Positions 1 through 64,000 of a stretch of 64,000 nucleotides of DNA are shown piece by piece; position 1 is the first letter of the stretch; every line of letters begins with the position of its first letter. Under the pieces are notes generated by a model. That model did no database searches, had not been told where the DNA came from, and was given only the letters and a program-made list of their open reading frames with translations. This stretch comes from Hydrogenovibrio crunogenus (GTDB lineage: Bacteria > Pseudomonadota > Gammaproteobacteria > Thiomicrospirales > Thiomicrospiraceae): positions 1,178,001 to 1,242,000 of the forward strand of contig NZ_CP032096.1 of assembly GCF_004786015.1 (NCBI RefSeq), given 5' to 3'. Both the position numbers and the translations under genes were made by a program.

Positions 1-1
1 T

Positions 2-892
2 GTGTTTCAGACAAAAAATAAAGACTTGGTTGTCGCGATTGATGCCGGGCATGGTGGAAAAGACACCGGCGCAATTGGGCATAACAACTTACGTGAAAAA
101 GTCGTTGTTTTGAAATTGGCTAAAAAATTGAAAAAATATATTGATGCGCAACCGGGTATGCGTGCTGTTTTGACAAGAGATAAAGATGTCTTTATTCCGC
201 TGCATAAACGTGTGCGAATTGCGCACAAAAAAGATGCGGATATCTTTTTATCATTGCACGCGGATGCTTTCCCTGATGCACGTGCTCGAGGAGGATCTGT
301 CTATATCTTGTCAACTAATGGGGCGAGTAGTGTGATGGCTCGTATCCTGGCCAAATCTGAAAACGCTTCTCTTCAAGACGTGAAATTAAAAGGGCGTGAT
401 GCGGATGTGGCGTTTGTGTTATCTGATTTAACTCGTTCGGCTAACATTCGTGCCAGTCGTAAGTTAGGTCAGGCTGTACTAGGTGAGATGGCACGTTCGG
501 TTCGCCTGCATAAAAAATCGGTACAATCGGCTGACTTTGCGGTATTGAAGTCTATTGACATGCCGTCTCTTTTGATCGAGACCGCGTTTATTTCCAACCC
601 GGTAGAAGCGAGAAAATTAAGCTCTGACCACTTTCAAACGCAAATGGCGAAGTCTATCGTGAGCGGACTTGATAAATTTGTTCAGCACAATGCAACCAAG
701 CCTCGCTGGGGAGAGCAGCTGTATGTTCATTACCGTGTTCAAAGTGGCGATACTTTGTCGGAAATTGCAGAGAACTATAATATCTCAACCTATAAGTTGA
801 AAAAAATTAACGGAATTAAAAAAGCAGATCGTTTATACGTTGGTAAAAAACTCCGTATTCCGGTTTCAGAAGATGTTATTGCGACCTTGTAA
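2..892 (+). CDS. amiB: N-acetylmuramoyl-L-alanine amidase with C-terminal LysM (5' partial)
   Basis: Zinc amidase that cleaves the MurNAc-L-Ala bond of peptidoglycan during daughter-cell separation, acting in the periplasm. The visible part starts directly in the Amidase_3 domain: DAGHGG with zinc ligand H17, E32, a second histidine in SLHADAF (H86) and the catalytic glutamate in IETAF near residue 195. Residues about 240-290 form one LysM peptidoglycan-binding repeat (YRVQSGDTLSEIAENY...). The reading frame is open to the left edge, so the signal peptide and the AMIN domain usual for AmiB/AmiC most likely lie upstream and the GTG at position 2 is not the true start. Its place before mutL-miaA-hfq-hflX is the conserved amiB position. 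A strong terminator follows, so mutL probably has its own promoter. Confidence 0.93.
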   Translation: MFQTKNKDLVVAIDAGHGGKDTGAIGHNNLREKVVVLKLAKKLKKYIDAQPGMRAVLTRDKDVFIPLHKRVRIAHKKDADIFLSLHADAFPDARARGGSVYILSTNGASSVMARILAKSENASLQDVKLKGRDADVAFVLSDLTRSANIRASRKLGQAVLGEMARSVRLHKKSVQSADFAVLKSIDMPSLLIETAFISNPVEARKLSSDHFQTQMAKSIVSGLDKFVQHNATKPRWGEQLYVHYRVQSGDTLSEIAENYNISTYKLKKINGIKKADRLYVGKKLRIPVSEDVIATL

Positions 893-937
893 AGGGCTAA
901 ACCAAGCGGAAGCTTAACTTTGTCAAAATTCCGACAT

Positions 938-968
938 AAAAAACCACCAGGCCTGGTGGTTTTTTGTT
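938..968 (+). terminator. Rho-independent terminator built on CCAGGCCTGG
   Basis: Positions 938-965 form a 28-bp perfect palindrome of six A, CCACCAGG, CCTGGTGG and six T. The core decamer CCAGGCCTGG is at 947-956. The A/T flanks make it a bidirectional intrinsic terminator after amiB. Confidence 0.9.
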
Positions 969-1093
969 GATAGGGCATGCCAGTGTCTATCAACTTGATC
1001 CCATTCCTATCAATCATTTTATAAATCGTTATAATAGCGTGCATTACAATTTAATTTTGAATCTCTTTTTCATTCGTTCATAAAAGAAAAGTC

Positions 1094-2971
1094 GTGTCTC
1101 AATTGTCCAATACTCCGTCAGAAAAATGTCTTGATATTTCCTTGTTGCCTTCGCATTTAGCCGATCAGATTGCGGCTGGAGAAGTGGTTGAAAGACCGGC
1201 TTCCGTTGTTAAGGAGTTGCTGGAAAATGCGTTGGATTCCGGGGCGACTCAAATAGACATTCAGATTGAAGAAGGCGGTGAGAAGCTGATTTCTGTGATT
1301 GATAACGGCATGGGCATCCGTCAGTCACAATTGATGTTGGCAGTGAGTCGGCATGCCACCAGCAAAATTCATACGGCTCAAGATTTGGCTGCAGTGAGTA
1401 CATTAGGATTTCGAGGCGAAGCATTGGCGAGTATCAGCTCGGTTTCCCGCTTAACCTTAACCAGTAAGTTTCAGGGTGAAACCGCCGCTTGGCAATTAAG
1501 TGGCGAAGGAGAGGGGCGTTGGTCAGATCCAAAGCCAACGGCACATCCGCAAGGTACACATGTTGAAGTCAAAGACTTGTTCTTCAACACACCAGCGCGT
1601 AAAAAGTTCTTGAGAGCCGCACGCACGGAATTCATGCATATTGACCAGCTGGTTAAGCGGGTGATGCTGAGTCGTCCTGAAATTTCCATGAAACTGGTGC
1701 ATAACCAAAAAGTTGTTCGACAAGTGCATGCTGCACATGATGAGGTCGCGTTAAAACAACGCTTGAAACAATTGATGGGCACACCTTTTGTGGATCAAAG
1801 TCTGGAATTGAATTTTGAAGCACAGGATATTCAGCTCAGTGGTTGGGTCGGACAAGCGACTTTTAACCGTAGCCAAACGGACATGCAGTATTTATTTGTG
1901 AATGGACGTATTGTAAGAGACCGGTTACTTTCTTATGCAGTTAAACAAGCCTATGCGGACGTACTTTACCATGGACGCCATCCTGCTTATTTATTGTTCT
2001 TAGAGATTCCGCATGATTTGGTCGATGTGAATGTGCACCCTGCAAAATATGAGGTGCGTTTTGCAAATGGACGTTGGGTCTATGACTTTTTACGCCGCTC
2101 AGTCCGTGAGGCGGTCACTCAGCCTGTTGGTGTGGCTTCCAATCAAAATAATGCAACCTTAACACCTTCATCCGCTTTTTCAGGTGATTATTCAGCGGAA
2201 TCTAGACCGGTAGACCCTCAAATCTCGCAATCAGCGATGCAATTTCAAATGCCATCGTCTTCAACGGGAAGTTCCAGTATAGGCGTGTCTGAATCTGTAC
2301 CTTACTATGCGATGGCGCCTGATGCAGAAACGGTTGATTCCTTGAAAAATCGTTTTCACGATGACCGCTCGGCCTCTCAAAATGACACGGCCATACTCGG
2401 GTATGCAAAAGCGCAAATTCATGGCGTGTTTATTCTGGCGGAAAACGAAAAAGGGTTGGTGCTGGTGGATATGCATGCAGCGCATGAACGTATTGTGTAT
2501 GAGCGTATGAAGCAGCAGTGGCAACAGGATCGTTTGATTTCTCAACCGCTATTGGTGCCGATTGTGGTGAGCCTAGAGTCTTCACAGGTTCAGGTGTGGG
2601 AGACCTATCAAGAAGAGTTTCAAAAACTGGGGTTTGAAGCAGAAGCTTTTGGGCCCGAACAATTAAAATTTACCATGGTGCCGAGTTTGTTGGCGAAGTC
2701 CGATATTCCGCTTTTAGTGAATGATATGATTGCTGATTTGGCGGTTGCAGGACAAACTCAGCTAGTGGATGAAAAAATCAATGCCATTTTAAGTACCATG
2801 GCATGTCATGGTTCGGTTCGAGCCAACCGTCACCTCACCTTGGATGAAATGAATGCCTTGTTGCGAGATATGGAGGCAACCGAAAGTTCCGCTCAGTGTA
2901 ATCATGGCCGTCCGACCTGGGTTCAATTAAGTATGGAACAGTTAGACGGGCTGTTTATGAGAGGACAATAA
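1094..2971 (+). CDS. mutL: DNA mismatch repair protein MutL
   Basis: Mismatch-repair mediator that couples MutS recognition to strand incision. The N-terminal GHKL ATPase is clear: IAAGEVVERPASVVKELLEN, then DNGMGI, GFRGEALASI and the GTHVEVKDLFFNTPARKKF segment. A low-complexity Ser/Ala linker (about residues 345-430) leads to the C-terminal dimerization domain. This carries DMHAAHERIVYE near residue 459, matching the DQHA(X)2E(X)4E endonuclease motif with Met for Gln, and CNHGRP in place of the usual CPHGRP near the C-terminus. The protein therefore resembles nuclease-competent MutL (as in Pseudomonas) more than the MutH-dependent enterobacterial type. The start is GTG (MSQLSNTPSEK), with a purine-rich AAAAGAAAAG upstream. 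The stop codon abuts the miaA ATG, so the two are translationally coupled. Confidence 0.97.
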   Translation: MSQLSNTPSEKCLDISLLPSHLADQIAAGEVVERPASVVKELLENALDSGATQIDIQIEEGGEKLISVIDNGMGIRQSQLMLAVSRHATSKIHTAQDLAAVSTLGFRGEALASISSVSRLTLTSKFQGETAAWQLSGEGEGRWSDPKPTAHPQGTHVEVKDLFFNTPARKKFLRAARTEFMHIDQLVKRVMLSRPEISMKLVHNQKVVRQVHAAHDEVALKQRLKQLMGTPFVDQSLELNFEAQDIQLSGWVGQATFNRSQTDMQYLFVNGRIVRDRLLSYAVKQAYADVLYHGRHPAYLLFLEIPHDLVDVNVHPAKYEVRFANGRWVYDFLRRSVREAVTQPVGVASNQNNATLTPSSAFSGDYSAESRPVDPQISQSAMQFQMPSSSTGSSSIGVSESVPYYAMAPDAETVDSLKNRFHDDRSASQNDTAILGYAKAQIHGVFILAENEKGLVLVDMHAAHERIVYERMKQQWQQDRLISQPLLVPIVVSLESSQVQVWETYQEEFQKLGFEAEAFGPEQLKFTMVPSLLAKSDIPLLVNDMIADLAVAGQTQLVDEKINAILSTMACHGSVRANRHLTLDEMNALLRDMEATESSAQCNHGRPTWVQLSMEQLDGLFMRGQ

Positions 2972-3946
2972 ATGCAATCGGTGAATGTGGCGGAACTCAT
3001 TAAAGAAAAAACCTGTCTCGCGATTATGGGGCCAACGGCCTCGGGTAAAAGTGGATTGACTATGGCATTGGCCAAACATCTTCCGATTGAAATCATCAGT
3101 GTAGATTCTGCGTTGATTTATCGTGGAATGGATATTGGAACCGCCAAACCAACACGAGATGAACAGGTTGCTGTGCCGCACCATTTAATCGATATTTTGG
3201 AACCAACAGAAAGTTATTCGGCAGCAGATTTCGTTGAAGATACGCACGAACTGGTAAAAGAGATTTTTGCACGAGGAAACTTACCCGTCTTGGGGGGTGG
3301 TACCATGATGTACTTTAACGCCCTACAACAAGGGATGGCAAAACTGCCTTCAGCGGATGAAGCGATTCGTGCCAAAATCCACCAGGCCTGGCAAAAAGAC
3401 CCTGCTGCACTTCATGAGCGCTTGAAGCAAGTGGATCCTGAAGCTGCGGAACGTATTCATCAAAATGATCCGCAGCGTTTAATTCGCGCTTTAGAAGTCT
3501 ATGAAATGACGGGAAAACCGCTGACACAGTTGCAGCGAGAAGGTCAGCAAGAAGGGTTGACTGAATTTAAACTGGCGAAAGTGGCTTTGATTCCTGAAGA
3601 CCGTAAAAAACTGCATGAACAAATTGCTGTCAGGTTTGATGAAATGCTGAATAACGGGTTTTTAAAAGAAGCGGAAAAGGTGTTTTCTTTAGACGGTTTA
3701 AGTGCCGATTTACCTGCCATTCGCAGTGTCGGTTATCGCCAGGCCTGGCTGTTTTTTGCACAAGAATATGATTACGATACCTTTGTCGAAAAAAGCATTG
3801 TGGCCACCCGTCAGTTGGCAAAACGCCAGATAACCTGGCTAAGAAAAGAGCAAGATTTACTGGTGTTAGATCCCTTTAAAACAAATGTTGACGATAGGGT
3901 TGAAGCTGTTTTAGATTACTTGTCTGGCTTAGCGAAAAATGCTTAA
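2972..3946 (+). CDS. miaA: tRNA dimethylallyltransferase MiaA
   Basis: Transfers a dimethylallyl group from DMAPP to N6 of A37 in tRNAs reading UNN codons. The P-loop GPTASGKSGL is near residues 20-28, followed by SVDSALIYRGMDIGTAKP and the LGGGTMMYFNAL and DPQRLIRALEVYEMTGKP signatures of the IPP transferase family. The length of 324 aa is normal. It begins at the base after the mutL stop. Two CCAGGCCTGG decamers lie inside the gene (3382-3391 and 3739-3748), both in the frame that encodes Gln-Ala-Trp. Confidence 0.97.
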   Translation: MQSVNVAELIKEKTCLAIMGPTASGKSGLTMALAKHLPIEIISVDSALIYRGMDIGTAKPTRDEQVAVPHHLIDILEPTESYSAADFVEDTHELVKEIFARGNLPVLGGGTMMYFNALQQGMAKLPSADEAIRAKIHQAWQKDPAALHERLKQVDPEAAERIHQNDPQRLIRALEVYEMTGKPLTQLQREGQQEGLTEFKLAKVALIPEDRKKLHEQIAVRFDEMLNNGFLKEAEKVFSLDGLSADLPAIRSVGYRQAWLFFAQEYDYDTFVEKSIVATRQLAKRQITWLRKEQDLLVLDPFKTNVDDRVEAVLDYLSGLAKNA

Positions 3947-4042
3947 ATAATGAAATGTTTATGTTATGATTTCAATGGTTTTTGGCGTCAAGAACTAAAC
4001 AAGATACCGTTTTTTCCCTTGTTTTTAAAAAAGGGCGGTTTT

Positions 4043-4073
4043 AAAGTGTTTCCGGTTTTTTTTAAAACACTTT
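4043..4073 (+). other. Hairpin in the hfq 5' region
   Basis: Nine-base arms AAAGTGTTT (4043-4051) and AAACACTTT (4065-4073) flank a loop with a run of T. It lies between miaA and hfq, 36 bases before the hfq ATG. It could be a weak terminator/attenuator or a 5' UTR element. There is no downstream T-run of the usual kind. Confidence 0.4.
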
Positions 4074-4109
4074 CAATTAAATAATAAAAAATAAATATAG
4101 GAAATAATC

Positions 4110-4379
4110 ATGGAGAATAAAAAAGTGGCAAAAGCTTTACCAATACAAGATCCTTACTTAAATGCGCTGAGAAAAGAAAAGATTAATGTCGCAATTTATC
4201 TTGTAAATGGGGTTAAGCTTCAGGGTCGAGTGGATTCTTTTGATCAGTTTGTGGTGTTGTTGCGCAGTAACGTCACACAAATGGTTTATAAGCACGCTAT
4301 CTCAACGATTGTGCCTGCCCGCGACCCAAAAGCGTATGAATTTGACGCACAGGAAACGGAAGCAAAAGATTCTGAATAA
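4110..4379 (+). CDS. hfq: RNA chaperone Hfq
   Basis: Hexameric Sm-like RNA chaperone that pairs small RNAs with mRNAs. The 89-aa protein shows the canonical bacterial Hfq pattern: [11 protein letters not shown] at the N-terminus, the Sm1 segment [20 protein letters not shown], and the Sm2 signature [10 protein letters not shown], whose lysine and histidine line the proximal RNA-binding face. A short acidic tail ends in EAKDSE. AGGA at 4099-4102 is well spaced from the ATG. The miaA-hfq-hflX order is conserved in gammaproteobacteria. Confidence 0.98.
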
Positions 4380-4395
4380 CGTTCTTTTTTGTTTT

Positions 4396-4487
4396 CTTTG
4401 ATTCCCATAAATCAAAGACTTATCTCCACTGACTTTTCCCTATATCGTTTGGTCTCGAACAACCCGATATAGGGACTCTTAAGTCCC
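4396..4487 (+). promoter_or_regulatory. Structured hfq-hflX spacer with alternative hairpins
   Basis: Three perfect stems follow one another. CTTTGATT/AATCAAAG occupies 4396-4403 and 4410-4417. CCCTATATCG/CGATATAGGG, 10 bp around a 17-nt loop, occupies 4438-4447 and 4465-4474. GGGACT/AGTCCC with a 4-nt loop occupies 4472-4477 and 4482-4487. The second and third stems share GGG at 4472-4474 and so exclude each other, which is the geometry of a switching leader. No strong T-run follows. The regulatory role is inference. Confidence 0.45.
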
Positions 4488-4548
4488 CCAACACTTACTC
4501 TTTACGCTCTCCTTTAGTCATCATCGAGGCTATTAACAGGAGAATATT

Positions 4549-4560
4549 ATGACGATTTAA
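4549..4560 (+). other. Three-codon upstream ORF (Met-Thr-Ile-stop) before hflX
   Basis: AGGAG (4538-4542) stands six bases before ATG ACG ATT TAA (4549-4560). This is a better Shine-Dalgarno/start arrangement than that of hflX itself, which begins 22 bases later with only a weak upstream AGGTGT. It may load ribosomes for re-initiation at hflX. Translation is not shown. Confidence 0.35.
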
Positions 4561-4581
4561 CACAGGTGTCCGACAGTATCC

Positions 4582-5892
4582 ATGGAATTATTTGGCAAGC
4601 TTGAACAAAAGCAACTCGAAAAAGCGATATTGGTTCATGTTGATTTTTATCACGAAGCTGACCGTGAAGTTTTGGAAGAATTTTATGAATTAGTCGATTC
4701 TGCCGGAGCGGAAGTGGCAGAGCTGATTACAACAAAACGCCAGTCTCCCGATCCTAAGTTTTTTATTGGGAAAGGGAAGGCTGAGGAAATTAAAGAAGCG
4801 GTTGAAACACATCAAGCGGATGTTGTGATTGTGAATCATGCTTTAAGCCCCGCTCAAGAGCGAAACTTAAGTCAGTTTCTAGACTGCCAAGTATTGGATA
4901 GAGTCGGTTTGATTTTGGACATCTTCGCGCAAAGAGCTCGTTCACATGAGGGGAAACTTCAAGTGGAACTGGCACAATTAAAGCGGATGTCAACTCGTCT
5001 CGTAAAAGGCTGGTCGCATTTGGATCGCCAAGGCGGGATTGGTGCGAGAGGCCCCGGGGAAACTCAGTTGGAAACCGACCGTCGTTTAGTTCAGGGTAAA
5101 ATCAAACAACTGGAAGCTCGTATTGAGAAAGTTCGACAACAACGAAGCTTAGGGCGCCGCTCAAGAAAGAAATCAGATTTACCGACAATTACGATTATCG
5201 GCTATACCAATGCTGGAAAGTCGACTTTGTTTAACCAGATGACGCGCGCCAGTGTTTATGCAGAAGACCGGCTGTTTGCGACCCTGGATTCAACCCTTCG
5301 AAAAGTGCATTTGCCTGGTGCAGGCCCGGTTATTTTTGCAGATACGGTTGGGTTTATCCGTCACATTCCACATGATTTAGTCGCTGCGTTCCGCTCCACA
5401 TTGGAAGAAACCAGTGAGGCGGATTTATTGATTCATCTGGTTGATGCCGCGGATCCGCATCGTACTGAAAAAATGGCGGATGTTGAAGAGGTCATTAAGG
5501 AAGTCGGTGCCGAAGAGGTGCCGCAATTAACCGTCTTTAACAAAATTGACCGCTTGAAAGATCCTGAAATTCAACCGCATGTTGACTTGAATGATGAAGG
5601 GTTGCCTGACCGTGTTTGGATTTCTGCCAAGGAATCGGAAGGTATTGAATTAATGCTTGATGCAGTGGCGGCGCACTTTCGTGGCAAATTCAAAACTGTC
5701 GAGTTGGTTTTGGATGTTAAAGCGGGTAAAAAAAGAGCGGAACTGTATACATTAGGCACCATTCTGGATGAAGGGTTTGATGAGGAAGGTAACAGTGTTT
5801 TCAAGATGAGTTTGACTGAAAACGAGTGGGAACAGGTAAAACAGTGGAAAGAAGTGCTCAGCTTTAAAGAGCTCTCGGAGGAAAACGTTTAA
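4582..5892 (+). CDS. hflX: GTPase HflX, ribosome-splitting factor
   Basis: Obg-HflX family GTPase that binds 50S subunits and splits stalled or hibernating ribosomes. The N-terminal HflX domain shows FIGKGKAEEI, NHALSPAQERNLSQFL and LDIFAQRARSHEGKLQVELA. A linker contains GPGETQLETDRR. The G domain carries G1 GYTNAGKSTL near residue 207, G3 DTVGFIRHIPHDLVAAF and G4 NKID. The length of 436 aa is typical (426 in E. coli). The start MELFGKLEQKQLEKAILVHV aligns with the family N-terminus, so no extension or frameshift is needed despite the poor ribosome-binding site. It is the last gene of the amiB-hflX cluster. Confidence 0.97.
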   Translation: MELFGKLEQKQLEKAILVHVDFYHEADREVLEEFYELVDSAGAEVAELITTKRQSPDPKFFIGKGKAEEIKEAVETHQADVVIVNHALSPAQERNLSQFLDCQVLDRVGLILDIFAQRARSHEGKLQVELAQLKRMSTRLVKGWSHLDRQGGIGARGPGETQLETDRRLVQGKIKQLEARIEKVRQQRSLGRRSRKKSDLPTITIIGYTNAGKSTLFNQMTRASVYAEDRLFATLDSTLRKVHLPGAGPVIFADTVGFIRHIPHDLVAAFRSTLEETSEADLLIHLVDAADPHRTEKMADVEEVIKEVGAEEVPQLTVFNKIDRLKDPEIQPHVDLNDEGLPDRVWISAKESEGIELMLDAVAAHFRGKFKTVELVLDVKAGKKRAELYTLGTILDEGFDEEGNSVFKMSLTENEWEQVKQWKEVLSFKELSEENV

Positions 5893-5964
5893 GTCGCTTA
5901 TTTGTTAAACCTCATATAAAGTGGTATATTTTTAAGTACTTTTAATAGTTGTGTGGCTATATTG

Positions 5965-6948
5965 ATGATATTCCTGAAAAAAACGAAGTGGGTGTTTTTT
6001 TTATTAACCTTGTTGAGCGGGCTTCTGTTGTCATCTTGTGCTTCAAAGCCGCAGCAAGAATTACGTATCAGTTCACTGCTTTGGCCGGGTTATGAACCAC
6101 TTGTTTTAGCGGAAAAGCTTGGCTATTTTCAAGAAGCGCCGATTAAAATTCTCGATTACCTCTCTAATACGGATGCGATAGCCGCATTTAAAAATCATAG
6201 CTTGGAAGCCGGTGCGTTTACGCTGGATGAGACGTTGCAACTGCTTGCTGATGGGGTAGATGTCCAGATTGTGTTGGTTATGGACACCTCTGATGGAGGG
6301 GATGTGATTTTGGCGAACCCGGATATACAATCCATTTCAGATTTGAAGGGGCGTCCGGTTGCTGTAGAAAGTTCTGCCGTAGGCGCTTATGTGTTACAGC
6401 GGGCACTAGAATTAAATGGACTGACCTTAAATGATATTGATGTCATTTCAACCCATGCCATGGAACAGCAACAAGCATTTAAGAACGGCGAAGTCGTTGC
6501 AGCTGTAACTTTTGATCCGTATCGCACCGAGTTAATCCAAGCCGGTAAACAGCCTATCTTTACCTCTAAAAGCATTCCGAATGAAATCATAGATGTTTTG
6601 GTGGTACGAACGGATGTGGTCCAGAATAACCCCAAAGTGATTCGTCAGTTGGTCAAAGGGTGGTTTAAAGCGCTGGCCTTTCAAAAAGCAAACCCTAAAA
6701 AAGCGGCAGAATATGCTTTGCCACGTTATAAGGTTTCAACCGAAGAATATTTAAAATCGCTTTCTGGTCTCAAATTTACTTCATTAGCAGAAAATAAAGT
6801 GCTATTAAATTCTTCAAAAAGTCCACTGTACGAATTAGAACCTAAATTGAAAAAAACCTTATTCAGTTTAGGGCTCGTGAATCCAGCGGAACATGATGCC
6901 TTGCTGCTCTCACAACACTTAAACGGTCGTTTTCTTCCAAATGAATAG
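5965..6948 (+). CDS. ABC-type solute-binding lipoprotein, NitT/TauT (NMT1-like) family
   Basis: Periplasmic binding protein of the SsuA/TauA/NMT1 fold. A signal peptide with two positive lysines and a hydrophobic core ends in the lipobox LLSSC, so it is a lipoprotein. The body has the family signatures LLWPGYEPLVLAEKLGYFQ, then GAFTLDETLQLLADGVDVQIV, DLKGRPVAVESSAVGAYVL and a DPYRTELIQAGKQPIF segment. The ATG at 5965 (MIFLKKTKW) gives a normal signal peptide; an in-frame GTG at 5953 would add four residues and neither has a good ribosome-binding site. No ABC permease or ATPase is adjacent. Instead its 3' end overlaps a GGDEF/EAL gene by 8 bp, so it more likely works as the sensor subunit of a c-di-GMP signalling pair. 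The ligand is unknown. Confidence 0.85.
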   Translation: MIFLKKTKWVFFLLTLLSGLLLSSCASKPQQELRISSLLWPGYEPLVLAEKLGYFQEAPIKILDYLSNTDAIAAFKNHSLEAGAFTLDETLQLLADGVDVQIVLVMDTSDGGDVILANPDIQSISDLKGRPVAVESSAVGAYVLQRALELNGLTLNDIDVISTHAMEQQQAFKNGEVVAAVTFDPYRTELIQAGKQPIFTSKSIPNEIIDVLVVRTDVVQNNPKVIRQLVKGWFKALAFQKANPKKAAEYALPRYKVSTEEYLKSLSGLKFTSLAENKVLLNSSKSPLYELEPKLKKTLFSLGLVNPAEHDALLLSQHLNGRFLPNE

Positions 6949-8998
6949 CCTATCGAAACTGCCTATTGCGTTGTCTTTCTTCATCGTGACGCTGATGACG
7001 GGGCTGGTTGTCGGGTTGTTTAGTTTCGGGTTAAGTTATTTAGAACAAAAAGAAGTGCTTAAAGAGACCCGTCTTCAGGAAATACAACAGCGACTGGTTG
7101 AACTTCAAGGAACGATTAATGACTTTAATCGCCGAGAAAACCATCGCGCAATCACTCGAGAGGTGTCCCGGCTCACGTCGAACAAGAATTTACGACTGAT
7201 TTTAATTGTTGGCGCAGATGGTTTTATTTATCATGCCTCTCGCCCAGCATTGAGAAACACCTCGCTTTCACCTCAATCTACTGTTCTAAAGACATTGGAG
7301 AATTTAGACTCAACACGTCCTGGAAAAGTTTGGTTAACGCCGAATGATTCAACCGTTGTCGGTGTGTTTCCTCTTGAATCGCTATCTTTGAATAAACCAG
7401 AAAAAGTATTGGATAGCGCTTATTTATATGCTGAGTTCGATTTATCAGGCGACATCGAATTGCTTCGATACCGACATCAACAAGAGTTGTTTTATACTTG
7501 GGGCGTTTTATTCATTATCTTAAGTTTGGGGTTTTCTGTTTTATATTTTGGGTTTAAGCAAAAAATAAGACAGATTTTAACTGGAACCAAGAAACTCACT
7601 CACGGGCAATATGATTACCGAATCAATTTAAAAGAAAAAAATGAATTCGGTCTGATTGCAAAGTCCATTGATCGAATGGCGGCTTCGCTGGAAAGTAAAA
7701 CCAAACAATTGACAGTGTTGGCAGAACAGGATTCCCTGACAGGGCTGACAAATCGTTACAAGTTTTATCGGCTACTCGAAAAACGTATTCATGCGTATCC
7801 GAATAAGATGTTCGCATTGTTATTCATTGATTTAGACCGTTTTAAAATTATTAATGATACCTTAGGGCACCAAACAGGAGATGAGCACTTAAAAGTGATT
7901 GGACGCCGCTTGTTAGAGAATACTGCCTCAAAAGACATTGTCTCTCGGTTTGGGGGGGACGAGTTTGTTTTGTGTTTAGAATCTGTTTCGTCAAAGACTG
8001 AGATTCAAACCAAAACAGAGAGTTTGTTAAAGGCATTATCAAAACAAGTAGAGGTTAACGGACAGAACCTGTTTACTTCCGCCAGTGTTGGGATTTCTCT
8101 TTTTCCGCAGGATGGCCGAACGATTCATGAACTGATAAAAGCAGCCGATATTGCAATGTATCAAGTGAAATCTCAAGATGCAGTGGCGATGAGTTTTTAT
8201 CAAGAATCATTTGATCACAATACCTTGAACTACTTGTCGTTTAGAACGTACATTAAACAATCGATAGAAGCGGGTGAGGTCTATCCACTTTTTCAACCTC
8301 AGGTAGATGTTCGAACCCAGCAGATTGTCGGGTTTGAGGCATTGGCTAGAATGAAAGATGAAACAGGTAACTGGATCAGCCCTGCTCAATTTATTCCTGT
8401 TATTGAAGAAAATGGATGGATGGTAGACTTTTCCAATGTGATGTACCAGAATGCCATGTCTGAATTTCAGCGATGGGTTCTAGAGCAAAAGCCAGCACCT
8501 CTTCCGTCTTTATCGTTAAACTTATCGATTATGCAAATCAATCATATGGATTTTTTGAAGAATCTAGACCGGTTGTTAACGCAATTTAAAGCCATTTCGA
8601 GCTGCCTGGAGTTAGAAATTACCGAAGGCATTTTTATTGGCAATATTGAATCGAAACTTCCAATTCTAGAAGCCATTAAAGCGAGAGGCATCCAAATCGC
8701 GATTGATGACTTTGGTACGGGATATTCTTCTTTAAGTTATCTTAAAAAACTACCTTTGGATCGTTTGAAGATTGATCAGTCTTTTGTGCGTGATATTGAT
8801 GTGGATTTAAATGATAATGCTATTATTGAAACCATTATTGCAATGGCGTCGAAACTTCAGTTAGAAGTCGTATCGGAGGGGGTTGAAACGGAACAGCAAC
8901 TCACCTTTTTACAAGCGCAAGACTGTCACATCATCCAAGGGTATTTAACGGGTCGTCCGGGACCGTTACCCCATTCTAAACATTCAAAAGTTGCTTGA
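6941..8998 (+). CDS. Membrane diguanylate cyclase/phosphodiesterase (HAMP-GGDEF-EAL)
   Basis: Cyclic-di-GMP turnover enzyme of 685 aa. One transmembrane helix at about residues 9-33, a periplasmic segment of roughly 150 residues, a second helix at about 187-207, then a HAMP-like linker (LTHGQYDYRINLKEKNEFG). The GGDEF domain has an intact RFGGDEF (GGDEF at 338-342). The EAL domain has intact EAL (466-468), LELEITEG and DDFGTGYSS (DD at 589-590) with KIDQSFV, so both activities are possible. It overlaps the binding-protein gene by 8 bp, implying co-translation. The inferred mechanism is that the lipoprotein reports a solute to the periplasmic domain. Confidence 0.92.
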   Translation: MNSLSKLPIALSFFIVTLMTGLVVGLFSFGLSYLEQKEVLKETRLQEIQQRLVELQGTINDFNRRENHRAITREVSRLTSNKNLRLILIVGADGFIYHASRPALRNTSLSPQSTVLKTLENLDSTRPGKVWLTPNDSTVVGVFPLESLSLNKPEKVLDSAYLYAEFDLSGDIELLRYRHQQELFYTWGVLFIILSLGFSVLYFGFKQKIRQILTGTKKLTHGQYDYRINLKEKNEFGLIAKSIDRMAASLESKTKQLTVLAEQDSLTGLTNRYKFYRLLEKRIHAYPNKMFALLFIDLDRFKIINDTLGHQTGDEHLKVIGRRLLENTASKDIVSRFGGDEFVLCLESVSSKTEIQTKTESLLKALSKQVEVNGQNLFTSASVGISLFPQDGRTIHELIKAADIAMYQVKSQDAVAMSFYQESFDHNTLNYLSFRTYIKQSIEAGEVYPLFQPQVDVRTQQIVGFEALARMKDETGNWISPAQFIPVIEENGWMVDFSNVMYQNAMSEFQRWVLEQKPAPLPSLSLNLSIMQINHMDFLKNLDRLLTQFKAISSCLELEITEGIFIGNIESKLPILEAIKARGIQIAIDDFGTGYSSLSYLKKLPLDRLKIDQSFVRDIDVDLNDNAIIETIIAMASKLQLEVVSEGVETEQQLTFLQAQDCHIIQGYLTGRPGPLPHSKHSKVA

Positions 8999-9036
8999 AA
9001 ATAGTTAAAATTATTTCGAAAATAGCTTATAGAAAA

Positions 9037-9065
9037 AATTAATCCTGAGCGGAATTGGATTAATT
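9037..9065 (+). other. Inverted repeat upstream of hflK
   Basis: Perfect 9-bp arms AATTAATCC (9037-9045) and GGATTAATT (9057-9065) with an 11-nt loop lie between the GGDEF/EAL gene and hflK. There is no T-run, so this could be a weak terminator or an operator-type dyad. Confidence 0.35.
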
Positions 9066-9128
9066 GATGACATTTAGCTCGATAAAATTTAAAATGACCC
9101 ACTGATTTTTAATCTTCTGGAGAAACTA

Positions 9129-10346
9129 ATGGCGTGGAATGAGCCGGGAAAACCTGGACAAGATCCTTGGGGCAACTCAGGGAACGGTAATCGTCCGAAT
9201 GATTCAAGAAAACCAAATGGGCCGAATGACCCTGACTTACAAGAGATCTTAAAAAAGGCACAAGATTTTTTAGGCGGATCTAATGATAAGTTTGGCGGAG
9301 GAAAGGGATCGTTTCTGGTTGTTGTTGCTTTAATCATCATTTGGTTATTAAGCGGTATCTACACAGTGGACTCTCCAGAAAGAGGGGTGGTTAAACAGTT
9401 TGGTGCATACTCCGAGCAAACCACAGCTGGGTTACACTGGCATATCCCTTGGCCAATTGAAACGGTCACTATTGTCAATGTTGACCAAATTCGAACAGCT
9501 GAAATTGGGTATCGCTCTGACAGCCGCAATCGAAATGGCAGTGTGCCTTCAGAAGCATTAATGCTTTCTAAGGATGAAAATATTGTCGATATCCGAATTG
9601 CTGTGCAGTACAAAGTCAGTGATGCAAAGAAATATCTATTTGATGTCGCGGTGCCAGATATGACTTTGCGTGATGTGACTGAAAGTGCATTAAGAGAAGT
9701 TGTCGGGCGTAACACAATGGATTTCGTTTTAACTGAAGGGCGTGATGAAGTTGTCAATAAGGTGAGAAACCTAACGCAAGAAAAACTAGACAACTATAAT
9801 ACTGGTTTAATGATTACTTCATTAAACTTGCAGGATGCACAGCCACCTGAACAAGTTCAAGACGCCTTTGCTGATGTGGTCAAGTCTCGAGAAGATAGAG
9901 AAAGACTGATCAATGAAGCGGAAGCTTATTCAAACGATATCTTGCCGAAGGCAAGAGGTCAGGCGGCACGTCAGATTGAAGAAGCACGTGCCTATCATGA
10001 TCAAGTGATTGCACGTGCAACAGGTCAGGCAAATCGCTTCACGAGTATTCTAAGTGAGTACACGAAGGCACCAAAAGTAACACGCGAGCGTCTTTATATT
10101 GATGCTATTTCGGGTGTTCTAGGTGCAACATCGAAAGTGTTTGTGGGATCTGACAGCGGGTCTAACTTACTTTATTTACCATTAGATAAAATGGTGACAG
10201 GTGGAGCAGGTAATTCTGTGCCTTACAGAATTCCGGCGGATGCAGCTCAGTCGTCTTCAAATACAACGAATAACACCAATACACAGTCAAATACCCAGCA
10301 AAAAGGGAATATTCGTGATTATTTAAGAACAAGGGAGCTACGTTAA
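9129..10346 (+). CDS. hflK: FtsH protease modulator HflK
   Basis: SPFH/prohibitin-family membrane protein that forms a large complex with HflC around the FtsH protease. A Gly/Pro/Asn-rich cytoplasmic N-terminus (about 55 residues) precedes one transmembrane helix near residues 58-77, then the band-7 domain beginning TVDSPERGVVKQFGAYSEQT. A long helical segment rich in Ala, Glu and Arg follows. The C-terminus is an Asn/Thr/Gln-rich tail. The length of 405 aa compares with 419 in E. coli. GGAG just before the ATG serves as ribosome-binding site, and hflC follows after one base. Confidence 0.96.
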   Translation: MAWNEPGKPGQDPWGNSGNGNRPNDSRKPNGPNDPDLQEILKKAQDFLGGSNDKFGGGKGSFLVVVALIIIWLLSGIYTVDSPERGVVKQFGAYSEQTTAGLHWHIPWPIETVTIVNVDQIRTAEIGYRSDSRNRNGSVPSEALMLSKDENIVDIRIAVQYKVSDAKKYLFDVAVPDMTLRDVTESALREVVGRNTMDFVLTEGRDEVVNKVRNLTQEKLDNYNTGLMITSLNLQDAQPPEQVQDAFADVVKSREDRERLINEAEAYSNDILPKARGQAARQIEEARAYHDQVIARATGQANRFTSILSEYTKAPKVTRERLYIDAISGVLGATSKVFVGSDSGSNLLYLPLDKMVTGGAGNSVPYRIPADAAQSSSNTTNNTNTQSNTQQKGNIRDYLRTRELR

Positions 10347-10347
10347 G

Positions 10348-11202
10348 ATGAAGTCAGCATTATCTATTTTAATTGCAGCGCTCTTGTTTATTGGAAGCAG
10401 CGCTTTATTTACCGTTCAACAAGGTGAAACGGCATTGGTATTCCGTTTTGGTGAAATCGTTGAAGATAACTTAAAACCGGGATTGCACTTCAAAACGCCG
10501 TTTGTGAACAATGTGCGTAAATTTGATGCGCGTCTACAAACACTGGATGCTGATCCTGAGCGTTATTTAACCAGTGAGAAGAAAAACCTATTGGTTGATT
10601 CTTTTGTTCAGTGGCGTATCAGTGATGCGAAACGTTTCTATACCGCTATGAACGGTGACATTCGTTTAGCGAATATGCGTTTGGCTCAGATTATTAAAGA
10701 TGGCCTTCGTGCCGAATTCGGTAGCCGTACCGTGCAAGAAGTGATTTCACAAGATCGTAAAGTGATTGTTAAAGACATCCAAGCGGATACGCGCCAATCG
10801 GTTGCTGATTTCGGGATTGACATTATCGATGTTCGTATCAAGCGTGTCGACTTGCCGCAAAACGTGAGTGAATCTGTTTACCAGCGTATGGAAGCAGAGC
10901 GTAATCGTGTCGCAAAAGATTTGCGTTCTCAAGGGGCTGAAGCCGCGGAGCGCATTCGAGCAGATGCTGATAGACAAAGAACGATTATTATCGCGGATGC
11001 ATTCCGTGATGCCGAAACGATTCGAGGGGAAGGGGATGCGAAAGCAGCCGGAATTTATGCGAAAGCCTATTCCAAAGATGCTGAGTTCTATTCTTTTTAC
11101 CAAAGCCTAACGGCTTATCAAGAAGCTTTCAAAGATAAGTCGGATGTTATGGTGGTCGATCCTAAATCTGATTTCTTTAAGTTTTTTAATCAGCAAAAGT
11201 AA
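10348..11202 (+). CDS. hflC: FtsH protease modulator HflC
   Basis: Partner of HflK in the SPFH ring that restrains FtsH. An N-terminal signal-anchor helix (LSILIAALLFIGSSALFTV) is followed by the band-7 domain: QQGETALVFRFGEIVEDNLK, then the SDAKRFY and VRIKRVDLPQNVSESVYQRM motifs of the family. A coiled region of alternating Ala, Glu, Arg and Asp completes it. At 284 aa it is shorter than the 334 aa of E. coli HflC, but the ends look complete. Confidence 0.96.
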   Translation: MKSALSILIAALLFIGSSALFTVQQGETALVFRFGEIVEDNLKPGLHFKTPFVNNVRKFDARLQTLDADPERYLTSEKKNLLVDSFVQWRISDAKRFYTAMNGDIRLANMRLAQIIKDGLRAEFGSRTVQEVISQDRKVIVKDIQADTRQSVADFGIDIIDVRIKRVDLPQNVSESVYQRMEAERNRVAKDLRSQGAEAAERIRADADRQRTIIIADAFRDAETIRGEGDAKAAGIYAKAYSKDAEFYSFYQSLTAYQEAFKDKSDVMVVDPKSDFFKFFNQQK

Positions 11203-11236
11203 TGTTAACGAACTCTAAATCATTCGGTTAAATTTT

Positions 11237-11263
11237 AAAAAGGTGGTTCAGTCCACCTTTTTT
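11237..11263 (+). terminator. Rho-independent terminator after hflC
   Basis: AAAAGGTGG and CCACCTTTT form a stem around TTCAGT, followed by a T-run. It lies between hflC and yjeT and probably separates or attenuates the downstream genes. Confidence 0.8.
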
Positions 11264-11319
11264 ATGCCGAATTTTTAGAAATTGATTAACGACTCATCTG
11301 AACCGTTGGGAGAAATTTC

Positions 11320-11508
11320 ATGTTGGTAGAAGCCTTACTCAGTGCGATAGCATTGGTGTTTATTTTAGAAGGGTTGCTCCCATTTGTTTTTCCTGGTGTG
11401 TGGCGAAAAACGATGATAGAGCTGGTTCAGATGGATGACAAAAAATTGAGAATGATGGGGTTGATTAGCATCACCATCGGTATGATTTTATTATTTATTT
11501 TTAGTTAA
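11320..11508 (+). CDS. yjeT: DUF2065 membrane protein YjeT
   Basis: A small 62-aa inner-membrane protein of unknown function with two hydrophobic helices (about residues 4-24 and 44-61) around a short basic/acidic cytoplasmic loop (WRKTMIELVQMDDKKLRMMG). The pattern is that of the YjeT/DUF2065 family, which sits between hflC and hisZ/purA in many gammaproteobacteria, as here. GGGAG precedes the ATG. Confidence 0.85.
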   Translation: MLVEALLSAIALVFILEGLLPFVFPGVWRKTMIELVQMDDKKLRMMGLISITIGMILLFIFS

Positions 11509-11518
11509 GAAGAGTTCA

Positions 11519-12688
11519 ATGCAACAAAATATTTGGTTCACTCCAGAAGGAATTGAAGACTTATTGCCGGAAGAGGCAAAAAAGCTTGAGTTCTATCGCC
11601 GTCAGTTATTGGACGGTTTCGAATTATCAGGTTACGACTTGGTGCTGCCTCCTATTGCCGAATTTACCGATTCGCTATTAACAGGAAAAGGCCGACATTT
11701 GGCGGTTGATACCTGTCGTTTTACCGATCAAGAAAGCGGTAAGATGATGGGGGTTCGTGCGGATATGACACCGCAGGTTGCCCGTATTGCAACGAATCGT
11801 ATCAAGCAGTCGGGAATTCAACGTTTGTGTTATGTCGGTGAAGTACTTAAGACTCGGAACAATAAGGCGAAAGGGTCTCGCAGCCCAATTGAAGTGGGTG
11901 CTGAGTTATTTGGCCACTCAGGTGTTGAAAGTGATATTGAAGTGATTGAACTGATGGTTTCTTCGTTACGAAACATCGGATTGCAAGATCTGACATTGAG
12001 TCTGGGGCATGTTTCAGTTGTGGATGAACTGATGAACCTTGCGGGCTTGAGTGTTTCTCAAAAAGAAACGCTGGTCGATATTCTTTTACGTAAAGCTGTG
12101 CCAGAGTACACCGATTTTATTGCTGAATTGACAGTAACGGATGCTCAAAAACAGGCATTTGAACTTTTATTGTCTTTGTGTGGTGACATTGCTTCTGTTT
12201 CGAAAGCGATGCAAGGTCTTGCCGGACTTTCTGAAGCCATGCAAGGTCATTTGGCTCACCTTCAGTCGGTTGTCGATCACTTTGCTGGGTTTGACGGGTT
12301 GAAAATTCACATGGATTTAGCCGATTTAAGAGGCTATCAGTATCATACAGGCATGATTTTCAGTTGTTATGCAGCAGGCCGAAAAATGTACCAATTAGCC
12401 CGTGGCGGACGATACGATGGAATTGGTTCCGAGTTCGGGTCAGCTCAATTGGCGACAGGTTTCAGCTTGGATTTACGTGGCGCTTTGGATTTATTGACGT
12501 CTCCTGCAGAAGCGACCAAAGAAATTGTCTATGCGCCTAATGTCTATGATGCTGATTTGCAAGCTGAAATTGAAACATTGAAACAGCAAAAAACGATTGT
12601 AAAACGTTTTTACGAGTTTGATGACTTGGAAAAAGGCAGTCGTTATTTGGCACTGCAATCTTCGCAGTGGATTTTATCTGTTAAATAA
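11519..12688 (+). CDS. hisZ: ATP phosphoribosyltransferase regulatory subunit HisZ
   Basis: Catalytically inactive class II aminoacyl-tRNA synthetase paralogue that pairs with short-form HisG to run the first step of histidine synthesis. HisS-like features are visible: WFTPEGIEDLLPEEAKKLE, motif 2-like GVRADMTPQVARIA, and ARGGRYDGIG in place of an intact histidyl-tRNA synthetase site. The anticodon-binding domain is absent, as expected for HisZ. The 389-aa length fits. The conserved hisZ-purA neighbourhood supports the call and predicts a short HisG elsewhere in the genome. Confidence 0.94.
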   Translation: MQQNIWFTPEGIEDLLPEEAKKLEFYRRQLLDGFELSGYDLVLPPIAEFTDSLLTGKGRHLAVDTCRFTDQESGKMMGVRADMTPQVARIATNRIKQSGIQRLCYVGEVLKTRNNKAKGSRSPIEVGAELFGHSGVESDIEVIELMVSSLRNIGLQDLTLSLGHVSVVDELMNLAGLSVSQKETLVDILLRKAVPEYTDFIAELTVTDAQKQAFELLLSLCGDIASVSKAMQGLAGLSEAMQGHLAHLQSVVDHFAGFDGLKIHMDLADLRGYQYHTGMIFSCYAAGRKMYQLARGGRYDGIGSEFGSAQLATGFSLDLRGALDLLTSPAEATKEIVYAPNVYDADLQAEIETLKQQKTIVKRFYEFDDLEKGSRYLALQSSQWILSVK

Positions 12689-12696
12689 TTCGTTAG

Positions 12697-14034
<1,338 letters not shown>

Positions 14035-14054
14035 CCAGCTAATGTTTTAGCTTA

Positions 14055-14087
14055 TAAAAAGCCGCTCTTTAAAGCGGCTTTTTTTAT
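14055..14087 (+). terminator. Rho-independent terminator after purA
   Basis: AAAAGCCGCT and AGCGGCTTTT form a stem with a long T-run. It lies between convergent purA and the minus-strand response regulator. A weaker, imperfect hairpin around CCAGGCCTGG (14111-14120) stands just beyond it and may terminate the opposite strand. Confidence 0.9.
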
Positions 14088-14124
14088 GGGTTTCAGCTCA
14101 TAAAAATCGGCCAGGCCTGGTGGT

Positions 14125-14481
14125 TTAAATAACTTTTCGAATTGTATTGGCCAAATTGTCAGGGTTAAAGGGTTTGACAATCCAGCCGGTCGCGCCTAAA
14201 GCTTTGCCTTGCGCCTTCATTTCTGGGCTGGCTTCAGTCGTCATCATTAAAATGGGGACAAACCGATAAGCATCAAGTTCTCTCGCTTTTTTAAGAAAGG
14301 TCAGTCCATCCATCACGGGCATATTGACATCGGAAAGGATCACATCAAAAGTCTCTTTATCCAACGCCTCCAGCCCTTGTTGACCGTTTTCTGCAAGCGT
14401 TAGGTCAAACTCCTTGCCAATCACCAAATTGACTAATTTTCGCATAGACGAAGCATCATCAATATAAAGCACTTTATTCAT
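14125..14481 (-). CDS. CheY-like single-domain response regulator
   Basis: A stand-alone receiver domain of 118 aa with no output domain. The acidic pair D8-D9, phospho-acceptor D51 (ILSDVNMPVMDG), the conserved Thr in MMTTEAS and Lys in VKPFNPDNL are all present, so it should accept phosphate. No histidine kinase or chemotaxis genes are adjacent. It may serve motility or a phosphorelay encoded elsewhere. It is monocistronic and convergent with purA. Confidence 0.92.
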   Translation of the reverse strand: MNKVLYIDDASSMRKLVNLVIGKEFDLTLAENGQQGLEALDKETFDVILSDVNMPVMDGLTFLKKARELDAYRFVPILMMTTEASPEMKAQGKALGATGWIVKPFNPDNLANTIRKVI

Positions 14482-14610
14482 TCTGGTTTTCCCGTTTCAA
14501 ATCAATTTAACTTTAGCATACAAAGATAAGCGATATTTCTAAAATTTATCTGAAACCAAGGGCAGACATTGTTACAATAATTTTTTTTACTTTTAAGGTA
14601 TTGAAACAAG

Positions 14611-16527
14611 ATGTTACAAAGCATTAGAGACCATGCTCAAGGTTGGATAGCCTGGGTTATTGTTGGATTGATTATTCTAACTTTTGCACTTTTTGGAATT
14701 GATCAGTATGCCAAAGGGGACAAAATTGTTGTCGTTGCAGAAGTGAATGGAGAAGACGTCACTGCCAATGAATTTTTAACGCTTTACAGTCGACAACAAG
14801 CACGTCTTAAAAACCAGTTTGGTGAAATGTATGACCAGGTGGTCAAAGATGAGCAGTTGCGTGATGAAGTGATGGATGCTTTGATTGAATCAGAAGTGGT
14901 ACGCCAATGGGCTGATTCACATAACATGATGATTTCAAACCAACAGCTTTCAGCAACCATTGAGTCAGCGGAAGTTTTTCAGAAAGACGGACAGTTTGAC
15001 CAGCAACGGTATCAAGATATCTTGTTGCAAAATGGGTTGAATGTGGCTCGTTTTGAACATGAGCAAAGACAGTTTTTGATTGAAAATCAAAACCGTCAAT
15101 TGACGATGGCTTCTGCTATCTCTAACGATACCCAATTAGCACAACTTGCGGCACTTCAGTTTCAGCAACGTAATGTTAGCTATTTGAGAGTGGATCAGCG
15201 TCCGTTCATGCAAGAAGCTCAAATCACGGATGATGAAATTCAAGCCTATTACAATCAACATAAAGATGATTTCATTACGCCTGAACAAGTGGTGTTGAGT
15301 TATGTTTTATTGTCAAAGAAAGATTTGGCAGATAAGGTCAGTGTGGATGAAGCGACCCTAAAGCGTTATTATCAAGATAATAAAGACCAATTCACCCAGC
15401 CTGAGAAGCGACAAGCCAGTCATATTTTGGTCAAAGTGGATGCAGAATCTCAGGATGCCGAAGCGCAAAAAACAATTAAAGAAATTCAAGCGAAGTTAGC
15501 CGACGGGCAAGACTTTGCGGCATTGGCGAAAGCCTATTCGGATGATCCTGGTTCAGCCAATATGGGAGGTGACTTAGGTCTTTTCCAGCAGGGGATGATG
15601 GTTCCGGCATTTGATAAAGCGGTGTTTTCAATGAAACTGAATGAAATCAGTACTCCTGTCAAAACAGAATTTGGATACCACTTGATTAAGTTGACCAAGA
15701 TTCAACCTAAGAAAATACAACCGTTTGCCGAAGTGAAAGCCGAGGCTGAAACACTTTATCGTCGCCAGCAGGCTGATAAGCAGTATTTTGATGAACTGGA
15801 ACAGTTGAATACCATTGCTTATGAGCAAGCGGATTCGTTGATTCCTGCTGCTGATGCGGTCGGTTTAAAAATTCAAACCACAGAACCCTTCTCTAGAGTG
15901 GGTGGAGATGATGAAGTGACTTCTAACGCTAAAGTTCTTTCAGCTGCGTTCTCTGAAGATGTCAAGAAGTCGGGCTTGAACAGCACTGCAATCGAAATTT
16001 CACCGGATACTTCTGTTGTCATTCGTGTTAAGAAAGTGATTGATGAAAAACAACAATCATTAGCAGATGTAAAAGTCGACATTGAAAAAATTCTAAAGCG
16101 TAAAGCAGGTGTAAAAGCGTCTGCCGAACTTGCAAAAACATTGCGCGAAAAACTTTTAAAGGGTGAGCAAAAAATGGCTGACTTGGAAAAAGACGGTGTA
16201 GAGTATTCAAATGTTGGCTGGTTAGAGCGTGAAAACCAACGTGTACTGCCGCAGTTGACTCAAGCAATCTTCAAAGCACCTAAGCCGAAAGAAGGGCAGT
16301 CAACTTATACCACTTATGCTTTGCCAACTGGTGATTCGGTTGTGATTGAAGTATCGGCTGTTAAAGAAGGTAGCTTGCCGGATGATAAAGCGCAGTTAGC
16401 GCAAATGAAAGCGGCTTTGGTTCAATTGGCAGGGGTTTCTGAGGCCGATGCGCGTATCAAAGCGATGGTGGCTGCTGCAGACATTGAGCGTAAAGAAAAC
16501 TATAAAACGATTAAGTCAGCAAGATAA
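14611..16527 (+). CDS. ppiD: Periplasmic folding chaperone PpiD (SurA_N and parvulin domains)
   Basis: Inner-membrane-anchored chaperone that helps proteins leaving the Sec translocon. A short cytoplasmic N-terminus (MLQSIRDHAQGW) precedes one transmembrane helix at about residues 12-31, then a SurA_N-like chaperone region. One parvulin domain spans about residues 268-365 (ASHILVKVD, AYSDDPGSANMGGDLG, VFSMKLNEIS, GYHLIKL), then a second helical chaperone part. The 638-aa length matches PpiD (623 in E. coli). It is monocistronic, with two terminators behind it. Confidence 0.94.
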   Translation: MLQSIRDHAQGWIAWVIVGLIILTFALFGIDQYAKGDKIVVVAEVNGEDVTANEFLTLYSRQQARLKNQFGEMYDQVVKDEQLRDEVMDALIESEVVRQWADSHNMMISNQQLSATIESAEVFQKDGQFDQQRYQDILLQNGLNVARFEHEQRQFLIENQNRQLTMASAISNDTQLAQLAALQFQQRNVSYLRVDQRPFMQEAQITDDEIQAYYNQHKDDFITPEQVVLSYVLLSKKDLADKVSVDEATLKRYYQDNKDQFTQPEKRQASHILVKVDAESQDAEAQKTIKEIQAKLADGQDFAALAKAYSDDPGSANMGGDLGLFQQGMMVPAFDKAVFSMKLNEISTPVKTEFGYHLIKLTKIQPKKIQPFAEVKAEAETLYRRQQADKQYFDELEQLNTIAYEQADSLIPAADAVGLKIQTTEPFSRVGGDDEVTSNAKVLSAAFSEDVKKSGLNSTAIEISPDTSVVIRVKKVIDEKQQSLADVKVDIEKILKRKAGVKASAELAKTLREKLLKGEQKMADLEKDGVEYSNVGWLERENQRVLPQLTQAIFKAPKPKEGQSTYTTYALPTGDSVVIEVSAVKEGSLPDDKAQLAQMKAALVQLAGVSEADARIKAMVAAADIERKENYKTIKSAR

Positions 16528-16534
16528 CATAATG

Positions 16535-16560
16535 TAAAACGACCAGGCCTGGTCGTTTTA
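16535..16560 (+). terminator. Palindromic terminator built on CCAGGCCTGG
   Basis: A 26-bp perfect palindrome follows ppiD, with core decamer at 16543-16552, flanking ACGA/TCGT and A/T tracts. It lies between convergent genes and can act on both strands. Confidence 0.85.
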
Positions 16561-16566
16561 AACCCA

Positions 16567-16609
16567 TAAAAAAGCCCTGTTCTCATTAGAGAGTAGGGCT
16601 TTTTTTATA
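16567..16609 (+). terminator. Second terminator after ppiD
   Basis: AAAAAAGCCCT and AGGGCTTTTTT pair around a loop containing TTCTCATTAGAGAG and are followed by T residues. This tandem arrangement separates ppiD from the minus-strand cupin gene. Confidence 0.85.
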
Positions 16610-16637
16610 GCGAGGGTAAATAAAATGAGGGAGTTGT

Positions 16638-16916
16638 TTACCCAAATTTATAATGTTTTTTGATGGGCGTTTCGACCGACCAGTAGCAATTAAGCCCTTG
16701 ACGGAAAGTTACTAAATCACCAGGCTTAATATGATATTGTGTGCCGTCTTCAACCGTTACCGTCACTTCACCTTCAAGCACATAACACACTTCTTGTTCA
16801 TCGTAATGCCAAGGAAAATTCGAAACTTCCTTTTCCCAAATAGGCCATTCTCTCGCCCCGAGAGCGCTCAGTCGGTCTTCATTTGGCGTTGACTCAATTG
16901 TTACATCTTGATCCAT
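16638..16916 (-). CDS. Small cupin-domain protein (EutQ/DUF861-like)
   Basis: A 92-aa single cupin barrel. Visible family features are WHYDEQEVCYVLEGEVTVTV (cupin motif 1, with a WxYDEqE pattern) and IKPGDLVTFRQGLNCYWSV (motif 2). The sequence matches the cupin_3/DUF861 group, whose members bind metal or small molecules. The substrate cannot be inferred. AAGGAG lies before the ATG. It is the last gene of the minus-strand rluE-mnmA-hflD block, 29 bases after hflD. Confidence 0.8.
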   Translation of the reverse strand: MDQDVTIESTPNEDRLSALGAREWPIWEKEVSNFPWHYDEQEVCYVLEGEVTVTVEDGTQYHIKPGDLVTFRQGLNCYWSVETPIKKHYKFG

Positions 16917-16945
16917 GTTCGTGCTCCTTGGGTCGGATTACGTTG

Positions 16946-17632
16946 CTATGATTGCGATGACGGCGGCTCGTTGTCGTCAAATGATTTCGGTTCATTTTTG
17001 AGTGGGACTCGATAGAGTGATTGAGCTGATTGCAGGTATTTCTTGCGGCTCCAGAGTAGTCCCCATCGCGTCCCGCCAACTTGACGCCATAAAAGCGTTG
17101 CTCGAATGCCTGCCAGCAATAATGCCCTGATTTTATTCGCAGTTTTTGGATTTTGCAAATGTCCGTGTTGGCCGTTGACGATAATTCTTGGGCTGATTTG
17201 ACTGATGTTTTCGGAATAGGCTCTTGCAAGTGTCGCGATAACATTGTCATGAAAATCGCTAAAATGCTCTCTCTGTGAGCGAGCCGATTCAATAACGCGA
17301 GACACTTTCTGCAAAGCGCCTTCCGTTTTAGAGACATTCTTGTCCAAGATCATCAAACTTAAAACATATTTGGTAATTTCAATATTACGTGATGAAACAG
17401 CTTGATTGGAACTCATTTGCGACAATAGGGTATCAACTCCTAATTGAATATTCATAACTTCTCCACCGAATACATCCAACGTGTCTTGTGGATTTTCACA
17501 AAAAAGTGAGTTGATACTGGTTTGGAATGCTTTTTCGTCCGTTTTTCCTGTTGTTGCCAGCTGAAATACTTGCTGTGCAACTTGGTAAATGCCTATCAGT
17601 GCAATCGCTTTGTCTTGATCAGTATATGTCAT
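16946..17632 (-). CDS. hflD: High-frequency-lysogenization protein HflD homologue (YcfC)
   Basis: All-helical inner-membrane-associated protein of 228 aa. In E. coli it binds phage lambda CII; its general role is unclear. The family pattern QDKAIALIGIYQVAQQV, FGGEVMNIQLGVDTLL, and QNPKTANKIRALLLAGIRA with VLWRQ-type (LLWRQVGG) near the C-terminus is evident. The C-terminal PKSFDDNEPPSSQS extension is low-complexity. It lies 9 bases downstream of mnmA, the conserved mnmA-hflD pair. Confidence 0.92.
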   Translation of the reverse strand: MTYTDQDKAIALIGIYQVAQQVFQLATTGKTDEKAFQTSINSLFCENPQDTLDVFGGEVMNIQLGVDTLLSQMSSNQAVSSRNIEITKYVLSLMILDKNVSKTEGALQKVSRVIESARSQREHFSDFHDNVIATLARAYSENISQISPRIIVNGQHGHLQNPKTANKIRALLLAGIRATLLWRQVGGTRWGLLWSRKKYLQSAQSLYRVPLKNEPKSFDDNEPPSSQS

Positions 17633-17641
17633 AAATAGTAA

Positions 17642-18781
17642 TTACTTGTCTTTGTTGATTTCAGATAAAGAATGGTAGCGTCCAGTGATAATGGCACCCC
17701 CTAAACAGATCTCACCCTCATAAAACACAACGGATTGACCAGGAGTAATTGCCGTTTGTGCTTCATCAAATTGTACAATAATTTCGCCATCTTTCTCAGA
17801 AAGGATTTGGCAAGGCTGCTCCGGTTGACGATAACGGACTTTGGCCTTTAATGGTTGTTTTAAGGATGGGCATTGACCGGATACCCAATCACAAGTGTCG
17901 GCCGTTAAAAACGCATGGTTCAACAATGGGTGGTCCGATCCTTGCACGGCTATCAATTGATTGGTTTCCAAATTTTTATCCGCTGAGAACCAAGGCAAGC
18001 CAGAATCTCCGAAACCACCGCCAATCCCCAAGCCTTTGCGTTGACCCAGCGTGTGGTACATCAATCCTTCATGATGACCAATCACGTCGCCCTCGGTATT
18101 GACGATATCCCCAGGTTGCGCCGGTAAAAACTGTTGTAAGAAATCTTTGAATTTCCGCTCACCGATAAAGCAGATGCCGGTGCTGTCTTTCTTATCATGC
18201 GTGATTAAATGCGCTTCTTCCGCTAATTGTCGAACGTAAGGTTTTTCCAGCTCTCCAATCGGGAACAGAGATTTTGACAACTGATGTTGCTGTAACGTGT
18301 AAAGAAAGTAACTTTGATCTTTATTGTTATCCAAACCTTTCAGTAAATAGCATTGGCCATTCTCATCCCGGTTGATACGAGCATAATGCCCGGTGGCGAT
18401 ATAATCGGCGCCCAATGTCATGGCATGTTCTAAAAAGGCTTTAAATTTCACCTCTTTATTACAGAGGATATCTGGGTTCGGTGTTCGGCCTGATTGATAT
18501 TCCGCGAGAAAATGTTCAAAAACCCGATCCCAATATTCGCCTGAAAAGTTTTCCACGTGTAGAGGAATGTCGAGTTTTTCACAAATGGCTAATACGTCTT
18601 TTAAATCTTCGGCGGCCGGGCAATAGTCTTCAGTGTCATCGCCTTCCCAGTTTTTCATAAACAATCCTTCGACATCATAGCCTTGTTGCTTAAGCAGTAA
18701 AGCTGTGACAGAAGAATCTACACCGCCGGATAATCCGACGATGACTTTTATATTTGAGTTGTCTTGTTTTGATGTTTGCAT
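17642..18781 (-). CDS. mnmA: tRNA-specific 2-thiouridylase MnmA
   Basis: Installs the 2-thio group on U34 of Lys, Glu and Gln tRNAs using sulfur relayed by the Tus system. The PP-loop [15 protein letters not shown] opens the protein. The catalytic cysteines are in [14 protein letters not shown] and [23 protein letters not shown] and [13 protein letters not shown] are family signatures, and the C-terminal beta domain is present. The 379-aa length is normal. It sits 12 bases downstream of rluE and upstream of hflD, forming a tRNA/rRNA-modification operon. Confidence 0.97.
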
Positions 18782-18793
18782 GTTGTTATTTTA

Positions 18794-19351
18794 TCACGAA
18801 TTTTTGATGAGCATGGATTCGCCCGGTTGTAACTTTTTAAGTTGGTAATCACCAATCTGAGTACGAATCAAACGCAAAGTCGGAAACCCAACAGCAGCGG
18901 TCATTCGACGGACTTGGCGATTTTTGCCTTCGGTAATAATCAGTTCCACCCAGGACGTTGGTATATTTTTACGTTCACGAATCGGCGGATTTCTTGGCCA
19001 TAACCATTTGGGTTCCGGTATTTTCCGTGCTTTAGCAGGGCGGGTCAGACCATCTTTTAAGGTCACCCCTTGTTGCAATTGCCTGATGGCATCTTTGCTG
19101 ATGTCACCCTCTACCTGAACCAGGTAGGTTTTGGGTAATTTATGTTTTGGGTTGGCAATGTGTTGTTGCAGCTTGCCATCATTAGTGAGCAGCAATAGAC
19201 CTTCGGAATCACGGTCTAGTCGACCGGCCGCATAAAACCCGGGTTGATTGATGAAATCAGCCAGTGTTTGACGCTGATCCCTAAACTCCGGTTCATCCGT
19301 AAATTGACACAGCACGTTAAAAGGTTTGTTAAAAAGCAGCAGTTCACTCAT
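18794..19351 (-). CDS. rluE: 23S rRNA pseudouridine synthase RluE-type
   Basis: RsuA-family pseudouridine synthase; RluE modifies U2457 of 23S rRNA. The 185-aa length, starting [16 protein letters not shown], lacks the N-terminal S4 domain, which fits RluE and not RsuA or RluB. The catalytic Asp is in [18 protein letters not shown], and [22 protein letters not shown] is the C-terminal family motif. It heads the minus-strand operon, divergent from the isocitrate dehydrogenase gene. Confidence 0.92.
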
Positions 19352-19446
19352 GTTGACTTATATTTTTCCGGCTGGTGGGGTAAAATAACGCCTATTCTAA
19401 CATCTTTAATACAATTCAACGCGTAACGTTGAAGCACTCTAATTAG

Positions 19447-21675
<2,229 letters not shown>

Positions 21676-21702
21676 ATAATCTTTCAAATCGTTTAAAACG
21701 AG

Positions 21703-21735
21703 AGCCCGTAAAAACAGCCAGGCCTGGCTGTTTTT
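21703..21735 (+). terminator. Terminator on CCAGGCCTGG; left arm of a 25-bp inverted repeat
   Basis: Positions 21710-21735 are a 26-bp perfect palindrome with core decamer at 21718-21727, acting as the icd terminator. The 25 bases 21703-21727 recur, reverse-complemented and without mismatch, at 24832-24856 on the other side of the cassette array. Confidence 0.88.
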
Positions 21736-21740
21736 GATAT

Positions 21741-21769
21741 TAAAAGCCCGCTTTATGCGGGTTTTTTAA
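21741..21769 (+). terminator. Second terminator after icd
   Basis: AAAAGCCCGC and GCGGGTTTTTT form a short stem with a T-run directly after the palindromic terminator, closing off the core-gene side of the accessory region. Confidence 0.85.
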
Positions 21770-22130
21770 TGTAGATTTATCCGTTTTTTAAAGGAATGAC
21801 GTCACTTGTTGTTAAACTGAGAGGAAAAAAGTGTGACTGTTTTGCTCGTGTCACATTTTAATCGAATGCATGCTCCATTTTTTATGCATAAACAGCAAAC
21901 TAAGCCTATTTTCGTATAGAATAATACTTAGTTCGGATGTATTCACACATCAAAGGCAAAAAACATGGTTTAGGCACTATTGTTTAGGCCTTATAAAATA
22001 ACTTTTTATTTTAATTAAGTTAATAAAACAATTAGTTACATATTATGCCTCACCAAAAATATAACAAAAAACATCAATTTTATAAGTTATTGACCTACGT
22101 AAAAAATATAAGTTAGGATGTCTAATAATA
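21770..22130. other. AT-rich non-coding stretch before the cassette array
   Basis: No plausible gene lies here. It is AT-rich, with a small dyad AACTAAG (21898-21904)/CTTAGTT (21927-21933) and several GTTA-containing sites (GTTAGGA at 22112). It may hold a promoter or a remnant attI, but I see no convincing integrase-proximal sequence or -35/-10 pair. Confidence 0.5.
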
Positions 22131-22135
22131 GTTAG

Positions 22136-22753
22136 ATGAAAAAAGATATGGATGCGATTTCAAACTTTATTAGTGAGCTGAAGAAGCAGAAAAACACCCC
22201 TACAGTCTCAAACCCATATCTTGTGGCTGGTGTAGCAGAGAATCTCGAAGCCTACCTAGATTCAATGTTAAGTATTGATGGGAAAAGAGTTATATTGGTT
22301 GGAGAAGCGCCGGGTTATAAAGGATGTAAAATTACGGGCATTCCCTTTACAAGTGGAAAGGTCTTTGAAAAAGTCAAACATCCACTCTTGCTAAAAATTA
22401 AAGAGAAGTTAGTTCTTACAGAAATTGAAGCAGAGAATACGGCAACTATTGTCTGGAACTACTTATCAACGAAAACAACCACCCCTTTGTTTTGGAACTC
22501 ATTTCCTTTTCATCCACACCCGGAAGGCAATGAAAATAAAAATCGAGCGCCAACAGATGATGAAATTGAATATGGGGTTATGTTCTTACGTACATTGTAT
22601 GAAATATTCAAACCAGAGTTAGTGGCTGGCATTGGTAATTCAGGTCTAAATTGTGCGAAACGCGCTTTTCCGGGAGTTTCGGTCAAATACATAAGGCATC
22701 CGTCTTTCGGTGGGAAATCCGAGTTCATAGAAGGTATGAATGAAATCATCTAA
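22136..22753 (+). CDS. Uracil-DNA glycosylase-superfamily protein (cassette gene 1)
   Basis: A 205-aa protein with the UDG fold signatures. VILVGEAPGYKGCKITGIPF (about residues 52-71) resembles motif 1 GEAPGxxE...GxPF of family 4/5 enzymes, with Lys-Gly-Cys in place of the usual acidic pair. NSFPFHPHPEGN is a central motif. LVAGIGNSGLNCAKRAF is the nucleotide-pocket strand-helix, and RHPSFGG (near residue 193) stands for the HPSP-type motif 2. No Fe-S cysteine set is apparent. It may remove damaged bases or be an inactive DNA-binding relative. ATG 22136 overlaps the GTTAGAT junction; ATG 22148 is an alternative. Its stop codon lies inside the following attC site. Confidence 0.75.
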   Translation: MKKDMDAISNFISELKKQKNTPTVSNPYLVAGVAENLEAYLDSMLSIDGKRVILVGEAPGYKGCKITGIPFTSGKVFEKVKHPLLLKIKEKLVLTEIEAENTATIVWNYLSTKTTTPLFWNSFPFHPHPEGNENKNRAPTDDEIEYGVMFLRTLYEIFKPELVAGIGNSGLNCAKRAFPGVSVKYIRHPSFGGKSEFIEGMNEII

Positions 22754-22828
22754 CAAAATGCTCAAGTTCGTTCGCTTTCGCTCACTGGGACACTTGCTTC
22801 GCTCGTGACCCTTAGCATGGCGTTAGCC
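22748..22828 (+). repeat. attC-like site 1
   Basis: It begins with ATCTAAC (22748-22754), an exact RYYYAAC core that contains the gene's stop codon, and ends with GTTAGCC (22822-22828). Inner arms ATGCTCAAG and CCTTAGCAT pair imperfectly. The middle TTCGTTCGCTTTCGCTCACT / CTTGCTTCGCTCGTG is the sort of sequence common in attC stems. Length about 81 bp. Confidence 0.75.
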
Positions 22829-22842
22829 ATCAAGGTAATCAA

Positions 22843-23487
22843 ATGACTTTAAAGTGGAGTAGTCAAAGAACTATCGCGAATAGCAGAATCGTTAAAACAT
22901 CTGTTATTTGGCTATTTATAGTCCCGTTTGTTGCTAAATTACTATCAACCATTGATGATGTAATACAACTTACAATTTTTGAAGGCTCTATTTCTATTTC
23001 GACTGTTCTGCCATTTTCGTGGCAATTATTATTTTTTGCGGCAATATCTTTTACTATTGCAGGAATAATTTATTCAATTGCATGTCCTGAAATAGTTAAA
23101 AACTATGAGAATCATGCTCAGTTTGAATCTGATGGTAAAACCAGGTTGCAAATTAATTCAGCTTTAAAAGATATGGCTTGGGACCAATCAGACAAAAAAT
23201 TCAAAGAGAAATATGTTTCATTTGTGAAAAAATATCTTCAAACATACAGCAAGCTACCCTTACAGTATAGTGATGAAAACCTCAATAAAGACGGAGTTTC
23301 CCTATTGGAGAATATTTCCGATATTGAAGGGAAAAATAGCAACGCATTCTATTATGTATATGAATTATCAGATACACATGGGCAACCATGGATATGGTCT
23401 TCGCTTATTTTCTATGTTGTTGGTTTTATTTGCTTTACGATTATCGGTATTCAAAATATTTTGTATGTTGTTGAAACATTTGGCTAA
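22843..23487 (+). CDS. Hypothetical membrane protein (cassette gene 2)
   Basis: A 214-aa protein I do not recognise. Three hydrophobic segments are visible: about residues 22-40 (VIWLFIVPFVAKLLSTI), 54-78 (LPFSWQLLFFAAISFTIAGI) and 187-207 (SSLIFYVVGFICFTIIGI). Between the last two lies a charged, roughly 100-residue soluble region rich in Lys, Asp and Asn. No enzymatic motif is evident. AAGGT (22832-22836), six bases before the ATG, sits just inside the cassette boundary, and the stop codon lies in the next attC site, as usual for cassette genes. Base composition is AT-rich compared with the neighbouring core genes. Confidence 0.65.
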   Translation: MTLKWSSQRTIANSRIVKTSVIWLFIVPFVAKLLSTIDDVIQLTIFEGSISISTVLPFSWQLLFFAAISFTIAGIIYSIACPEIVKNYENHAQFESDGKTRLQINSALKDMAWDQSDKKFKEKYVSFVKKYLQTYSKLPLQYSDENLNKDGVSLLENISDIEGKNSNAFYYVYELSDTHGQPWIWSSLIFYVVGFICFTIIGIQNILYVVETFG

Positions 23488-23542
23488 CAAAATACTCAAC
23501 CCGACCGCGCTAACGCGCGGCGGGTTAGCTTAAACGTTAGTT
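23482..23542 (+). repeat. attC-like site 2
   Basis: It runs from GGCTAAC (23482-23488, including the stop codon) to GTTAGTT (23536-23542). The stem CCCG-A-CCGCGC / GCGCGG-CGGG is perfect apart from one unpaired A, the extrahelical-base arrangement expected of attC. At 61 bp it is a compact, well-formed site. Confidence 0.78.
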
Positions 23543-23734
23543 CCGATGCTTGCGCGTCGGAACTAACGGGTTGCGGATTGCCATCCACTTGTGTCCCGCG
23601 CAAGCGCTGGACTAGCAAGCGAATGGGGCGGACAGACCTTATGAAAATAAATTTTCAACGGACATGCCGCTTATCCGCAGCCCTTTATAAGTCCGTAATC
23701 CTCCCAACTTCAAATCAAATATAAGGTGAAACAA
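23536..23734 (+). other. Non-coding part of cassette 3 with nested inverted repeats
   Basis: Perfect 11-bp arms lie at 23536-23546 and 23557-23567 (GTTAGTTCCGA / TCGGAACTAAC), so the GTTAG core of attC2 is mirrored. Immediately next, GGGTTGCGGAT (23568-23578) can pair with ATCCGCAGCCC (23673-23683), with one G-U. The two structures span about 150 nt without a credible ORF. It could be a decayed cassette, a long attC, or an RNA gene. Confidence 0.5.
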
Positions 23735-24106
23735 ATGCCGTCAAATTTTAAAGGTCTTGAAAAGTTACAAAAGAATATGCACGAACTAAGTGAAAAAACG
23801 GAAATAAAACTTACTGAACTTATGAATCCTAGTTTTGTTGCCAGTTGTTCAAAGTTCGACTCAATTGAAGATTTATTTGATGCCAGCGGATTTTCTATTG
23901 AAAGTCCTGAAGATTTTGCCGAAATCCCTGATGATGAGTGGGAGGAATTTATCGTAGGAAATACTTCGTTTAGTTCATGGAATGAAATGCAACAGTATAC
24001 AAAACAGCAGTTGCATAAGGCTTCTAACAAGGCACTCAAGCGGACTGCGCTAAAGCGCAGCTCGCTTAGCTTAGTCGTTTGCATGTATGTACCGAACATA
24101 GGGTGA
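23735..24106 (+). CDS. Small hypothetical protein (cassette gene 3), C-terminus read from attC
   Basis: A 123-aa acidic protein. ATG 23735 is preferred over GTG 23726 because AAGGTG (23723-23728) is spaced six bases from it. From memory it resembles short hypothetical proteins common on mobile elements that pair an N-terminal FKGLEKLQKNMHEL helix with SFVASCSKFDSIEDLFDASGF and a DFAEIPDDEWEEFI segment. I assign no function. The last ~27 residues (SNKALKRTALKRSSLSLVV...) are translated from the attC site, because the frame runs through the TAAC box without a stop. This tail is probably not ancestral. Confidence 0.6.
   Translation: MPSNFKGLEKLQKNMHELSEKTEIKLTELMNPSFVASCSKFDSIEDLFDASGFSIESPEDFAEIPDDEWEEFIVGNTSFSSWNEMQQYTKQQLHKASNKALKRTALKRSSLSLVVCMYVPNIG
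24022..24085 (+). repeat. attC-like site 3, degenerate right core
   Basis: The left box TTCTAAC (24022-24028) is followed by stem AAGCG..CTGCGC / GCGCAG..CGCTT, perfect across both segments. The right box reads GTTTGCA (from 24078) instead of GTTAG, so recombination at this end may be impaired. Confidence 0.6.
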
Positions 24107-24115
24107 GTTCTTCGA

Positions 24116-24760
24116 ATGAATACTAAAAAAAAGGCCTATTGCCATAAGTGTCGACAAGATACGAATCAAACTTTGTTATTCGCAGAGACGGAATATGATA
24201 CCCGTGAAGTGTTTTTCGAAAAGCTTCAAGGAGAATCTCGGTGGGTAGTTGAACAAAGGCTATGGAATCTATCCAAATGTTTAGGTTGTGAAATGCTTAA
24301 CTTGGAAATAGAGACAATTCACATAGGTAATTCAAATACATCAAAAAAACAAATGCCCGGCAAATCCAGAAGGGTTGTTCCTTCTTGGATATTTTCACTG
24401 GAACGGCCATATATTGAGTTACTGGCGGAGGTATATACAGCATTTAATAATGGTTCTTTTAGACTGGCATTGATGGGCGTTAGAGCAATATTTGATATCT
24501 TTATGCAAGAGAAGGTTGGAGACATTGGGGGATTTAAAAAGAAATTACTAGAGTTGAAGAAGCTACATTTAATCAATTCTACCCAAGTAGATTTACTCGA
24601 TGCCGCTATTGATGCAGGTAGTGCAACAGCACATCGAGGGTACAATCCAAGTGAAGAAGTTATGCACTCAGTTATGGATATTGTCGAACATCTACTTAAG
24701 TCAATCTCATTAGAAAACAAGCTAATTGAAATTACTAGCTCGACGCCTAAGAGGGAATGA
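24116..24760 (+). CDS. DUF4145-type protein with N-terminal zinc ribbon (cassette gene 4)
   Basis: A 214-aa protein. The N-terminus has two CxxC pairs (CHKC near residue 9, CLGC near residue 60), a likely zinc ribbon. The C-terminal half has the helical pattern of DUF4145 (YTAFNNGSFRLALMGVRAIF, then DAAIDAGSATAHRGYNPSEE). This domain also occurs with restriction or nuclease proteins, but stand-alone copies such as this are uncharacterised. GGGTGAG lies about seven bases before the ATG. It is the last gene of the array. Confidence 0.7.
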   Translation: MNTKKKAYCHKCRQDTNQTLLFAETEYDTREVFFEKLQGESRWVVEQRLWNLSKCLGCEMLNLEIETIHIGNSNTSKKQMPGKSRRVVPSWIFSLERPYIELLAEVYTAFNNGSFRLALMGVRAIFDIFMQEKVGDIGGFKKKLLELKKLHLINSTQVDLLDAAIDAGSATAHRGYNPSEEVMHSVMDIVEHLLKSISLENKLIEITSSTPKRE

Positions 24761-24763
24761 CAT

Positions 24764-24791
24764 GCATAACTAAAGCATCAAGTTCGCTTAG
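24764..24791 (+). repeat. Truncated attC-like remnant (site 4)
   Basis: GCATAAC (24764-24770) followed by TAAAGCATCAAGTTCGCTTAG parallels the left half of attC site 1 (TAACAAAATGCTCAAGTTCG). No GTTAG right box follows; the only candidate is GTTACCC at 24802. The array end appears broken. Confidence 0.5.
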
Positions 24792-24824
24792 AAAAGGGGA
24801 CGTTACCCTTTGATTGAAAAATAA

Positions 24825-24862
24825 AAAACCACCAGGCCTGGCTGTTTTTACGGGCTTTTTGT
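24825..24862 (+). terminator. Chimeric terminator; right arm of the 25-bp inverted repeat
   Basis: The left half (AAAAAACCACCAGG) matches the amiB-type terminator at 938. The right half from CCAGGCCTGG through ACGGGCT (24832-24856) is the exact inverse of 21703-21727. The two halves no longer pair fully beyond the decamer, so this is a hybrid joined at the palindrome. Confidence 0.75.
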
Positions 24863-24889
24863 TTGAGAAGACTCAAAAAGGCTTAAGTG

Positions 24890-25153
24890 ATGGCTGAAAA
24901 AACTTGGGTAGTGTATTTGCTAAAGTGCCGCGACAATAGTTTGTATTGTGGAGTGACGAATGATTTAAGTCGTCGTTTACGTCAGCACAATGGCGAGATT
25001 AAAGGTGGGGCGAAATATACCCAAGCAAGAAGGCCTTGTGAGTTGGTTTATCAGGAAGGGTGTGAAGATAAAAGCAGTGCTATGAAGCGCGAATATAATC
25101 TTAAACAGCTATCGAGAATTCAAAAAGAAAGGTTGTTTGAGAGAGGGGCTTAA
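24890..25153 (+). CDS. GIY-YIG nuclease-superfamily protein (UPF0213/YhbQ type)
   Basis: An 87-aa single-domain GIY-YIG protein. VVYLLKCRDNSLYCGVTNDL carries a variant of the two signature strands, followed by RRLRQHN with the conserved Arg, and KGAKYT-like GGAKYTQARRPCELVY. Members such as YhbQ have weak nuclease activity and no firm role. ATG 24890 is chosen over an in-frame GTG at 24887 because AAAGG (24877-24881) is better spaced. It lies just outside the cassette array and is convergent with the yebC-family gene. Confidence 0.85.
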   Translation: MAEKTWVVYLLKCRDNSLYCGVTNDLSRRLRQHNGEIKGGAKYTQARRPCELVYQEGCEDKSSAMKREYNLKQLSRIQKERLFERGA

Positions 25154-25180
25154 AAACGACCAGGCCTGGCCGTTTTTAAA
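25151..25180. terminator. Bidirectional terminator on CCAGGCCTGG
   Basis: A near-perfect palindrome, one A-C mismatch, with core decamer 25160-25169 flanked by AAAAACG and CGTTTTT. It sits between convergent genes. Confidence 0.85.
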
Positions 25181-25199
25181 GGGAATGCGTGTGTTAAGT

Positions 25200-25919
25200 T
25201 TATAACTCTACGTCGTAATAAACGTTTTGCACATCGTCCAAGTCTTCCAGCATCTCTAGGAATTTCTCGAACAGTTCACGATCTTCTTCGTTTTCGATGG
25301 GTTTGGTCATATGGGGTAAGAATTGGATTTCATCCACTTCAAAGTCAATCGTACCAAATGCATCGACTAAAGCGGTTTTGGCTTTGGCATATTCGGTATG
25401 CGGTACAAAGACACTGATTTTACCGTCTTCATTTTCAATGTCGGATACATCGACATCGGCCATCAGTAAAGCTTCCAACACGGCTTCTTCATCTTCCCCT
25501 GCAAACACCAAAATAGCGGCGTGGTCGAACATGTGGCTGACACTGCCTTGTGTGCCGATTTTGGTTTTGGTTTTGGTAAAGCAACTACGAACATCCCCAA
25601 AGGTACGATTCGGGTTGTCGGTCAGGCATTCAATGATGACCATGCTGTTGCCTGGTCCATACCCTTCATAACGCGCAATGGCAAAATCTTCTCCGCCACC
25701 GCCTTTGGCTTTGTCTAATGCTTTGTCGATTACGTGCGCTGGCACTTGTGCTTTTTTAGCGCGTTCAATTAAGCCTTGTAAGGCCAGATTGCTTTCAGGT
25801 TCCACGCCGCCACTTTTTGCGGTGACATAAATTTCTCGGCTGAATTTACTATAGACTTTGGCTTTGGCGTCCGATGTTTTCGCCATCGATTCTTTGCGGT
25901 TTTGGTAGGCTCTACCCAT
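25200..25919 (-). CDS. YebC/PmpR-family protein (YeeN-like)
   Basis: A DUF28/TACO1-type protein of 239 aa. Family members were annotated as transcriptional regulators, and recent work on the family links them to translation of difficult sequences. Visible signatures are the start [20 protein letters not shown], then [40 protein letters not shown] and [12 protein letters not shown]. The N-terminal wording matches the YeeN branch more than YebC. The frame is open 15 codons further upstream (to 25964), but the conserved MGRAYQ start at 25919 is preferred, with AAGAAAAG before it. It is monocistronic and divergent from the retropepsin operon. Confidence 0.9.
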
Positions 25920-26198
25920 CTTTTCTTTTCCGTTCGAATTTTTTAAAACGTAAATTTTACACAATCAGACGCTGTGTTGCCGAACTTTAGCTTTTGAAAT
26001 AAAGATTTTGATTTTAAAGAAAGATATTAAGAGTGAGTAAATTGACTTGTTACGTGATTTTGATTACATTTGATTTGTGTTGAATGAAGTGAAAATGTCA
26101 ATGGCGATTCCGTGATAATCAGGTTGTTTCAATAGTCATTGTTCAGGTGCATGCTATTATTCTGCGCTTGTGTGTTTTATATAAAAAAGGGTTTTTTT

Positions 26199-27002
26199 GT
26201 GAGAGCTAATCACGCACTTTGGGGTGTTTTTTTACCTGTCTTTTTGGGGCTAAGTGGTTGTCTTCCTTCGGAGATGACTGTGAAAAAAGCACAGTTGGAT
26301 TCAATAGATCAGCGCTTGACCAAGCTTGATCAAACTCTAATTCAAAGGGATCAAGCGCATTTTAAACTGGTTGGAGACTATCAGACTTCGGTTGAGAAAC
26401 AACAAGCGGTGTTGAAAAAAATTGAAGCGGATGTCTCGTCATTGAAAAAACAGATGGCAGCCGAAGCAGAAAGCCGTGCCGAAAAAAAGACCCAAACCCG
26501 CCCAACAGATACTAAACAAATAAAGAATCAATCAGGTTATTTATATGTAGGTGACAAGCTGGTCATCGGTGAAATTGAAGATATATATCTAAGACCTGTG
26601 AACCTTGAACTTGAAGGACGAATCGATACGGGGGCACAAACTTCTTCTTTAGATGCACAGAATTTAACAGTTTTTGAGCGTGATGGTAAAGAGTGGGTGA
26701 AATTTAACTTTGTGGATCGTCAAACGAAAGAGGTTCATGAAATTGAGCGTCCTGTGAGCCGGTTTGTGTTGATTATTCAATCCAATACACAAGAGAAGGA
26801 TCGTCGCCCAGTCGTGGCTTTTAACTTAACCATTGGTAATGTGTCGCAAGTGGTGGAGTTCACGTTAACCGATCGTTCTCATTTAGATTTTTCAGTGTTG
26901 ATCGGCCGAAACGTATTAAAAGATTTGATGTTGGTTGATATCAGTAAACAAAAAATTGCCCCGCCTGAAATTTCATCTCCGCAAAAAGAGAGTGCTCATT
27001 AA
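26199..27002 (+). CDS. Retropepsin-like putative protease lipoprotein (RimK-associated, DUF785)
   Basis: A pepsin-retropepsin fold protein of the family annotated 'ATP-dependent zinc protease'. From GTG 26199 a signal peptide ends in lipobox GLSGC. An extended Lys/Gln-rich helix (coiled-coil-like, to about residue 100) follows, and then the protease-like domain with active-site-like RIDTGAQTSSLDA (Asp near residue 143) and VLIGRNVLKDL. AAGGG (26187-26191) is well placed for the GTG start; an upstream in-frame ATG at 26139 would give an unlikely double hydrophobic N-terminus. Its stop overlaps the next ATG by one base, so the three downstream products are made together. Confidence 0.82.
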   Translation: MRANHALWGVFLPVFLGLSGCLPSEMTVKKAQLDSIDQRLTKLDQTLIQRDQAHFKLVGDYQTSVEKQQAVLKKIEADVSSLKKQMAAEAESRAEKKTQTRPTDTKQIKNQSGYLYVGDKLVIGEIEDIYLRPVNLELEGRIDTGAQTSSLDAQNLTVFERDGKEWVKFNFVDRQTKEVHEIERPVSRFVLIIQSNTQEKDRRPVVAFNLTIGNVSQVVEFTLTDRSHLDFSVLIGRNVLKDLMLVDISKQKIAPPEISSPQKESAH

Positions 27003-28519
27003 TGTCTCGTTCTTCATTTTATATTTTTATTGTTTTGTTAGTGGTGATTGGGTTGCTAACCGCTTGGATGCGGCATGTTGATACGGGCATTCCATTAAAA
27101 CCGGGGGAAAAAGCATCTGCCTGGATGATTGAAGCGCGCGTTGATTTTAAGGCTATGGATGATAAACCTGTTTTGGCGAGTTTGAATTTACCCAAACATA
27201 TTCCTGGATTCCGGTTGTTTTTTGAACAGACTGCATCACCAGGTTATGGATTCACCATTGTTGATAGAGAGGGGGTACGACGCGGAGAGTGGAGTATCCG
27301 AGAAGCTTCCGGACCTCAAACGTTATATTATAAGGTTCAGGTGGTGGTTGATAAGAATGAGAAAGGTGTCATACAGCCTAAGCCTGAAGCAGCTGTGAAA
27401 ACGATTAATCTTATTTGGGACCAGGCTGAAAAAATCGCAGCTGAGCAGTTACTCTCTAAGGCGTATAACCAGTCCAGTACAGATGAAAGTTTGACCAGAG
27501 AGTTGATTAAGTTACTTTCAAGTCGTTCTGAAAAGCAAAATGCGGCGTTATTATTGGAAGGGCATAGTAAAGCTGAAGTTTTACAAAAGTTGCTGACGGA
27601 TGCGGGTATTACAGTTCGTGTGCCGATGGGGTTGTATCTTGAGGATCGCCGACGCAATCAGTCACTGGTCTCTATGATAGAAATTTATACGGCTGGAAAA
27701 TGGCATTTGTTTGACCCGAACACAGGGGTGCAAGGCTTACCTGAAAATTTCTTATTATGGAATCGTGGAGGTCGGTCTCTTATTGAGCTGATGGGGGGAG
27801 AAGATGCACATGTCAGTTTTTCGATGATAGAGCAGAAAATGCCGCCTGTTGAGTTGGCTCAGGAATATTCCAGCGATGAAGGGTTCGGTATTCTAAGCAT
27901 CCATCATCTACCGATTGAAGAGCAGAGTGTGTTCAAGCTGTTGCTGCTGTTGCCAATAGGGGCTTTAATAACAGTCATGATGCGGGTTTTGGTTGGCATT
28001 AAAACCTCGGGAACCTTTATGCCGGTTCTGATTGCCATGGCCTTTATACAAACCTCTCTGGGATTAGGACTGATTAATTTCATTGCGATTGTTGCCATTG
28101 GGTTGATGTTACGAAGTTACCTCTCTGCATTGAATCTGTTATTGGTAGCTCGAATAGCCACCATTATTGTCATTGTGATTTTTATTATCGGTTTGATGAG
28201 TCTGGTTGGGTATAAGCTTGGGTTTAACACGGGCATGACCGTCGCCTTTTTCCCAATTATTATCTTGGCTTGGACCATTGAGCGGATGTCGATTCTTTGG
28301 GAAGAAGAGGGGGCCAGGCAGGTTTTGATTCGCGGTGGAGGAAGCTTGCTTGTTGCGGTCATGGCATATTTGGGCATGCAATCTCCTTGGGTAGGGTATT
28401 TGAGTTTTAACTTCCCGGAATTGAATCTGGTGGTCGTGGCTTTGATTATGCTGTTAGGCCGATACACGGGATATCGTTTGCTTGAACTACGCCGCTTTCA
28501 GGCAATGGATCAGCAATAA
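27002..28519 (+). CDS. Inactive-transglutaminase/7TM membrane protein
   Basis: A 505-aa protein with an N-terminal helix (residues about 5-22), then a periplasmic transglutaminase-like domain, then about seven transmembrane helices from residue ~305 (LLLLLPIGALITVMMRVL, FMPVLIAMAFIQTSLGLGL, and so on). The transglutaminase-like region (VRVPMGLYLEDRRRNQ, GKWHLFDPNTGVQGLP) shows no catalytic Cys, consistent with the 'inactive transglutaminase, 7TM' family. ATG overlaps the preceding stop (TAATG), as does its own stop with the next start. The product probably brings the ATP-grasp and retropepsin proteins to the envelope (inference). Confidence 0.82.
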   Translation: MSRSSFYIFIVLLVVIGLLTAWMRHVDTGIPLKPGEKASAWMIEARVDFKAMDDKPVLASLNLPKHIPGFRLFFEQTASPGYGFTIVDREGVRRGEWSIREASGPQTLYYKVQVVVDKNEKGVIQPKPEAAVKTINLIWDQAEKIAAEQLLSKAYNQSSTDESLTRELIKLLSSRSEKQNAALLLEGHSKAEVLQKLLTDAGITVRVPMGLYLEDRRRNQSLVSMIEIYTAGKWHLFDPNTGVQGLPENFLLWNRGGRSLIELMGGEDAHVSFSMIEQKMPPVELAQEYSSDEGFGILSIHHLPIEEQSVFKLLLLLPIGALITVMMRVLVGIKTSGTFMPVLIAMAFIQTSLGLGLINFIAIVAIGLMLRSYLSALNLLLVARIATIIVIVIFIIGLMSLVGYKLGFNTGMTVAFFPIIILAWTIERMSILWEEEGARQVLIRGGGSLLVAVMAYLGMQSPWVGYLSFNFPELNLVVVALIMLLGRYTGYRLLELRRFQAMDQQ

Positions 28520-29463
28520 TGTTCAAGTGGATTAGCCCCCGCCGTTTGAATGAAATCGGTATTTTGGGAATGAATGGCCGAAACATCGATTATATCGGTC
28601 GTTATAATGACCGTTCTCTTTACCCTTTGGTGGACAATAAGTTCAAAACCAAGCAAATGGCGCAGAAATATAAAGTCATTGCACCGAAACTGCATGGTGT
28701 GATCGAGCACCAATATGAAGTAAAAACATTGGTGAATTTGTTGGCCAATAAAGAAGGGTTTGCAATTAAACCAGCACGAGGGTCAGGAGGAAAGGGCATA
28801 TTAGTGATCACTGGCCGAAAAGGGGATTGCTTTGTGCGTGCTTCTGGCAAAGAAATGACGTTAGAGAGTATTGAGCGCCATGTGACTAATGTTCTTGCTG
28901 GGCTCTATTCCTTAGCGGGTGCACCGGATGTGGCGTTGATCGAAGACTTGATTCAGGCGGATCCTTTATTTGATAAATATTCCTACCAAGGGGTGCCTGA
29001 CATTCGTATTATCGTCTTTAAAGGGTATCCGGTTATGGCAATGTTACGCCTGTCCACAAGAGTCTCTGACGGTAAAGCCAATTTTCACCAAGGTGCGGTG
29101 GGGGTTGGGTTGGATATGGCAACTGGCAAAGCAGCTTATGCTGTTCAGTTTGAAAAACGATTAGAGCATCATCCTGATACGGGACAGGTGTTGAATGATA
29201 TTGAAATTCCAAACTGGTCTGATTTATTATTGCTAGCCGCTAAATGCTATGACATGATTGGACTGGGATATCTGGGAGCAGATATTGTCCTCGACAAAGA
29301 TAAGGGACCCATGTTGCTGGAGTTAAATGCGCGGCCAGGCTTATCTATTCAGCTTGCTAATGGAAAAGGACTGCTCCCCAGATTGCGCCAAGTTGAAGCG
29401 TTAGAAGAAACACATATGAACGCAGAAGACCGTGTGGCTTATGTTTTGAAGTCATTGAAGTAA
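28519..29463 (+). CDS. RimK-like ATP-grasp ligase (alpha-L-glutamate ligase-related)
   Basis: A 314-aa ATP-grasp enzyme expected to form an amide bond between a carboxylate and an amine. ATP-grasp features are FAIKPARGSGGKGILVI (phosphate-binding loop), ALIEDLIQADPLF, IRIIVFKGYPVMAMLRLSTR, and the metal-binding end LGADIVLDKDKGPMLLELNARPGL. It resembles the alpha-L-glutamate-ligase-related group found with the two preceding families. The substrate is unknown; peptide, protein-tail or small-molecule modification are all possible. It ends the three-gene operon. Confidence 0.85.
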   Translation: MFKWISPRRLNEIGILGMNGRNIDYIGRYNDRSLYPLVDNKFKTKQMAQKYKVIAPKLHGVIEHQYEVKTLVNLLANKEGFAIKPARGSGGKGILVITGRKGDCFVRASGKEMTLESIERHVTNVLAGLYSLAGAPDVALIEDLIQADPLFDKYSYQGVPDIRIIVFKGYPVMAMLRLSTRVSDGKANFHQGAVGVGLDMATGKAAYAVQFEKRLEHHPDTGQVLNDIEIPNWSDLLLLAAKCYDMIGLGYLGADIVLDKDKGPMLLELNARPGLSIQLANGKGLLPRLRQVEALEETHMNAEDRVAYVLKSLK

Positions 29464-29504
29464 TTTAAAAAATCATTTTCCTTTCACATTTCTTTATTAT
29501 GATC

Positions 29505-29518
29505 TTGATTTATATCAT
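29505..29518 (+). promoter_or_regulatory. FNR/CRP-like dyad upstream of the REC-REC-GGDEF gene
   Basis: TTGAT-TTAT-ATCAT matches the FNR consensus TTGAT-N4-ATCAA at nine of ten positions. TATAAT at 29548-29553 is a plausible -10 with no good -35, as for an activated promoter, although the spacing is slightly longer than a class II site. This is a sequence match only. Confidence 0.35.
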
Positions 29519-29606
29519 AAATAAACATGCATTCCTGCTGTAACCCATATAATATGACGCCATAATTTTGATTATCAACTATAAAAAAACGAATAGTGCA
29601 CTCTAA

Positions 29607-30965
29607 ATGAATATTTTAATTGTGGATCCGTCCAAAAGTTATCGGGAAGTTGTCAAACAAATCTTGTCGAACGATGATGTGAAAGTCATTGAAGCAAAAA
29701 GCGGCCAAGAAGCTTTTACTTATTTAAAACATAAAACCCCAAGTGCGATCAGCATCGCTCATGAACTGGGGGATATGGACAGCTTTAAGTTTTTAAAAAA
29801 GGTCAATTTAAATACCATTTTATGTAATGTTCCGAAGTTTTTATTAACTTCTAATGCCTCGAAAGAATTTAAAAGAGAAGCTTATGATGCTGGTTTTACA
29901 GAGATTTTTGTAAAATCTGATTTCCCAACCTTAAAGCGTGCGTTAAAAAGTTTGATGTTATATGCAACGATGCATATTTCGGCGAAGGTGTTATATGTAG
30001 AAGATACGCAAAGCACGGCAGATTACACCAGCCATATTATGTATTCAGCAGGCTGGGAAGTCGATCATGTTAAAAGTGGCGAAGCGGCAGCCGAGTTGCT
30101 GGATAAGCGTAAAGGGCATTACGATTTAGTGGTTACCGACCTGGTTTTGGAAGGTAATGTGAGTGGTATCGGCTTGATTAACTTAATTCGACAAGGGCAC
30201 GAGAGTATTCGCGATATTCCAATACTTGCTGTATCAGGTTGGAATGATTTATTACGGCAGGTTTATGTGCTAAAGCATGGTGCCGGGGATTTTATTGCCA
30301 AGCCCTTTCATGAAACAGACTTCTTAGCACGCGCCATTAACTTGATCTTGAATAAAAAACAGTTAGATACCGTAAAAACCGCTAAGAAGGCCTTATACTT
30401 AAAAGCGAATATAGATGCCGCTACAGGTTTGAATAATCGTCATTACCTAGAAGAATATGGCGAAAAAATGGTGGCGGATTCATGTAATCGCAATGAAGGG
30501 ATTACACTTGCGCTGGTTGATATCGATCACTTTAAAAGTGTCAATGACTCATTAGGTCATGCGACAGGGGATGCTGTATTGAAACAGGTTTCAAGCCTGG
30601 TAAAAAGCCATTGTCATTCCAATGATCTGGTGGTTCGGTATGGGGGCGATGAGTTATTGATTTTAATGACAGATGTAGATCAAACGATGGCCGCCGAGCG
30701 TTTGGAAGTGATTAGAGCAGAGGTAGCTCGATTAAACCCGGTTAATGTGCCTGTGACGGTGACAATTGGTGCGACTGCTTGTGATAAGAAGAATAAACCA
30801 GAGCTGATGCAGTTATTGAGAAGCCAAAATGGTGATGCGGACAATGTCAGTGTGGATTTGAAAACTTTATTTAAAGCGGCAGACGATTCGCTTTATATGG
30901 CAAAGCAATCAGGTAGGGATCAGGTGTGTGTTAATTCGCTCATGGACGTTGAACACTCAGAATAG
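29607..30965 (+). CDS. Response regulator with two receiver domains and GGDEF output
   Basis: A 452-aa diguanylate-cyclase response regulator, PleD-like in layout. The first receiver (about 1-120) lacks a normal phospho-acceptor: the expected Asp region reads SIAHELGDMD. The second (about 128-250) is intact, with VEDTQ acidic residues, D178 in VVTDLVLEG, AVSGWN and AKPF. The GGDEF domain has RYGGDEL (346-350, Leu for the last Phe, usually tolerated) and DIDHFKSVNDSLGHATGD. It should make c-di-GMP when the second receiver is phosphorylated, with the first acting as a dimerization adaptor (inference). It is monocistronic and ends in the palindromic terminator at 30981. Confidence 0.92.
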   Translation: MNILIVDPSKSYREVVKQILSNDDVKVIEAKSGQEAFTYLKHKTPSAISIAHELGDMDSFKFLKKVNLNTILCNVPKFLLTSNASKEFKREAYDAGFTEIFVKSDFPTLKRALKSLMLYATMHISAKVLYVEDTQSTADYTSHIMYSAGWEVDHVKSGEAAAELLDKRKGHYDLVVTDLVLEGNVSGIGLINLIRQGHESIRDIPILAVSGWNDLLRQVYVLKHGAGDFIAKPFHETDFLARAINLILNKKQLDTVKTAKKALYLKANIDAATGLNNRHYLEEYGEKMVADSCNRNEGITLALVDIDHFKSVNDSLGHATGDAVLKQVSSLVKSHCHSNDLVVRYGGDELLILMTDVDQTMAAERLEVIRAEVARLNPVNVPVTVTIGATACDKKNKPELMQLLRSQNGDADNVSVDLKTLFKAADDSLYMAKQSGRDQVCVNSLMDVEHSE

Positions 30966-30980
30966 AATGAGCCAGGGCCA

Positions 30981-31010
30981 TCAAAAATGGCCAGGCCTGG
31001 CCATTTTTGA
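30981..31010. terminator. Bidirectional terminator: 30-bp perfect palindrome on CCAGGCCTGG
   Basis: The core is 30991-31000, extended by GG/CC and an A5/T5 tract to a 30-bp perfect inverted repeat between convergent genes. Confidence 0.9.
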
Positions 31011-31030
31011 GGCTAAGTCCCAGGAAAAGT

Positions 31031-31600
31031 TTAAGCTTTCTTTAAAAAAGCAGCCACTAGAACGATCTGTGTTCCGTTGACTTTTCCTTCGATGTGAAGA
31101 GGGTTGTCAGTCAAGTGAATATTCTTCACCAAGGTGCCGCGTTTGGCAGTGAATCCTGCACCTTTTACATCTAAATCCTTGATTAAAGTGACATCATCGC
31201 CTTCTTGTAGAATCGTACCGTTGCTGTCTTTATGGATAATGGTCTCTTCATCTTCGTCTGGCATGCCGGCTTCAGCCCAGGCTTTGGTTTCATCTTCTAA
31301 ATACATCATGTCTAAAAGGTCTTGTGGCCAGCCTTCTGCACGAAGTGCATTCAATAAACGGTAAGCCATGACTTGAACAGCAGGAACAGGAGACCACATG
31401 CTGTCATTCAAACAGCGCCAGTGATTTGCGTCCATAGTGTCAGGCTCTCCAATCTGGTTTTTACATGTTTGACAGACCACAATTGTTTGATCTGTTGAGC
31501 CATCTGAAGGAGGGACTTCATAAGTGCTTAATTGTTCTTCAGAGCCACATAGTTCACATTTAGAGCCGCTTCTATCCAATAGGCTTTGTTCAATCGTCAT
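31031..31600 (-). CDS. PhnA/YjdM-family zinc-ribbon protein
   Basis: A 189-aa protein with an N-terminal zinc ribbon (CELCG, CQTC) and a C-terminal PhnA domain (KDSNGTILQEGDDVTLIKDL, VKGAGFTAKRGTLVKNI). Despite the name, YjdM (PhnA) is not part of phosphonate degradation and its function is unknown. The C-terminal domain is the usual SH3-like fold. An acidic stretch (PDEDEETII) precedes it. GGAAAAG lies before the ATG. It is monocistronic. Confidence 0.88.
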   Translation of the reverse strand: MTIEQSLLDRSGSKCELCGSEEQLSTYEVPPSDGSTDQTIVVCQTCKNQIGEPDTMDANHWRCLNDSMWSPVPAVQVMAYRLLNALRAEGWPQDLLDMMYLEDETKAWAEAGMPDEDEETIIHKDSNGTILQEGDDVTLIKDLDVKGAGFTAKRGTLVKNIHLTDNPLHIEGKVNGTQIVLVAAFLKKA

Positions 31601-31913
31601 GTCTTTTCCTTTTAAAATGAGAATGCATATTATGCACAGAAAGTACGTTTTTTTAAAGGTGAATCAATAGGTCGGTTTCCAAAATGAAAGAGTTGTGAAT
31701 GGAAAGATTGACGTTTTGTTTTTTATTAAGGTTCTAAAATAGTATGCCAAATCCATTGAAATGCTTACTTTTCAATTGGTTATAAAACTCAAAATCTTAT
31801 CTGTTTGAAAGCTTTTTTTTACCCTGAAAAACCGTTAGAATAAATCATAATAAAGACTTTCATTGGAAGAATTAAGTTGTTAGTTTTATGCGGCAGAAAG
31901 TGACGAAAAATTC
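31601..31913. other. AT-rich divergent intergenic region
   Basis: It separates the PhnA-type gene (-) from the DnaJ-type gene (+) and must hold both promoters. I see A/T tracts and a TAGAAT near 31836 but no -35/-10 pair or heat-shock-type promoter that I would defend. Confidence 0.5.
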
Positions 31914-32708
31914 ATGTTGAACACTCGTTACGATATTTCAAAAGATTACTTTGCATTATTGGGGGTTCACCACCAAGCTTGCGATAAAACGATCAAGCAA
32001 GCCTATCGTAAGATGGCGCGACGCTATCATCCAGATGTTTCTAAAATTCATAATGCCACTGAAAAATTTCAGGAAATTTCAGAAGCTTATGAAGTCCTAA
32101 CTAAATTCAAAGAGGCCTATTGGCGAGAGTTTTGCAGAATGAACCGCCAGCAGTCTCGTCCGCGTTATCAGTCAAATTCATTTCGGCAACGCACTGCGTC
32201 ACAACCGGGTTCGCAGAAAAATAAAAACGATTATCAGTGGCGTAAGCAAAGACCGATTCGCGGAAAAGATCGTGTGATTACCTATCCTTTAACACTTCGT
32301 TATGCTATTCGATTATTAAAAATCGGCTATTTCTATATCCCGGGTCTTAAGGTCAAAATGAAATTCACTCGTGACGCCTTTCTCAATAAGACGTTTCGTT
32401 TAAAAGGAAAAGGGTACCATGGCCTGTTTGGTGGCGAGCCAGGCGATTATTTAGTAAAATTTCAATTGAAGTTGGATTCGTTGAAATGGGAACTGAAAGG
32501 GTGTGATATTTATGGCACGATTCAGGTGCCCAGTACGTTGTTGGTTCCCGGGATGCAATTGGATTTAGAATCACCTGCCGGGAGCGCGAGTGTAACGGTT
32601 CCCAAAAACTACTCACCGAATGACTATATTTTAGTCCGAAATATGGGGCTGCCCGGGGATGAAATTAATTTGCCTGGTCACCTGTATGCAAAATTGATTG
32701 CTGCTTAA
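31914..32708 (+). CDS. DnaJ-domain co-chaperone, CbpA-like but short
   Basis: A 264-aa J protein. The J domain occupies about residues 10-72, with the HPD tripeptide in RYHPDVSK. A basic Gln/Arg/Ser-rich linker replaces the usual Gly/Phe region. The remainder is a DnaJ C-terminal substrate-binding unit ([46 protein letters not shown]). No zinc-finger cysteines are present, so it is of the CbpA type, though shorter than E. coli CbpA (306 aa). It lies 35 bases upstream of clpS. Confidence 0.87.
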
Positions 32709-32743
32709 ACGTAGCTCTGTTAAATTAAATCTAAGGAATCAGA

Positions 32744-33058
32744 ATGCCAAGCCAGCCTTTTCAAGATGATGGTGTTGTTTTAGAGACGGCCAGACCCAAA
32801 GTTAAGCCGCCAAAGCGTTACCAAGTCGTTTTGTTAAATGATGACTTTACTCCGATGGACTTTGTTGTGGATGTGCTGACTCGTTTTTTTGGAATGGATG
32901 AAGCAAAAGCCAATACGGTTATGTTAGCGGTGCATACGAAAGGAAAAGGAACGTGTGGTGTTTATAGTCGAGAAGTGGCTGAAATGAAAGTCATGCAAGT
33001 GAATCAATATGCCAGAGAACACCAACACCCTCTGCAGTGTGAAATGGAGGTGGTTTAA
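32744..33058 (+). CDS. clpS: ClpA adaptor ClpS
   Basis: N-recognin adaptor that delivers N-degron substrates to ClpAP. A disordered N-terminus is followed by the core [20 protein letters not shown], with the conserved Asn-Asp-Asp for N-terminal residue recognition, [20 protein letters not shown] and a hydrophobic pocket. The 104-aa length is typical. AAGGAATC precedes the ATG, and the stop codon abuts the clpA start. Confidence 0.96.
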
Positions 33059-35305
33059 ATGTTAAGTAAAGAATTACAGCTCACTCTCAGTAATGCCTTT
33101 AGTTTGGCAAATGAGTATGAGCATGAGTATGTCACTCTGGAGCACTTGTTATTAGAGTTGCTTGGGTTGCCCTCTGTGCGAGAAGCAATAGAAGCGTGTG
33201 GCGTGAAACTGACCACTGTTGAATCTGAACTAGAGAAGTATCTTGATAGTGAAGCAGCGGGTATCAAGACAGAAGAATTATTGCCTACGATGGCTTTCCA
33301 ACGCGTGATTGAGCGCGCGATTTATTTAGTGCAGTCAAATGGTTATACCGAAGTCACGGGCTTGCATGTTCTGGCATCGATTTTCTCGGAACAGGATTCT
33401 CACGCTGTTTATGTTTTGGAAAGCTGCGGAGTTCACCGTGTCGATATATTGAGTTATATCTCACATGGGGTAACGGCGCAGCAACAAGAAGATTTTTTGA
33501 CGTCTTCTCCCTCTGAAGAGTCAATTGAAGATGCGGAAGTCGGTGAGTCTGAAAATAACCCCATTACCAATTACAGTGTTAATCTCAATGAAGAAGTTGA
33601 AATGGGACGCATTGACCCAATTATCGGGCGCGAATGGGAATTGACGCGTACATTAGAGGTTTTGAGTCGACGTCGTAAAAACAACCCCTTGTTGGTTGGT
33701 GAGCCAGGGGTGGGTAAAACCGCTGTGGCAGAAGGATTGGCACACCGTATTGTTGAAAAGAAAGTGCCTGAGCAGTTGCTGGATGCTGAGATTTTCAGTT
33801 TGGACATGGGCGCTTTACTGGCAGGAACACGTTATCGAGGGGATTTTGAAAAGCGTTTCAAGGCCTTGCTAAAAGCTCTGGAAGAACGATCCCATGCGAT
33901 TTTGTTTATTGATGAAATTCATACCATTGTCGGGGCCGGTGCCGTACAAGGTGGAGCAATGGATGCGTCTAACTTGATGAAGCCGGCATTGTCATCGGGT
34001 AAATTACGCTGTGTTGGCGCAACAACGTATGAAGAATATCGGGGAATATTTGAAAAAGACCGTGCTTTGGCGCGTCGTTTCCAGAAAATTGATGTACATG
34101 AGCCGACTACCCAAGAAACGTTTGAAATCTTAAAAGGTTTGAAATCGCAATTCGAAAGTCATCATCATGTGAAATACACGTTACCGGCATTAAAAATGGC
34201 AGTGGATTTATCGGCGCGTTACATTAATGACCGTCATTTACCCGATAAAGCGATTGATGTGATTGATGAAGCCGGTGCGAAACAAGCATTGATGCCGAAA
34301 AGTAAACGTAAAAAACAAATTTCTGTGGCTGAGATTCAGCAAATTGTAGCGAATATTGCGCGTATTCCTGTGTCTCAGATTACTCAGAAAGAAAAAGACA
34401 AATTAATGAACCTGGAAGAAAGTCTACAACGTGTGGTCTTTGGGCAGGATGAAGCAGTGCACAGCGTTGTCTCGGCCATTAAGCTGGCTCGATCAGGTTT
34501 GAATGATGGAGACCGCCCAACAGCTTCTTTCTTGTTTGCTGGCCCGACTGGGGTGGGGAAAACAGAATTGACACAGCAATTGGCGAAACACCTTGATGTT
34601 GAGCTGTTGCGATATGATATGTCTGAATACATGGAACGCCATTCTGTTTCGCGACTGATTGGTGCGCCACCGGGGTATGTCGGGTTTGATCAAGGCGGTT
34701 TGTTAACAGAGGCTGTTAACAAACATCCGCATTCCGTTGTTTTACTTGATGAGATCGAGAAAGCACACCCTGATGTCTTTAACTTGCTGTTGCAGGTGAT
34801 GGATAACGGTACCTTGACAGATAATAATGGTCGTAAAGCTGATTTTAGAAATGTTATTTTGATTATGACCTCGAATGTCGGGGCGGAAGCTGCATCAAGA
34901 GCCAGCATCGGCTTTGCCGTACAGGATCATAGTATGGATTTTCAGGGCGAGTTGAAAAAAGTCTTCACTCCTGAGTTCCGCAATCGTTTGGATGGCGTGG
35001 TTCAGTTTAATCGCTTGTCACCAGAAGTAATGAATTCAGTGGTTAATAAGTTTATTTATGCGCTTGAAAACAGTTTGCAAGACAAAAAAGTTTCAATCAA
35101 GTTAACGACTTCTGCTCGCAAGTGGTTAGCGAAAGAGGGATATGATCCATTTATGGGTGCCAGACCAATGTCTCGCTTAGTTCAAGAAAAGATTAAACAA
35201 CCATTAGCAGAGATGCTGTTGTTTGGTGAGTTGCAATCTGGCGGAGAAGTGGTGATTGATGCCGACGAATCCGGCATAGTGTTGCATGCTGAGGAATTGG
35301 TTTAG
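33059..35305 (+). CDS. clpA: ATP-dependent Clp protease ATPase subunit ClpA
   Basis: AAA+ unfoldase that feeds substrates to ClpP. N domain at about residues 1-145, an acidic linker ([17 protein letters not shown]), first AAA module with Walker A GEPGVGKT near 214 and FIDEIH, second module with GPTGVGKT near 495 and [17 protein letters not shown], then the C-terminal small domain. The 748-aa length matches E. coli (758). It lacks the ClpB middle domain. With clpS upstream, and aat and infA next, this is the standard N-end-rule neighbourhood. Confidence 0.97.
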
Positions 35306-35337
35306 AGGTTACTTGGCTTGATGTAAAACGTTTTGAA

Positions 35338-35370
35338 ATAAAAAAACCGCTTTAAAGCGGTTTTTTTTAT
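35338..35370. terminator. Bidirectional terminator between clpA and infA
   Basis: AAAACCGCTTTAAAGCGGTTTT-type perfect stem with A-run and T-run on either side. It separates the convergent genes. Confidence 0.88.
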
Positions 35371-35395
35371 TTTTATAGAGTTGTTTTAGAGAACT

Positions 35396-35614
35396 TTATT
35401 TGCCGCGATAAGTGATACGACCTTTCGTTAGGTCGTAAGGCGTTAGTTCAACCTTAACCTTATCACCCGCTAAGATACGAATATAGTTTTTACGCATGCG
35501 CCCAGAAATGTGCGCTAAAATTTCATGACCGTTCTCTAAACGGACTTTGAACATTGTGTTCGGTAAAGTTTCAATCACTTCGCCGTCGAATTCAATAACA
35601 TCTTGTTTTGACAT
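35396..35614 (-). CDS. infA: Translation initiation factor IF-1
   Basis: OB-fold factor of 72 aa that binds the 30S A site during initiation. The family sequence is nearly complete: [20 protein letters not shown], then [20 protein letters not shown] and the RITYRGK terminal pattern. It lies downstream of aat on the minus strand with a 103-base gap. Confidence 0.98.
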
Positions 35615-35717
35615 AGACTTTTTAGCTTTATTGCCCCTATAAAAAATAAGCGGCGATTATAGCAATGCTTCAAGATTTATTCAAACTTTTGTCTATTTAT
35701 TTAATAAAACAACGGTT

Positions 35718-36488
35718 TTAAGGGTTAGATTGGTTGGTTTTGTTCGAAACGTGTTCTGCTAGAAAAGGTTTTTGCCAGTTTACCTCTAGCTGCCATAATT
35801 TCGGAGGAAAGTCCTTATGGGTTTCTTGTTTCAGAATCGACTCAAAATACTCTCTAGAAATGAGAGTGGCTCCAAGTGATCTTAAGTGCGGTGTTTCCAT
35901 TTGAGTATCGATTATGCGAAACCCCCAAGCTTTGAGTTGTTGGCATAAAGCGACTAAGGCAATTTTAGATGCATCCGGTTTTTTTGAAAACATGGATTCT
36001 CCAAAAAACACCTTTCCAATCGCAACGCCATAAAGGCCACCAACCAGCTGATTATCTTCCCAGACCTCAACAGAATGCGCATGTCCGCTTTTATGAAGTT
36101 GACCGTAGGCTGATAACATGTCCTCAGAAATCCAGGTACCATCCTGGTCGTGGCGCTCAATGGTGGCGCATTGGCGCATAACGTTTTCAAACTGTTGATC
36201 AAGTGTGATTGTGAATTTTTGCTTTCTGATGGTTTTGATTAAGCTGCGCCTGACTTTGAGGGAATCTATGAACAACACAGACCTTGGGTTTGGCGTCCAC
36301 CAAAGTATTGGGTCATCTTCATTAAACCATGGAAAAATACCTTTATGGTAAGCATTGAGTAACCATTCTGGTGTTAAATCGCCTCCTACAGCGAGGAGGC
36401 CATCCGGTTCTGTCATGGCAAGATGGGTTGGCGGGAAAACAACAGGCTTGCTATCAAGCCAAAAAGGTTGATGAATCGGTTCAGACAT
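35718..36488 (-). CDS. aat: Leucyl/phenylalanyl-tRNA-protein transferase
   Basis: Adds Leu or Phe to N-terminal Lys/Arg, creating N-degrons that ClpS recognises. Family signatures are FPPTHLAMTEPDGLLAVGGDL, AYHKGIFPWFNEDDPILWWTP, GTWISEDMLSAYGQLHKSGHA and VFFGESMFSKKPDASKIAL (shown here in part). The 256-aa length is standard. It is divergent from dnaE and functionally linked to clpS-clpA next door. Confidence 0.96.
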   Translation of the reverse strand: MSEPIHQPFWLDSKPVVFPPTHLAMTEPDGLLAVGGDLTPEWLLNAYHKGIFPWFNEDDPILWWTPNPRSVLFIDSLKVRRSLIKTIRKQKFTITLDQQFENVMRQCATIERHDQDGTWISEDMLSAYGQLHKSGHAHSVEVWEDNQLVGGLYGVAIGKVFFGESMFSKKPDASKIALVALCQQLKAWGFRIIDTQMETPHLRSLGATLISREYFESILKQETHKDFPPKLWQLEVNWQKPFLAEHVSNKTNQSNP

Positions 36489-36643
36489 TGAAATTATCTT
36501 ATTTTTTTAACTCAAATTATCATAGAATATGCAGCTATTATAAAGCAATGTATTGAGGAAGCTTTGATGAACTCCAAAATTTGATTTTGGAAAGCACTTG
36601 AAGTTTTTAACTTGCGCTCTAAAAAACGGCCTTTTTACTTTTT

Positions 36644-39600
36644 ATGTCTCAATTTGTACATCTTCATGTCCATTCAGAATATTCGGTAGTCGATTCGACT
36701 ATTCGAGTGAAGTCCGCTATCTCTCTTGCCCAAAAAAGTCAGCAACCCGCGTTGGCATTAACCGACCAGATGAATATGTTTGCTTTGGTTAAATTTTATA
36801 CGGCCGCGATGGATGCGGGTATTAAGCCGATTATAGGCTCTGATTTATTGATTGAGGCTGAGGACGGGAACGTTTTTACAGTTGTTTGTTTGTGCCAAAA
36901 CGACCAAGGTTACCTGAACCTGTCCCATCTGATTTCAATGGCTTATCTCAAGAACCAAAAAGTGGTTCAAAACGATATGAAGGCATTAATCAAACAAGAA
37001 TGGTTGGCTGAATTCAACGAAGGCCTGATTATTTTATCAGGCGGTAAGGATGGTGATGTGGGTCAAGCCATTTTGGCTGAAAAGCCAAATTTAGCTGCTA
37101 AAAGAGTCAGTTGGTGGGCTTCTTATTTCCCGGACCGTTTTTATTTGGAGTTGATTCGTACTGGGCGAAATAAGGAAGAACTTTATATTGCTGGTGCGGT
37201 GGATGTTGCTCAACGATATGAGTTACCGGTGGTGGCTACCAATGATATCCGTTTTGAACAGGCGGAAGACTTTGATGCTCATGAAGTACGAGTATGTATT
37301 CATGATGGCTATATTTTGGATGATCCGAATCGTCCAAAACGATATTCAGAAGAGCAGTATTATCGTAGTTCGGAAGAAATGGTTGAGTTATTTGAAGATA
37401 TTCCAGAAGCCATCGAGAACACGGTAGAGATTGCTAAGCGTTGTAATGTCTCTCTGACACTGGGCACTTATTTTCTACCGGATTTCCCTGTGCCAGAAGG
37501 GTTGACGCTGGATGAGTACTTTATTTTAGAATCTCAAAAAGGCTTGGATGAGCGTTTGAACTTTTTGTTTGGTGATTTGCCATCTGACGCATTCACTGAA
37601 AAACGCAAAGCTTATGATGACCGACTTAAATTTGAGTTGGATATTATCACGCAAATGGGGTTCCCTGGTTATTTCTTTATCGTTGCCGACTTTATCCAAT
37701 GGGGGAAAAACCACCAGGTTCCGGTGGGTCCGGGGCGTGGGTCCGGGGCTGGGTCATTAGTGGCTTATGCATTAAAGATTACCGATTTGGATCCGCTGGA
37801 ATATGACTTACTCTTCGAACGTTTCTTGAATCCGGAAAGGGTTTCCATGCCCGATTTTGATGTTGATTTCTGTATGGAGCGTCGTGATGAGGTCATTGAT
37901 TACGTCGCTCGTGAATATGGTCAGGATCATGTATCTCAGATTGTCACGTTTGGAACCATGGCGGCTAAGGCGGTCGTCAGAGATGTTGGCCGTGTACTTG
38001 GGAATGGTTATGGCATGGTGGACAGTATTGCCAAACTGATTCCAAACGATTTAGGGATCAAACTTCAAGGTGCACTGGATCAAGAAGAGCAGCTACAAGA
38101 ACGCTATGATAATGAAGAAGATGTTCGTCTTTTGATCGATTTGGCTTTGAAGCTGGAAGGCACGGTTCGTAATACTGGGAAGCATGCCGGAGGGGTGGTG
38201 ATTGGCCCTAAACCTTTAGACCATTTCTGTCCGGTGTTGTGCGAACCTGATGGCAGCAGTGTGGTTACTCAGCTTGATAAAAATGATGTTGAAACGGCAG
38301 GCCTGGTCAAATTTGACTTCCTCGGGTTGAGAACTCTGACTATTATTGATTGGGCACTACACTTTATCAATGAAGGGAAGCAACAAGGGGAGGAAGGCTT
38401 TGTTGAAATTGAACGGATTCCATTGGATGATGCGGAAACGTTTGATTTAATTAAAACTGGTAAAACGACAGGGGTCTTCCAGTTAGAATCTTCCGGAATG
38501 CAAAACCTGATTGTTCGTTTACGTCCGGATTGCTTTGAAGACATTATCGCTTTGGTGGCACTATTCCGTCCTGGTCCGCTTGAATCGGGCATGGTGGATA
38601 ACTTTATTGCGCGTAAGCATGGTAAAGAAAAAGTGTCTTATCCAGATGCACAATATCAACATGATTCTTTAAAAACCATCCTAGAACCCACTTATGGAGT
38701 TATCTTGTACCAAGAGCAAGTCATGCAGATTGCTCAGGTCCTAGCCGGCTATACGCTGGGTGGTGCCGATATGCTTCGTCGAGCCATGGGGAAGAAAAAA
38801 CCTGAAGAAATGGCGAAGCAGCGCTCTATTTTTAAAGAAGGAGCGATCAAAAATAACGTCGATGGCGACCTGGCCATGAAAATTTTTGACTTGGTAGAAA
38901 AGTTCGCTGGATATGGGTTCAACAAATCTCACTCGGCTGCTTATGCGTTGGTTTCTTATCAATCTGCCTGGTTGAAAACGCATTATCCTGCTGAGTTTAT
39001 GGCGGCGCAGATTTCCTCTGATATGGATAACACCGATAAAGTGGTTCATATGGTCAATGAGTGTTATGCCATGGGGATTGAAGTGGCGCAACCTAGCATT
39101 AATGAAGGCGAAATTCACTTTAAAGCCATTCGCGGGCAAAAAGCGGTCCGTTATGGATTGGGCGCCATAAAAGGTGTCGGGGAATCGGCTTTAGAAGGCA
39201 TTGTTGCTGAGCGTAAACAAAATGGCCCTTATCAGGATTTATTTGATTTTTGTTTACGTGTGACACGAAAAGTGAATAAGCGCGTGATTGAAGCGTTGAT
39301 TTCTGCCGGAGCGATGGATTGTATTCATGATAATCGCCAGGCAATGCTAGACAGTGTCGGTATGGCATTGCAAAAAGCTGAGCAAAAACAAAAAGATGAA
39401 GAAGCTGGTCAAACGGATTTGTTTGGTGATGTCACTTCTTTTGAGGCCGAAAACGAGTCGAAGTTGGTGGATGTTCCTGAAATGCCTGAAAAGCTCCGTT
39501 TGAAAGGCGAAAAGGATGTGTTGGGGCTTTATATGACCGGCCACCCAATTGAAATTTATCGGGAAGAACTGGATAAGATGGTTGAGCAGAAACTGTCTGC

Positions 39601-40120
39601 ACTGCGGCCCGAAAAGTGGAATAAAAAATGGGCAGCGGGTCTGATTGTGGAAGCACGCAATAAAGTCACTAGAAACGGGAGTCGAATGGGCTTTCTTGCG
39701 ATAGATGACCAAACAGCACGTTTGGACGTGGTGTTAAGACCGGCTGTGTTTGAGGCTTGTCGTGACATTTTAATTCCAGATACCGTTATTCTGGTTTATG
39801 GTGAGGTAGCGGAAGATACCTTTAATGGCGGTATTAAGCTGGATGCCGAGCAAGTTGTGACATTAGCAGAATCCAGAGCAGAAAAAGCCAGAGCGATAAA
39901 ACTTTTCGCAGACGACTCTTTGGCTGTCAATCGAATTCAAGAATTATCAACCGTGCTGACGCATTACTCTTCGGAAGAAGGGTTGCCACTTGTGATTGAT
40001 TATCAAAATGGTGACGCACGCGCGCAAATGATTACGGAAGACGGGGTGACTTTCTTTCCTGATGATGAGCTGTTAGAGGTTTTGAGAGGAAATGGATGGC
40101 GTCCTGAGGTGGTTATTTAA
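36644..40120 (+). CDS. dnaE: DNA polymerase III alpha subunit
   Basis: Replicative polymerase catalytic subunit of 1158 aa (1160 in E. coli). The N-terminal PHP domain begins FVHLHVHSEYSVVDSTI. The Pol III palm contains the metal-binding aspartates in PDFDVDFCMERRDEVIDYV and the GPGRGSGAGSLVAYAL motif. The fingers region has GVFQLESSGM and YGVILYQEQVMQIAQVLAGY. A helix-hairpin-helix (YGLGAIKGVGESAL) and an OB domain follow. The residual PHP here has HLHVHSE, as in E. coli where the PHP is inactive. It is a single gene divergent from aat. Confidence 0.98.
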   Translation: MSQFVHLHVHSEYSVVDSTIRVKSAISLAQKSQQPALALTDQMNMFALVKFYTAAMDAGIKPIIGSDLLIEAEDGNVFTVVCLCQNDQGYLNLSHLISMAYLKNQKVVQNDMKALIKQEWLAEFNEGLIILSGGKDGDVGQAILAEKPNLAAKRVSWWASYFPDRFYLELIRTGRNKEELYIAGAVDVAQRYELPVVATNDIRFEQAEDFDAHEVRVCIHDGYILDDPNRPKRYSEEQYYRSSEEMVELFEDIPEAIENTVEIAKRCNVSLTLGTYFLPDFPVPEGLTLDEYFILESQKGLDERLNFLFGDLPSDAFTEKRKAYDDRLKFELDIITQMGFPGYFFIVADFIQWGKNHQVPVGPGRGSGAGSLVAYALKITDLDPLEYDLLFERFLNPERVSMPDFDVDFCMERRDEVIDYVAREYGQDHVSQIVTFGTMAAKAVVRDVGRVLGNGYGMVDSIAKLIPNDLGIKLQGALDQEEQLQERYDNEEDVRLLIDLALKLEGTVRNTGKHAGGVVIGPKPLDHFCPVLCEPDGSSVVTQLDKNDVETAGLVKFDFLGLRTLTIIDWALHFINEGKQQGEEGFVEIERIPLDDAETFDLIKTGKTTGVFQLESSGMQNLIVRLRPDCFEDIIALVALFRPGPLESGMVDNFIARKHGKEKVSYPDAQYQHDSLKTILEPTYGVILYQEQVMQIAQVLAGYTLGGADMLRRAMGKKKPEEMAKQRSIFKEGAIKNNVDGDLAMKIFDLVEKFAGYGFNKSHSAAYALVSYQSAWLKTHYPAEFMAAQISSDMDNTDKVVHMVNECYAMGIEVAQPSINEGEIHFKAIRGQKAVRYGLGAIKGVGESALEGIVAERKQNGPYQDLFDFCLRVTRKVNKRVIEALISAGAMDCIHDNRQAMLDSVGMALQKAEQKQKDEEAGQTDLFGDVTSFEAENESKLVDVPEMPEKLRLKGEKDVLGLYMTGHPIEIYREELDKMVEQKLSALRPEKWNKKWAAGLIVEARNKVTRNGSRMGFLAIDDQTARLDVVLRPAVFEACRDILIPDTVILVYGEVAEDTFNGGIKLDAEQVVTLAESRAEKARAIKLFADDSLAVNRIQELSTVLTHYSSEEGLPLVIDYQNGDARAQMITEDGVTFFPDDELLEVLRGNGWRPEVVI

Positions 40121-40311
40121 CCACTGACCCCTTTAAAATCATGGATGATTTTATATAAGCAATACAGGCTATTTTGTCTTAACGGTTTGTTATAAAGTTT
40201 TTTTATTCCTAATGCAGGTGTATAACCTATAGAATATAGAAAACTCGACGAACGGTTCTGGTAAGAGCGTTTAATTTTACTGAGAAAACAATTGTCAAAT
40301 AGGAGACATGA

Positions 40312-42273
40312 ATGTCTAACAACATTGAATCGGTCTTGCAAGAAGACCGAGTGTTCAAACCTACCGAAGCCTTTAAGAAACAGGCGAATATTACTGAAGA
40401 AAAATATCAGCAATTGAAGAAAAAGGCCTCTGAAGACTATGAGGGTTTTTGGTCTGATCTGGCCAAAGAAAAACTGAGTTGGTCTAAAGACTTTACGGTT
40501 GGGTTGGATGACTCAAACCCTCCTTTTTATAAATGGTTTTCAGATGGTGAGTTGAACGCTTCTTACAATTGTATTGATCGCCATCTGGCGGAGAAAGAAG
40601 ACAAGTTAGCGATTATTTTTGAAGCGGATGATGGTTCCGTAGAGCAATATACTTATAAGGATTTACATGATGAAGTATGTCGCTTAGCAAATGCATTGAC
40701 AGCACAGGGGGTTGAAAAAGGGGATCGTGTGGTGATTTACATGCCGATGATTCCTCAAGCCGTATTTGCGATGCAGGCCTGTGCTCGTATCGGTGCGATT
40801 CATTCAATTGTGTTTGGTGGTTTCTCTGCAGAAGCTTTGCGTGATCGTATTGAAGATGCCGGCGCCAAAATGGTCATTACCGCAAATGCCGGTCGTCGCG
40901 GTGGTAAATCTGTTCCCTTGAAAGGCGCGGTAGACGAAGCACTTGAAAAAGGCGGCGATTCGGTTCGTAAAGTCATTGTTTATAAGCGTACGGACGATGA
41001 CGTTAAGATGAAAGACGATCGTGACATCTCATGGCACGATGCAGTGGCCGGCATGAGTAACTACCATGATGCCGTGATGGTGAATGCGGAACACCCTTTA
41101 TTTTTACTTTACACTTCAGGTTCAACAGGGAAGCCGAAAGGTATTCAGCACAGTACAGGGGGATACCTGTTAAATGCTCATCTAACTAATGAGTGGGTTT
41201 TTGACTTAAAAGACAGTGATGTTTTTTGGTGTACTGCTGATGTAGGCTGGATTACGGGTCATACTTATGTGGCTTATGGCCCGTTATCCATGGGAATGAC
41301 CATGCTGATGTTCGAAGGTGTACCAACCTACCCTGATGCTGGACGTTTCTGGCAAATTTGTCAGGATCATGGTGTTACGGTGTTCTATACCGCTCCAACC
41401 GCCATTCGCGCATTGATGAAGTTTGGGGATGACTTACCGAAACAATATGATTTGTCTAAATTAAGACTGTTGGGAACGGTCGGAGAACCGATCAATCCAG
41501 AAGCGTGGATGTGGTATCACGAAGTGATTGGTCGTGGAGAGTGCCCAATTATGGATACTTGGTGGCAAACTGAAACGGGTGCCCATATGATAGCGCCTAT
41601 TCCAGGTGTGACCGACTTGAAACCGGGCTCTTGTACGAAACCATTGCCTGGAATTGATGCCCATATCGTGGATGAAGAAGGCAAAGAACTCACCCATGGT
41701 GAAGGCGGCTATTTGGTTATTCGTAAACCTTGGCCTTCAATGGTTAGAACCATTTGGGGGGATGATGAGCGTTTTGTCGATACGTATTTCGCGATGTTCA
41801 AAAATAAATATTATGTCGTTGGTGACAGCGCACATTTAGATACAGATGGCAATTTCTGGATCATGGGACGTATTGATGATGTATTGAATGTATCCGGTCA
41901 CCGTTTGGGGACGATGGAAATTGAATCTGCATTGGTGTCGCATGAAAAAGTAGCTGAGGCAGCTGTGGTTGGTAAACCGCATGATGTTAAAGGGGAATCC
42001 GTTTTCGCATTTGTTGTACTGAATCAGGAAATTCCAGAAGGGGATGCGCGTCTAGCATTGGTGCAAGAGCTACGTAATCACGTTGCAAAAGAAATTGGAC
42101 CGATTGCCAAACCTGATGATATTCGTTTCGGTTCAAATTTACCGAAAACTCGATCCGGTAAAATTATGCGCCGTCTGTTAAGAAGTATTGCCAAAGGAGA
42201 GGAGATTACATCAGATACCTCTACTTTGGAAGACCCGAGCATTTTGGACCAGTTTATGCAGCCGAATAAATAA
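40312..42273 (+). CDS. acs: Acetyl-coenzyme A synthetase
   Basis: AMP-forming ligase that turns acetate, ATP and CoA into acetyl-CoA. Length 653 aa. The ANL-family P-loop [20 protein letters not shown], then [14 protein letters not shown], the acetate-site [10 protein letters not shown] and the acetylatable lysine in [12 protein letters not shown] are all present. AGGAGA precedes the ATG. It is followed by the acetate permease pair, which defines an acetate-uptake module. A structured spacer (42299-42380) lies between. Confidence 0.97.
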
Positions 42274-42298
42274 GATAGGCATTATAAACTGCACCAGA

Positions 42299-42380
42299 AT
42301 TATTAAAGCCGCAAAGGGATAGAGATAATGCTCTAGACCTGCAGGCTTTAATAATATTTATGGCTCGTTTAAGAGTCATA
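42299..42380 (+). promoter_or_regulatory. Structured acs-DUF485 spacer
   Basis: Perfect 12-bp arms ATTATTAAAGCC (42299-42310) and GGCTTTAATAAT (42344-42355) enclose a small inner hairpin TAGAG/CTCTA. A second stem TATGGCTC/GAGTCATA (with one G-U) follows at about 42359-42380. There is no T-run, so it may be an mRNA-processing or stability element rather than a terminator. Confidence 0.45.
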
Positions 42381-42442
42381 TTTTAAAGAACTTAACCGTA
42401 AAATAAATATAAGTGATGCTACGGTTGGGGATTAACTATCAT

Positions 42443-42448
42443 AGGAGG
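42443..42448 (+). promoter_or_regulatory. Ribosome-binding site that sets a TTG start
   Basis: AGGAGG six bases before TTG (42455-42457) fixes the start of the DUF485 gene. The longer frame from 42413 begins inside the leader and has no comparable site. Confidence 0.85.
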
Positions 42449-42454
42449 AAGGCT

Positions 42455-42760
42455 TTGGAACAGTCTAAAATTGAGAAGATCAAGAATCTTCCAGAATATC
42501 AACAGCTTGTTAAAGAGCGTACCGCACTGGCGTGGGGACTTTCTTTAGCAATGTTGGTGGTTTATTACGGTTACATTTTGCTTTTAGCATTTGATCCGGC
42601 ATTTTTTACAACCATTGTTAGCGGTAGCTATGTCTCAATTGGGTTTCCAGTTGGGGTCGCAATCATTATTTTTGCATTCTTATTAACGGGATACTACGTT
42701 AAGAAGGCGAATGCGGATTTTGATGAATTAACTGCTAAAATTAAAAAAGAGGTTGAATAA
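42455..42760 (+). CDS. DUF485 membrane protein, acetate-permease partner
   Basis: A 101-aa protein with two transmembrane helices (about residues 28-48 and 60-82) and a cytoplasmic N-terminus [20 protein letters not shown] typical of DUF485 (YjcH). This family is almost always encoded just before ActP-type symporters, as here. The TTG start is chosen from the ideal AGGAGG. Its stop overlaps the symporter ATG (TAATG). Confidence 0.88.
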
Positions 42761-44418
42761 TGAAATTCGGATTTAAACAGTTATTAGCCTTAATGGTTAT
42801 GATTGCAGCTCCAATCACTGCTTATGCAGCTGGGATTGATGTTGCAGCGCCTGTTGAAAAAGTCACCAATTGGTCGGCTATTTCAATGTTTGTTATCTTT
42901 GTAGGGGCGACTTTGTATATCACCTACTGGGCAGCCCAAAGAACCAAGTCTGCTAAAGATTTTTATGCTGCCGGTGGTGGTATTACAGGTCTTCAAAATG
43001 GTTTGGCGATTGCCGGTGACTATATGTCTGCCGCGTCTTTCCTTGGGATTACAGGGATGGTTTACCTAAAAGGGTATGATGGTTTGATTTTTGCCATTGG
43101 TTTCCTTGTTGGTTGGCCGATTATCCTTTTCTTGATGTCTGAACGTCTAAGAAACCTAGGGAAATTTACCTTTGCGGATGTGGCAGCTTATCGCTTCCAG
43201 CAAACACCTATTCGTGTTTTAGCGGCCTTTGGTGGGATTGCAGTTGTTATTCTGTATCTGATCGCACAAATGGTAGGTGCAGGTAAGTTAATCGAGCTTT
43301 TGTTTGGTTTAGATTTCAATTACGCCGTTGTCATGGTCGGTATCTTGATTATTGCTTACGTTTCATTTGGTGGGATGTTGGCAACGACTTGGGTACAAAT
43401 CATCAAGGCGGTTCTGTTACTGTCGGGTGCAACCTTTATTGCCGTTGCGGTCATGTATAACATGGGATTCAGCTTTGAAACCTTGTTTAAAACAGCCGTA
43501 GAAAACCGTGAAAACAACATGGATATCTTGTACTCAGGTGGATTTGTTTCTGATCCAATTAACGCGATTTCATTAGGGATTGCCTTGATGTTTGGTACCG
43601 CTGGTTTACCACATATCCTAATGCGATTCTTTACAGTTCCTGACGCAAAAGAAGCCCGTAAGTCGGTATTTTATGCGACCGGTTTCATTGGGTATTTTTA
43701 TATTCTAGCTTTCATCATCGGTTTCGGTGCGATTGCGATGGTGGTTGCGTCTGAGTATATGGATGGTTCTAAGTTAATCGGTGGTAATAATATGGCGGCA
43801 ATTCACTTGTCTCATGTTATTGGTGGTGACTTCTTCCTCGGCTTTATTTCTGCTGTCGCATTTGCCACAATCCTGGCAGTTGTGTCTGGTTTGACACTGG
43901 CAGGTGCTTCTGCGATTTCACATGATATTTATGCGAATGTGATTAATAAAAACGCGACAGAAGAGCAAGAAACTAAAGTTGCAAAAGGTGCGACCTTTGT
44001 GATCGGTGCCTTAGCGATTATCTTCGGGATTGGGTTTAAAGATCAAAACATCGCTTTCGTGGTGGCTTTGGCCTTTACAATCGCAGCTTCGGCTAACTTC
44101 CCAGTGTTGATTATGTCGATGTTCTGGAGCAAGATGACCACACGTGGTGCTGTTATTGGTGGATGGTTAGGGTTAATCTCTGCCGTTGTAATGGTTGTGT
44201 TAGGACCGGTTGTTTGGACGCAAATCCTTGCAATGGGTGACGCAATTGTACCTTACAAGTTCCCAGCATTGTTCACAGTGATCATTGCCTTTGTAGGTAT
44301 CTGGTTCTTCTCTATCACGGATAAATCCGCTAGAGCGAAGCAAGATCTTGAAGGATTTGAAGCTCAGTTTGTGAGATCGCAAACAGGGATCGGCGCTGAA
44401 GGCGCTTCGAACCACTAA
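42760..44418 (+). CDS. actP: Sodium:solute symporter, ActP-like acetate permease
   Basis: A 552-aa SSS-family transporter. It has an N-terminal signal peptide ([18 protein letters not shown]), as in ActP, and about 13 further helices. Family signatures are [35 protein letters not shown] and [20 protein letters not shown]. Together with acs and DUF485 it should import short-chain carboxylates, mainly acetate, with a cation. A terminator follows. The gene symbol is assigned by context. Confidence 0.9.
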
Positions 44419-44449
44419 GTTGGTTAAAATTCAAATTTTCAAGTAAGAT

Positions 44450-44476
44450 AAAGGAGGCTTTTTAGCCTCCTTTTTT
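44450..44476 (+). terminator. Terminator after the acetate symporter gene
   Basis: AAAGGAGGCT and AGCCTCCTTT pair around a T-rich loop, followed by a T-run. It separates the acs operon from the cNMP/CBS gene. Confidence 0.9.
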
Positions 44477-44502
44477 GTTTGGGTTTCAGTGAGAGTGACA
44501 TT

Positions 44503-46350
44503 ATGTCTATTCAACAACAGCTAAATTTTTTAAAGCAAGTGGAACCATTTTCTGCTTTGAGCTTGAAAGAATTGACGCACTTAGCTTCTGCTTTGGATGT
44601 AGTGTATTTTCCTTTAAAGACAACGCTTGAGCTATCAAGTCGTGCGTCTTCAAAGCAAAGTACATTTTTATATTTTGTGATTAAAGGTCATATTGCTGAA
44701 TTTGATGAAAGCAATCGTCAACGAGCGGTTTACGGTGCAAATACTTTTTTCGGGGATGGTTTGTTATTAAAAAGAGAATCGTACCTTCGTTATGAAGTGA
44801 TTGAAGAGGCAATTGCTTATCGCTTGCCGCAAGCGGTTTTTCTTGAGTTGATGTCTCAACCCGAGATTCAAGGATTCTTTATCGATGATATCACTGCAAA
44901 ATTGAATCGACTGCATGCACAAATTCAAGCCGAGTCCTCTAGTGAGGCTTTAATGGGAGTTGTTGAAGAAGCGCCGCTACAATCTCTAGTGGAGGTCAAC
45001 GAGTCGACAGGTATTGGAGAGTGTGTGCAAAAGATGCAGCAATACCAAACGGATGCTTGTGTGGTACATTTCAGCGCTTCAAATGAAGTAGGGATAGTCA
45101 CTTCAATTGATTTACTTAATGCGCTGGCATTGGACCACCTTTCTGTCGAGTCGGAGGTCGGAAGCTTGGCGACAGTGCCGATTATATCGGTTCATCAATT
45201 CGATTATTTATTTAATGCACTCCTTAAGATGACGAAGTTTCGAATCAATCGTTTAGTGGTTCGGTCTGATGACGGCTTAGTTGGCGTATTGCACCAGAAA
45301 GATTTAATGGGAATGTTTGCCAACCAGTCTGGCTTGGTGGTGTTGAGTGTTCAGCAAGCGGAAAAGATAGAAGATTTGAAAAGTGTGATTCATCAAATTG
45401 ATGCATTGGTGATCAACTTAAATAACCGGGGTGTGAAAACGCATTATATTGCCAAATTGGTCAATGAGCTGCACCGCAAAATCATGGAAAAAGTGTTTGA
45501 GTTTTTAAAACCTTTTCCAGAACTTGAATCTGGCTGTTTGCTGGTGATGGGCAGTGAAGGGCGTGCTGAGCAAGTGATTAGAACGGATCAGGATAATGCC
45601 TTTATTTTACCGGATTCCGCTAAGAATCTCCCAGGCCTGGTCGATTTTATGCAAGAGTTCACGCATAGCTTAATTGAACTAGGGTTTCCTCCATGTCCCG
45701 GCAATATCATGGTTTCAAACCCTGTATGGTGTCAAACTCTGTCGAATTTAAAGCAACAGCTTAGAGAATGGATGACTCAGCCGACAGCCGATGCTTTTAT
45801 GAATTTATCGATTTTCTTTGATGCTGATGTCGTTCTAGGGGATGAGTCGTTACTCTTAGAAGCCAAGCAAGTTATGTTGACATGGGTGGCCGCGAACCAA
45901 CATTTTCTACCGCATTTTGCCAAGCCCGTGTTGCAGTTTGAGACCCCTATCAGTTTTTTTGGCAAACTGGTCACGGATAAAAAGTCTCACAAATCTCAGA
46001 TTGATCTTAAAAAAGGCGGTGTTTTCCCAATTGTTCACGGTGTTCGATGCCTGGCAATTGAAAAAGGGATTTTGAAAACGAATACCCATTGGCGTATAAA
46101 AGCTTTGATGGAACAAGGTGTTTTAACAGATTCATTTGGTATAGAGCTGGGAGAGACTTTAAATTTTTTAAACACGCTCAGGTTGGAATCGATGGTTGAT
46201 CAAGTGCGACGAAATAAAATGCCGAATAACTTTTTGCAGGTGTCTGACTTAACGCCTATTCAGCAGGATTTATTAAAAGAGGCCTTTAATGTTGTGAATC
46301 GTTTCAAAAAATTGATAGATCATCATTTTAAAGTTTCTGCGGTTTTATAG
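44503..46350 (+). CDS. cNMP-binding/CBS/DUF294 nucleotidyltransferase regulatory protein
   Basis: A 615-aa multidomain protein. A cNMP-binding-type domain (about 15-135) is followed by a CBS pair (about 165-285). The DUF294 nucleotidyltransferase domain has LVMGSEGRAEQVIRTDQDNA, and the DUF294 C-terminal substrate-binding helical domain completes it. The GSxGR and TDQDN residues of an active nucleotidyltransferase are kept, so it might modify a protein partner as GlnD or GlnE do. ATG 44503 is preferred; a TTG at 44479 would start inside the terminator's T-run. It is found next to acs-actP in many Proteobacteria, suggesting a regulatory link. One CCAGGCCTGG (45631-45640) lies within it. Confidence 0.85.
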   Translation: MSIQQQLNFLKQVEPFSALSLKELTHLASALDVVYFPLKTTLELSSRASSKQSTFLYFVIKGHIAEFDESNRQRAVYGANTFFGDGLLLKRESYLRYEVIEEAIAYRLPQAVFLELMSQPEIQGFFIDDITAKLNRLHAQIQAESSSEALMGVVEEAPLQSLVEVNESTGIGECVQKMQQYQTDACVVHFSASNEVGIVTSIDLLNALALDHLSVESEVGSLATVPIISVHQFDYLFNALLKMTKFRINRLVVRSDDGLVGVLHQKDLMGMFANQSGLVVLSVQQAEKIEDLKSVIHQIDALVINLNNRGVKTHYIAKLVNELHRKIMEKVFEFLKPFPELESGCLLVMGSEGRAEQVIRTDQDNAFILPDSAKNLPGLVDFMQEFTHSLIELGFPPCPGNIMVSNPVWCQTLSNLKQQLREWMTQPTADAFMNLSIFFDADVVLGDESLLLEAKQVMLTWVAANQHFLPHFAKPVLQFETPISFFGKLVTDKKSHKSQIDLKKGGVFPIVHGVRCLAIEKGILKTNTHWRIKALMEQGVLTDSFGIELGETLNFLNTLRLESMVDQVRRNKMPNNFLQVSDLTPIQQDLLKEAFNVVNRFKKLIDHHFKVSAVL

Positions 46351-46363
46351 GTTTTTATCATTT

Positions 46364-46987
46364 ATGTTTGAGCGGCTAAAGCAACATTGGAATCGAAATC
46401 GGTTAAAAGATCCGCGCTTTGCATTTTTATTTGATATCGCCTCAGACGATGAAGTTGTTTGTTTTGATTGTGAAACGACAGGGTTAAATCCTCGTAAAGA
46501 CCGGATCGTTTCTTTAAGTGCCATGAAAATTCGCGGAAACGAAATCTTGACGAGTGAGGCATTAAGTTTAACTTTTGCGCAAGAGCAGACAATTTCAGAA
46601 GAGAGTATTAAGATCCACTGGATTCGCAACGAAGATACGAAAGCCGGGTTGAGCCAGCAAGAGGGGATTGAAGCCTTTTTACATTTTATCGGCTCTCGAC
46701 CGTTGGTTGGATATTATTTAGAATTTGATGTTGCGATGGTCAATCAAATTATCAAGCCTTGGCTGGGCATTACATTGCCCAATTCTCAAATTGAAGTGTC
46801 ATCCCGTTATTATGATTATAAAGAAGAGATTATTCCTAAAAAAATCATAGACTTGTCTTTCGAAGCGATTTTAAAGGATTTAGAATTGCCCAATTTAGGT
46901 CAGCATGATGCGTTTAGTGATGCCTTTATGACCAGTCTGATCTATATCAAATTGAAGTCATTAGAAAACTACCAAGGCCTTTATTGA
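46364..46987 (+). CDS. DnaQ-like 3'-5' exonuclease
   Basis: A 207-aa DEDDh-type exonuclease. Exo I is VCFDCETTGLNPRKDRIVSL (the Asp-x-Glu pair), Exo II is VGYYLEFDVAMVNQ, and Exo III contains LGQHDAFSDAFMT (the His and Asp). It is separate from the polymerase epsilon gene and often accompanies the cNMP/CBS/DUF294 gene, from which it is separated here by 13 bases. The role is unknown, perhaps oligonucleotide or signal-nucleotide turnover. The promoter for the next region begins in its last codons. Confidence 0.88.
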   Translation: MFERLKQHWNRNRLKDPRFAFLFDIASDDEVVCFDCETTGLNPRKDRIVSLSAMKIRGNEILTSEALSLTFAQEQTISEESIKIHWIRNEDTKAGLSQQEGIEAFLHFIGSRPLVGYYLEFDVAMVNQIIKPWLGITLPNSQIEVSSRYYDYKEEIIPKKIIDLSFEAILKDLELPNLGQHDAFSDAFMTSLIYIKLKSLENYQGLY

Positions 46988-47012
46988 CATAGACGGGGTT
47001 TGTAGCTATAAT
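46984..47012 (+). promoter_or_regulatory. Consensus sigma-70 promoter ahead of rimP
   Basis: TTGACA (46984-46989), 17-bp spacer, TATAAT (47007-47012): a perfect match in both hexamers at optimal spacing. It overlaps the stop codon of the exonuclease gene. The expected start site is about 47018-47020. Confidence 0.8.
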
Positions 47013-47018
47013 ATTTTC

Positions 47019-47110
47019 AGTTTTTTAAATCTTCATTAAGAGAAAGAAATTGGTTCAAGACTTCTTTCTGCTTAAATTTTAAAAACCCCGTTTTTACGGG
47101 GTTTTTTATT
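47019..47110 (+). ncRNA. Candidate leader RNA/sRNA ending in a terminator before rimP
   Basis: From the predicted start, a stem AGAAAGAA (47041-47048)/TTCTTTCT (47062-47069) is followed by an intrinsic terminator, AAAACCCCGT and ACGGGGTTTT (about 47081-47107) with a T-run. The product would be about 90 nt. It may be an attenuator for rimP-nusA-infB or an independent small RNA. No tRNA-Met gene is present, although metY occupies this place in E. coli. Confidence 0.5.
47081..47107 (+). terminator. Intrinsic terminator/attenuator upstream of rimP
   Basis: A strong GC stem with A-run and T-run stands only about 30 bases before the rimP GTG. Full read-through from the strong upstream promoter is needed for operon expression unless another promoter lies in the gap. 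Confidence 0.85.
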
Positions 47111-47135
47111 TTTTGAATTAAGGAAAGTACCCTCT

Positions 47136-47591
47136 GTGACCTTGGAAGATAAGATTGAAAATTTATTACGACCAACAATTGAAACCATGGGGTTTCAGTT
47201 TTGGGGGTGTGAATATTTGCCTGCTGGGAAACATTCCACTTTAAGAGTTTATATTGATAAAGACGAAGTGGGTGTCACGGTCGATGATTGTGGAAAGGTA
47301 AGTCGTCAGGTGAGCGCGATTATGGATGTAGAAGATCCGATATCGAATGCTTATATGTTAGAAGTGTCCTCTCCTGGGATGGATAGACCTTTGTTTCATC
47401 CAGAGCAATATAAGGCTTATGAAGGTCAAGAGGTTCAAGTCAGAACGTCTAGCCCTGTTATGGGTCGAAAACGCTTTAAAGGTGTCATGTCACAAGTGTC
47501 AGAAAGTGATATTGCCGTTGAAGTTGATGGTGAACTTTACGAGATTCCTTTTAGTTTAATTGACAAAGCCAATGTAGTTCCCCAGTTTTGA
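47136..47591 (+). CDS. rimP: Ribosome maturation factor RimP
   Basis: Assists 30S subunit assembly. Length 151 aa. The N-terminal domain reads IENLLRPTIETMGFQFWGCE and STLRVYIDKDEVGVTVDDCG. The signature YMLEVSSPGMDRPLFHPEQY marks the junction to the C-terminal SH3-like domain. The start is GTG with AAGGAAAG upstream. It is the first gene of the rimP-nusA-infB operon. Confidence 0.96.
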   Translation: MTLEDKIENLLRPTIETMGFQFWGCEYLPAGKHSTLRVYIDKDEVGVTVDDCGKVSRQVSAIMDVEDPISNAYMLEVSSPGMDRPLFHPEQYKAYEGQEVQVRTSSPVMGRKRFKGVMSQVSESDIAVEVDGELYEIPFSLIDKANVVPQF

Positions 47592-47659
47592 TGAATTAAG
47601 CAAAGGGTTTTAACCCTTTAAAGTAAATATAACGTACCCCCTATTTTGAGGAAATAGAA

Positions 47660-49147
47660 ATGAGTAAGGAAGTTTTAGCAGTTGTTGAAATCATGTCTAA
47701 CGAAAAAGGCGTGGAAAAAGAAATTATCTTTGAGGCCATTGAAGCGGCTCTAGCGACAGCAACTAGAAAAAGTCATAACGATGAAATTGACGCCCGTGTT
47801 TCTATTGATCGACATACGGGTGATTATGAGACTTTCCGTCGTTGGGAAGTGATTGAAGACGATGTTGAGATTGAAGATCATGTCGGTTGGTATATTCGCC
47901 ACATGGATGCGGTCGATGTTGAGCCGCATATTGAACCAGGCGAATTTATTGAAGAGCCGATTGAGTCAATCGAGTTTGGTCGTATTGGTGCGCAAACAGC
48001 GAAACAAGTGATTATTCAGAAAGTCCGTGAAGCTGAGCGTAAAAAAGTGGTTGAAGAATATTCAAAACGCATCGGAGAAATTTTAACCGGTCAGGTGAAA
48101 CGTATTGACCGCGGCGATGTCATTCTGGATTTAGGTGATAATGTTGATGCTGTCATTCCTCGTGCAGAATTGATTAACCGTGAAAACTTTAAAATGGGCG
48201 ATCGTGTCCGTGCTTACGTTCAAGATGTTTCTTTCCGCCCTCGCGGTCCACAGATTTTCATGTCTCGTGCATGTAAAGAAATGTTGATGGAACTGTTTAA
48301 AATCGAAGTGCCTGAAATTGGTGACGACTTAATCGATATTATGAGTGCTGCTCGTGATGTGGGATTAAGAGCTAAAGTTGCCGTTCGTGCTAACGATCCG
48401 CGCTTAGACCCGATTGGTGCCTGTGTTGGGATGCGTGGTGGACGTGTTCAAGCGGTTACCAATGAATTAAACGGAGAGCGTATCGATATTATCCTTTGGG
48501 ATTCAAATGATGCGCAATTTGTCATCAATGCTATGGCACCCGCTGAAGTCACTTCTATCATGGTTGATGAAGATAAGCACACCATGGATTTGGCAGTTGA
48601 TGATGAGCAGTTGTCTCAGGCAATTGGTAAAAATGGTCAAAATATCCGTCTGGCAACTGAGTTGACAGGGTGGGAGCTGAATGTCATGTCTGAAACCGAT
48701 ATGGCTGCTAAGCATGAAACAGAATCGAAAGGTCAGATGGATTTATTCGTCAATGGCTTGGAAGTCGATGAAGAACTTGCAGAAGTTCTAGTGGCAGAAG
48801 GGTTTACAACACTTGAAGAAGTTGCGTATGTACCGGCTGCAGAAATGTTAGAGATTGAAGGCTTTGATGAAGAAATTGTTGCAGCTTTGAAAGAAAGAGC
48901 TAAAGATGCACTGTTGACTCAAGCAATTGCAAACGAAGAAAAAACAGCCATGGCTGAACCAGCGCAAGATTTATTGGACTTAGAAGGCATGACTGAAGAA
49001 ATGGCAAAAACGCTCGCTTCTAAAGGAATCATCACTCAGGAAGATTTAGCTGAATTAGGCACGGATGAATTATTAGAAATAGTAGAGATGGATGCGGACG
49101 CAGCTAGCGAATTGATTTTGAAAGCACGCGCACCATGGTTTGAATAA
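47660..49147 (+). CDS. nusA: Transcription elongation/termination factor NusA
   Basis: RNA-polymerase-binding factor controlling pausing, termination and antitermination. Length 495 aa. N-terminal RNAP-binding domain, S1 domain (KRIDRGDVILDLGDNVDAVI), two KH domains (DPIGACVGMRGGRVQAVTNE and SQAIGKNGQNIRLATELTGW), and the two C-terminal acidic repeats. AGGAAATAG stands before the ATG. It lies between rimP and infB. Confidence 0.97.
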   Translation: MSKEVLAVVEIMSNEKGVEKEIIFEAIEAALATATRKSHNDEIDARVSIDRHTGDYETFRRWEVIEDDVEIEDHVGWYIRHMDAVDVEPHIEPGEFIEEPIESIEFGRIGAQTAKQVIIQKVREAERKKVVEEYSKRIGEILTGQVKRIDRGDVILDLGDNVDAVIPRAELINRENFKMGDRVRAYVQDVSFRPRGPQIFMSRACKEMLMELFKIEVPEIGDDLIDIMSAARDVGLRAKVAVRANDPRLDPIGACVGMRGGRVQAVTNELNGERIDIILWDSNDAQFVINAMAPAEVTSIMVDEDKHTMDLAVDDEQLSQAIGKNGQNIRLATELTGWELNVMSETDMAAKHETESKGQMDLFVNGLEVDEELAEVLVAEGFTTLEEVAYVPAAEMLEIEGFDEEIVAALKERAKDALLTQAIANEEKTAMAEPAQDLLDLEGMTEEMAKTLASKGIITQEDLAELGTDELLEIVEMDADAASELILKARAPWFE

Positions 49148-49166
49148 TCTAGGAGGGCACTAGTGT

Positions 49167-51623
49167 ATGTCTCAAGTATCAATTAAACAGTTTGCCGAAA
49201 CATTAAAACTTTCTGTTGATAAGTTATTATCACAGTTAGAAGAAGCAGGCGTTTCAGGTAAAAAAGAAGCTGACTTTTTATCTGATGATGAAAAAATGAC
49301 GTTATTAAATTACCTGAAAGGGCTCCATGGAGAAAAGGTGGATGCACCCAAGAAGGTAACGTTGAAAAGAAAGCAAGTTCAAAAGCTAAACTTGTCTTCA
49401 GGTGCCGGTAAAAGAACTGTGAATGTTGAAGTTCGTAAAAAACGAACTTACGTTAAAAAGCCGGAAACAGTTGAAGAGCCAGTTGTCGAAGAGCCTATCG
49501 TTGAAGAAGCAGTGGTGGAAGCGCCAGAAGTGGATGTTGCAACGGAAAGTAAAGCAACTAAAGAAGCTGAAACACTAAAAGAAAAAGCAGCTGAAGCGCC
49601 AGTGTCACCTGAGGCGATTTTAGATGTTGTGCCAGAACCGGTTCCTGTTGAAACCGATAAAAAGCATAAGCACGATAAGAAAAAACAAAATAAAGCGCCG
49701 ATTAAGGAAGAACCAAAACATAAAGGGAAACCTAAGCCTAAAGAGAAGCAGTCTAAAAAGACACTTGCTATGTCTGGGGATCAATCATTTGGTCGTCGTC
49801 GTCATAAAGGGCATAAAAAATCTCATAATACTGACAATGAACATGGTTTCCAAAAGCCTGTTGAAAAACAAGTTAGAGATGTCCCGCTAGGTGAAACCAT
49901 CAAGGTTTCAGAACTGGCCGACAAGATGGCTGTTAAAGCTACAGAAGTAATCAAAACGATGATGGGCTTTGGCTCCATGGTAACGATTAACCAAGTGTTG
50001 GATCAGGAAACTGCTCAGTTAGTGGTTGAAGAAATGGGCCACAAACCTGTTTTAGTAAATGAAAACCAGATTGAAGATGATGTTGTAAACCAAGATTATA
50101 ATGGTGAAACAGTACAACGCTCTCCTGTGGTTACAATCATGGGGCACGTCGACCATGGTAAAACCTCTCTTTTGGATCATATTCGTAAAGCGAAAGTGGC
50201 TCATGGTGAGTCTGGTGGAATTACTCAGCACATCGGTGCTTATCATGTTGAAACGGGTCATGGTGGTGTGACCTTTATCGATACCCCAGGGCATGAAGCC
50301 TTTACAGCAATGCGTGCACGTGGTGCCAAAGTGACGGATGTTGTTGTCATTGTTGTTGCTGCCGATGATGGCGTGATGCCGCAAACCAAAGAAGCGATTC
50401 AGCATGCGAAAGCCGCTAACTTGGGGATGGTGATTGCGATTAACAAAATGGATAAGGAAGGCGCTAACCCTGACAGAGTCATGCAAGAACTGGTGTCTGA
50501 GGAAGTGGTACCGGAAGAATGGGGTGGTGACACTCAGTTCGTTCGTGTTTCCGCTAAATCAGGTGAAGGTATCGATGATTTACTGGATGCAATCTTATTG
50601 CAATCAGAAATCCTAGAACTTGAAGCACCGCTTGAAGGACCTGCAAAAGGGGTTGTCGTAGAGTCTCGATTAGATAAAGGTCGTGGTCCGGTCGCAACTG
50701 TACTGGTACAAGCGGGAACCCTGAAGAAAGGTGATATTGCTTTGTGTGGTATGGAATATGGTCGTGTTCGTGCTCTGGTTAACGAAAGTGGTGAACAAGT
50801 CGAAAGCGCTGGTCCATCCATCCCTGTAGAAGTACTGGGGATGTCTGGTGTACCGGTTGCGGGTGATGACATGATTACGGTGGAATCAGAGCGTAAAGCA
50901 CGTGAAGTTGCGATGTTCCGTCAAAGCAAGCACAAAGAGAAGAAAATTGCGCGTCAACAGAAGTCTAAGTTGGATAATATGTTCAACAAGATGGAAGAGG
51001 GAGAAGTTCAGAATGTGAACATCATCCTAAAAGCAGACGTACAAGGGTCAATCGAAGCTATCGTTGATGCCCTTGTGAAACTTTCAAATGATGAAGTGAA
51101 AGTGTCAGTTGTTTCTTCAGGTGTTGGTGGGATTACAGAAACCGATGCCAACCTAGCTCTGGCCTCAGATGCGTTAATTTTCGGGTTTAACGTCCGTGCG
51201 GATGCTAAGGCGAAACGTTTGATTGACAGCGAAGGTATTTTCTTAAAATACTATAGCGTTATTTATGAAATCGTCGATGAAGTGAAACGCGCGATTGAAG
51301 GTAAGCTGGCGCCAGATTTCAAAGAAGAAATTATCGGTGTTGCTGATGTTCGTGATGTCTTTAAAGCGCCTAAAATCGGCTTGATTGCAGGTTGTATGGT
51401 CACAGAAGGCGTGGTGAAACGTAATAATCCGATTCGTGTACTTCGTGATAATATCGTTATTTACCAGGGTGCGCTTGAGTCTCTACGTCGTTTTAAAGAT
51501 GATGTACCTGAAGTTCGTCAAGGCATGGAATGCGGTATCGGAGTTAAAGACTATAACGATGTTAAAGTCGGTGACCAGATTGAAGTTTATGAGCGCGTTG
51601 AAGTTAAACGTACTTTAGACTAA
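49167..51623 (+). CDS. infB: Translation initiation factor IF-2
   Basis: GTPase that brings initiator tRNA to the 30S subunit. Length 818 aa, shorter than E. coli (890) through a reduced N-terminal region. IF2_N at the start ([20 protein letters not shown]), a Lys/Glu/Pro-rich linker (about 55-240), a second IF2_N, G1 GHVDHGKT near residue 326, G3 DTPGHEAF, G4 NKMD, then the beta-barrel and the C-terminal fMet-tRNA domains. AGGAGGG precedes the ATG. A tail of three SQVSE-free residues ends in VKRTLD. Confidence 0.97.
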
Positions 51624-51687
51624 TTAAGCTCACGTCTTTGTTTTAAAAGTAGATTGCTTTTAAAGCAAAGAGAGATTATTTTTTCAG

Positions 51688-51705
51688 TGCCCCGTCATCG
51701 GGGCA
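51688..51705 (+). terminator. Weak terminator-like hairpin between infB and rbfA
   Basis: TGCCCCG/CGGGGCA stem with a TCAT loop, followed only by TTGTTGTTTC. It probably gives partial termination within the operon. Confidence 0.5.
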
Positions 51706-51739
51706 TTGTTGTTTCTAGCTAATAAAAGAGAAAACTATT

Positions 51740-52105
51740 ATGAATGAAGAAGTCAGTAGACCGACTCGGGTGGCTTTAGAAATTCGCAAAACTTTAATGG
51801 AAATCTTACACCGTGATACCAAAGATCCTCGCTTGGAGAAAGTGAATATCACCGAATGTAAAATTTCAAAGGATTTAAGTGTTGCGACGGTTTATTTCAC
51901 CATTATCGGTGTGAATGAAAAAGATCAGCCAGCGCAAGATGCCATTAAAGCGTTGGAAAAAGCGAAAGGGTTCTTTCGTTCGGAAATCGGGAAACGCATG
52001 AATTTACGCATCACCCCTGAAGTGCGCTTTTTCTATGATACGGTTGCGGAGAATGCGAGCCATATTGAAGAGTTGATTTTTAAAGCGCTTCATCAAAAGA
52101 AATAA
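51740..52105 (+). CDS. rbfA: Ribosome-binding factor A
   Basis: Cold-shock-linked 30S maturation factor with a KH-like fold. The 121-aa protein shows RPTRVALEIRKTLMEILHRD, TKDPRLEKVNITECKISKDLSVATVYFT (family core, in part) and IGKRMNLRITPEVRFFYD. It is in its usual place between infB and truB. Confidence 0.96.
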   Translation: MNEEVSRPTRVALEIRKTLMEILHRDTKDPRLEKVNITECKISKDLSVATVYFTIIGVNEKDQPAQDAIKALEKAKGFFRSEIGKRMNLRITPEVRFFYDTVAENASHIEELIFKALHQKK

Positions 52106-52136
52106 CACCTTTTAACGTTAATAATTACGGTTCAGC

Positions 52137-53048
52137 ATGGCAAAAAAGCAATGGCAAAATATTGATGGGATTGTCCTTTTAAATAAGCCCGAAGGTGTGA
52201 CTTCAAATGGGTTACTACAACAGGTTAGGCGAGTTTATAATGCCAAGAAAGCAGGGCATACAGGCGCCTTAGACCCTTTTGCAACAGGGTTGCTCCCTAT
52301 TTGTTTAGGAGAGGCCACAAAAGTTTCCGGTTTGTTGTTAGATTCAGATAAACGGTATATTGCCACATTGCAATTAGGGGTTGAAACGGACTCTGGAGAT
52401 AAGGATGGCAACCCCCTGAAGACGGTTCCTGTTCCTGCGTTGAGTAAAGAGATGTTGGAGACGGTATTTTCTCAGTTTGAGGGCGATATTATGCAGGTTC
52501 CTCCGATGTATTCGGCTTTGAAGCATCAAGGGAAACCTTTATACGAATATGCTCGAAAAGGTATTCATATTGAACGTGCGGCACGCCCAGTCCGTATTTA
52601 TGAATTAAAGTTAATTGGTTTTGAAAACACGGTTGTGCATTTTGAAGTGCTATGTTCAAAAGGCACTTATGTCAGAACACTTGGGGAAGATATTGCGAAA
52701 GCGTTAGGAACAGTCGGACACTTGACCGGACTGCATCGAACGCAAACCGGTGCCTTGACCGGAGATGCAATGGCGACCCTAGAAGAAATCGAGTTGCATA
52801 AAGACGCTTATCTTCAACCCTTGGATCTGCCGCTAAAACACCTTCAAGCAATTCATTTGAATGCAGATGAAACAGATAAAATTCTGCATGGAGGCAAACT
52901 GGCCGTTGAAGAGCCTCAAACTCCCTTAGTCCGGTTTTACGATCCGCAGGAGCGTTTTATCGGAGTTGGTGAGTGGCAGACAGAAAAACAACTACTGAAG
53001 CCTAAGCGGTTGTTTAATTTAGCGACTGCCAACGAATCACTGCCTTAA
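52137..53048 (+). CDS. truB: tRNA pseudouridine-55 synthase TruB
   Basis: Makes pseudouridine 55 in the T loop of elongator tRNAs. Length 303 aa. GIVLLNKPEGVTSNGLLQQV, the catalytic Asp in GHTGALDPFATGLLPICLGE, and CSKGTYVRTLGEDIAKALG are all present. It lies 31 bases after rbfA. Two further, less usual genes separate it from rpsO. Confidence 0.96.
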   Translation: MAKKQWQNIDGIVLLNKPEGVTSNGLLQQVRRVYNAKKAGHTGALDPFATGLLPICLGEATKVSGLLLDSDKRYIATLQLGVETDSGDKDGNPLKTVPVPALSKEMLETVFSQFEGDIMQVPPMYSALKHQGKPLYEYARKGIHIERAARPVRIYELKLIGFENTVVHFEVLCSKGTYVRTLGEDIAKALGTVGHLTGLHRTQTGALTGDAMATLEEIELHKDAYLQPLDLPLKHLQAIHLNADETDKILHGGKLAVEEPQTPLVRFYDPQERFIGVGEWQTEKQLLKPKRLFNLATANESLP

Positions 53049-53059
53049 AAGAGCTTAGG

Positions 53060-53887
53060 ATGGGATACAACCCTGATCTATCATTAGTCGATACGCGCAG
53101 TTTTGATGCGTTTAGAGAAAGTCATTTTAAGTTGGCCACTCACTTGCCTTGGCCTGAATTGAAATTTCGTTTGAATGAATTGCCGGCAAGGCCTGCTAAG
53201 TTACAACTGGTTGCAGATGAGATAAATATTCAGGATGTCCAGCAATTCCTAATGGAAAAAGGCTATGAAGTTGTATGGTGTGTTTCCGATCTGCAATACC
53301 TTGCGGTTATTCAAAATTTACCAGGCCTGGCCGTTTCTGGAACGGAATCGCATGTTTTATGGTCGCCTAGTCCGTTGATTGAAGAGTTTTTAACGAATTA
53401 TGTTGAGCATTCTTTTTCAAACACAACTCCTGTCGCGATCGATATCGGGTGTGGTGGTGGACGAGATGCGGTTTATCTGTCTATGAACGGTTGGCAAGTG
53501 ATCGGTATTGACCATAAAGAAGCGGTAATACAGCGTGCCAAGCAGTTAGCAAAATGCCATCAACAACAGATTGAATGGAAAAACTGTTCCGTTAACACCG
53601 CCGGTTGTTTGCCCAGTCAATCTGTTGATCTTGTTGTGGTCATTCGATACCTCAACCGGGCGTTATTTGATACCTTTAAAACCATGCTAAAGCCAGAAGG
53701 ATATGTCGTTTTTCAAACTTTTGTTGAAGGGGTGGAAGCATTTGGATCTCCTAAAAATCCAAATTATATTTTGAAAAAAGGAGAACTGGCAAAAACCTTT
53801 GAAGATTTTCATGTAATTGTTGATAGAATAGATACACTTGATGATGGGCGCCCTGTGGCGTCCTTTATTGCGCAAAAGATAAAATAA
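53060..53887 (+). CDS. Rhodanese-like/SAM-methyltransferase fusion protein
   Basis: A 275-aa protein. The N-terminal ~95 residues have rhodanese-like strands (LSLVDTRSFDAFRESHFKLA, HLPWPELKFRL) but no catalytic Cys loop (the expected place reads KLQLVADE). From about residue 115 a class I methyltransferase follows, with motif I AIDIGCGGGRDAVYLSMNGW and motif II VIGIDHK. The fusion resembles TehB-like or thiopurine-type methyltransferases joined to a dead rhodanese domain. The substrate is unknown. It lies 11 bases after truB and probably belongs to its operon. CCAGGCCTGG occurs at 53321-53330. Confidence 0.82.
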   Translation: MGYNPDLSLVDTRSFDAFRESHFKLATHLPWPELKFRLNELPARPAKLQLVADEINIQDVQQFLMEKGYEVVWCVSDLQYLAVIQNLPGLAVSGTESHVLWSPSPLIEEFLTNYVEHSFSNTTPVAIDIGCGGGRDAVYLSMNGWQVIGIDHKEAVIQRAKQLAKCHQQQIEWKNCSVNTAGCLPSQSVDLVVVIRYLNRALFDTFKTMLKPEGYVVFQTFVEGVEAFGSPKNPNYILKKGELAKTFEDFHVIVDRIDTLDDGRPVASFIAQKIK

Positions 53888-53910
53888 AAGATTAGAAAGA
53901 GATTGATACT

Positions 53911-54402
53911 ATGTTAAATATGACTGCCGCCGAATTGTTTGATTATTTTCAAGAAAATGCGATTTGTGAATCATTGACTCGTCCTGATGTCGAAGTGATG
54001 AGTGAGTTTTTACAAGAAAAACAATTGAAAAAAGGCGATGTTATTTTCGACATGGGAGATGTAGGAGATTCCATGTTCTTCATTGTGAAAGGGAAGGTGG
54101 CTTTCACTACGACAGATGGGCAAGATGAGGCTGAAGTCGGGGTACAAGGTCCTGGCAATTTGATTGGAGAAATGTCATTCTTCGACAGAAAGCCTCGTAT
54201 GTTGAAAATGTCTGCAAAATCAAAAGAAGTGACTTTGTTAGAGATTAAACGCCCAATGTATGATCGCCTTAAAGTTGAACATCCTTATATCGCCGTGAAC
54301 CTGGTTGAAAATGCAGTGGTCAGTTTAGATCATTTGGTAAGAGCCTTGAGTCAAGATGTTTCTCATTTTGAACATTATATGGTTGGATTTGGGCGTCATT
54401 AA
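53911..54402 (+). CDS. Stand-alone cyclic-nucleotide-binding domain protein
   Basis: A 163-aa protein made of one CRP-like cNMP-binding domain, without a DNA-binding helix-turn-helix. Visible are [20 protein letters not shown] and the phosphate-binding cassette region [19 protein letters not shown], whose Gly-Glu and Arg positions fit a ligand-binding site. The C-terminus is a helix. It may be a regulatory partner for another protein. It is transcribed with truB and the methyltransferase. Confidence 0.82.
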
Positions 54403-54524
54403 TACGAATTTTCTTACCTAGAATCATAGACAAAAGGCAAAGACCGTGTATAATACGCTCTTTCATTTCTGCCATCGGTTGCGGAATGAAAGATTTTTTA
54501 ACCGATTTATCAAGGATAAAAGTT

Positions 54525-54791
54525 ATGTTAACACCAGAAGATAAAGCAGCGATTGTTGCTGAATATGCAACATCAGAAGGCGATACAGGTTCTCCAGAAG
54601 TACAAGTGGCGTTATTAACGCACCGTATCACTTATTTGACAGAGCACTTTAAAAGCCATATTCATGACAACCACTCTCGTACAGGTCTTTTACGTTTAGT
54701 AAGCCGTCGTCGTAAGTTGCTTGATTATTTGCATAAGAAAAATGCACAAAGATATTTTGATTTGATCAAAAAACTTGGTCTACGTAAGTAA
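54525..54791 (+). CDS. rpsO: Ribosomal protein S15
   Basis: Primary binder of the central domain of 16S rRNA. The 88-aa protein has the full S15 pattern: [40 protein letters not shown] and [20 protein letters not shown]. The frame is open from 54486, but AAGGAT (54512-54517) points to ATG 54525, which is also the family start. A strong terminator follows. Confidence 0.97.
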
Positions 54792-54804
54792 GAATCGCCA
54801 AGCA

Positions 54805-54836
54805 GAAAAAAACCCCGCACAGCGGGGTTTTTTTTT
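54805..54836 (+). terminator. Terminator between rpsO and pnp
   Basis: AAACCCCGC and GCGGGGTTT stem with long A and T tracts. As in E. coli, it likely permits partial read-through into pnp. Confidence 0.9.
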
Positions 54837-54960
54837 AGCTGAATAAAACAAAGCTTTTGCGATAAATCTTGCTCAGTCTGTTGTTTGCTGTGTGATTTGT
54901 TGTAAAATGTTTCAGCGTTTAATTTTTTATTTTTACGACCCAGGCCGGAAACCGTTTTAA

Positions 54961-55055
54961 GCCTGAATCCTTAGCTGTTTTAATGTGTAAAAAATGTCTA
55001 AGGATTCAGGTTTCATAGGCTAGGTAGGTCGTTGATACGACAACTCGTATCTAAC
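54961..55055 (+). promoter_or_regulatory. Stem-loops in the pnp leader
   Basis: A 13-bp perfect stem CCTGAATCCTTAG/CTAAGGATTCAGG (54962-54974 and 54998-55010) is followed by GATACGA/TCGTATC (55034-55040 and 55045-55051). A long leader stem cut by RNase III and acted on by PNPase is the known autoregulatory device of E. coli pnp. By analogy this is the same type of element. Confidence 0.65.
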
Positions 55056-55072
55056 CTGACAAGGAATATGTT

Positions 55073-57157
55073 ATGTCTAAGTTTATTAAGTCTTTTCAGT
55101 ATGGAAAGCATGAAGTTCGTTTTGAAACCGGTGAAATAGCACGTCAAGCAGATGGTGCGGTAATGGTCGCAATGGGCGATACCCAGCTATTAGTGACGGT
55201 TGTCGGTGCGAAAAGTGCCAAAGCAGGTCAGGACTTTTTTCCATTAACGGTACAGTATCAAGAAAAAGCTTATGCCGCGGGTCGTATTCCTGGGGGGTTC
55301 TTAAAGCGTGAAGGCCGACCTTCAGAAAAAGAAACATTAACGTCTCGTTTAATTGACCGTCCAATTCGACCTTTATTCCCGAAAGGGTTTATGAACGAAG
55401 TACAGATCATTGCCACAGTGGTTTCTTTAGACCCAGAAATCGGGACGGAAGTTCCTGCTATGTTAGGAACCTCTGCCGCATTGTCTATTTCAGGTATTCC
55501 ATTCGATGGCCCGATCGGAGCAGCAGTTGTCGGCTATAAAGACAATGGGTACATTTTGAACCCTTCCAGTCAAGAACTTCAAGAGTCAGACTTGGAGTTG
55601 AGTGTTGCAGGAACTTCAGATGCTGTACTGATGGTTGAATCTGAGGCCTCTGAGTTGTCAGAAGAAGTTATGCTGGGCGCGGTCATGTTCGGTCACGAAC
55701 AGATGCAAGTGGCCATTGATGCAATTAAGGAATTAAAAGCAGAAGTAGGCAAGCCCGCTTGGGATTGGGAGCCAGCCGAAGAAGATGTCGATTTAAAAAC
55801 CAAAGTTTTTGATGCGATTCGATCAGATATTGAGGCAGCTTACAATATTGCCGATAAAATGGATCGTTATGCAGCGATTGATGCGGCCAAAACCAAAGTA
55901 ATGGATTCTTTGGCAGCCACAGAAGAAAACCCGGAAGGATACGATGCCGGGGATATCGAAAAAATGGTTGGTAAACTTCAGAAAGAGATTGTGCGTGGTC
56001 GTATTATCGCTGGTGAACCACGTATTGATGGTCGTGACACTCAAACCATTCGTGGCATTGATTGTCAGGTCGGTATTTTACCGAAAGTGCATGGTTCAGC
56101 CTTATTTACTCGTGGCGAAACGCAAGCCATTGTTGTCACCACGTTAGGCACAGAAAAAGACGCTAAGATGGTCGATGATTTAACGGGATCTTATAGTGAT
56201 CGTTTCATGCTGCATTATAACTTCCCTCCATACTCTGTAGGAGAGTGCGGTCGAGTTGGAACACCTGGTCGTCGTGAAATCGGTCACGGTATGTTGGCAC
56301 GCCGTGGGGTAGCGGCTCTGCTACCAACGGCAGAAGAATTCCCTTATACCATTCGTGTTGTGTCTGAAATTACCGAATCTAATGGGTCTTCTTCCATGGC
56401 AACTGTGTGCGGCACATCCATGTCTTTAATGCATGCAGGGGTGCCTCTTGCCGCTCCGATTGCAGGGATTGCAATGGGCTTGGTTAAAGAAGAGTCTGGT
56501 TTTGCCGTTCTGTCAGATATTCTTGGAGATGAAGATCACCTAGGGGATATGGACTTTAAAGTAGCCGGAACCGAGCAAGGTGTGACGGCATTGCAGATGG
56601 ATATTAAGATTACTGGAATTACCCAAGAAATTATGCAAATTGCTTTAAAACAAGCCAAAGAAGGTCGTTTGCATATCTTGAAGGAAATGGAAAAAGCAAT
56701 TGGTTCATCAAACCAAGATGTGGCAACAACGGCGCCACGTTTCTTTACTGTGAAAGTCAAACCTGAAAAAGTACGTGAAATCATCGGTAAAGGTGGCGCA
56801 ACCATTCGTTCGATTACCGAAGAAACGGGCGTGACCATTGAAATTGATGATGATGGTAATGTGAAAATCGCCGCGGTGGATGATGAATCCGCTAATGCCG
56901 CTAAGGCGCGTATTGCAGAGATTACTGCTGAGCCTGAAATTGGTAAAGTTTATGATGCTAAAGTGGTTAAGATTGTCGATTTCGGTGCTTTCGTTTCTTA
57001 TATGCCTGGCCGTGAAGGGTTGGTCCATGTTTCACAAATTGCCGATGAACGTGTCGAAGATGTGAATGAGTATTTGAAAGAAGGACAGGAAATTAAAGTT
57101 CGTCTGACAGATGTGGACAAACAAGGCCGTGTCAAGTTATCTATGAAGGCGGTTTAA
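55073..57157 (+). CDS. pnp: Polynucleotide phosphorylase
   Basis: Phosphorolytic 3'-5' exoribonuclease and degradosome core. Length 694 aa. Two RNase PH-like domains ([20 protein letters not shown], then [19 protein letters not shown]), the [15 protein letters not shown] segment, KH domain ([20 protein letters not shown]) and S1 domain ([20 protein letters not shown]). AAGGAA precedes the ATG. A structured leader lies upstream. Confidence 0.98.
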
Positions 57158-57205
57158 TCGTTTTATCGACTCTTTTTTGGTTTTCAAAAAAGTCTCGTAT
57201 TCCTT

Positions 57206-57230
57206 AAAAGGCCGTTTTAACGGCCTTTTT
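57206..57230 (+). terminator. Terminator after pnp
   Basis: AAAAGGCCG and CGGCCTTTT stem with TTTTAA loop and T-run, ending the rimP-pnp superoperon. Confidence 0.9.
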
Positions 57231-57259
57231 CGCATCTCTAATTAATAAGAAGAGTTTAT

Positions 57260-60172
57260 ATGTCAAAACATCACCCAGCGTTTGAGTTTATTAATGAACA
57301 CTTTATAGAATCATTGAATATGACCGTTCAACATTTTAAGCATAAGGTCACAGGAGCGGAGCATTACCATCTTGCAGCAGATGATCCTCAAAATGTGTTT
57401 ATGGTTGCCTTAAGAACGGTTCCAATGGATTCAACTGGGGTGGCGCATATTTTAGAACATACGGTCTTATGCGGCAGTGAAAAGTATCCCGTTCGTGATC
57501 CTTTCTTTATGATGATTCGCCGATCTCTGAACACGTTTATGAATGCCTTTACTTCGAGTGACTGGACGGCTTATCCGTTTGCGACGGAGAATCGAAAAGA
57601 CTTTCAGAACTTATTGGAAGTTTATATGGATGCTGTGTTTTTTCCAAATATTGACCCGCTAGATTTTGCTCAGGAAGGGCACCGTTTAGAGTTTGAAGAA
57701 ATGGAGAATGCCAAGTCTAACCTTACGTATAAAGGGGTGGTTTTTAATGAGATGAAAGGGGCGATGAGCTCACCTGTTTCAACATTATGGCAGCAGTTTT
57801 CGAGCGAATTGTATCCTACCTCTACTTACCACTATAACAGTGGCGGTGACCCTAAAGATATTCCAGACTTAACCTATGACCAGTTAGTCGAATTTCATCG
57901 TTTCCATTATCACCCTTCAAATGCGGTTTTCTTAACGTATGGGGATATTCCTGCTGAAACACATCAGGCAGAATTTGAAACCCTAGCCTTGCATCGTTTT
58001 AATGAAAACGTCCCTAAGGTCATGGTAACGAATGAAAAGCGTTATTCGGCACCTAAATCCGTTACCGGCACTTATGCTTTAAATGAAGAATCTTTAACCC
58101 AGAAAACGCATGTGGTGTTAGGTTGGTTGTTAGGTGAAAATAAAAACCCGATGGATGTTTTAAAAGGACATTTGTTGTCAGCGGTTTTATTGGATAACAG
58201 TGCCTCGCCATTAAGGCAGGCTTTGGAAGAGTCTGATTTGGCGGCTGCGCCATCACCTTTGTGTGGTTTGGAAGACTCAAATAAAGAAATGGCTTTCATT
58301 GCAGGGGTTCAGGGAACTGAAGCTGAACATGCACAAGCACTTGAAACCTTGATTATTGAAACGTTGGAAAACATTGTTAAAGACGGCGTTGATACCGCAC
58401 AAGTGGAAGCCATGCTGCATCAACTTGAGTTTTCACAGCGTGAAATTGGAGGTGACAGTTATCCCTATGGATTACAGTTGATTATGCAAGCTTTGGCCGG
58501 GGCCATGCATGAAGGGGATCCCATTGCGTTATTGGATACCAACGCTGCCTTAGAGCAACTTAGAAAAGAGGTTGAGAACCCAAGGTTTATTCCCGACTTG
58601 ATTCAAGATTGGATTCTGGACAACCCTCATCGTGTCCGATATACATTGATGCCAGACGAGTCTTTATCGGCACAGCAAGAAGCGGCTGAAAAAGCCAAGC
58701 TGGCTGATATTCAAGCACAGTTATCAGATGACGAAAAACAGGCAATCATTGCACAATCGTTAGCGTTAAAAGCACGCCAAGAACAAGAGGATGATGCTTC
58801 AATCTTGCCAGAAGTCACTAAAGACGATGTGCCGGCTGACATTAAGAATATCCGCCCGACCAAAAAAACAGACACGCCAACCACGACCGCGTATCAAACG
58901 GGAACGAACGGGTTGACTTATCAACAGCTTATCGTGGACTTGCCGGACTTGTCGGAACAGGAAAAAAAGGTGTTGCCTTTGTTTAATGCTTGTTTAGCGG
59001 AATTAGGGTCCGCAGAACGTGATTATTTACAAACGCAATCCTTGCAAGCTGCAGTGACGGGTGGGCTTTCCGCTCGTTCTACGGTGCGTGCAGATTTAAA
59101 TAATATTGACCAGTTCCACAGCCATTTCATTTTGTCAGGCAAGGCATTGAATACCAATCAATCTGATTTGGCTAATTTAATGTTAGAGACGTTAGGGCAG
59201 GCACGATTTGATGAACACGCTCGTATTCGTGATCTTGTCGGGCAGATCCGTGCCTCCGTTGATCAAGGGGTGACAGGGAATGGTCACGGGTTGGCGATGT
59301 CAGCTGCCAATCAGAATGCTTCTCCTGTGGCGAACTGGAACTTTAATCGTTCTGGTTTTGCAGGTATTCAAACCATCAAATCCCTTTATGGTGAATTGTC
59401 GGATGACAGTCAGTTAGAAAGCTTATCTAATCAATTTCAATCCATCCAACGTAAATTAATGGATTCGGTTAAACAATCTCTGGTGATTTCGGATGAAGAA
59501 GGTCTGGATGGCGCTATTGAAAGCCTTTCCAGCTGGCAACCTATGATGACCAATACCCCAAATGCAGACCGGTTAAAGTTGGCAGCTTCTCATGACAGAA
59601 TTCACCAGGCCTGGGTCACCAGCACTCAAGTGAATTTTTGCGCTAAGTCCTATCCAGCGGTGCCTTCCGGACATGAAGATGCCCCTAAGCTGTCGGTGTT
59701 GGGTGCGTGTCTGCGTAATGGGTTCTTACACTCTCAAATCCGTGAAAAAGGCGGTGCATATGGTGGAGGTGCCACATTTAACGCTGAAGCCGGCGCTTTT
59801 GTCTTCTTTTCTTACCGTGATCCAAGATTACTGGAAACCTTGTCTGATTTTGATCGTTCCTTGGATTGGATCATGAGTAGTGAAGCCACACAAGCTAAAG
59901 TGGATGAAGCCATTCTTAACGTGATCAGTGCGATGGATAAGCCCGGATCGCCTGCAGGTGAGGCCAGAAAAGCTTTTTATCAGGATCTTTATGGCCGAAG
60001 CCATGAGGTACGTATGAAGCATCGACAAGGTGTTTTAGAGACCAGTCTCGATGACTTGCGTCGTGTGGCCAGCCAATATTTACGACCTGAGAAATCCTCT
60101 TCTGCTGTGCTGACCCATACTGGGACCATAGACAGTTTGAAAGAGGAAGGATTTGAAATCATTACATTATGA
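57260..60172 (+). CDS. Peptidase M16C, PreP/insulinase-type zinc metalloprotease
   Basis: A 970-aa inverzincin. The HxxEH motif is HILEH (H63, E66, H67), within VPMDSTGVAHILEHTVLCGS, then YPVRDPFFMMIRRSLNTFMN. The distal glutamate of the M16 site is likely in the KGVVFNEMKGAMSSP region. The M16C-associated domain and a second inactive half (REKGGAYGGGATFNAEAGAF) follow. No signal peptide is seen, so it may be cytoplasmic, degrading short peptides as PreP does. It contains one CCAGGCCTGG (59605-59614). It overlaps the next gene by 4 bp. Confidence 0.92.
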   Translation: MSKHHPAFEFINEHFIESLNMTVQHFKHKVTGAEHYHLAADDPQNVFMVALRTVPMDSTGVAHILEHTVLCGSEKYPVRDPFFMMIRRSLNTFMNAFTSSDWTAYPFATENRKDFQNLLEVYMDAVFFPNIDPLDFAQEGHRLEFEEMENAKSNLTYKGVVFNEMKGAMSSPVSTLWQQFSSELYPTSTYHYNSGGDPKDIPDLTYDQLVEFHRFHYHPSNAVFLTYGDIPAETHQAEFETLALHRFNENVPKVMVTNEKRYSAPKSVTGTYALNEESLTQKTHVVLGWLLGENKNPMDVLKGHLLSAVLLDNSASPLRQALEESDLAAAPSPLCGLEDSNKEMAFIAGVQGTEAEHAQALETLIIETLENIVKDGVDTAQVEAMLHQLEFSQREIGGDSYPYGLQLIMQALAGAMHEGDPIALLDTNAALEQLRKEVENPRFIPDLIQDWILDNPHRVRYTLMPDESLSAQQEAAEKAKLADIQAQLSDDEKQAIIAQSLALKARQEQEDDASILPEVTKDDVPADIKNIRPTKKTDTPTTTAYQTGTNGLTYQQLIVDLPDLSEQEKKVLPLFNACLAELGSAERDYLQTQSLQAAVTGGLSARSTVRADLNNIDQFHSHFILSGKALNTNQSDLANLMLETLGQARFDEHARIRDLVGQIRASVDQGVTGNGHGLAMSAANQNASPVANWNFNRSGFAGIQTIKSLYGELSDDSQLESLSNQFQSIQRKLMDSVKQSLVISDEEGLDGAIESLSSWQPMMTNTPNADRLKLAASHDRIHQAWVTSTQVNFCAKSYPAVPSGHEDAPKLSVLGACLRNGFLHSQIREKGGAYGGGATFNAEAGAFVFFSYRDPRLLETLSDFDRSLDWIMSSEATQAKVDEAILNVISAMDKPGSPAGEARKAFYQDLYGRSHEVRMKHRQGVLETSLDDLRRVASQYLRPEKSSSAVLTHTGTIDSLKEEGFEIITL

Positions 60173-60651
60173 TAAGGCATTTTGTGTTTAAGAAAATAAC
60201 GTTTTTATTGTTACTGTTATCAGTGTTGATGGGGTGTAGCAATGATTTGATTCGACCTGATGATAAACATATTGAAGCGATGATTCAGGTGAATACGGAA
60301 GCATCTAACCAACAGGTTTTATTGCTTAAAATAAAAAGTTGGATGAAATCGCGTACGACAGTTTCCGGTGCGGATATTGAGTATGTCAATACGACAGCTA
60401 ATCAAGTAAATGGAAAAGGGGTCGTGACCACAGAAGTTCGAGGTGACTCGTTACGAACACAATATTTGATAACGGTAAAAGTTATTTCACCGAATTTAAT
60501 TCAGTTTGAGACACGGGATTTTGCCGACTTACCGGGTGTTAGGTATGGCGAGTCAGACCGAGTAGAAGTGTTTCATGATTCGATTAAGCCACACATTATG
60601 CAGGTGGTCGAAGCGTTAGATGTTTACTTAAATGAAGAAGATTCTTATTAA
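60169..60651 (+). CDS. Putative lipoprotein of unknown function
   Basis: A 160-aa protein. An N-terminal signal peptide (KKITFLLLLLSVL) ends in lipobox LMGC. The remainder is a small, charged beta-rich domain with no motif I recognise (LIRPDDKHIEAMIQVNTEAS, ITVKVISPNLIQFETRDF). It overlaps the M16C peptidase gene by 4 bp (ATGA), so the two are co-translated. A link with envelope peptide turnover is inference. Confidence 0.72.
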   Translation: MIRHFVFKKITFLLLLLSVLMGCSNDLIRPDDKHIEAMIQVNTEASNQQVLLLKIKSWMKSRTTVSGADIEYVNTTANQVNGKGVVTTEVRGDSLRTQYLITVKVISPNLIQFETRDFADLPGVRYGESDRVEVFHDSIKPHIMQVVEALDVYLNEEDSY

Positions 60652-60660
60652 AAGCAGTTC

Positions 60661-60690
60661 GCGTTAAAATACGTTAAAGTATTTTAACGC
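60661..60690. terminator. Hairpin between convergent genes
   Basis: A 12-bp perfect inverted repeat GCGTTAAAATAC/GTATTTTAACGC with a 6-nt loop. It sits where both strands must end transcription, although a classic T-run is missing. Confidence 0.6.
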
Positions 60691-60703
60691 TGATTTATTT
60701 AAG

Positions 60704-61873
60704 TTATTGAATAACTTCAATAAATTGTAGATTCCATAAGTCGTACAGTAATGCCTGGTTGCCCGCATGATTTAAATAGAGCGTTAGGGTGGCTTGGTCA
60801 ATAAAACGTTGATTACATAAGCAGCGAATAAAGTCCGATTCCGCTTTAAAGTCTTGCCATTCTGCACTGTTGATATAGAGTTTAACTTGATCTTGAGTAA
60901 ATTCAGTGTAAGCAAATCGGCAGACCGAATCACGTAACACGCCCTCAGCGGACTGTAATGCCTCGATAAAGGTTTCCAGTGGGCAGCTTTCCGTTTCATT
61001 AAGAGGGTCGGGTAACAATTGTGAAGCACCTTGATCCAATTGTGTCGCAAAGCGACCAAACCAGTTTTTGAGCGCTTCTTCATTTTGAAGAGCGGCCTTC
61101 AGAAGGCTTTGTGCTTGTTGCCAACTGCCTTCTGAAATCTGCCCAGATGCAGTGCCTTGCCAGTTAGGGTCTTGGTAAAGTGATTGAAATTGTTGGGTTT
61201 CGGCTAAGTAATCGCCAAAGCTGTCCCAGAGTTCTAAACCACGGTAAGTTCGGTAGCCAATTGAGAATGTCATGCAATCGTCCGTCAAGCCGACACCATG
61301 ATGTCCCCATTTAGGTGGAACATACAGAATATCACCCGGTTGGCAAACATACTCTTCTTCTACCACAAATCGTTTCATTAACCGTAAATCAACCCCTTCA
61401 ATATAGTTGGTTTCATCACAATCTTGTGCACTCAACTGCCAACGTCGTTCACCCTGAGCTTGTAATAAAAACACATCATAATGATCGAAGTGGGGGCCAA
61501 CGTTCCCACCTTCGGTTGCATAGCTGACCATGATGTCATCAATACGCCAGCTTGGAATAAAATCAAATTCATTCAGTAATTCGGTTACCTCAGGCAATAA
61601 ACGATCCATACCTTGAACCAATAACGTCCAGTTTTTTTCAGGCAGTGTTTCATACAAGGATTCTTCAAAAGGCCCTTTTTTCAGTTCATAGTCTTCCGTA
61701 GAGTGTTGGATGACAATACGACTTTCCACCTCTTCTTCCAAAGACAGGCCGGCCAACTCTTCAGCAGTGACAGGGGATGAGAAGTCAGGCAATGCATTAC
61801 GAATTAACAGTGGCTTTTTTTGCCAATACTCTGATAGGAAGGTTTCTTTATCTATGGAATCAAATTGAATCAT
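60704..61873 (-). CDS. roxA: Ribosomal-protein oxygenase, RoxA/YcfD-type (cupin 4, JmjC-like)
   Basis: A 2-oxoglutarate/iron oxygenase; E. coli YcfD hydroxylates an arginine of ribosomal protein L16. The 389-aa protein opens with FLSEYWQKKPLLIRNALPDF, and the iron facial triad is H128 and D130 (PHFDHYDVFLL) with a third ligand His at 191 or 192 (PPKWGHHGVGLTDDCMTFSI). The start is taken as ATG 61873 because the 12 further upstream codons do not match the family. The C-terminal winged-helix region is present. It is monocistronic. Confidence 0.9.
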   Translation of the reverse strand: MIQFDSIDKETFLSEYWQKKPLLIRNALPDFSSPVTAEELAGLSLEEEVESRIVIQHSTEDYELKKGPFEESLYETLPEKNWTLLVQGMDRLLPEVTELLNEFDFIPSWRIDDIMVSYATEGGNVGPHFDHYDVFLLQAQGERRWQLSAQDCDETNYIEGVDLRLMKRFVVEEEYVCQPGDILYVPPKWGHHGVGLTDDCMTFSIGYRTYRGLELWDSFGDYLAETQQFQSLYQDPNWQGTASGQISEGSWQQAQSLLKAALQNEEALKNWFGRFATQLDQGASQLLPDPLNETESCPLETFIEALQSAEGVLRDSVCRFAYTEFTQDQVKLYINSAEWQDFKAESDFIRCLCNQRFIDQATLTLYLNHAGNQALLYDLWNLQFIEVIQ

Positions 61874-62016
61874 AATAGTGGTTAAAACTCGTATTAAATA
61901 TGGGTGCATTATAGCGTTTTAAAATGCATTCATATAGACTATTTGGAGGCGTTTCATGATACCTAAATTGGCACTTAATGAAACAAAAACCGTAAAAAAT
62001 AATTTTTGGGATTGGT

Positions 62017-63093
62017 ATGAATACTCAACATAAAACCTGGCTGAGCGGTGTTATTTTTCTAGTTGTCATTGCGGTGGCGATATCCATTTACTTAAAGGAA
62101 ATGCCCGCGGCTTTGCCTGACGATGTGGTGAAAGTCAATGGTCGAACCGAGGCGGATCACTATTTAGCCTCTACTAAAGTGTCAGGCAAAATTTTAAAGG
62201 TTTTGGTGCGAGAGGGAGATGTGGTCAAAAAAGATCAGGTGCTCGCAGTATTAGATGATGCTCAGGTTCGGGCAAAGGTCACTCAAGCAGCGGCAGCTTA
62301 TGGTGCTGCGCAAGCAAGATTAAAAGCGGCGAAAACAGGGTTGAAGGTGTTAAAAAAACAAGTGCCTTTACAAATTGCAACGGCTGAATCGAGCGTGCGA
62401 CATAGCAAGGCGGTTTTAAACAGCGCGATTGAAAATGCAAAACAGGCAAAAATAGATGAGCAGCGTTATGCCCGTTTATATGAAAAGGGAACAATTCAAA
62501 AGCATCAGCATGAGTCAGCTGCCTTAGCTATGAAGGTTGCAGACGATAATGTGTTGATCGCAAAAGCCGCTATCAATAAAGCACAAAAAGCATTAAATGA
62601 AGCCAAACTTGGTTGGCAACAGATAGAGGCCAAGCAAGATGATGTCAATGCGATAAAGGCACAAAATTTACAAGCGCAAGCGGCTCTGATGGAAGCGATG
62701 AGTGTGTTTGATGACATGAAAATCAAAGCCCCGACCGAAGGTGTCATCACCACCAAGCTGATTAATGAAGGCGAGGTGATTGCTTCAGGTGCCGGACTGT
62801 TTGATATTGTTAATTTACACCAGGTTTATCTGAAAGGGTATATTGCCGAGAATAAGGTTGGTTTAGTCCACTTAGGGCAAAAAGCGACGATTAAAATTGA
62901 TTCCATGCCAGAGCAAGATTTTCCAGCCACCATTCGATACATTGCCTCGGAAACGGAGTTCACCCCGAAAGAAGTTCAAACCCAAGATGAGCGCGTTAAA
63001 TTGGTGTATGCCATTAAGTTGTACTTAGACGATAATCCAAAGAAAAGGATTACCCCGGGGTTACCGGCAGATGCTTACATTCAGGTGAAGTAA
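62017..63093 (+). CDS. HlyD/EmrA-type periplasmic adaptor of an ABC exporter
   Basis: A 358-aa membrane-fusion protein. A single N-terminal signal-anchor (LSGVIFLVVIAVAISIYL), a lipoyl half (VKVNGRTEADHYLASTKVSG), a long coiled coil rich in Ala, Lys, Gln (about 85-220), a second lipoyl half (MKIKAPTEGVITTKLINEGE) and a beta-barrel end (KRITPGLPADAYIQVK). It is the YbhG/YbhF-like arrangement, with the ATPase gene starting one base later. It probably works with an outer-membrane TolC-type channel. Confidence 0.9.
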   Translation: MNTQHKTWLSGVIFLVVIAVAISIYLKEMPAALPDDVVKVNGRTEADHYLASTKVSGKILKVLVREGDVVKKDQVLAVLDDAQVRAKVTQAAAAYGAAQARLKAAKTGLKVLKKQVPLQIATAESSVRHSKAVLNSAIENAKQAKIDEQRYARLYEKGTIQKHQHESAALAMKVADDNVLIAKAAINKAQKALNEAKLGWQQIEAKQDDVNAIKAQNLQAQAALMEAMSVFDDMKIKAPTEGVITTKLINEGEVIASGAGLFDIVNLHQVYLKGYIAENKVGLVHLGQKATIKIDSMPEQDFPATIRYIASETEFTPKEVQTQDERVKLVYAIKLYLDDNPKKRITPGLPADAYIQVK

Positions 63094-63094
63094 G

Positions 63095-64000
63095 ATGCAT
63101 TTTGCGGTTCAAGTAAGTCGAGTTAGCAAGCACTATCGAAAAAAAGTCGCATTCGAAGACATTTCGATTGAGATTCAGACCGGTGAAATCTATGGCCTCA
63201 TTGGCCCGGATGGCTCGGGAAAAAGCTCATTGATGCAAGCCATTGCTGGCGTATTAACATATAACTCAGGCGATTTATGTGTTTTTGACACGCTTATTGA
63301 TTCCGAGAAATCGGCAGAAAAAATAAAACACCGCATCGGTTTTATGCCCCAGGGTTTAGGCTTGAATCTTTATCCAGACTTAAGTATCGAGGAGAATATC
63401 GACTTTTTCGCGAACTTAAGAGGCGTCTCAAGTGATTTGTTGCAGCAGCGTAAAGAGATGTTGTTGTCAGTTGCGAAGTTGACACCTTTTAAAACAAGAC
63501 CTATGAAAAACTTGTCCGGTGGTATGAAACAGAAATTGGGGCTGGTATGCACTTTAATTCACCAACCCGAGTTAATTATTCTGGACGAACCAACTACGGG
63601 AGTTGATCCCATTTCTAGGCGAGATTTTTGGGAAATGCTGAACCGTTTGGTAATGGATGAAGGGATGACAGCCTTAGTTTCGACCGCTTACATGGATGAA
63701 GCCAGTCGATTTAATCGTTTAAGTGTGATGCATCAAGGAAAAGTACTTGTGCAAGGACGTGCTGACGACATTATTGCTAAATCGCCCGGTTGGGTAGTTG
63801 AAATTGAAACCTCTCAACCCAGCGTGGTGTTGGCTCGATTGAAAGTCAAATTTGAAACGGTCGAGCAATTAGGTCAAATGATTCGGCTGGTTATCTTTGA
63901 TCAGGAAAAAGATGTCATTGAATCAATTTTAAAAGAACAGCTCGGCTCTGAAGAGCATCAATGGTATTTTTTACCGATTGGCTTGGAAGAGTTTTTTATT
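63095..64000 (+). CDS. ABC transporter ATP-binding protein (3' end outside window)
   Basis: Open from ATG 63095 to the window end, at least 302 codons. Walker A is GPDGSGKSS (residues 37-45), the signature is LSGGMKQKLGL, and Walker B is LIILDEPTTGVDP. The Q-loop falls in HRIGFMPQGLGLNLYPDLSI. An ABC-2-type drug exporter ATPase is likely. YbhF-type proteins carry two such domains in one chain, which cannot be tested here because the gene is truncated by the edge. Confidence 0.9.
   Translation, partial: MHFAVQVSRVSKHYRKKVAFEDISIEIQTGEIYGLIGPDGSGKSSLMQAIAGVLTYNSGDLCVFDTLIDSEKSAEKIKHRIGFMPQGLGLNLYPDLSIEENIDFFANLRGVSSDLLQQRKEMLLSVAKLTPFKTRPMKNLSGGMKQKLGLVCTLIHQPELIILDEPTTGVDPISRRDFWEMLNRLVMDEGMTALVSTAYMDEASRFNRLSVMHQGKVLVQGRADDIIAKSPGWVVEIETSQPSVVLARLKVKFETVEQLGQMIRLVIFDQEKDVIESILKEQLGSEEHQWYFLPIGLEEFFI

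Follow-up and report, generated by a model that had tools for sequence, protein, structure and literature searches.

Introduction

Clusters of attC sites that lack a neighboring integrase gene (CALINs) are, according to surveys, roughly as frequent as complete integrons, and their origin, by loss of the integrase or by off-target insertion, has mostly been inferred so far. A sequence-only reading pointed out such a cluster in a 64-kb stretch of the chromosome of Hydrogenovibrio sp. SP-41, a deep-sea vent dweller (C1:1178001-1242000; the genome is one contig of 2,453,259 bp, and the whole stretch is hereafter called the window). Is this array an orphan cluster of attC sites, or is it what is left of a complete integron?

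Results

attC sites lie between co-directional genes

The covariance model R1 was trained on 15 attC sites, all located outside the window, which were taken from the genome's own intact integron and from integrons in relatives. The search of the 64-kb window with R1 returned exactly three matches, all on the plus strand (40.9, 29.6 and 24.7 bits), at the gene ends where the sequence-only reading had placed attC sites (Table 1). Zero matches at E≤10 were returned from 400 kb of control DNA of the same genome (twenty 20-kb stretches outside the window). R1 gave only 12 matches across the whole genome, at four places: besides the window array, these are the intact integron (near 1.45 Mb), a group of sites around 1.105 Mb and a single site at 1.538 Mb.

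The sites show R and L boxes and a stem with an extrahelical base and lie between co-directional genes. The four small open reading frames, all on the plus strand, and the GTTAGAT at 22131-22137 were found as claimed. Stop codons were said to fall inside the boxes; this held for genes 1 and 2, which stop within the R'' box, and did not hold for gene 3, which reads through its attC, or for gene 4, which stops 3 bases before the box. The Rfam scan of the region found nothing at the attC sites. A strict regular expression for attC boxes gave only chance matches in the window because the attC cores there deviate, and the covariance model was used instead.

Table 1. Features of the array and its surroundings. 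Positions are those of the window.
Feature	Position	Strand	Evidence or remark
Left edge: CCAGGCCTGG terminator repeat, then CCCGCTTTATGCGGG hairpin	21718-21761	+	Downstream of isocitrate dehydrogenase (IDH) gene (19456-21675)
intI pseudogene remnant	21798-21980	-	tblastn with the genome's own IntI, E 1e-5 and 7e-4
attI site and leader	21981-22135	+	Crossover G at 22131 (GTTAG); conserved core 22104-22135
Weak candidate cassette promoter (Pc), TTGACC-18-TAGGAT	22090-22119	+	Consensus scan, no more matches than in shuffled sequence
Cassette 1: divergent uracil-DNA glycosylase (UDG) superfamily protein, 205 aa	22136-22753	+	Pfam UDG 34.2 bits, cut-off 24.3
attC 1	22748-22828	+	R1 24.7 bits, E 0.0028
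Cassette 2: predicted membrane protein, 214 aa, no family	22843-23487	+	ORF and family searches
attC 2	23482-23542	+	R1 40.9 bits, E 4e-7
ORF-less mini-cassette	23536 to about 23687-23690	+	GTTAG palindrome and large structured attC-type site
Third gene: 123-aa protein, frame through attC 3	23735-24106	+	Residues 7-92 match phrog_2211, E 4.5e-17
attC 3, core mutated to GTTTGCA	24022-24083	+	R1 29.6 bits, E 2e-4
Last cassette: DUF4145 protein, 214 aa	24116-24760	+	Pfam DUF4145 39.6 bits, cut-off 23.1; phrog_1305 E 4e-18
Truncated or degenerate terminal attC with AAAAGGGGACGTTACCCTT end motif	24764-24808	+	R1 6.1 bits only
Right edge: second CCAGGCCTGG terminator repeat, native to IDH/GIY-YIG intergenic region	24824-24855	+	Alignment with G007 empty site

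An attI site and a dead integrase gene precede the first cassette

The claim that the window holds no integrase proved true of a working gene only, since a dead intI fragment precedes the array. An intact intI adjoining attI, as in a complete integron, is missing: codons 1-23 and 76-113 are retained, the start ATG has become ATA, an internal deletion of about 145 bp and an in-frame stop are present, and the rest is gone. By blastn, 21913-22135 was 76% identical to the attI region and intI start of the intact integron (E 8e-38). Farther from the cassettes, 21794-21899 matched deeper intI sequence, with the order of the intact integron preserved (68% over 116 bp, E 2e-7).

Judged by this homology, the start of the array is a predicted attI, as expected of a complete integron. 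It was 75% identical to the attI of the intact integron over 182 bp. The last 32 bp, taken as the core, matched at 30/32 positions and the remaining 150 aligned bp at 107 (71%), a difference with a hypergeometric p of 0.004 for a core that was chosen by the analyst and without correction for that choice.

A five-codon frame, ATG TCT AAT nAT AGT TAG, was also observed at 22118-22135, where it terminates within the GTTAG core, immediately before the ATG of the first cassette. The frame recurs at the corresponding position of the genome's two other attI sites and may be due to chance; it recalls the short leader frame of the class 1 attI.

The cassette genes are rare and scattered

The match of the third gene to phrog_2211 covers the end of a phage protein family, in which no function is assigned. 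Relatives of the cassette genes were rare among 369 genomes of the class, and relatives of two of them were found together in none of the other genomes sampled. The four genes are thus not one co-inherited block in these genomes, and their scatter fits independent cassettes. No attC matches flank the UDG relatives that other genomes encode (67% and 51%), which thus give no evidence of the gene being a cassette elsewhere. In a plasmid collection, only distant UDG and DUF4145 relatives (<60% identity) were found, and neither the mini-cassette nor the membrane protein of cassette 2 had a match. PADLOC gave nothing in the region beyond one weak match. AlphaFold without an alignment produced poor models, with a pLDDT of 54 for the membrane protein and 66 for the 100-aa body of the third-gene product.

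An ORF-less cassette is shared with the intact integron

A fifth cassette, which carries no open reading frame and had been overlooked by the sequence-only reading, lies between attC 2 and the third gene. A mutation has changed its right core from GTTAT to TTTAT. This 152-bp unit is present in the intact integron as three full copies and a partial one, to which the mini-cassette of the window is 94.7% identical. Because this identity is set against 71% for the attI outside its core, the comparison suggests that the mini-cassette was exchanged between the two arrays after their platforms had diverged.

Other gammaproteobacteria have intergenic relatives of the unit, which fold alike and show compensatory change in 10/35 pairs, a count that comes from only a handful of independent lineages and is suggestive. 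One relative has an intI piece and a standard attC close by. We favor reading the unit as a different type of attC, which here forms a gene-less cassette.

Relatives of the unit at L200:1500-1618, L200:2124-2243 and L194:1501-1622 were seen to separate cassette-like genes in other gammaproteobacteria, including a BrnT/BrnA-like pair (named by eye). They make up an attC family whose apical hairpin is conserved and which the standard-type model barely detects.

Two further integron loci and a probable third are present in the genome

A search for intI elsewhere in the genome, as the sequence-only reading had proposed, yielded a full-length IntI at C1:1453441-1454385 (485 bits, cut-off 265), about 253 kb from the window array and the nearest to it. 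It belongs to an intact integron at C1:1450.1-1454.4 kb, which has its own attI and a minus-strand array of five genes, including those for an AhpC/TSA protein and a Cass2 integron-associated protein.

A second relic follows lpdA at C1:1104110-1107670 (L175:5111-8670), about 95 kb upstream of the window array. It starts with an attI of the same lineage, beside which no more than the first codons of intI survive; the array, on the plus strand, has six cassette genes and a truncated last attC. Among its products are a PD-(D/E)XK-like and a HEPN-like protein, neither of which reaches the Pfam cut-off. The lpdA relic and the window array share an attC subfamily. The attI identities were 75% between window and intact integron, 70% between window and lpdA relic, and 85% between lpdA relic and intact integron. 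In 518 kb of the genome, the AAAAGGGGACGTTACCCTT end motif was found once at the window array, twice at the lpdA relic and nowhere else. With the exception of the mini-cassette, no cassette is common to the window array and the other arrays of the genome.

In three relatives (L203, L204 and L205), the cargo after lpdA was different, encoding a small membrane protein, an ATPase-like protein and a DNA methyltransferase-like protein (named by eye). Since each of the three has its own cargo, the site downstream of lpdA seems to be a gene-insertion hotspot in the genus.

An intI fragment was also observed at C1:1537447-1538479 (L016:9448-10480). It covers residues 4-58 with 34% identity to the intact IntI, and beside it are an IS fragment and a single gene that has an attC (33.9 bits). 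This is probably a fourth integron remnant, of another lineage.

A close relative carries the empty site

In G007, the closest relative among the genomes compared (IDH at 91%), the IDH and GIY-YIG genes are separated by the terminator alone, which represents the empty site. In the other members of the genus that were examined, the IDH locus lacks both the GIY-YIG gene and the array. Among the loci obtained by an IDH search of genome contigs for syntenic relatives, none carries a GIY-YIG gene, an IntI or the cassette proteins, and YebC lies downstream in one of them alone (L018). The left edges of the window array and the lpdA relic resemble each other: 21710-21771 aligns with its lpdA counterpart over 63 bp at 90% identity. 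The hairpin in this edge is native to lpdA in relatives and absent after IDH in G007.

The palindrome CCAGGCCTGG, often inside AAAAACnnCCAGGCCTGGnnGTTTTT, was counted 77 times in 518 kb of the genome vs about 0.5 expected in random sequence, and its positions in the window include 947, 16543, 21718, 24832, 25160 and 30991. Most copies are terminator-like, and they possibly also serve as an uptake or repeat signal.

Discussion

The region 21718-24855 can with high confidence be taken as the remains of a complete chromosomal integron sited between the IDH gene and the GIY-YIG gene, with a dead intI, a retained attI and five cassettes (four with genes and one without) put in singly at attI by an integron integrase. 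The window array is a degraded complete integron, not just an orphan attC cluster, because attI and the decayed 5' end of intI are retained upstream. The sequence-only reading was right in calling it a real array with no working integrase nearby and wrong in treating it as an orphan.

In the proposed course of events, a complete integron would have inserted between the two genes, and its integrase gene would then have decayed to the dead fragment while the attI docking site stayed. An integron integrase, acting on folded attC sites, would have placed the cassettes one by one at attI, a process that would account for the single orientation and unrelated contents of the genes. The ORF-less cassette may have been swapped with the intact integron after divergence of the two attI sites, and the intact IntI of the same genome could still move the window cassettes in trans.

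Other histories were weighed. Small co-directional genes would also be seen if the region were an ordinary operon or a genomic island and the hairpins between its genes were terminators rather than attC sites. That reading is contradicted by the attC-specific covariance-model matches, the attI, the intI remnant and the ORF-less cassette common to the intact integron, and we give it almost no credence. CALIN formation by off-target cassette insertion has been proposed, and the genome does encode an intact IntI, which might have put cassettes at a secondary chromosomal site where an integron was never present. Such events would not bring an attI flank and intI coding sequence, both of which are present in the right order; a true CALIN is thus contradicted by the intI remnant and appears very improbable, if slightly less so than an operon or island.

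A further account concerns the route by which the integron reached the IDH gene; it is compatible with a decayed integron and is a rival to separate acquisition. Both relics may have been copied from one ancestral integron at lpdA, the IDH copy arising via recombination between dispersed CCAGGCCTGG repeats and intI being lost separately in each. The shared left edge, with a hairpin native to lpdA and absent from the IDH locus of G007, the end motif found at both relics and nowhere else in 518 kb, and the common attC subfamily all favor copying. However, the window attI is the outlier of the three, which misfits a simple recent copy, and terminators of both types adjoin elsewhere too (C1:378582-378654). 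We therefore regard this account as possible and of some weight, yet on balance somewhat doubtful.

Returning to the decayed integron, one intact IntI may act in trans on two more platforms that belong to its attI lineage and have dead integrases; their attI cores would be kept by use, so that these CALINs would be satellites rather than fossils (a "distributed integron"). We consider this proposal rather unlikely. Frequent recent use of the window array is argued against by the damage to several sites (the attC 3 core, the mini-cassette core and the terminal attC), and the conservation of the attI core could reflect promoter constraint instead.

Here the DNA itself still records the lost integrase, and the same cell has an intact sister integron, which makes both the origin of a CALIN and its possible use in trans directly testable. 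IntegronFinder seeks attI in class 1 integrons only (PMC9024848). With current software, which ignores the attI of other classes and would overlook short remnants of intI, decayed integrons come out as orphan clusters.

Comparison with known systems

In Table 1 of PMC10295459, based on IntegronFinder, SP-41 is listed as 'CALIN, CALIN, Complete, CALIN', and the window array is probably among these three CALINs, which are given there without description. The element is of a known kind, well preserved, and not a new kind; with the CALINs of SP-41 already on that list, the new detail here is the attI and intI relic and the links between loci. The array resembles a CALIN as defined by IntegronFinder (PMC9024848) in having at least two attC sites, here three matches, and no working intI nearby, and unlike a plain CALIN it keeps a recognizable attI and a piece of intI. 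With the complete sedentary chromosomal integron at C1:1450.1-1454.4 kb it has in common the attI lineage, the attC sites and the ORF-less mini-cassette, and it differs in having no working integrase. The mini-cassette alone resembles conserved attC families of the VCR kind. Its sequence is different from that of the VCR; the likeness is that a large structured site recurs as an intergenic spacer in other gammaproteobacteria, next to a toxin-antitoxin-like pair and beside an intI, and is scored marginally or not at all by the standard-type model R1.
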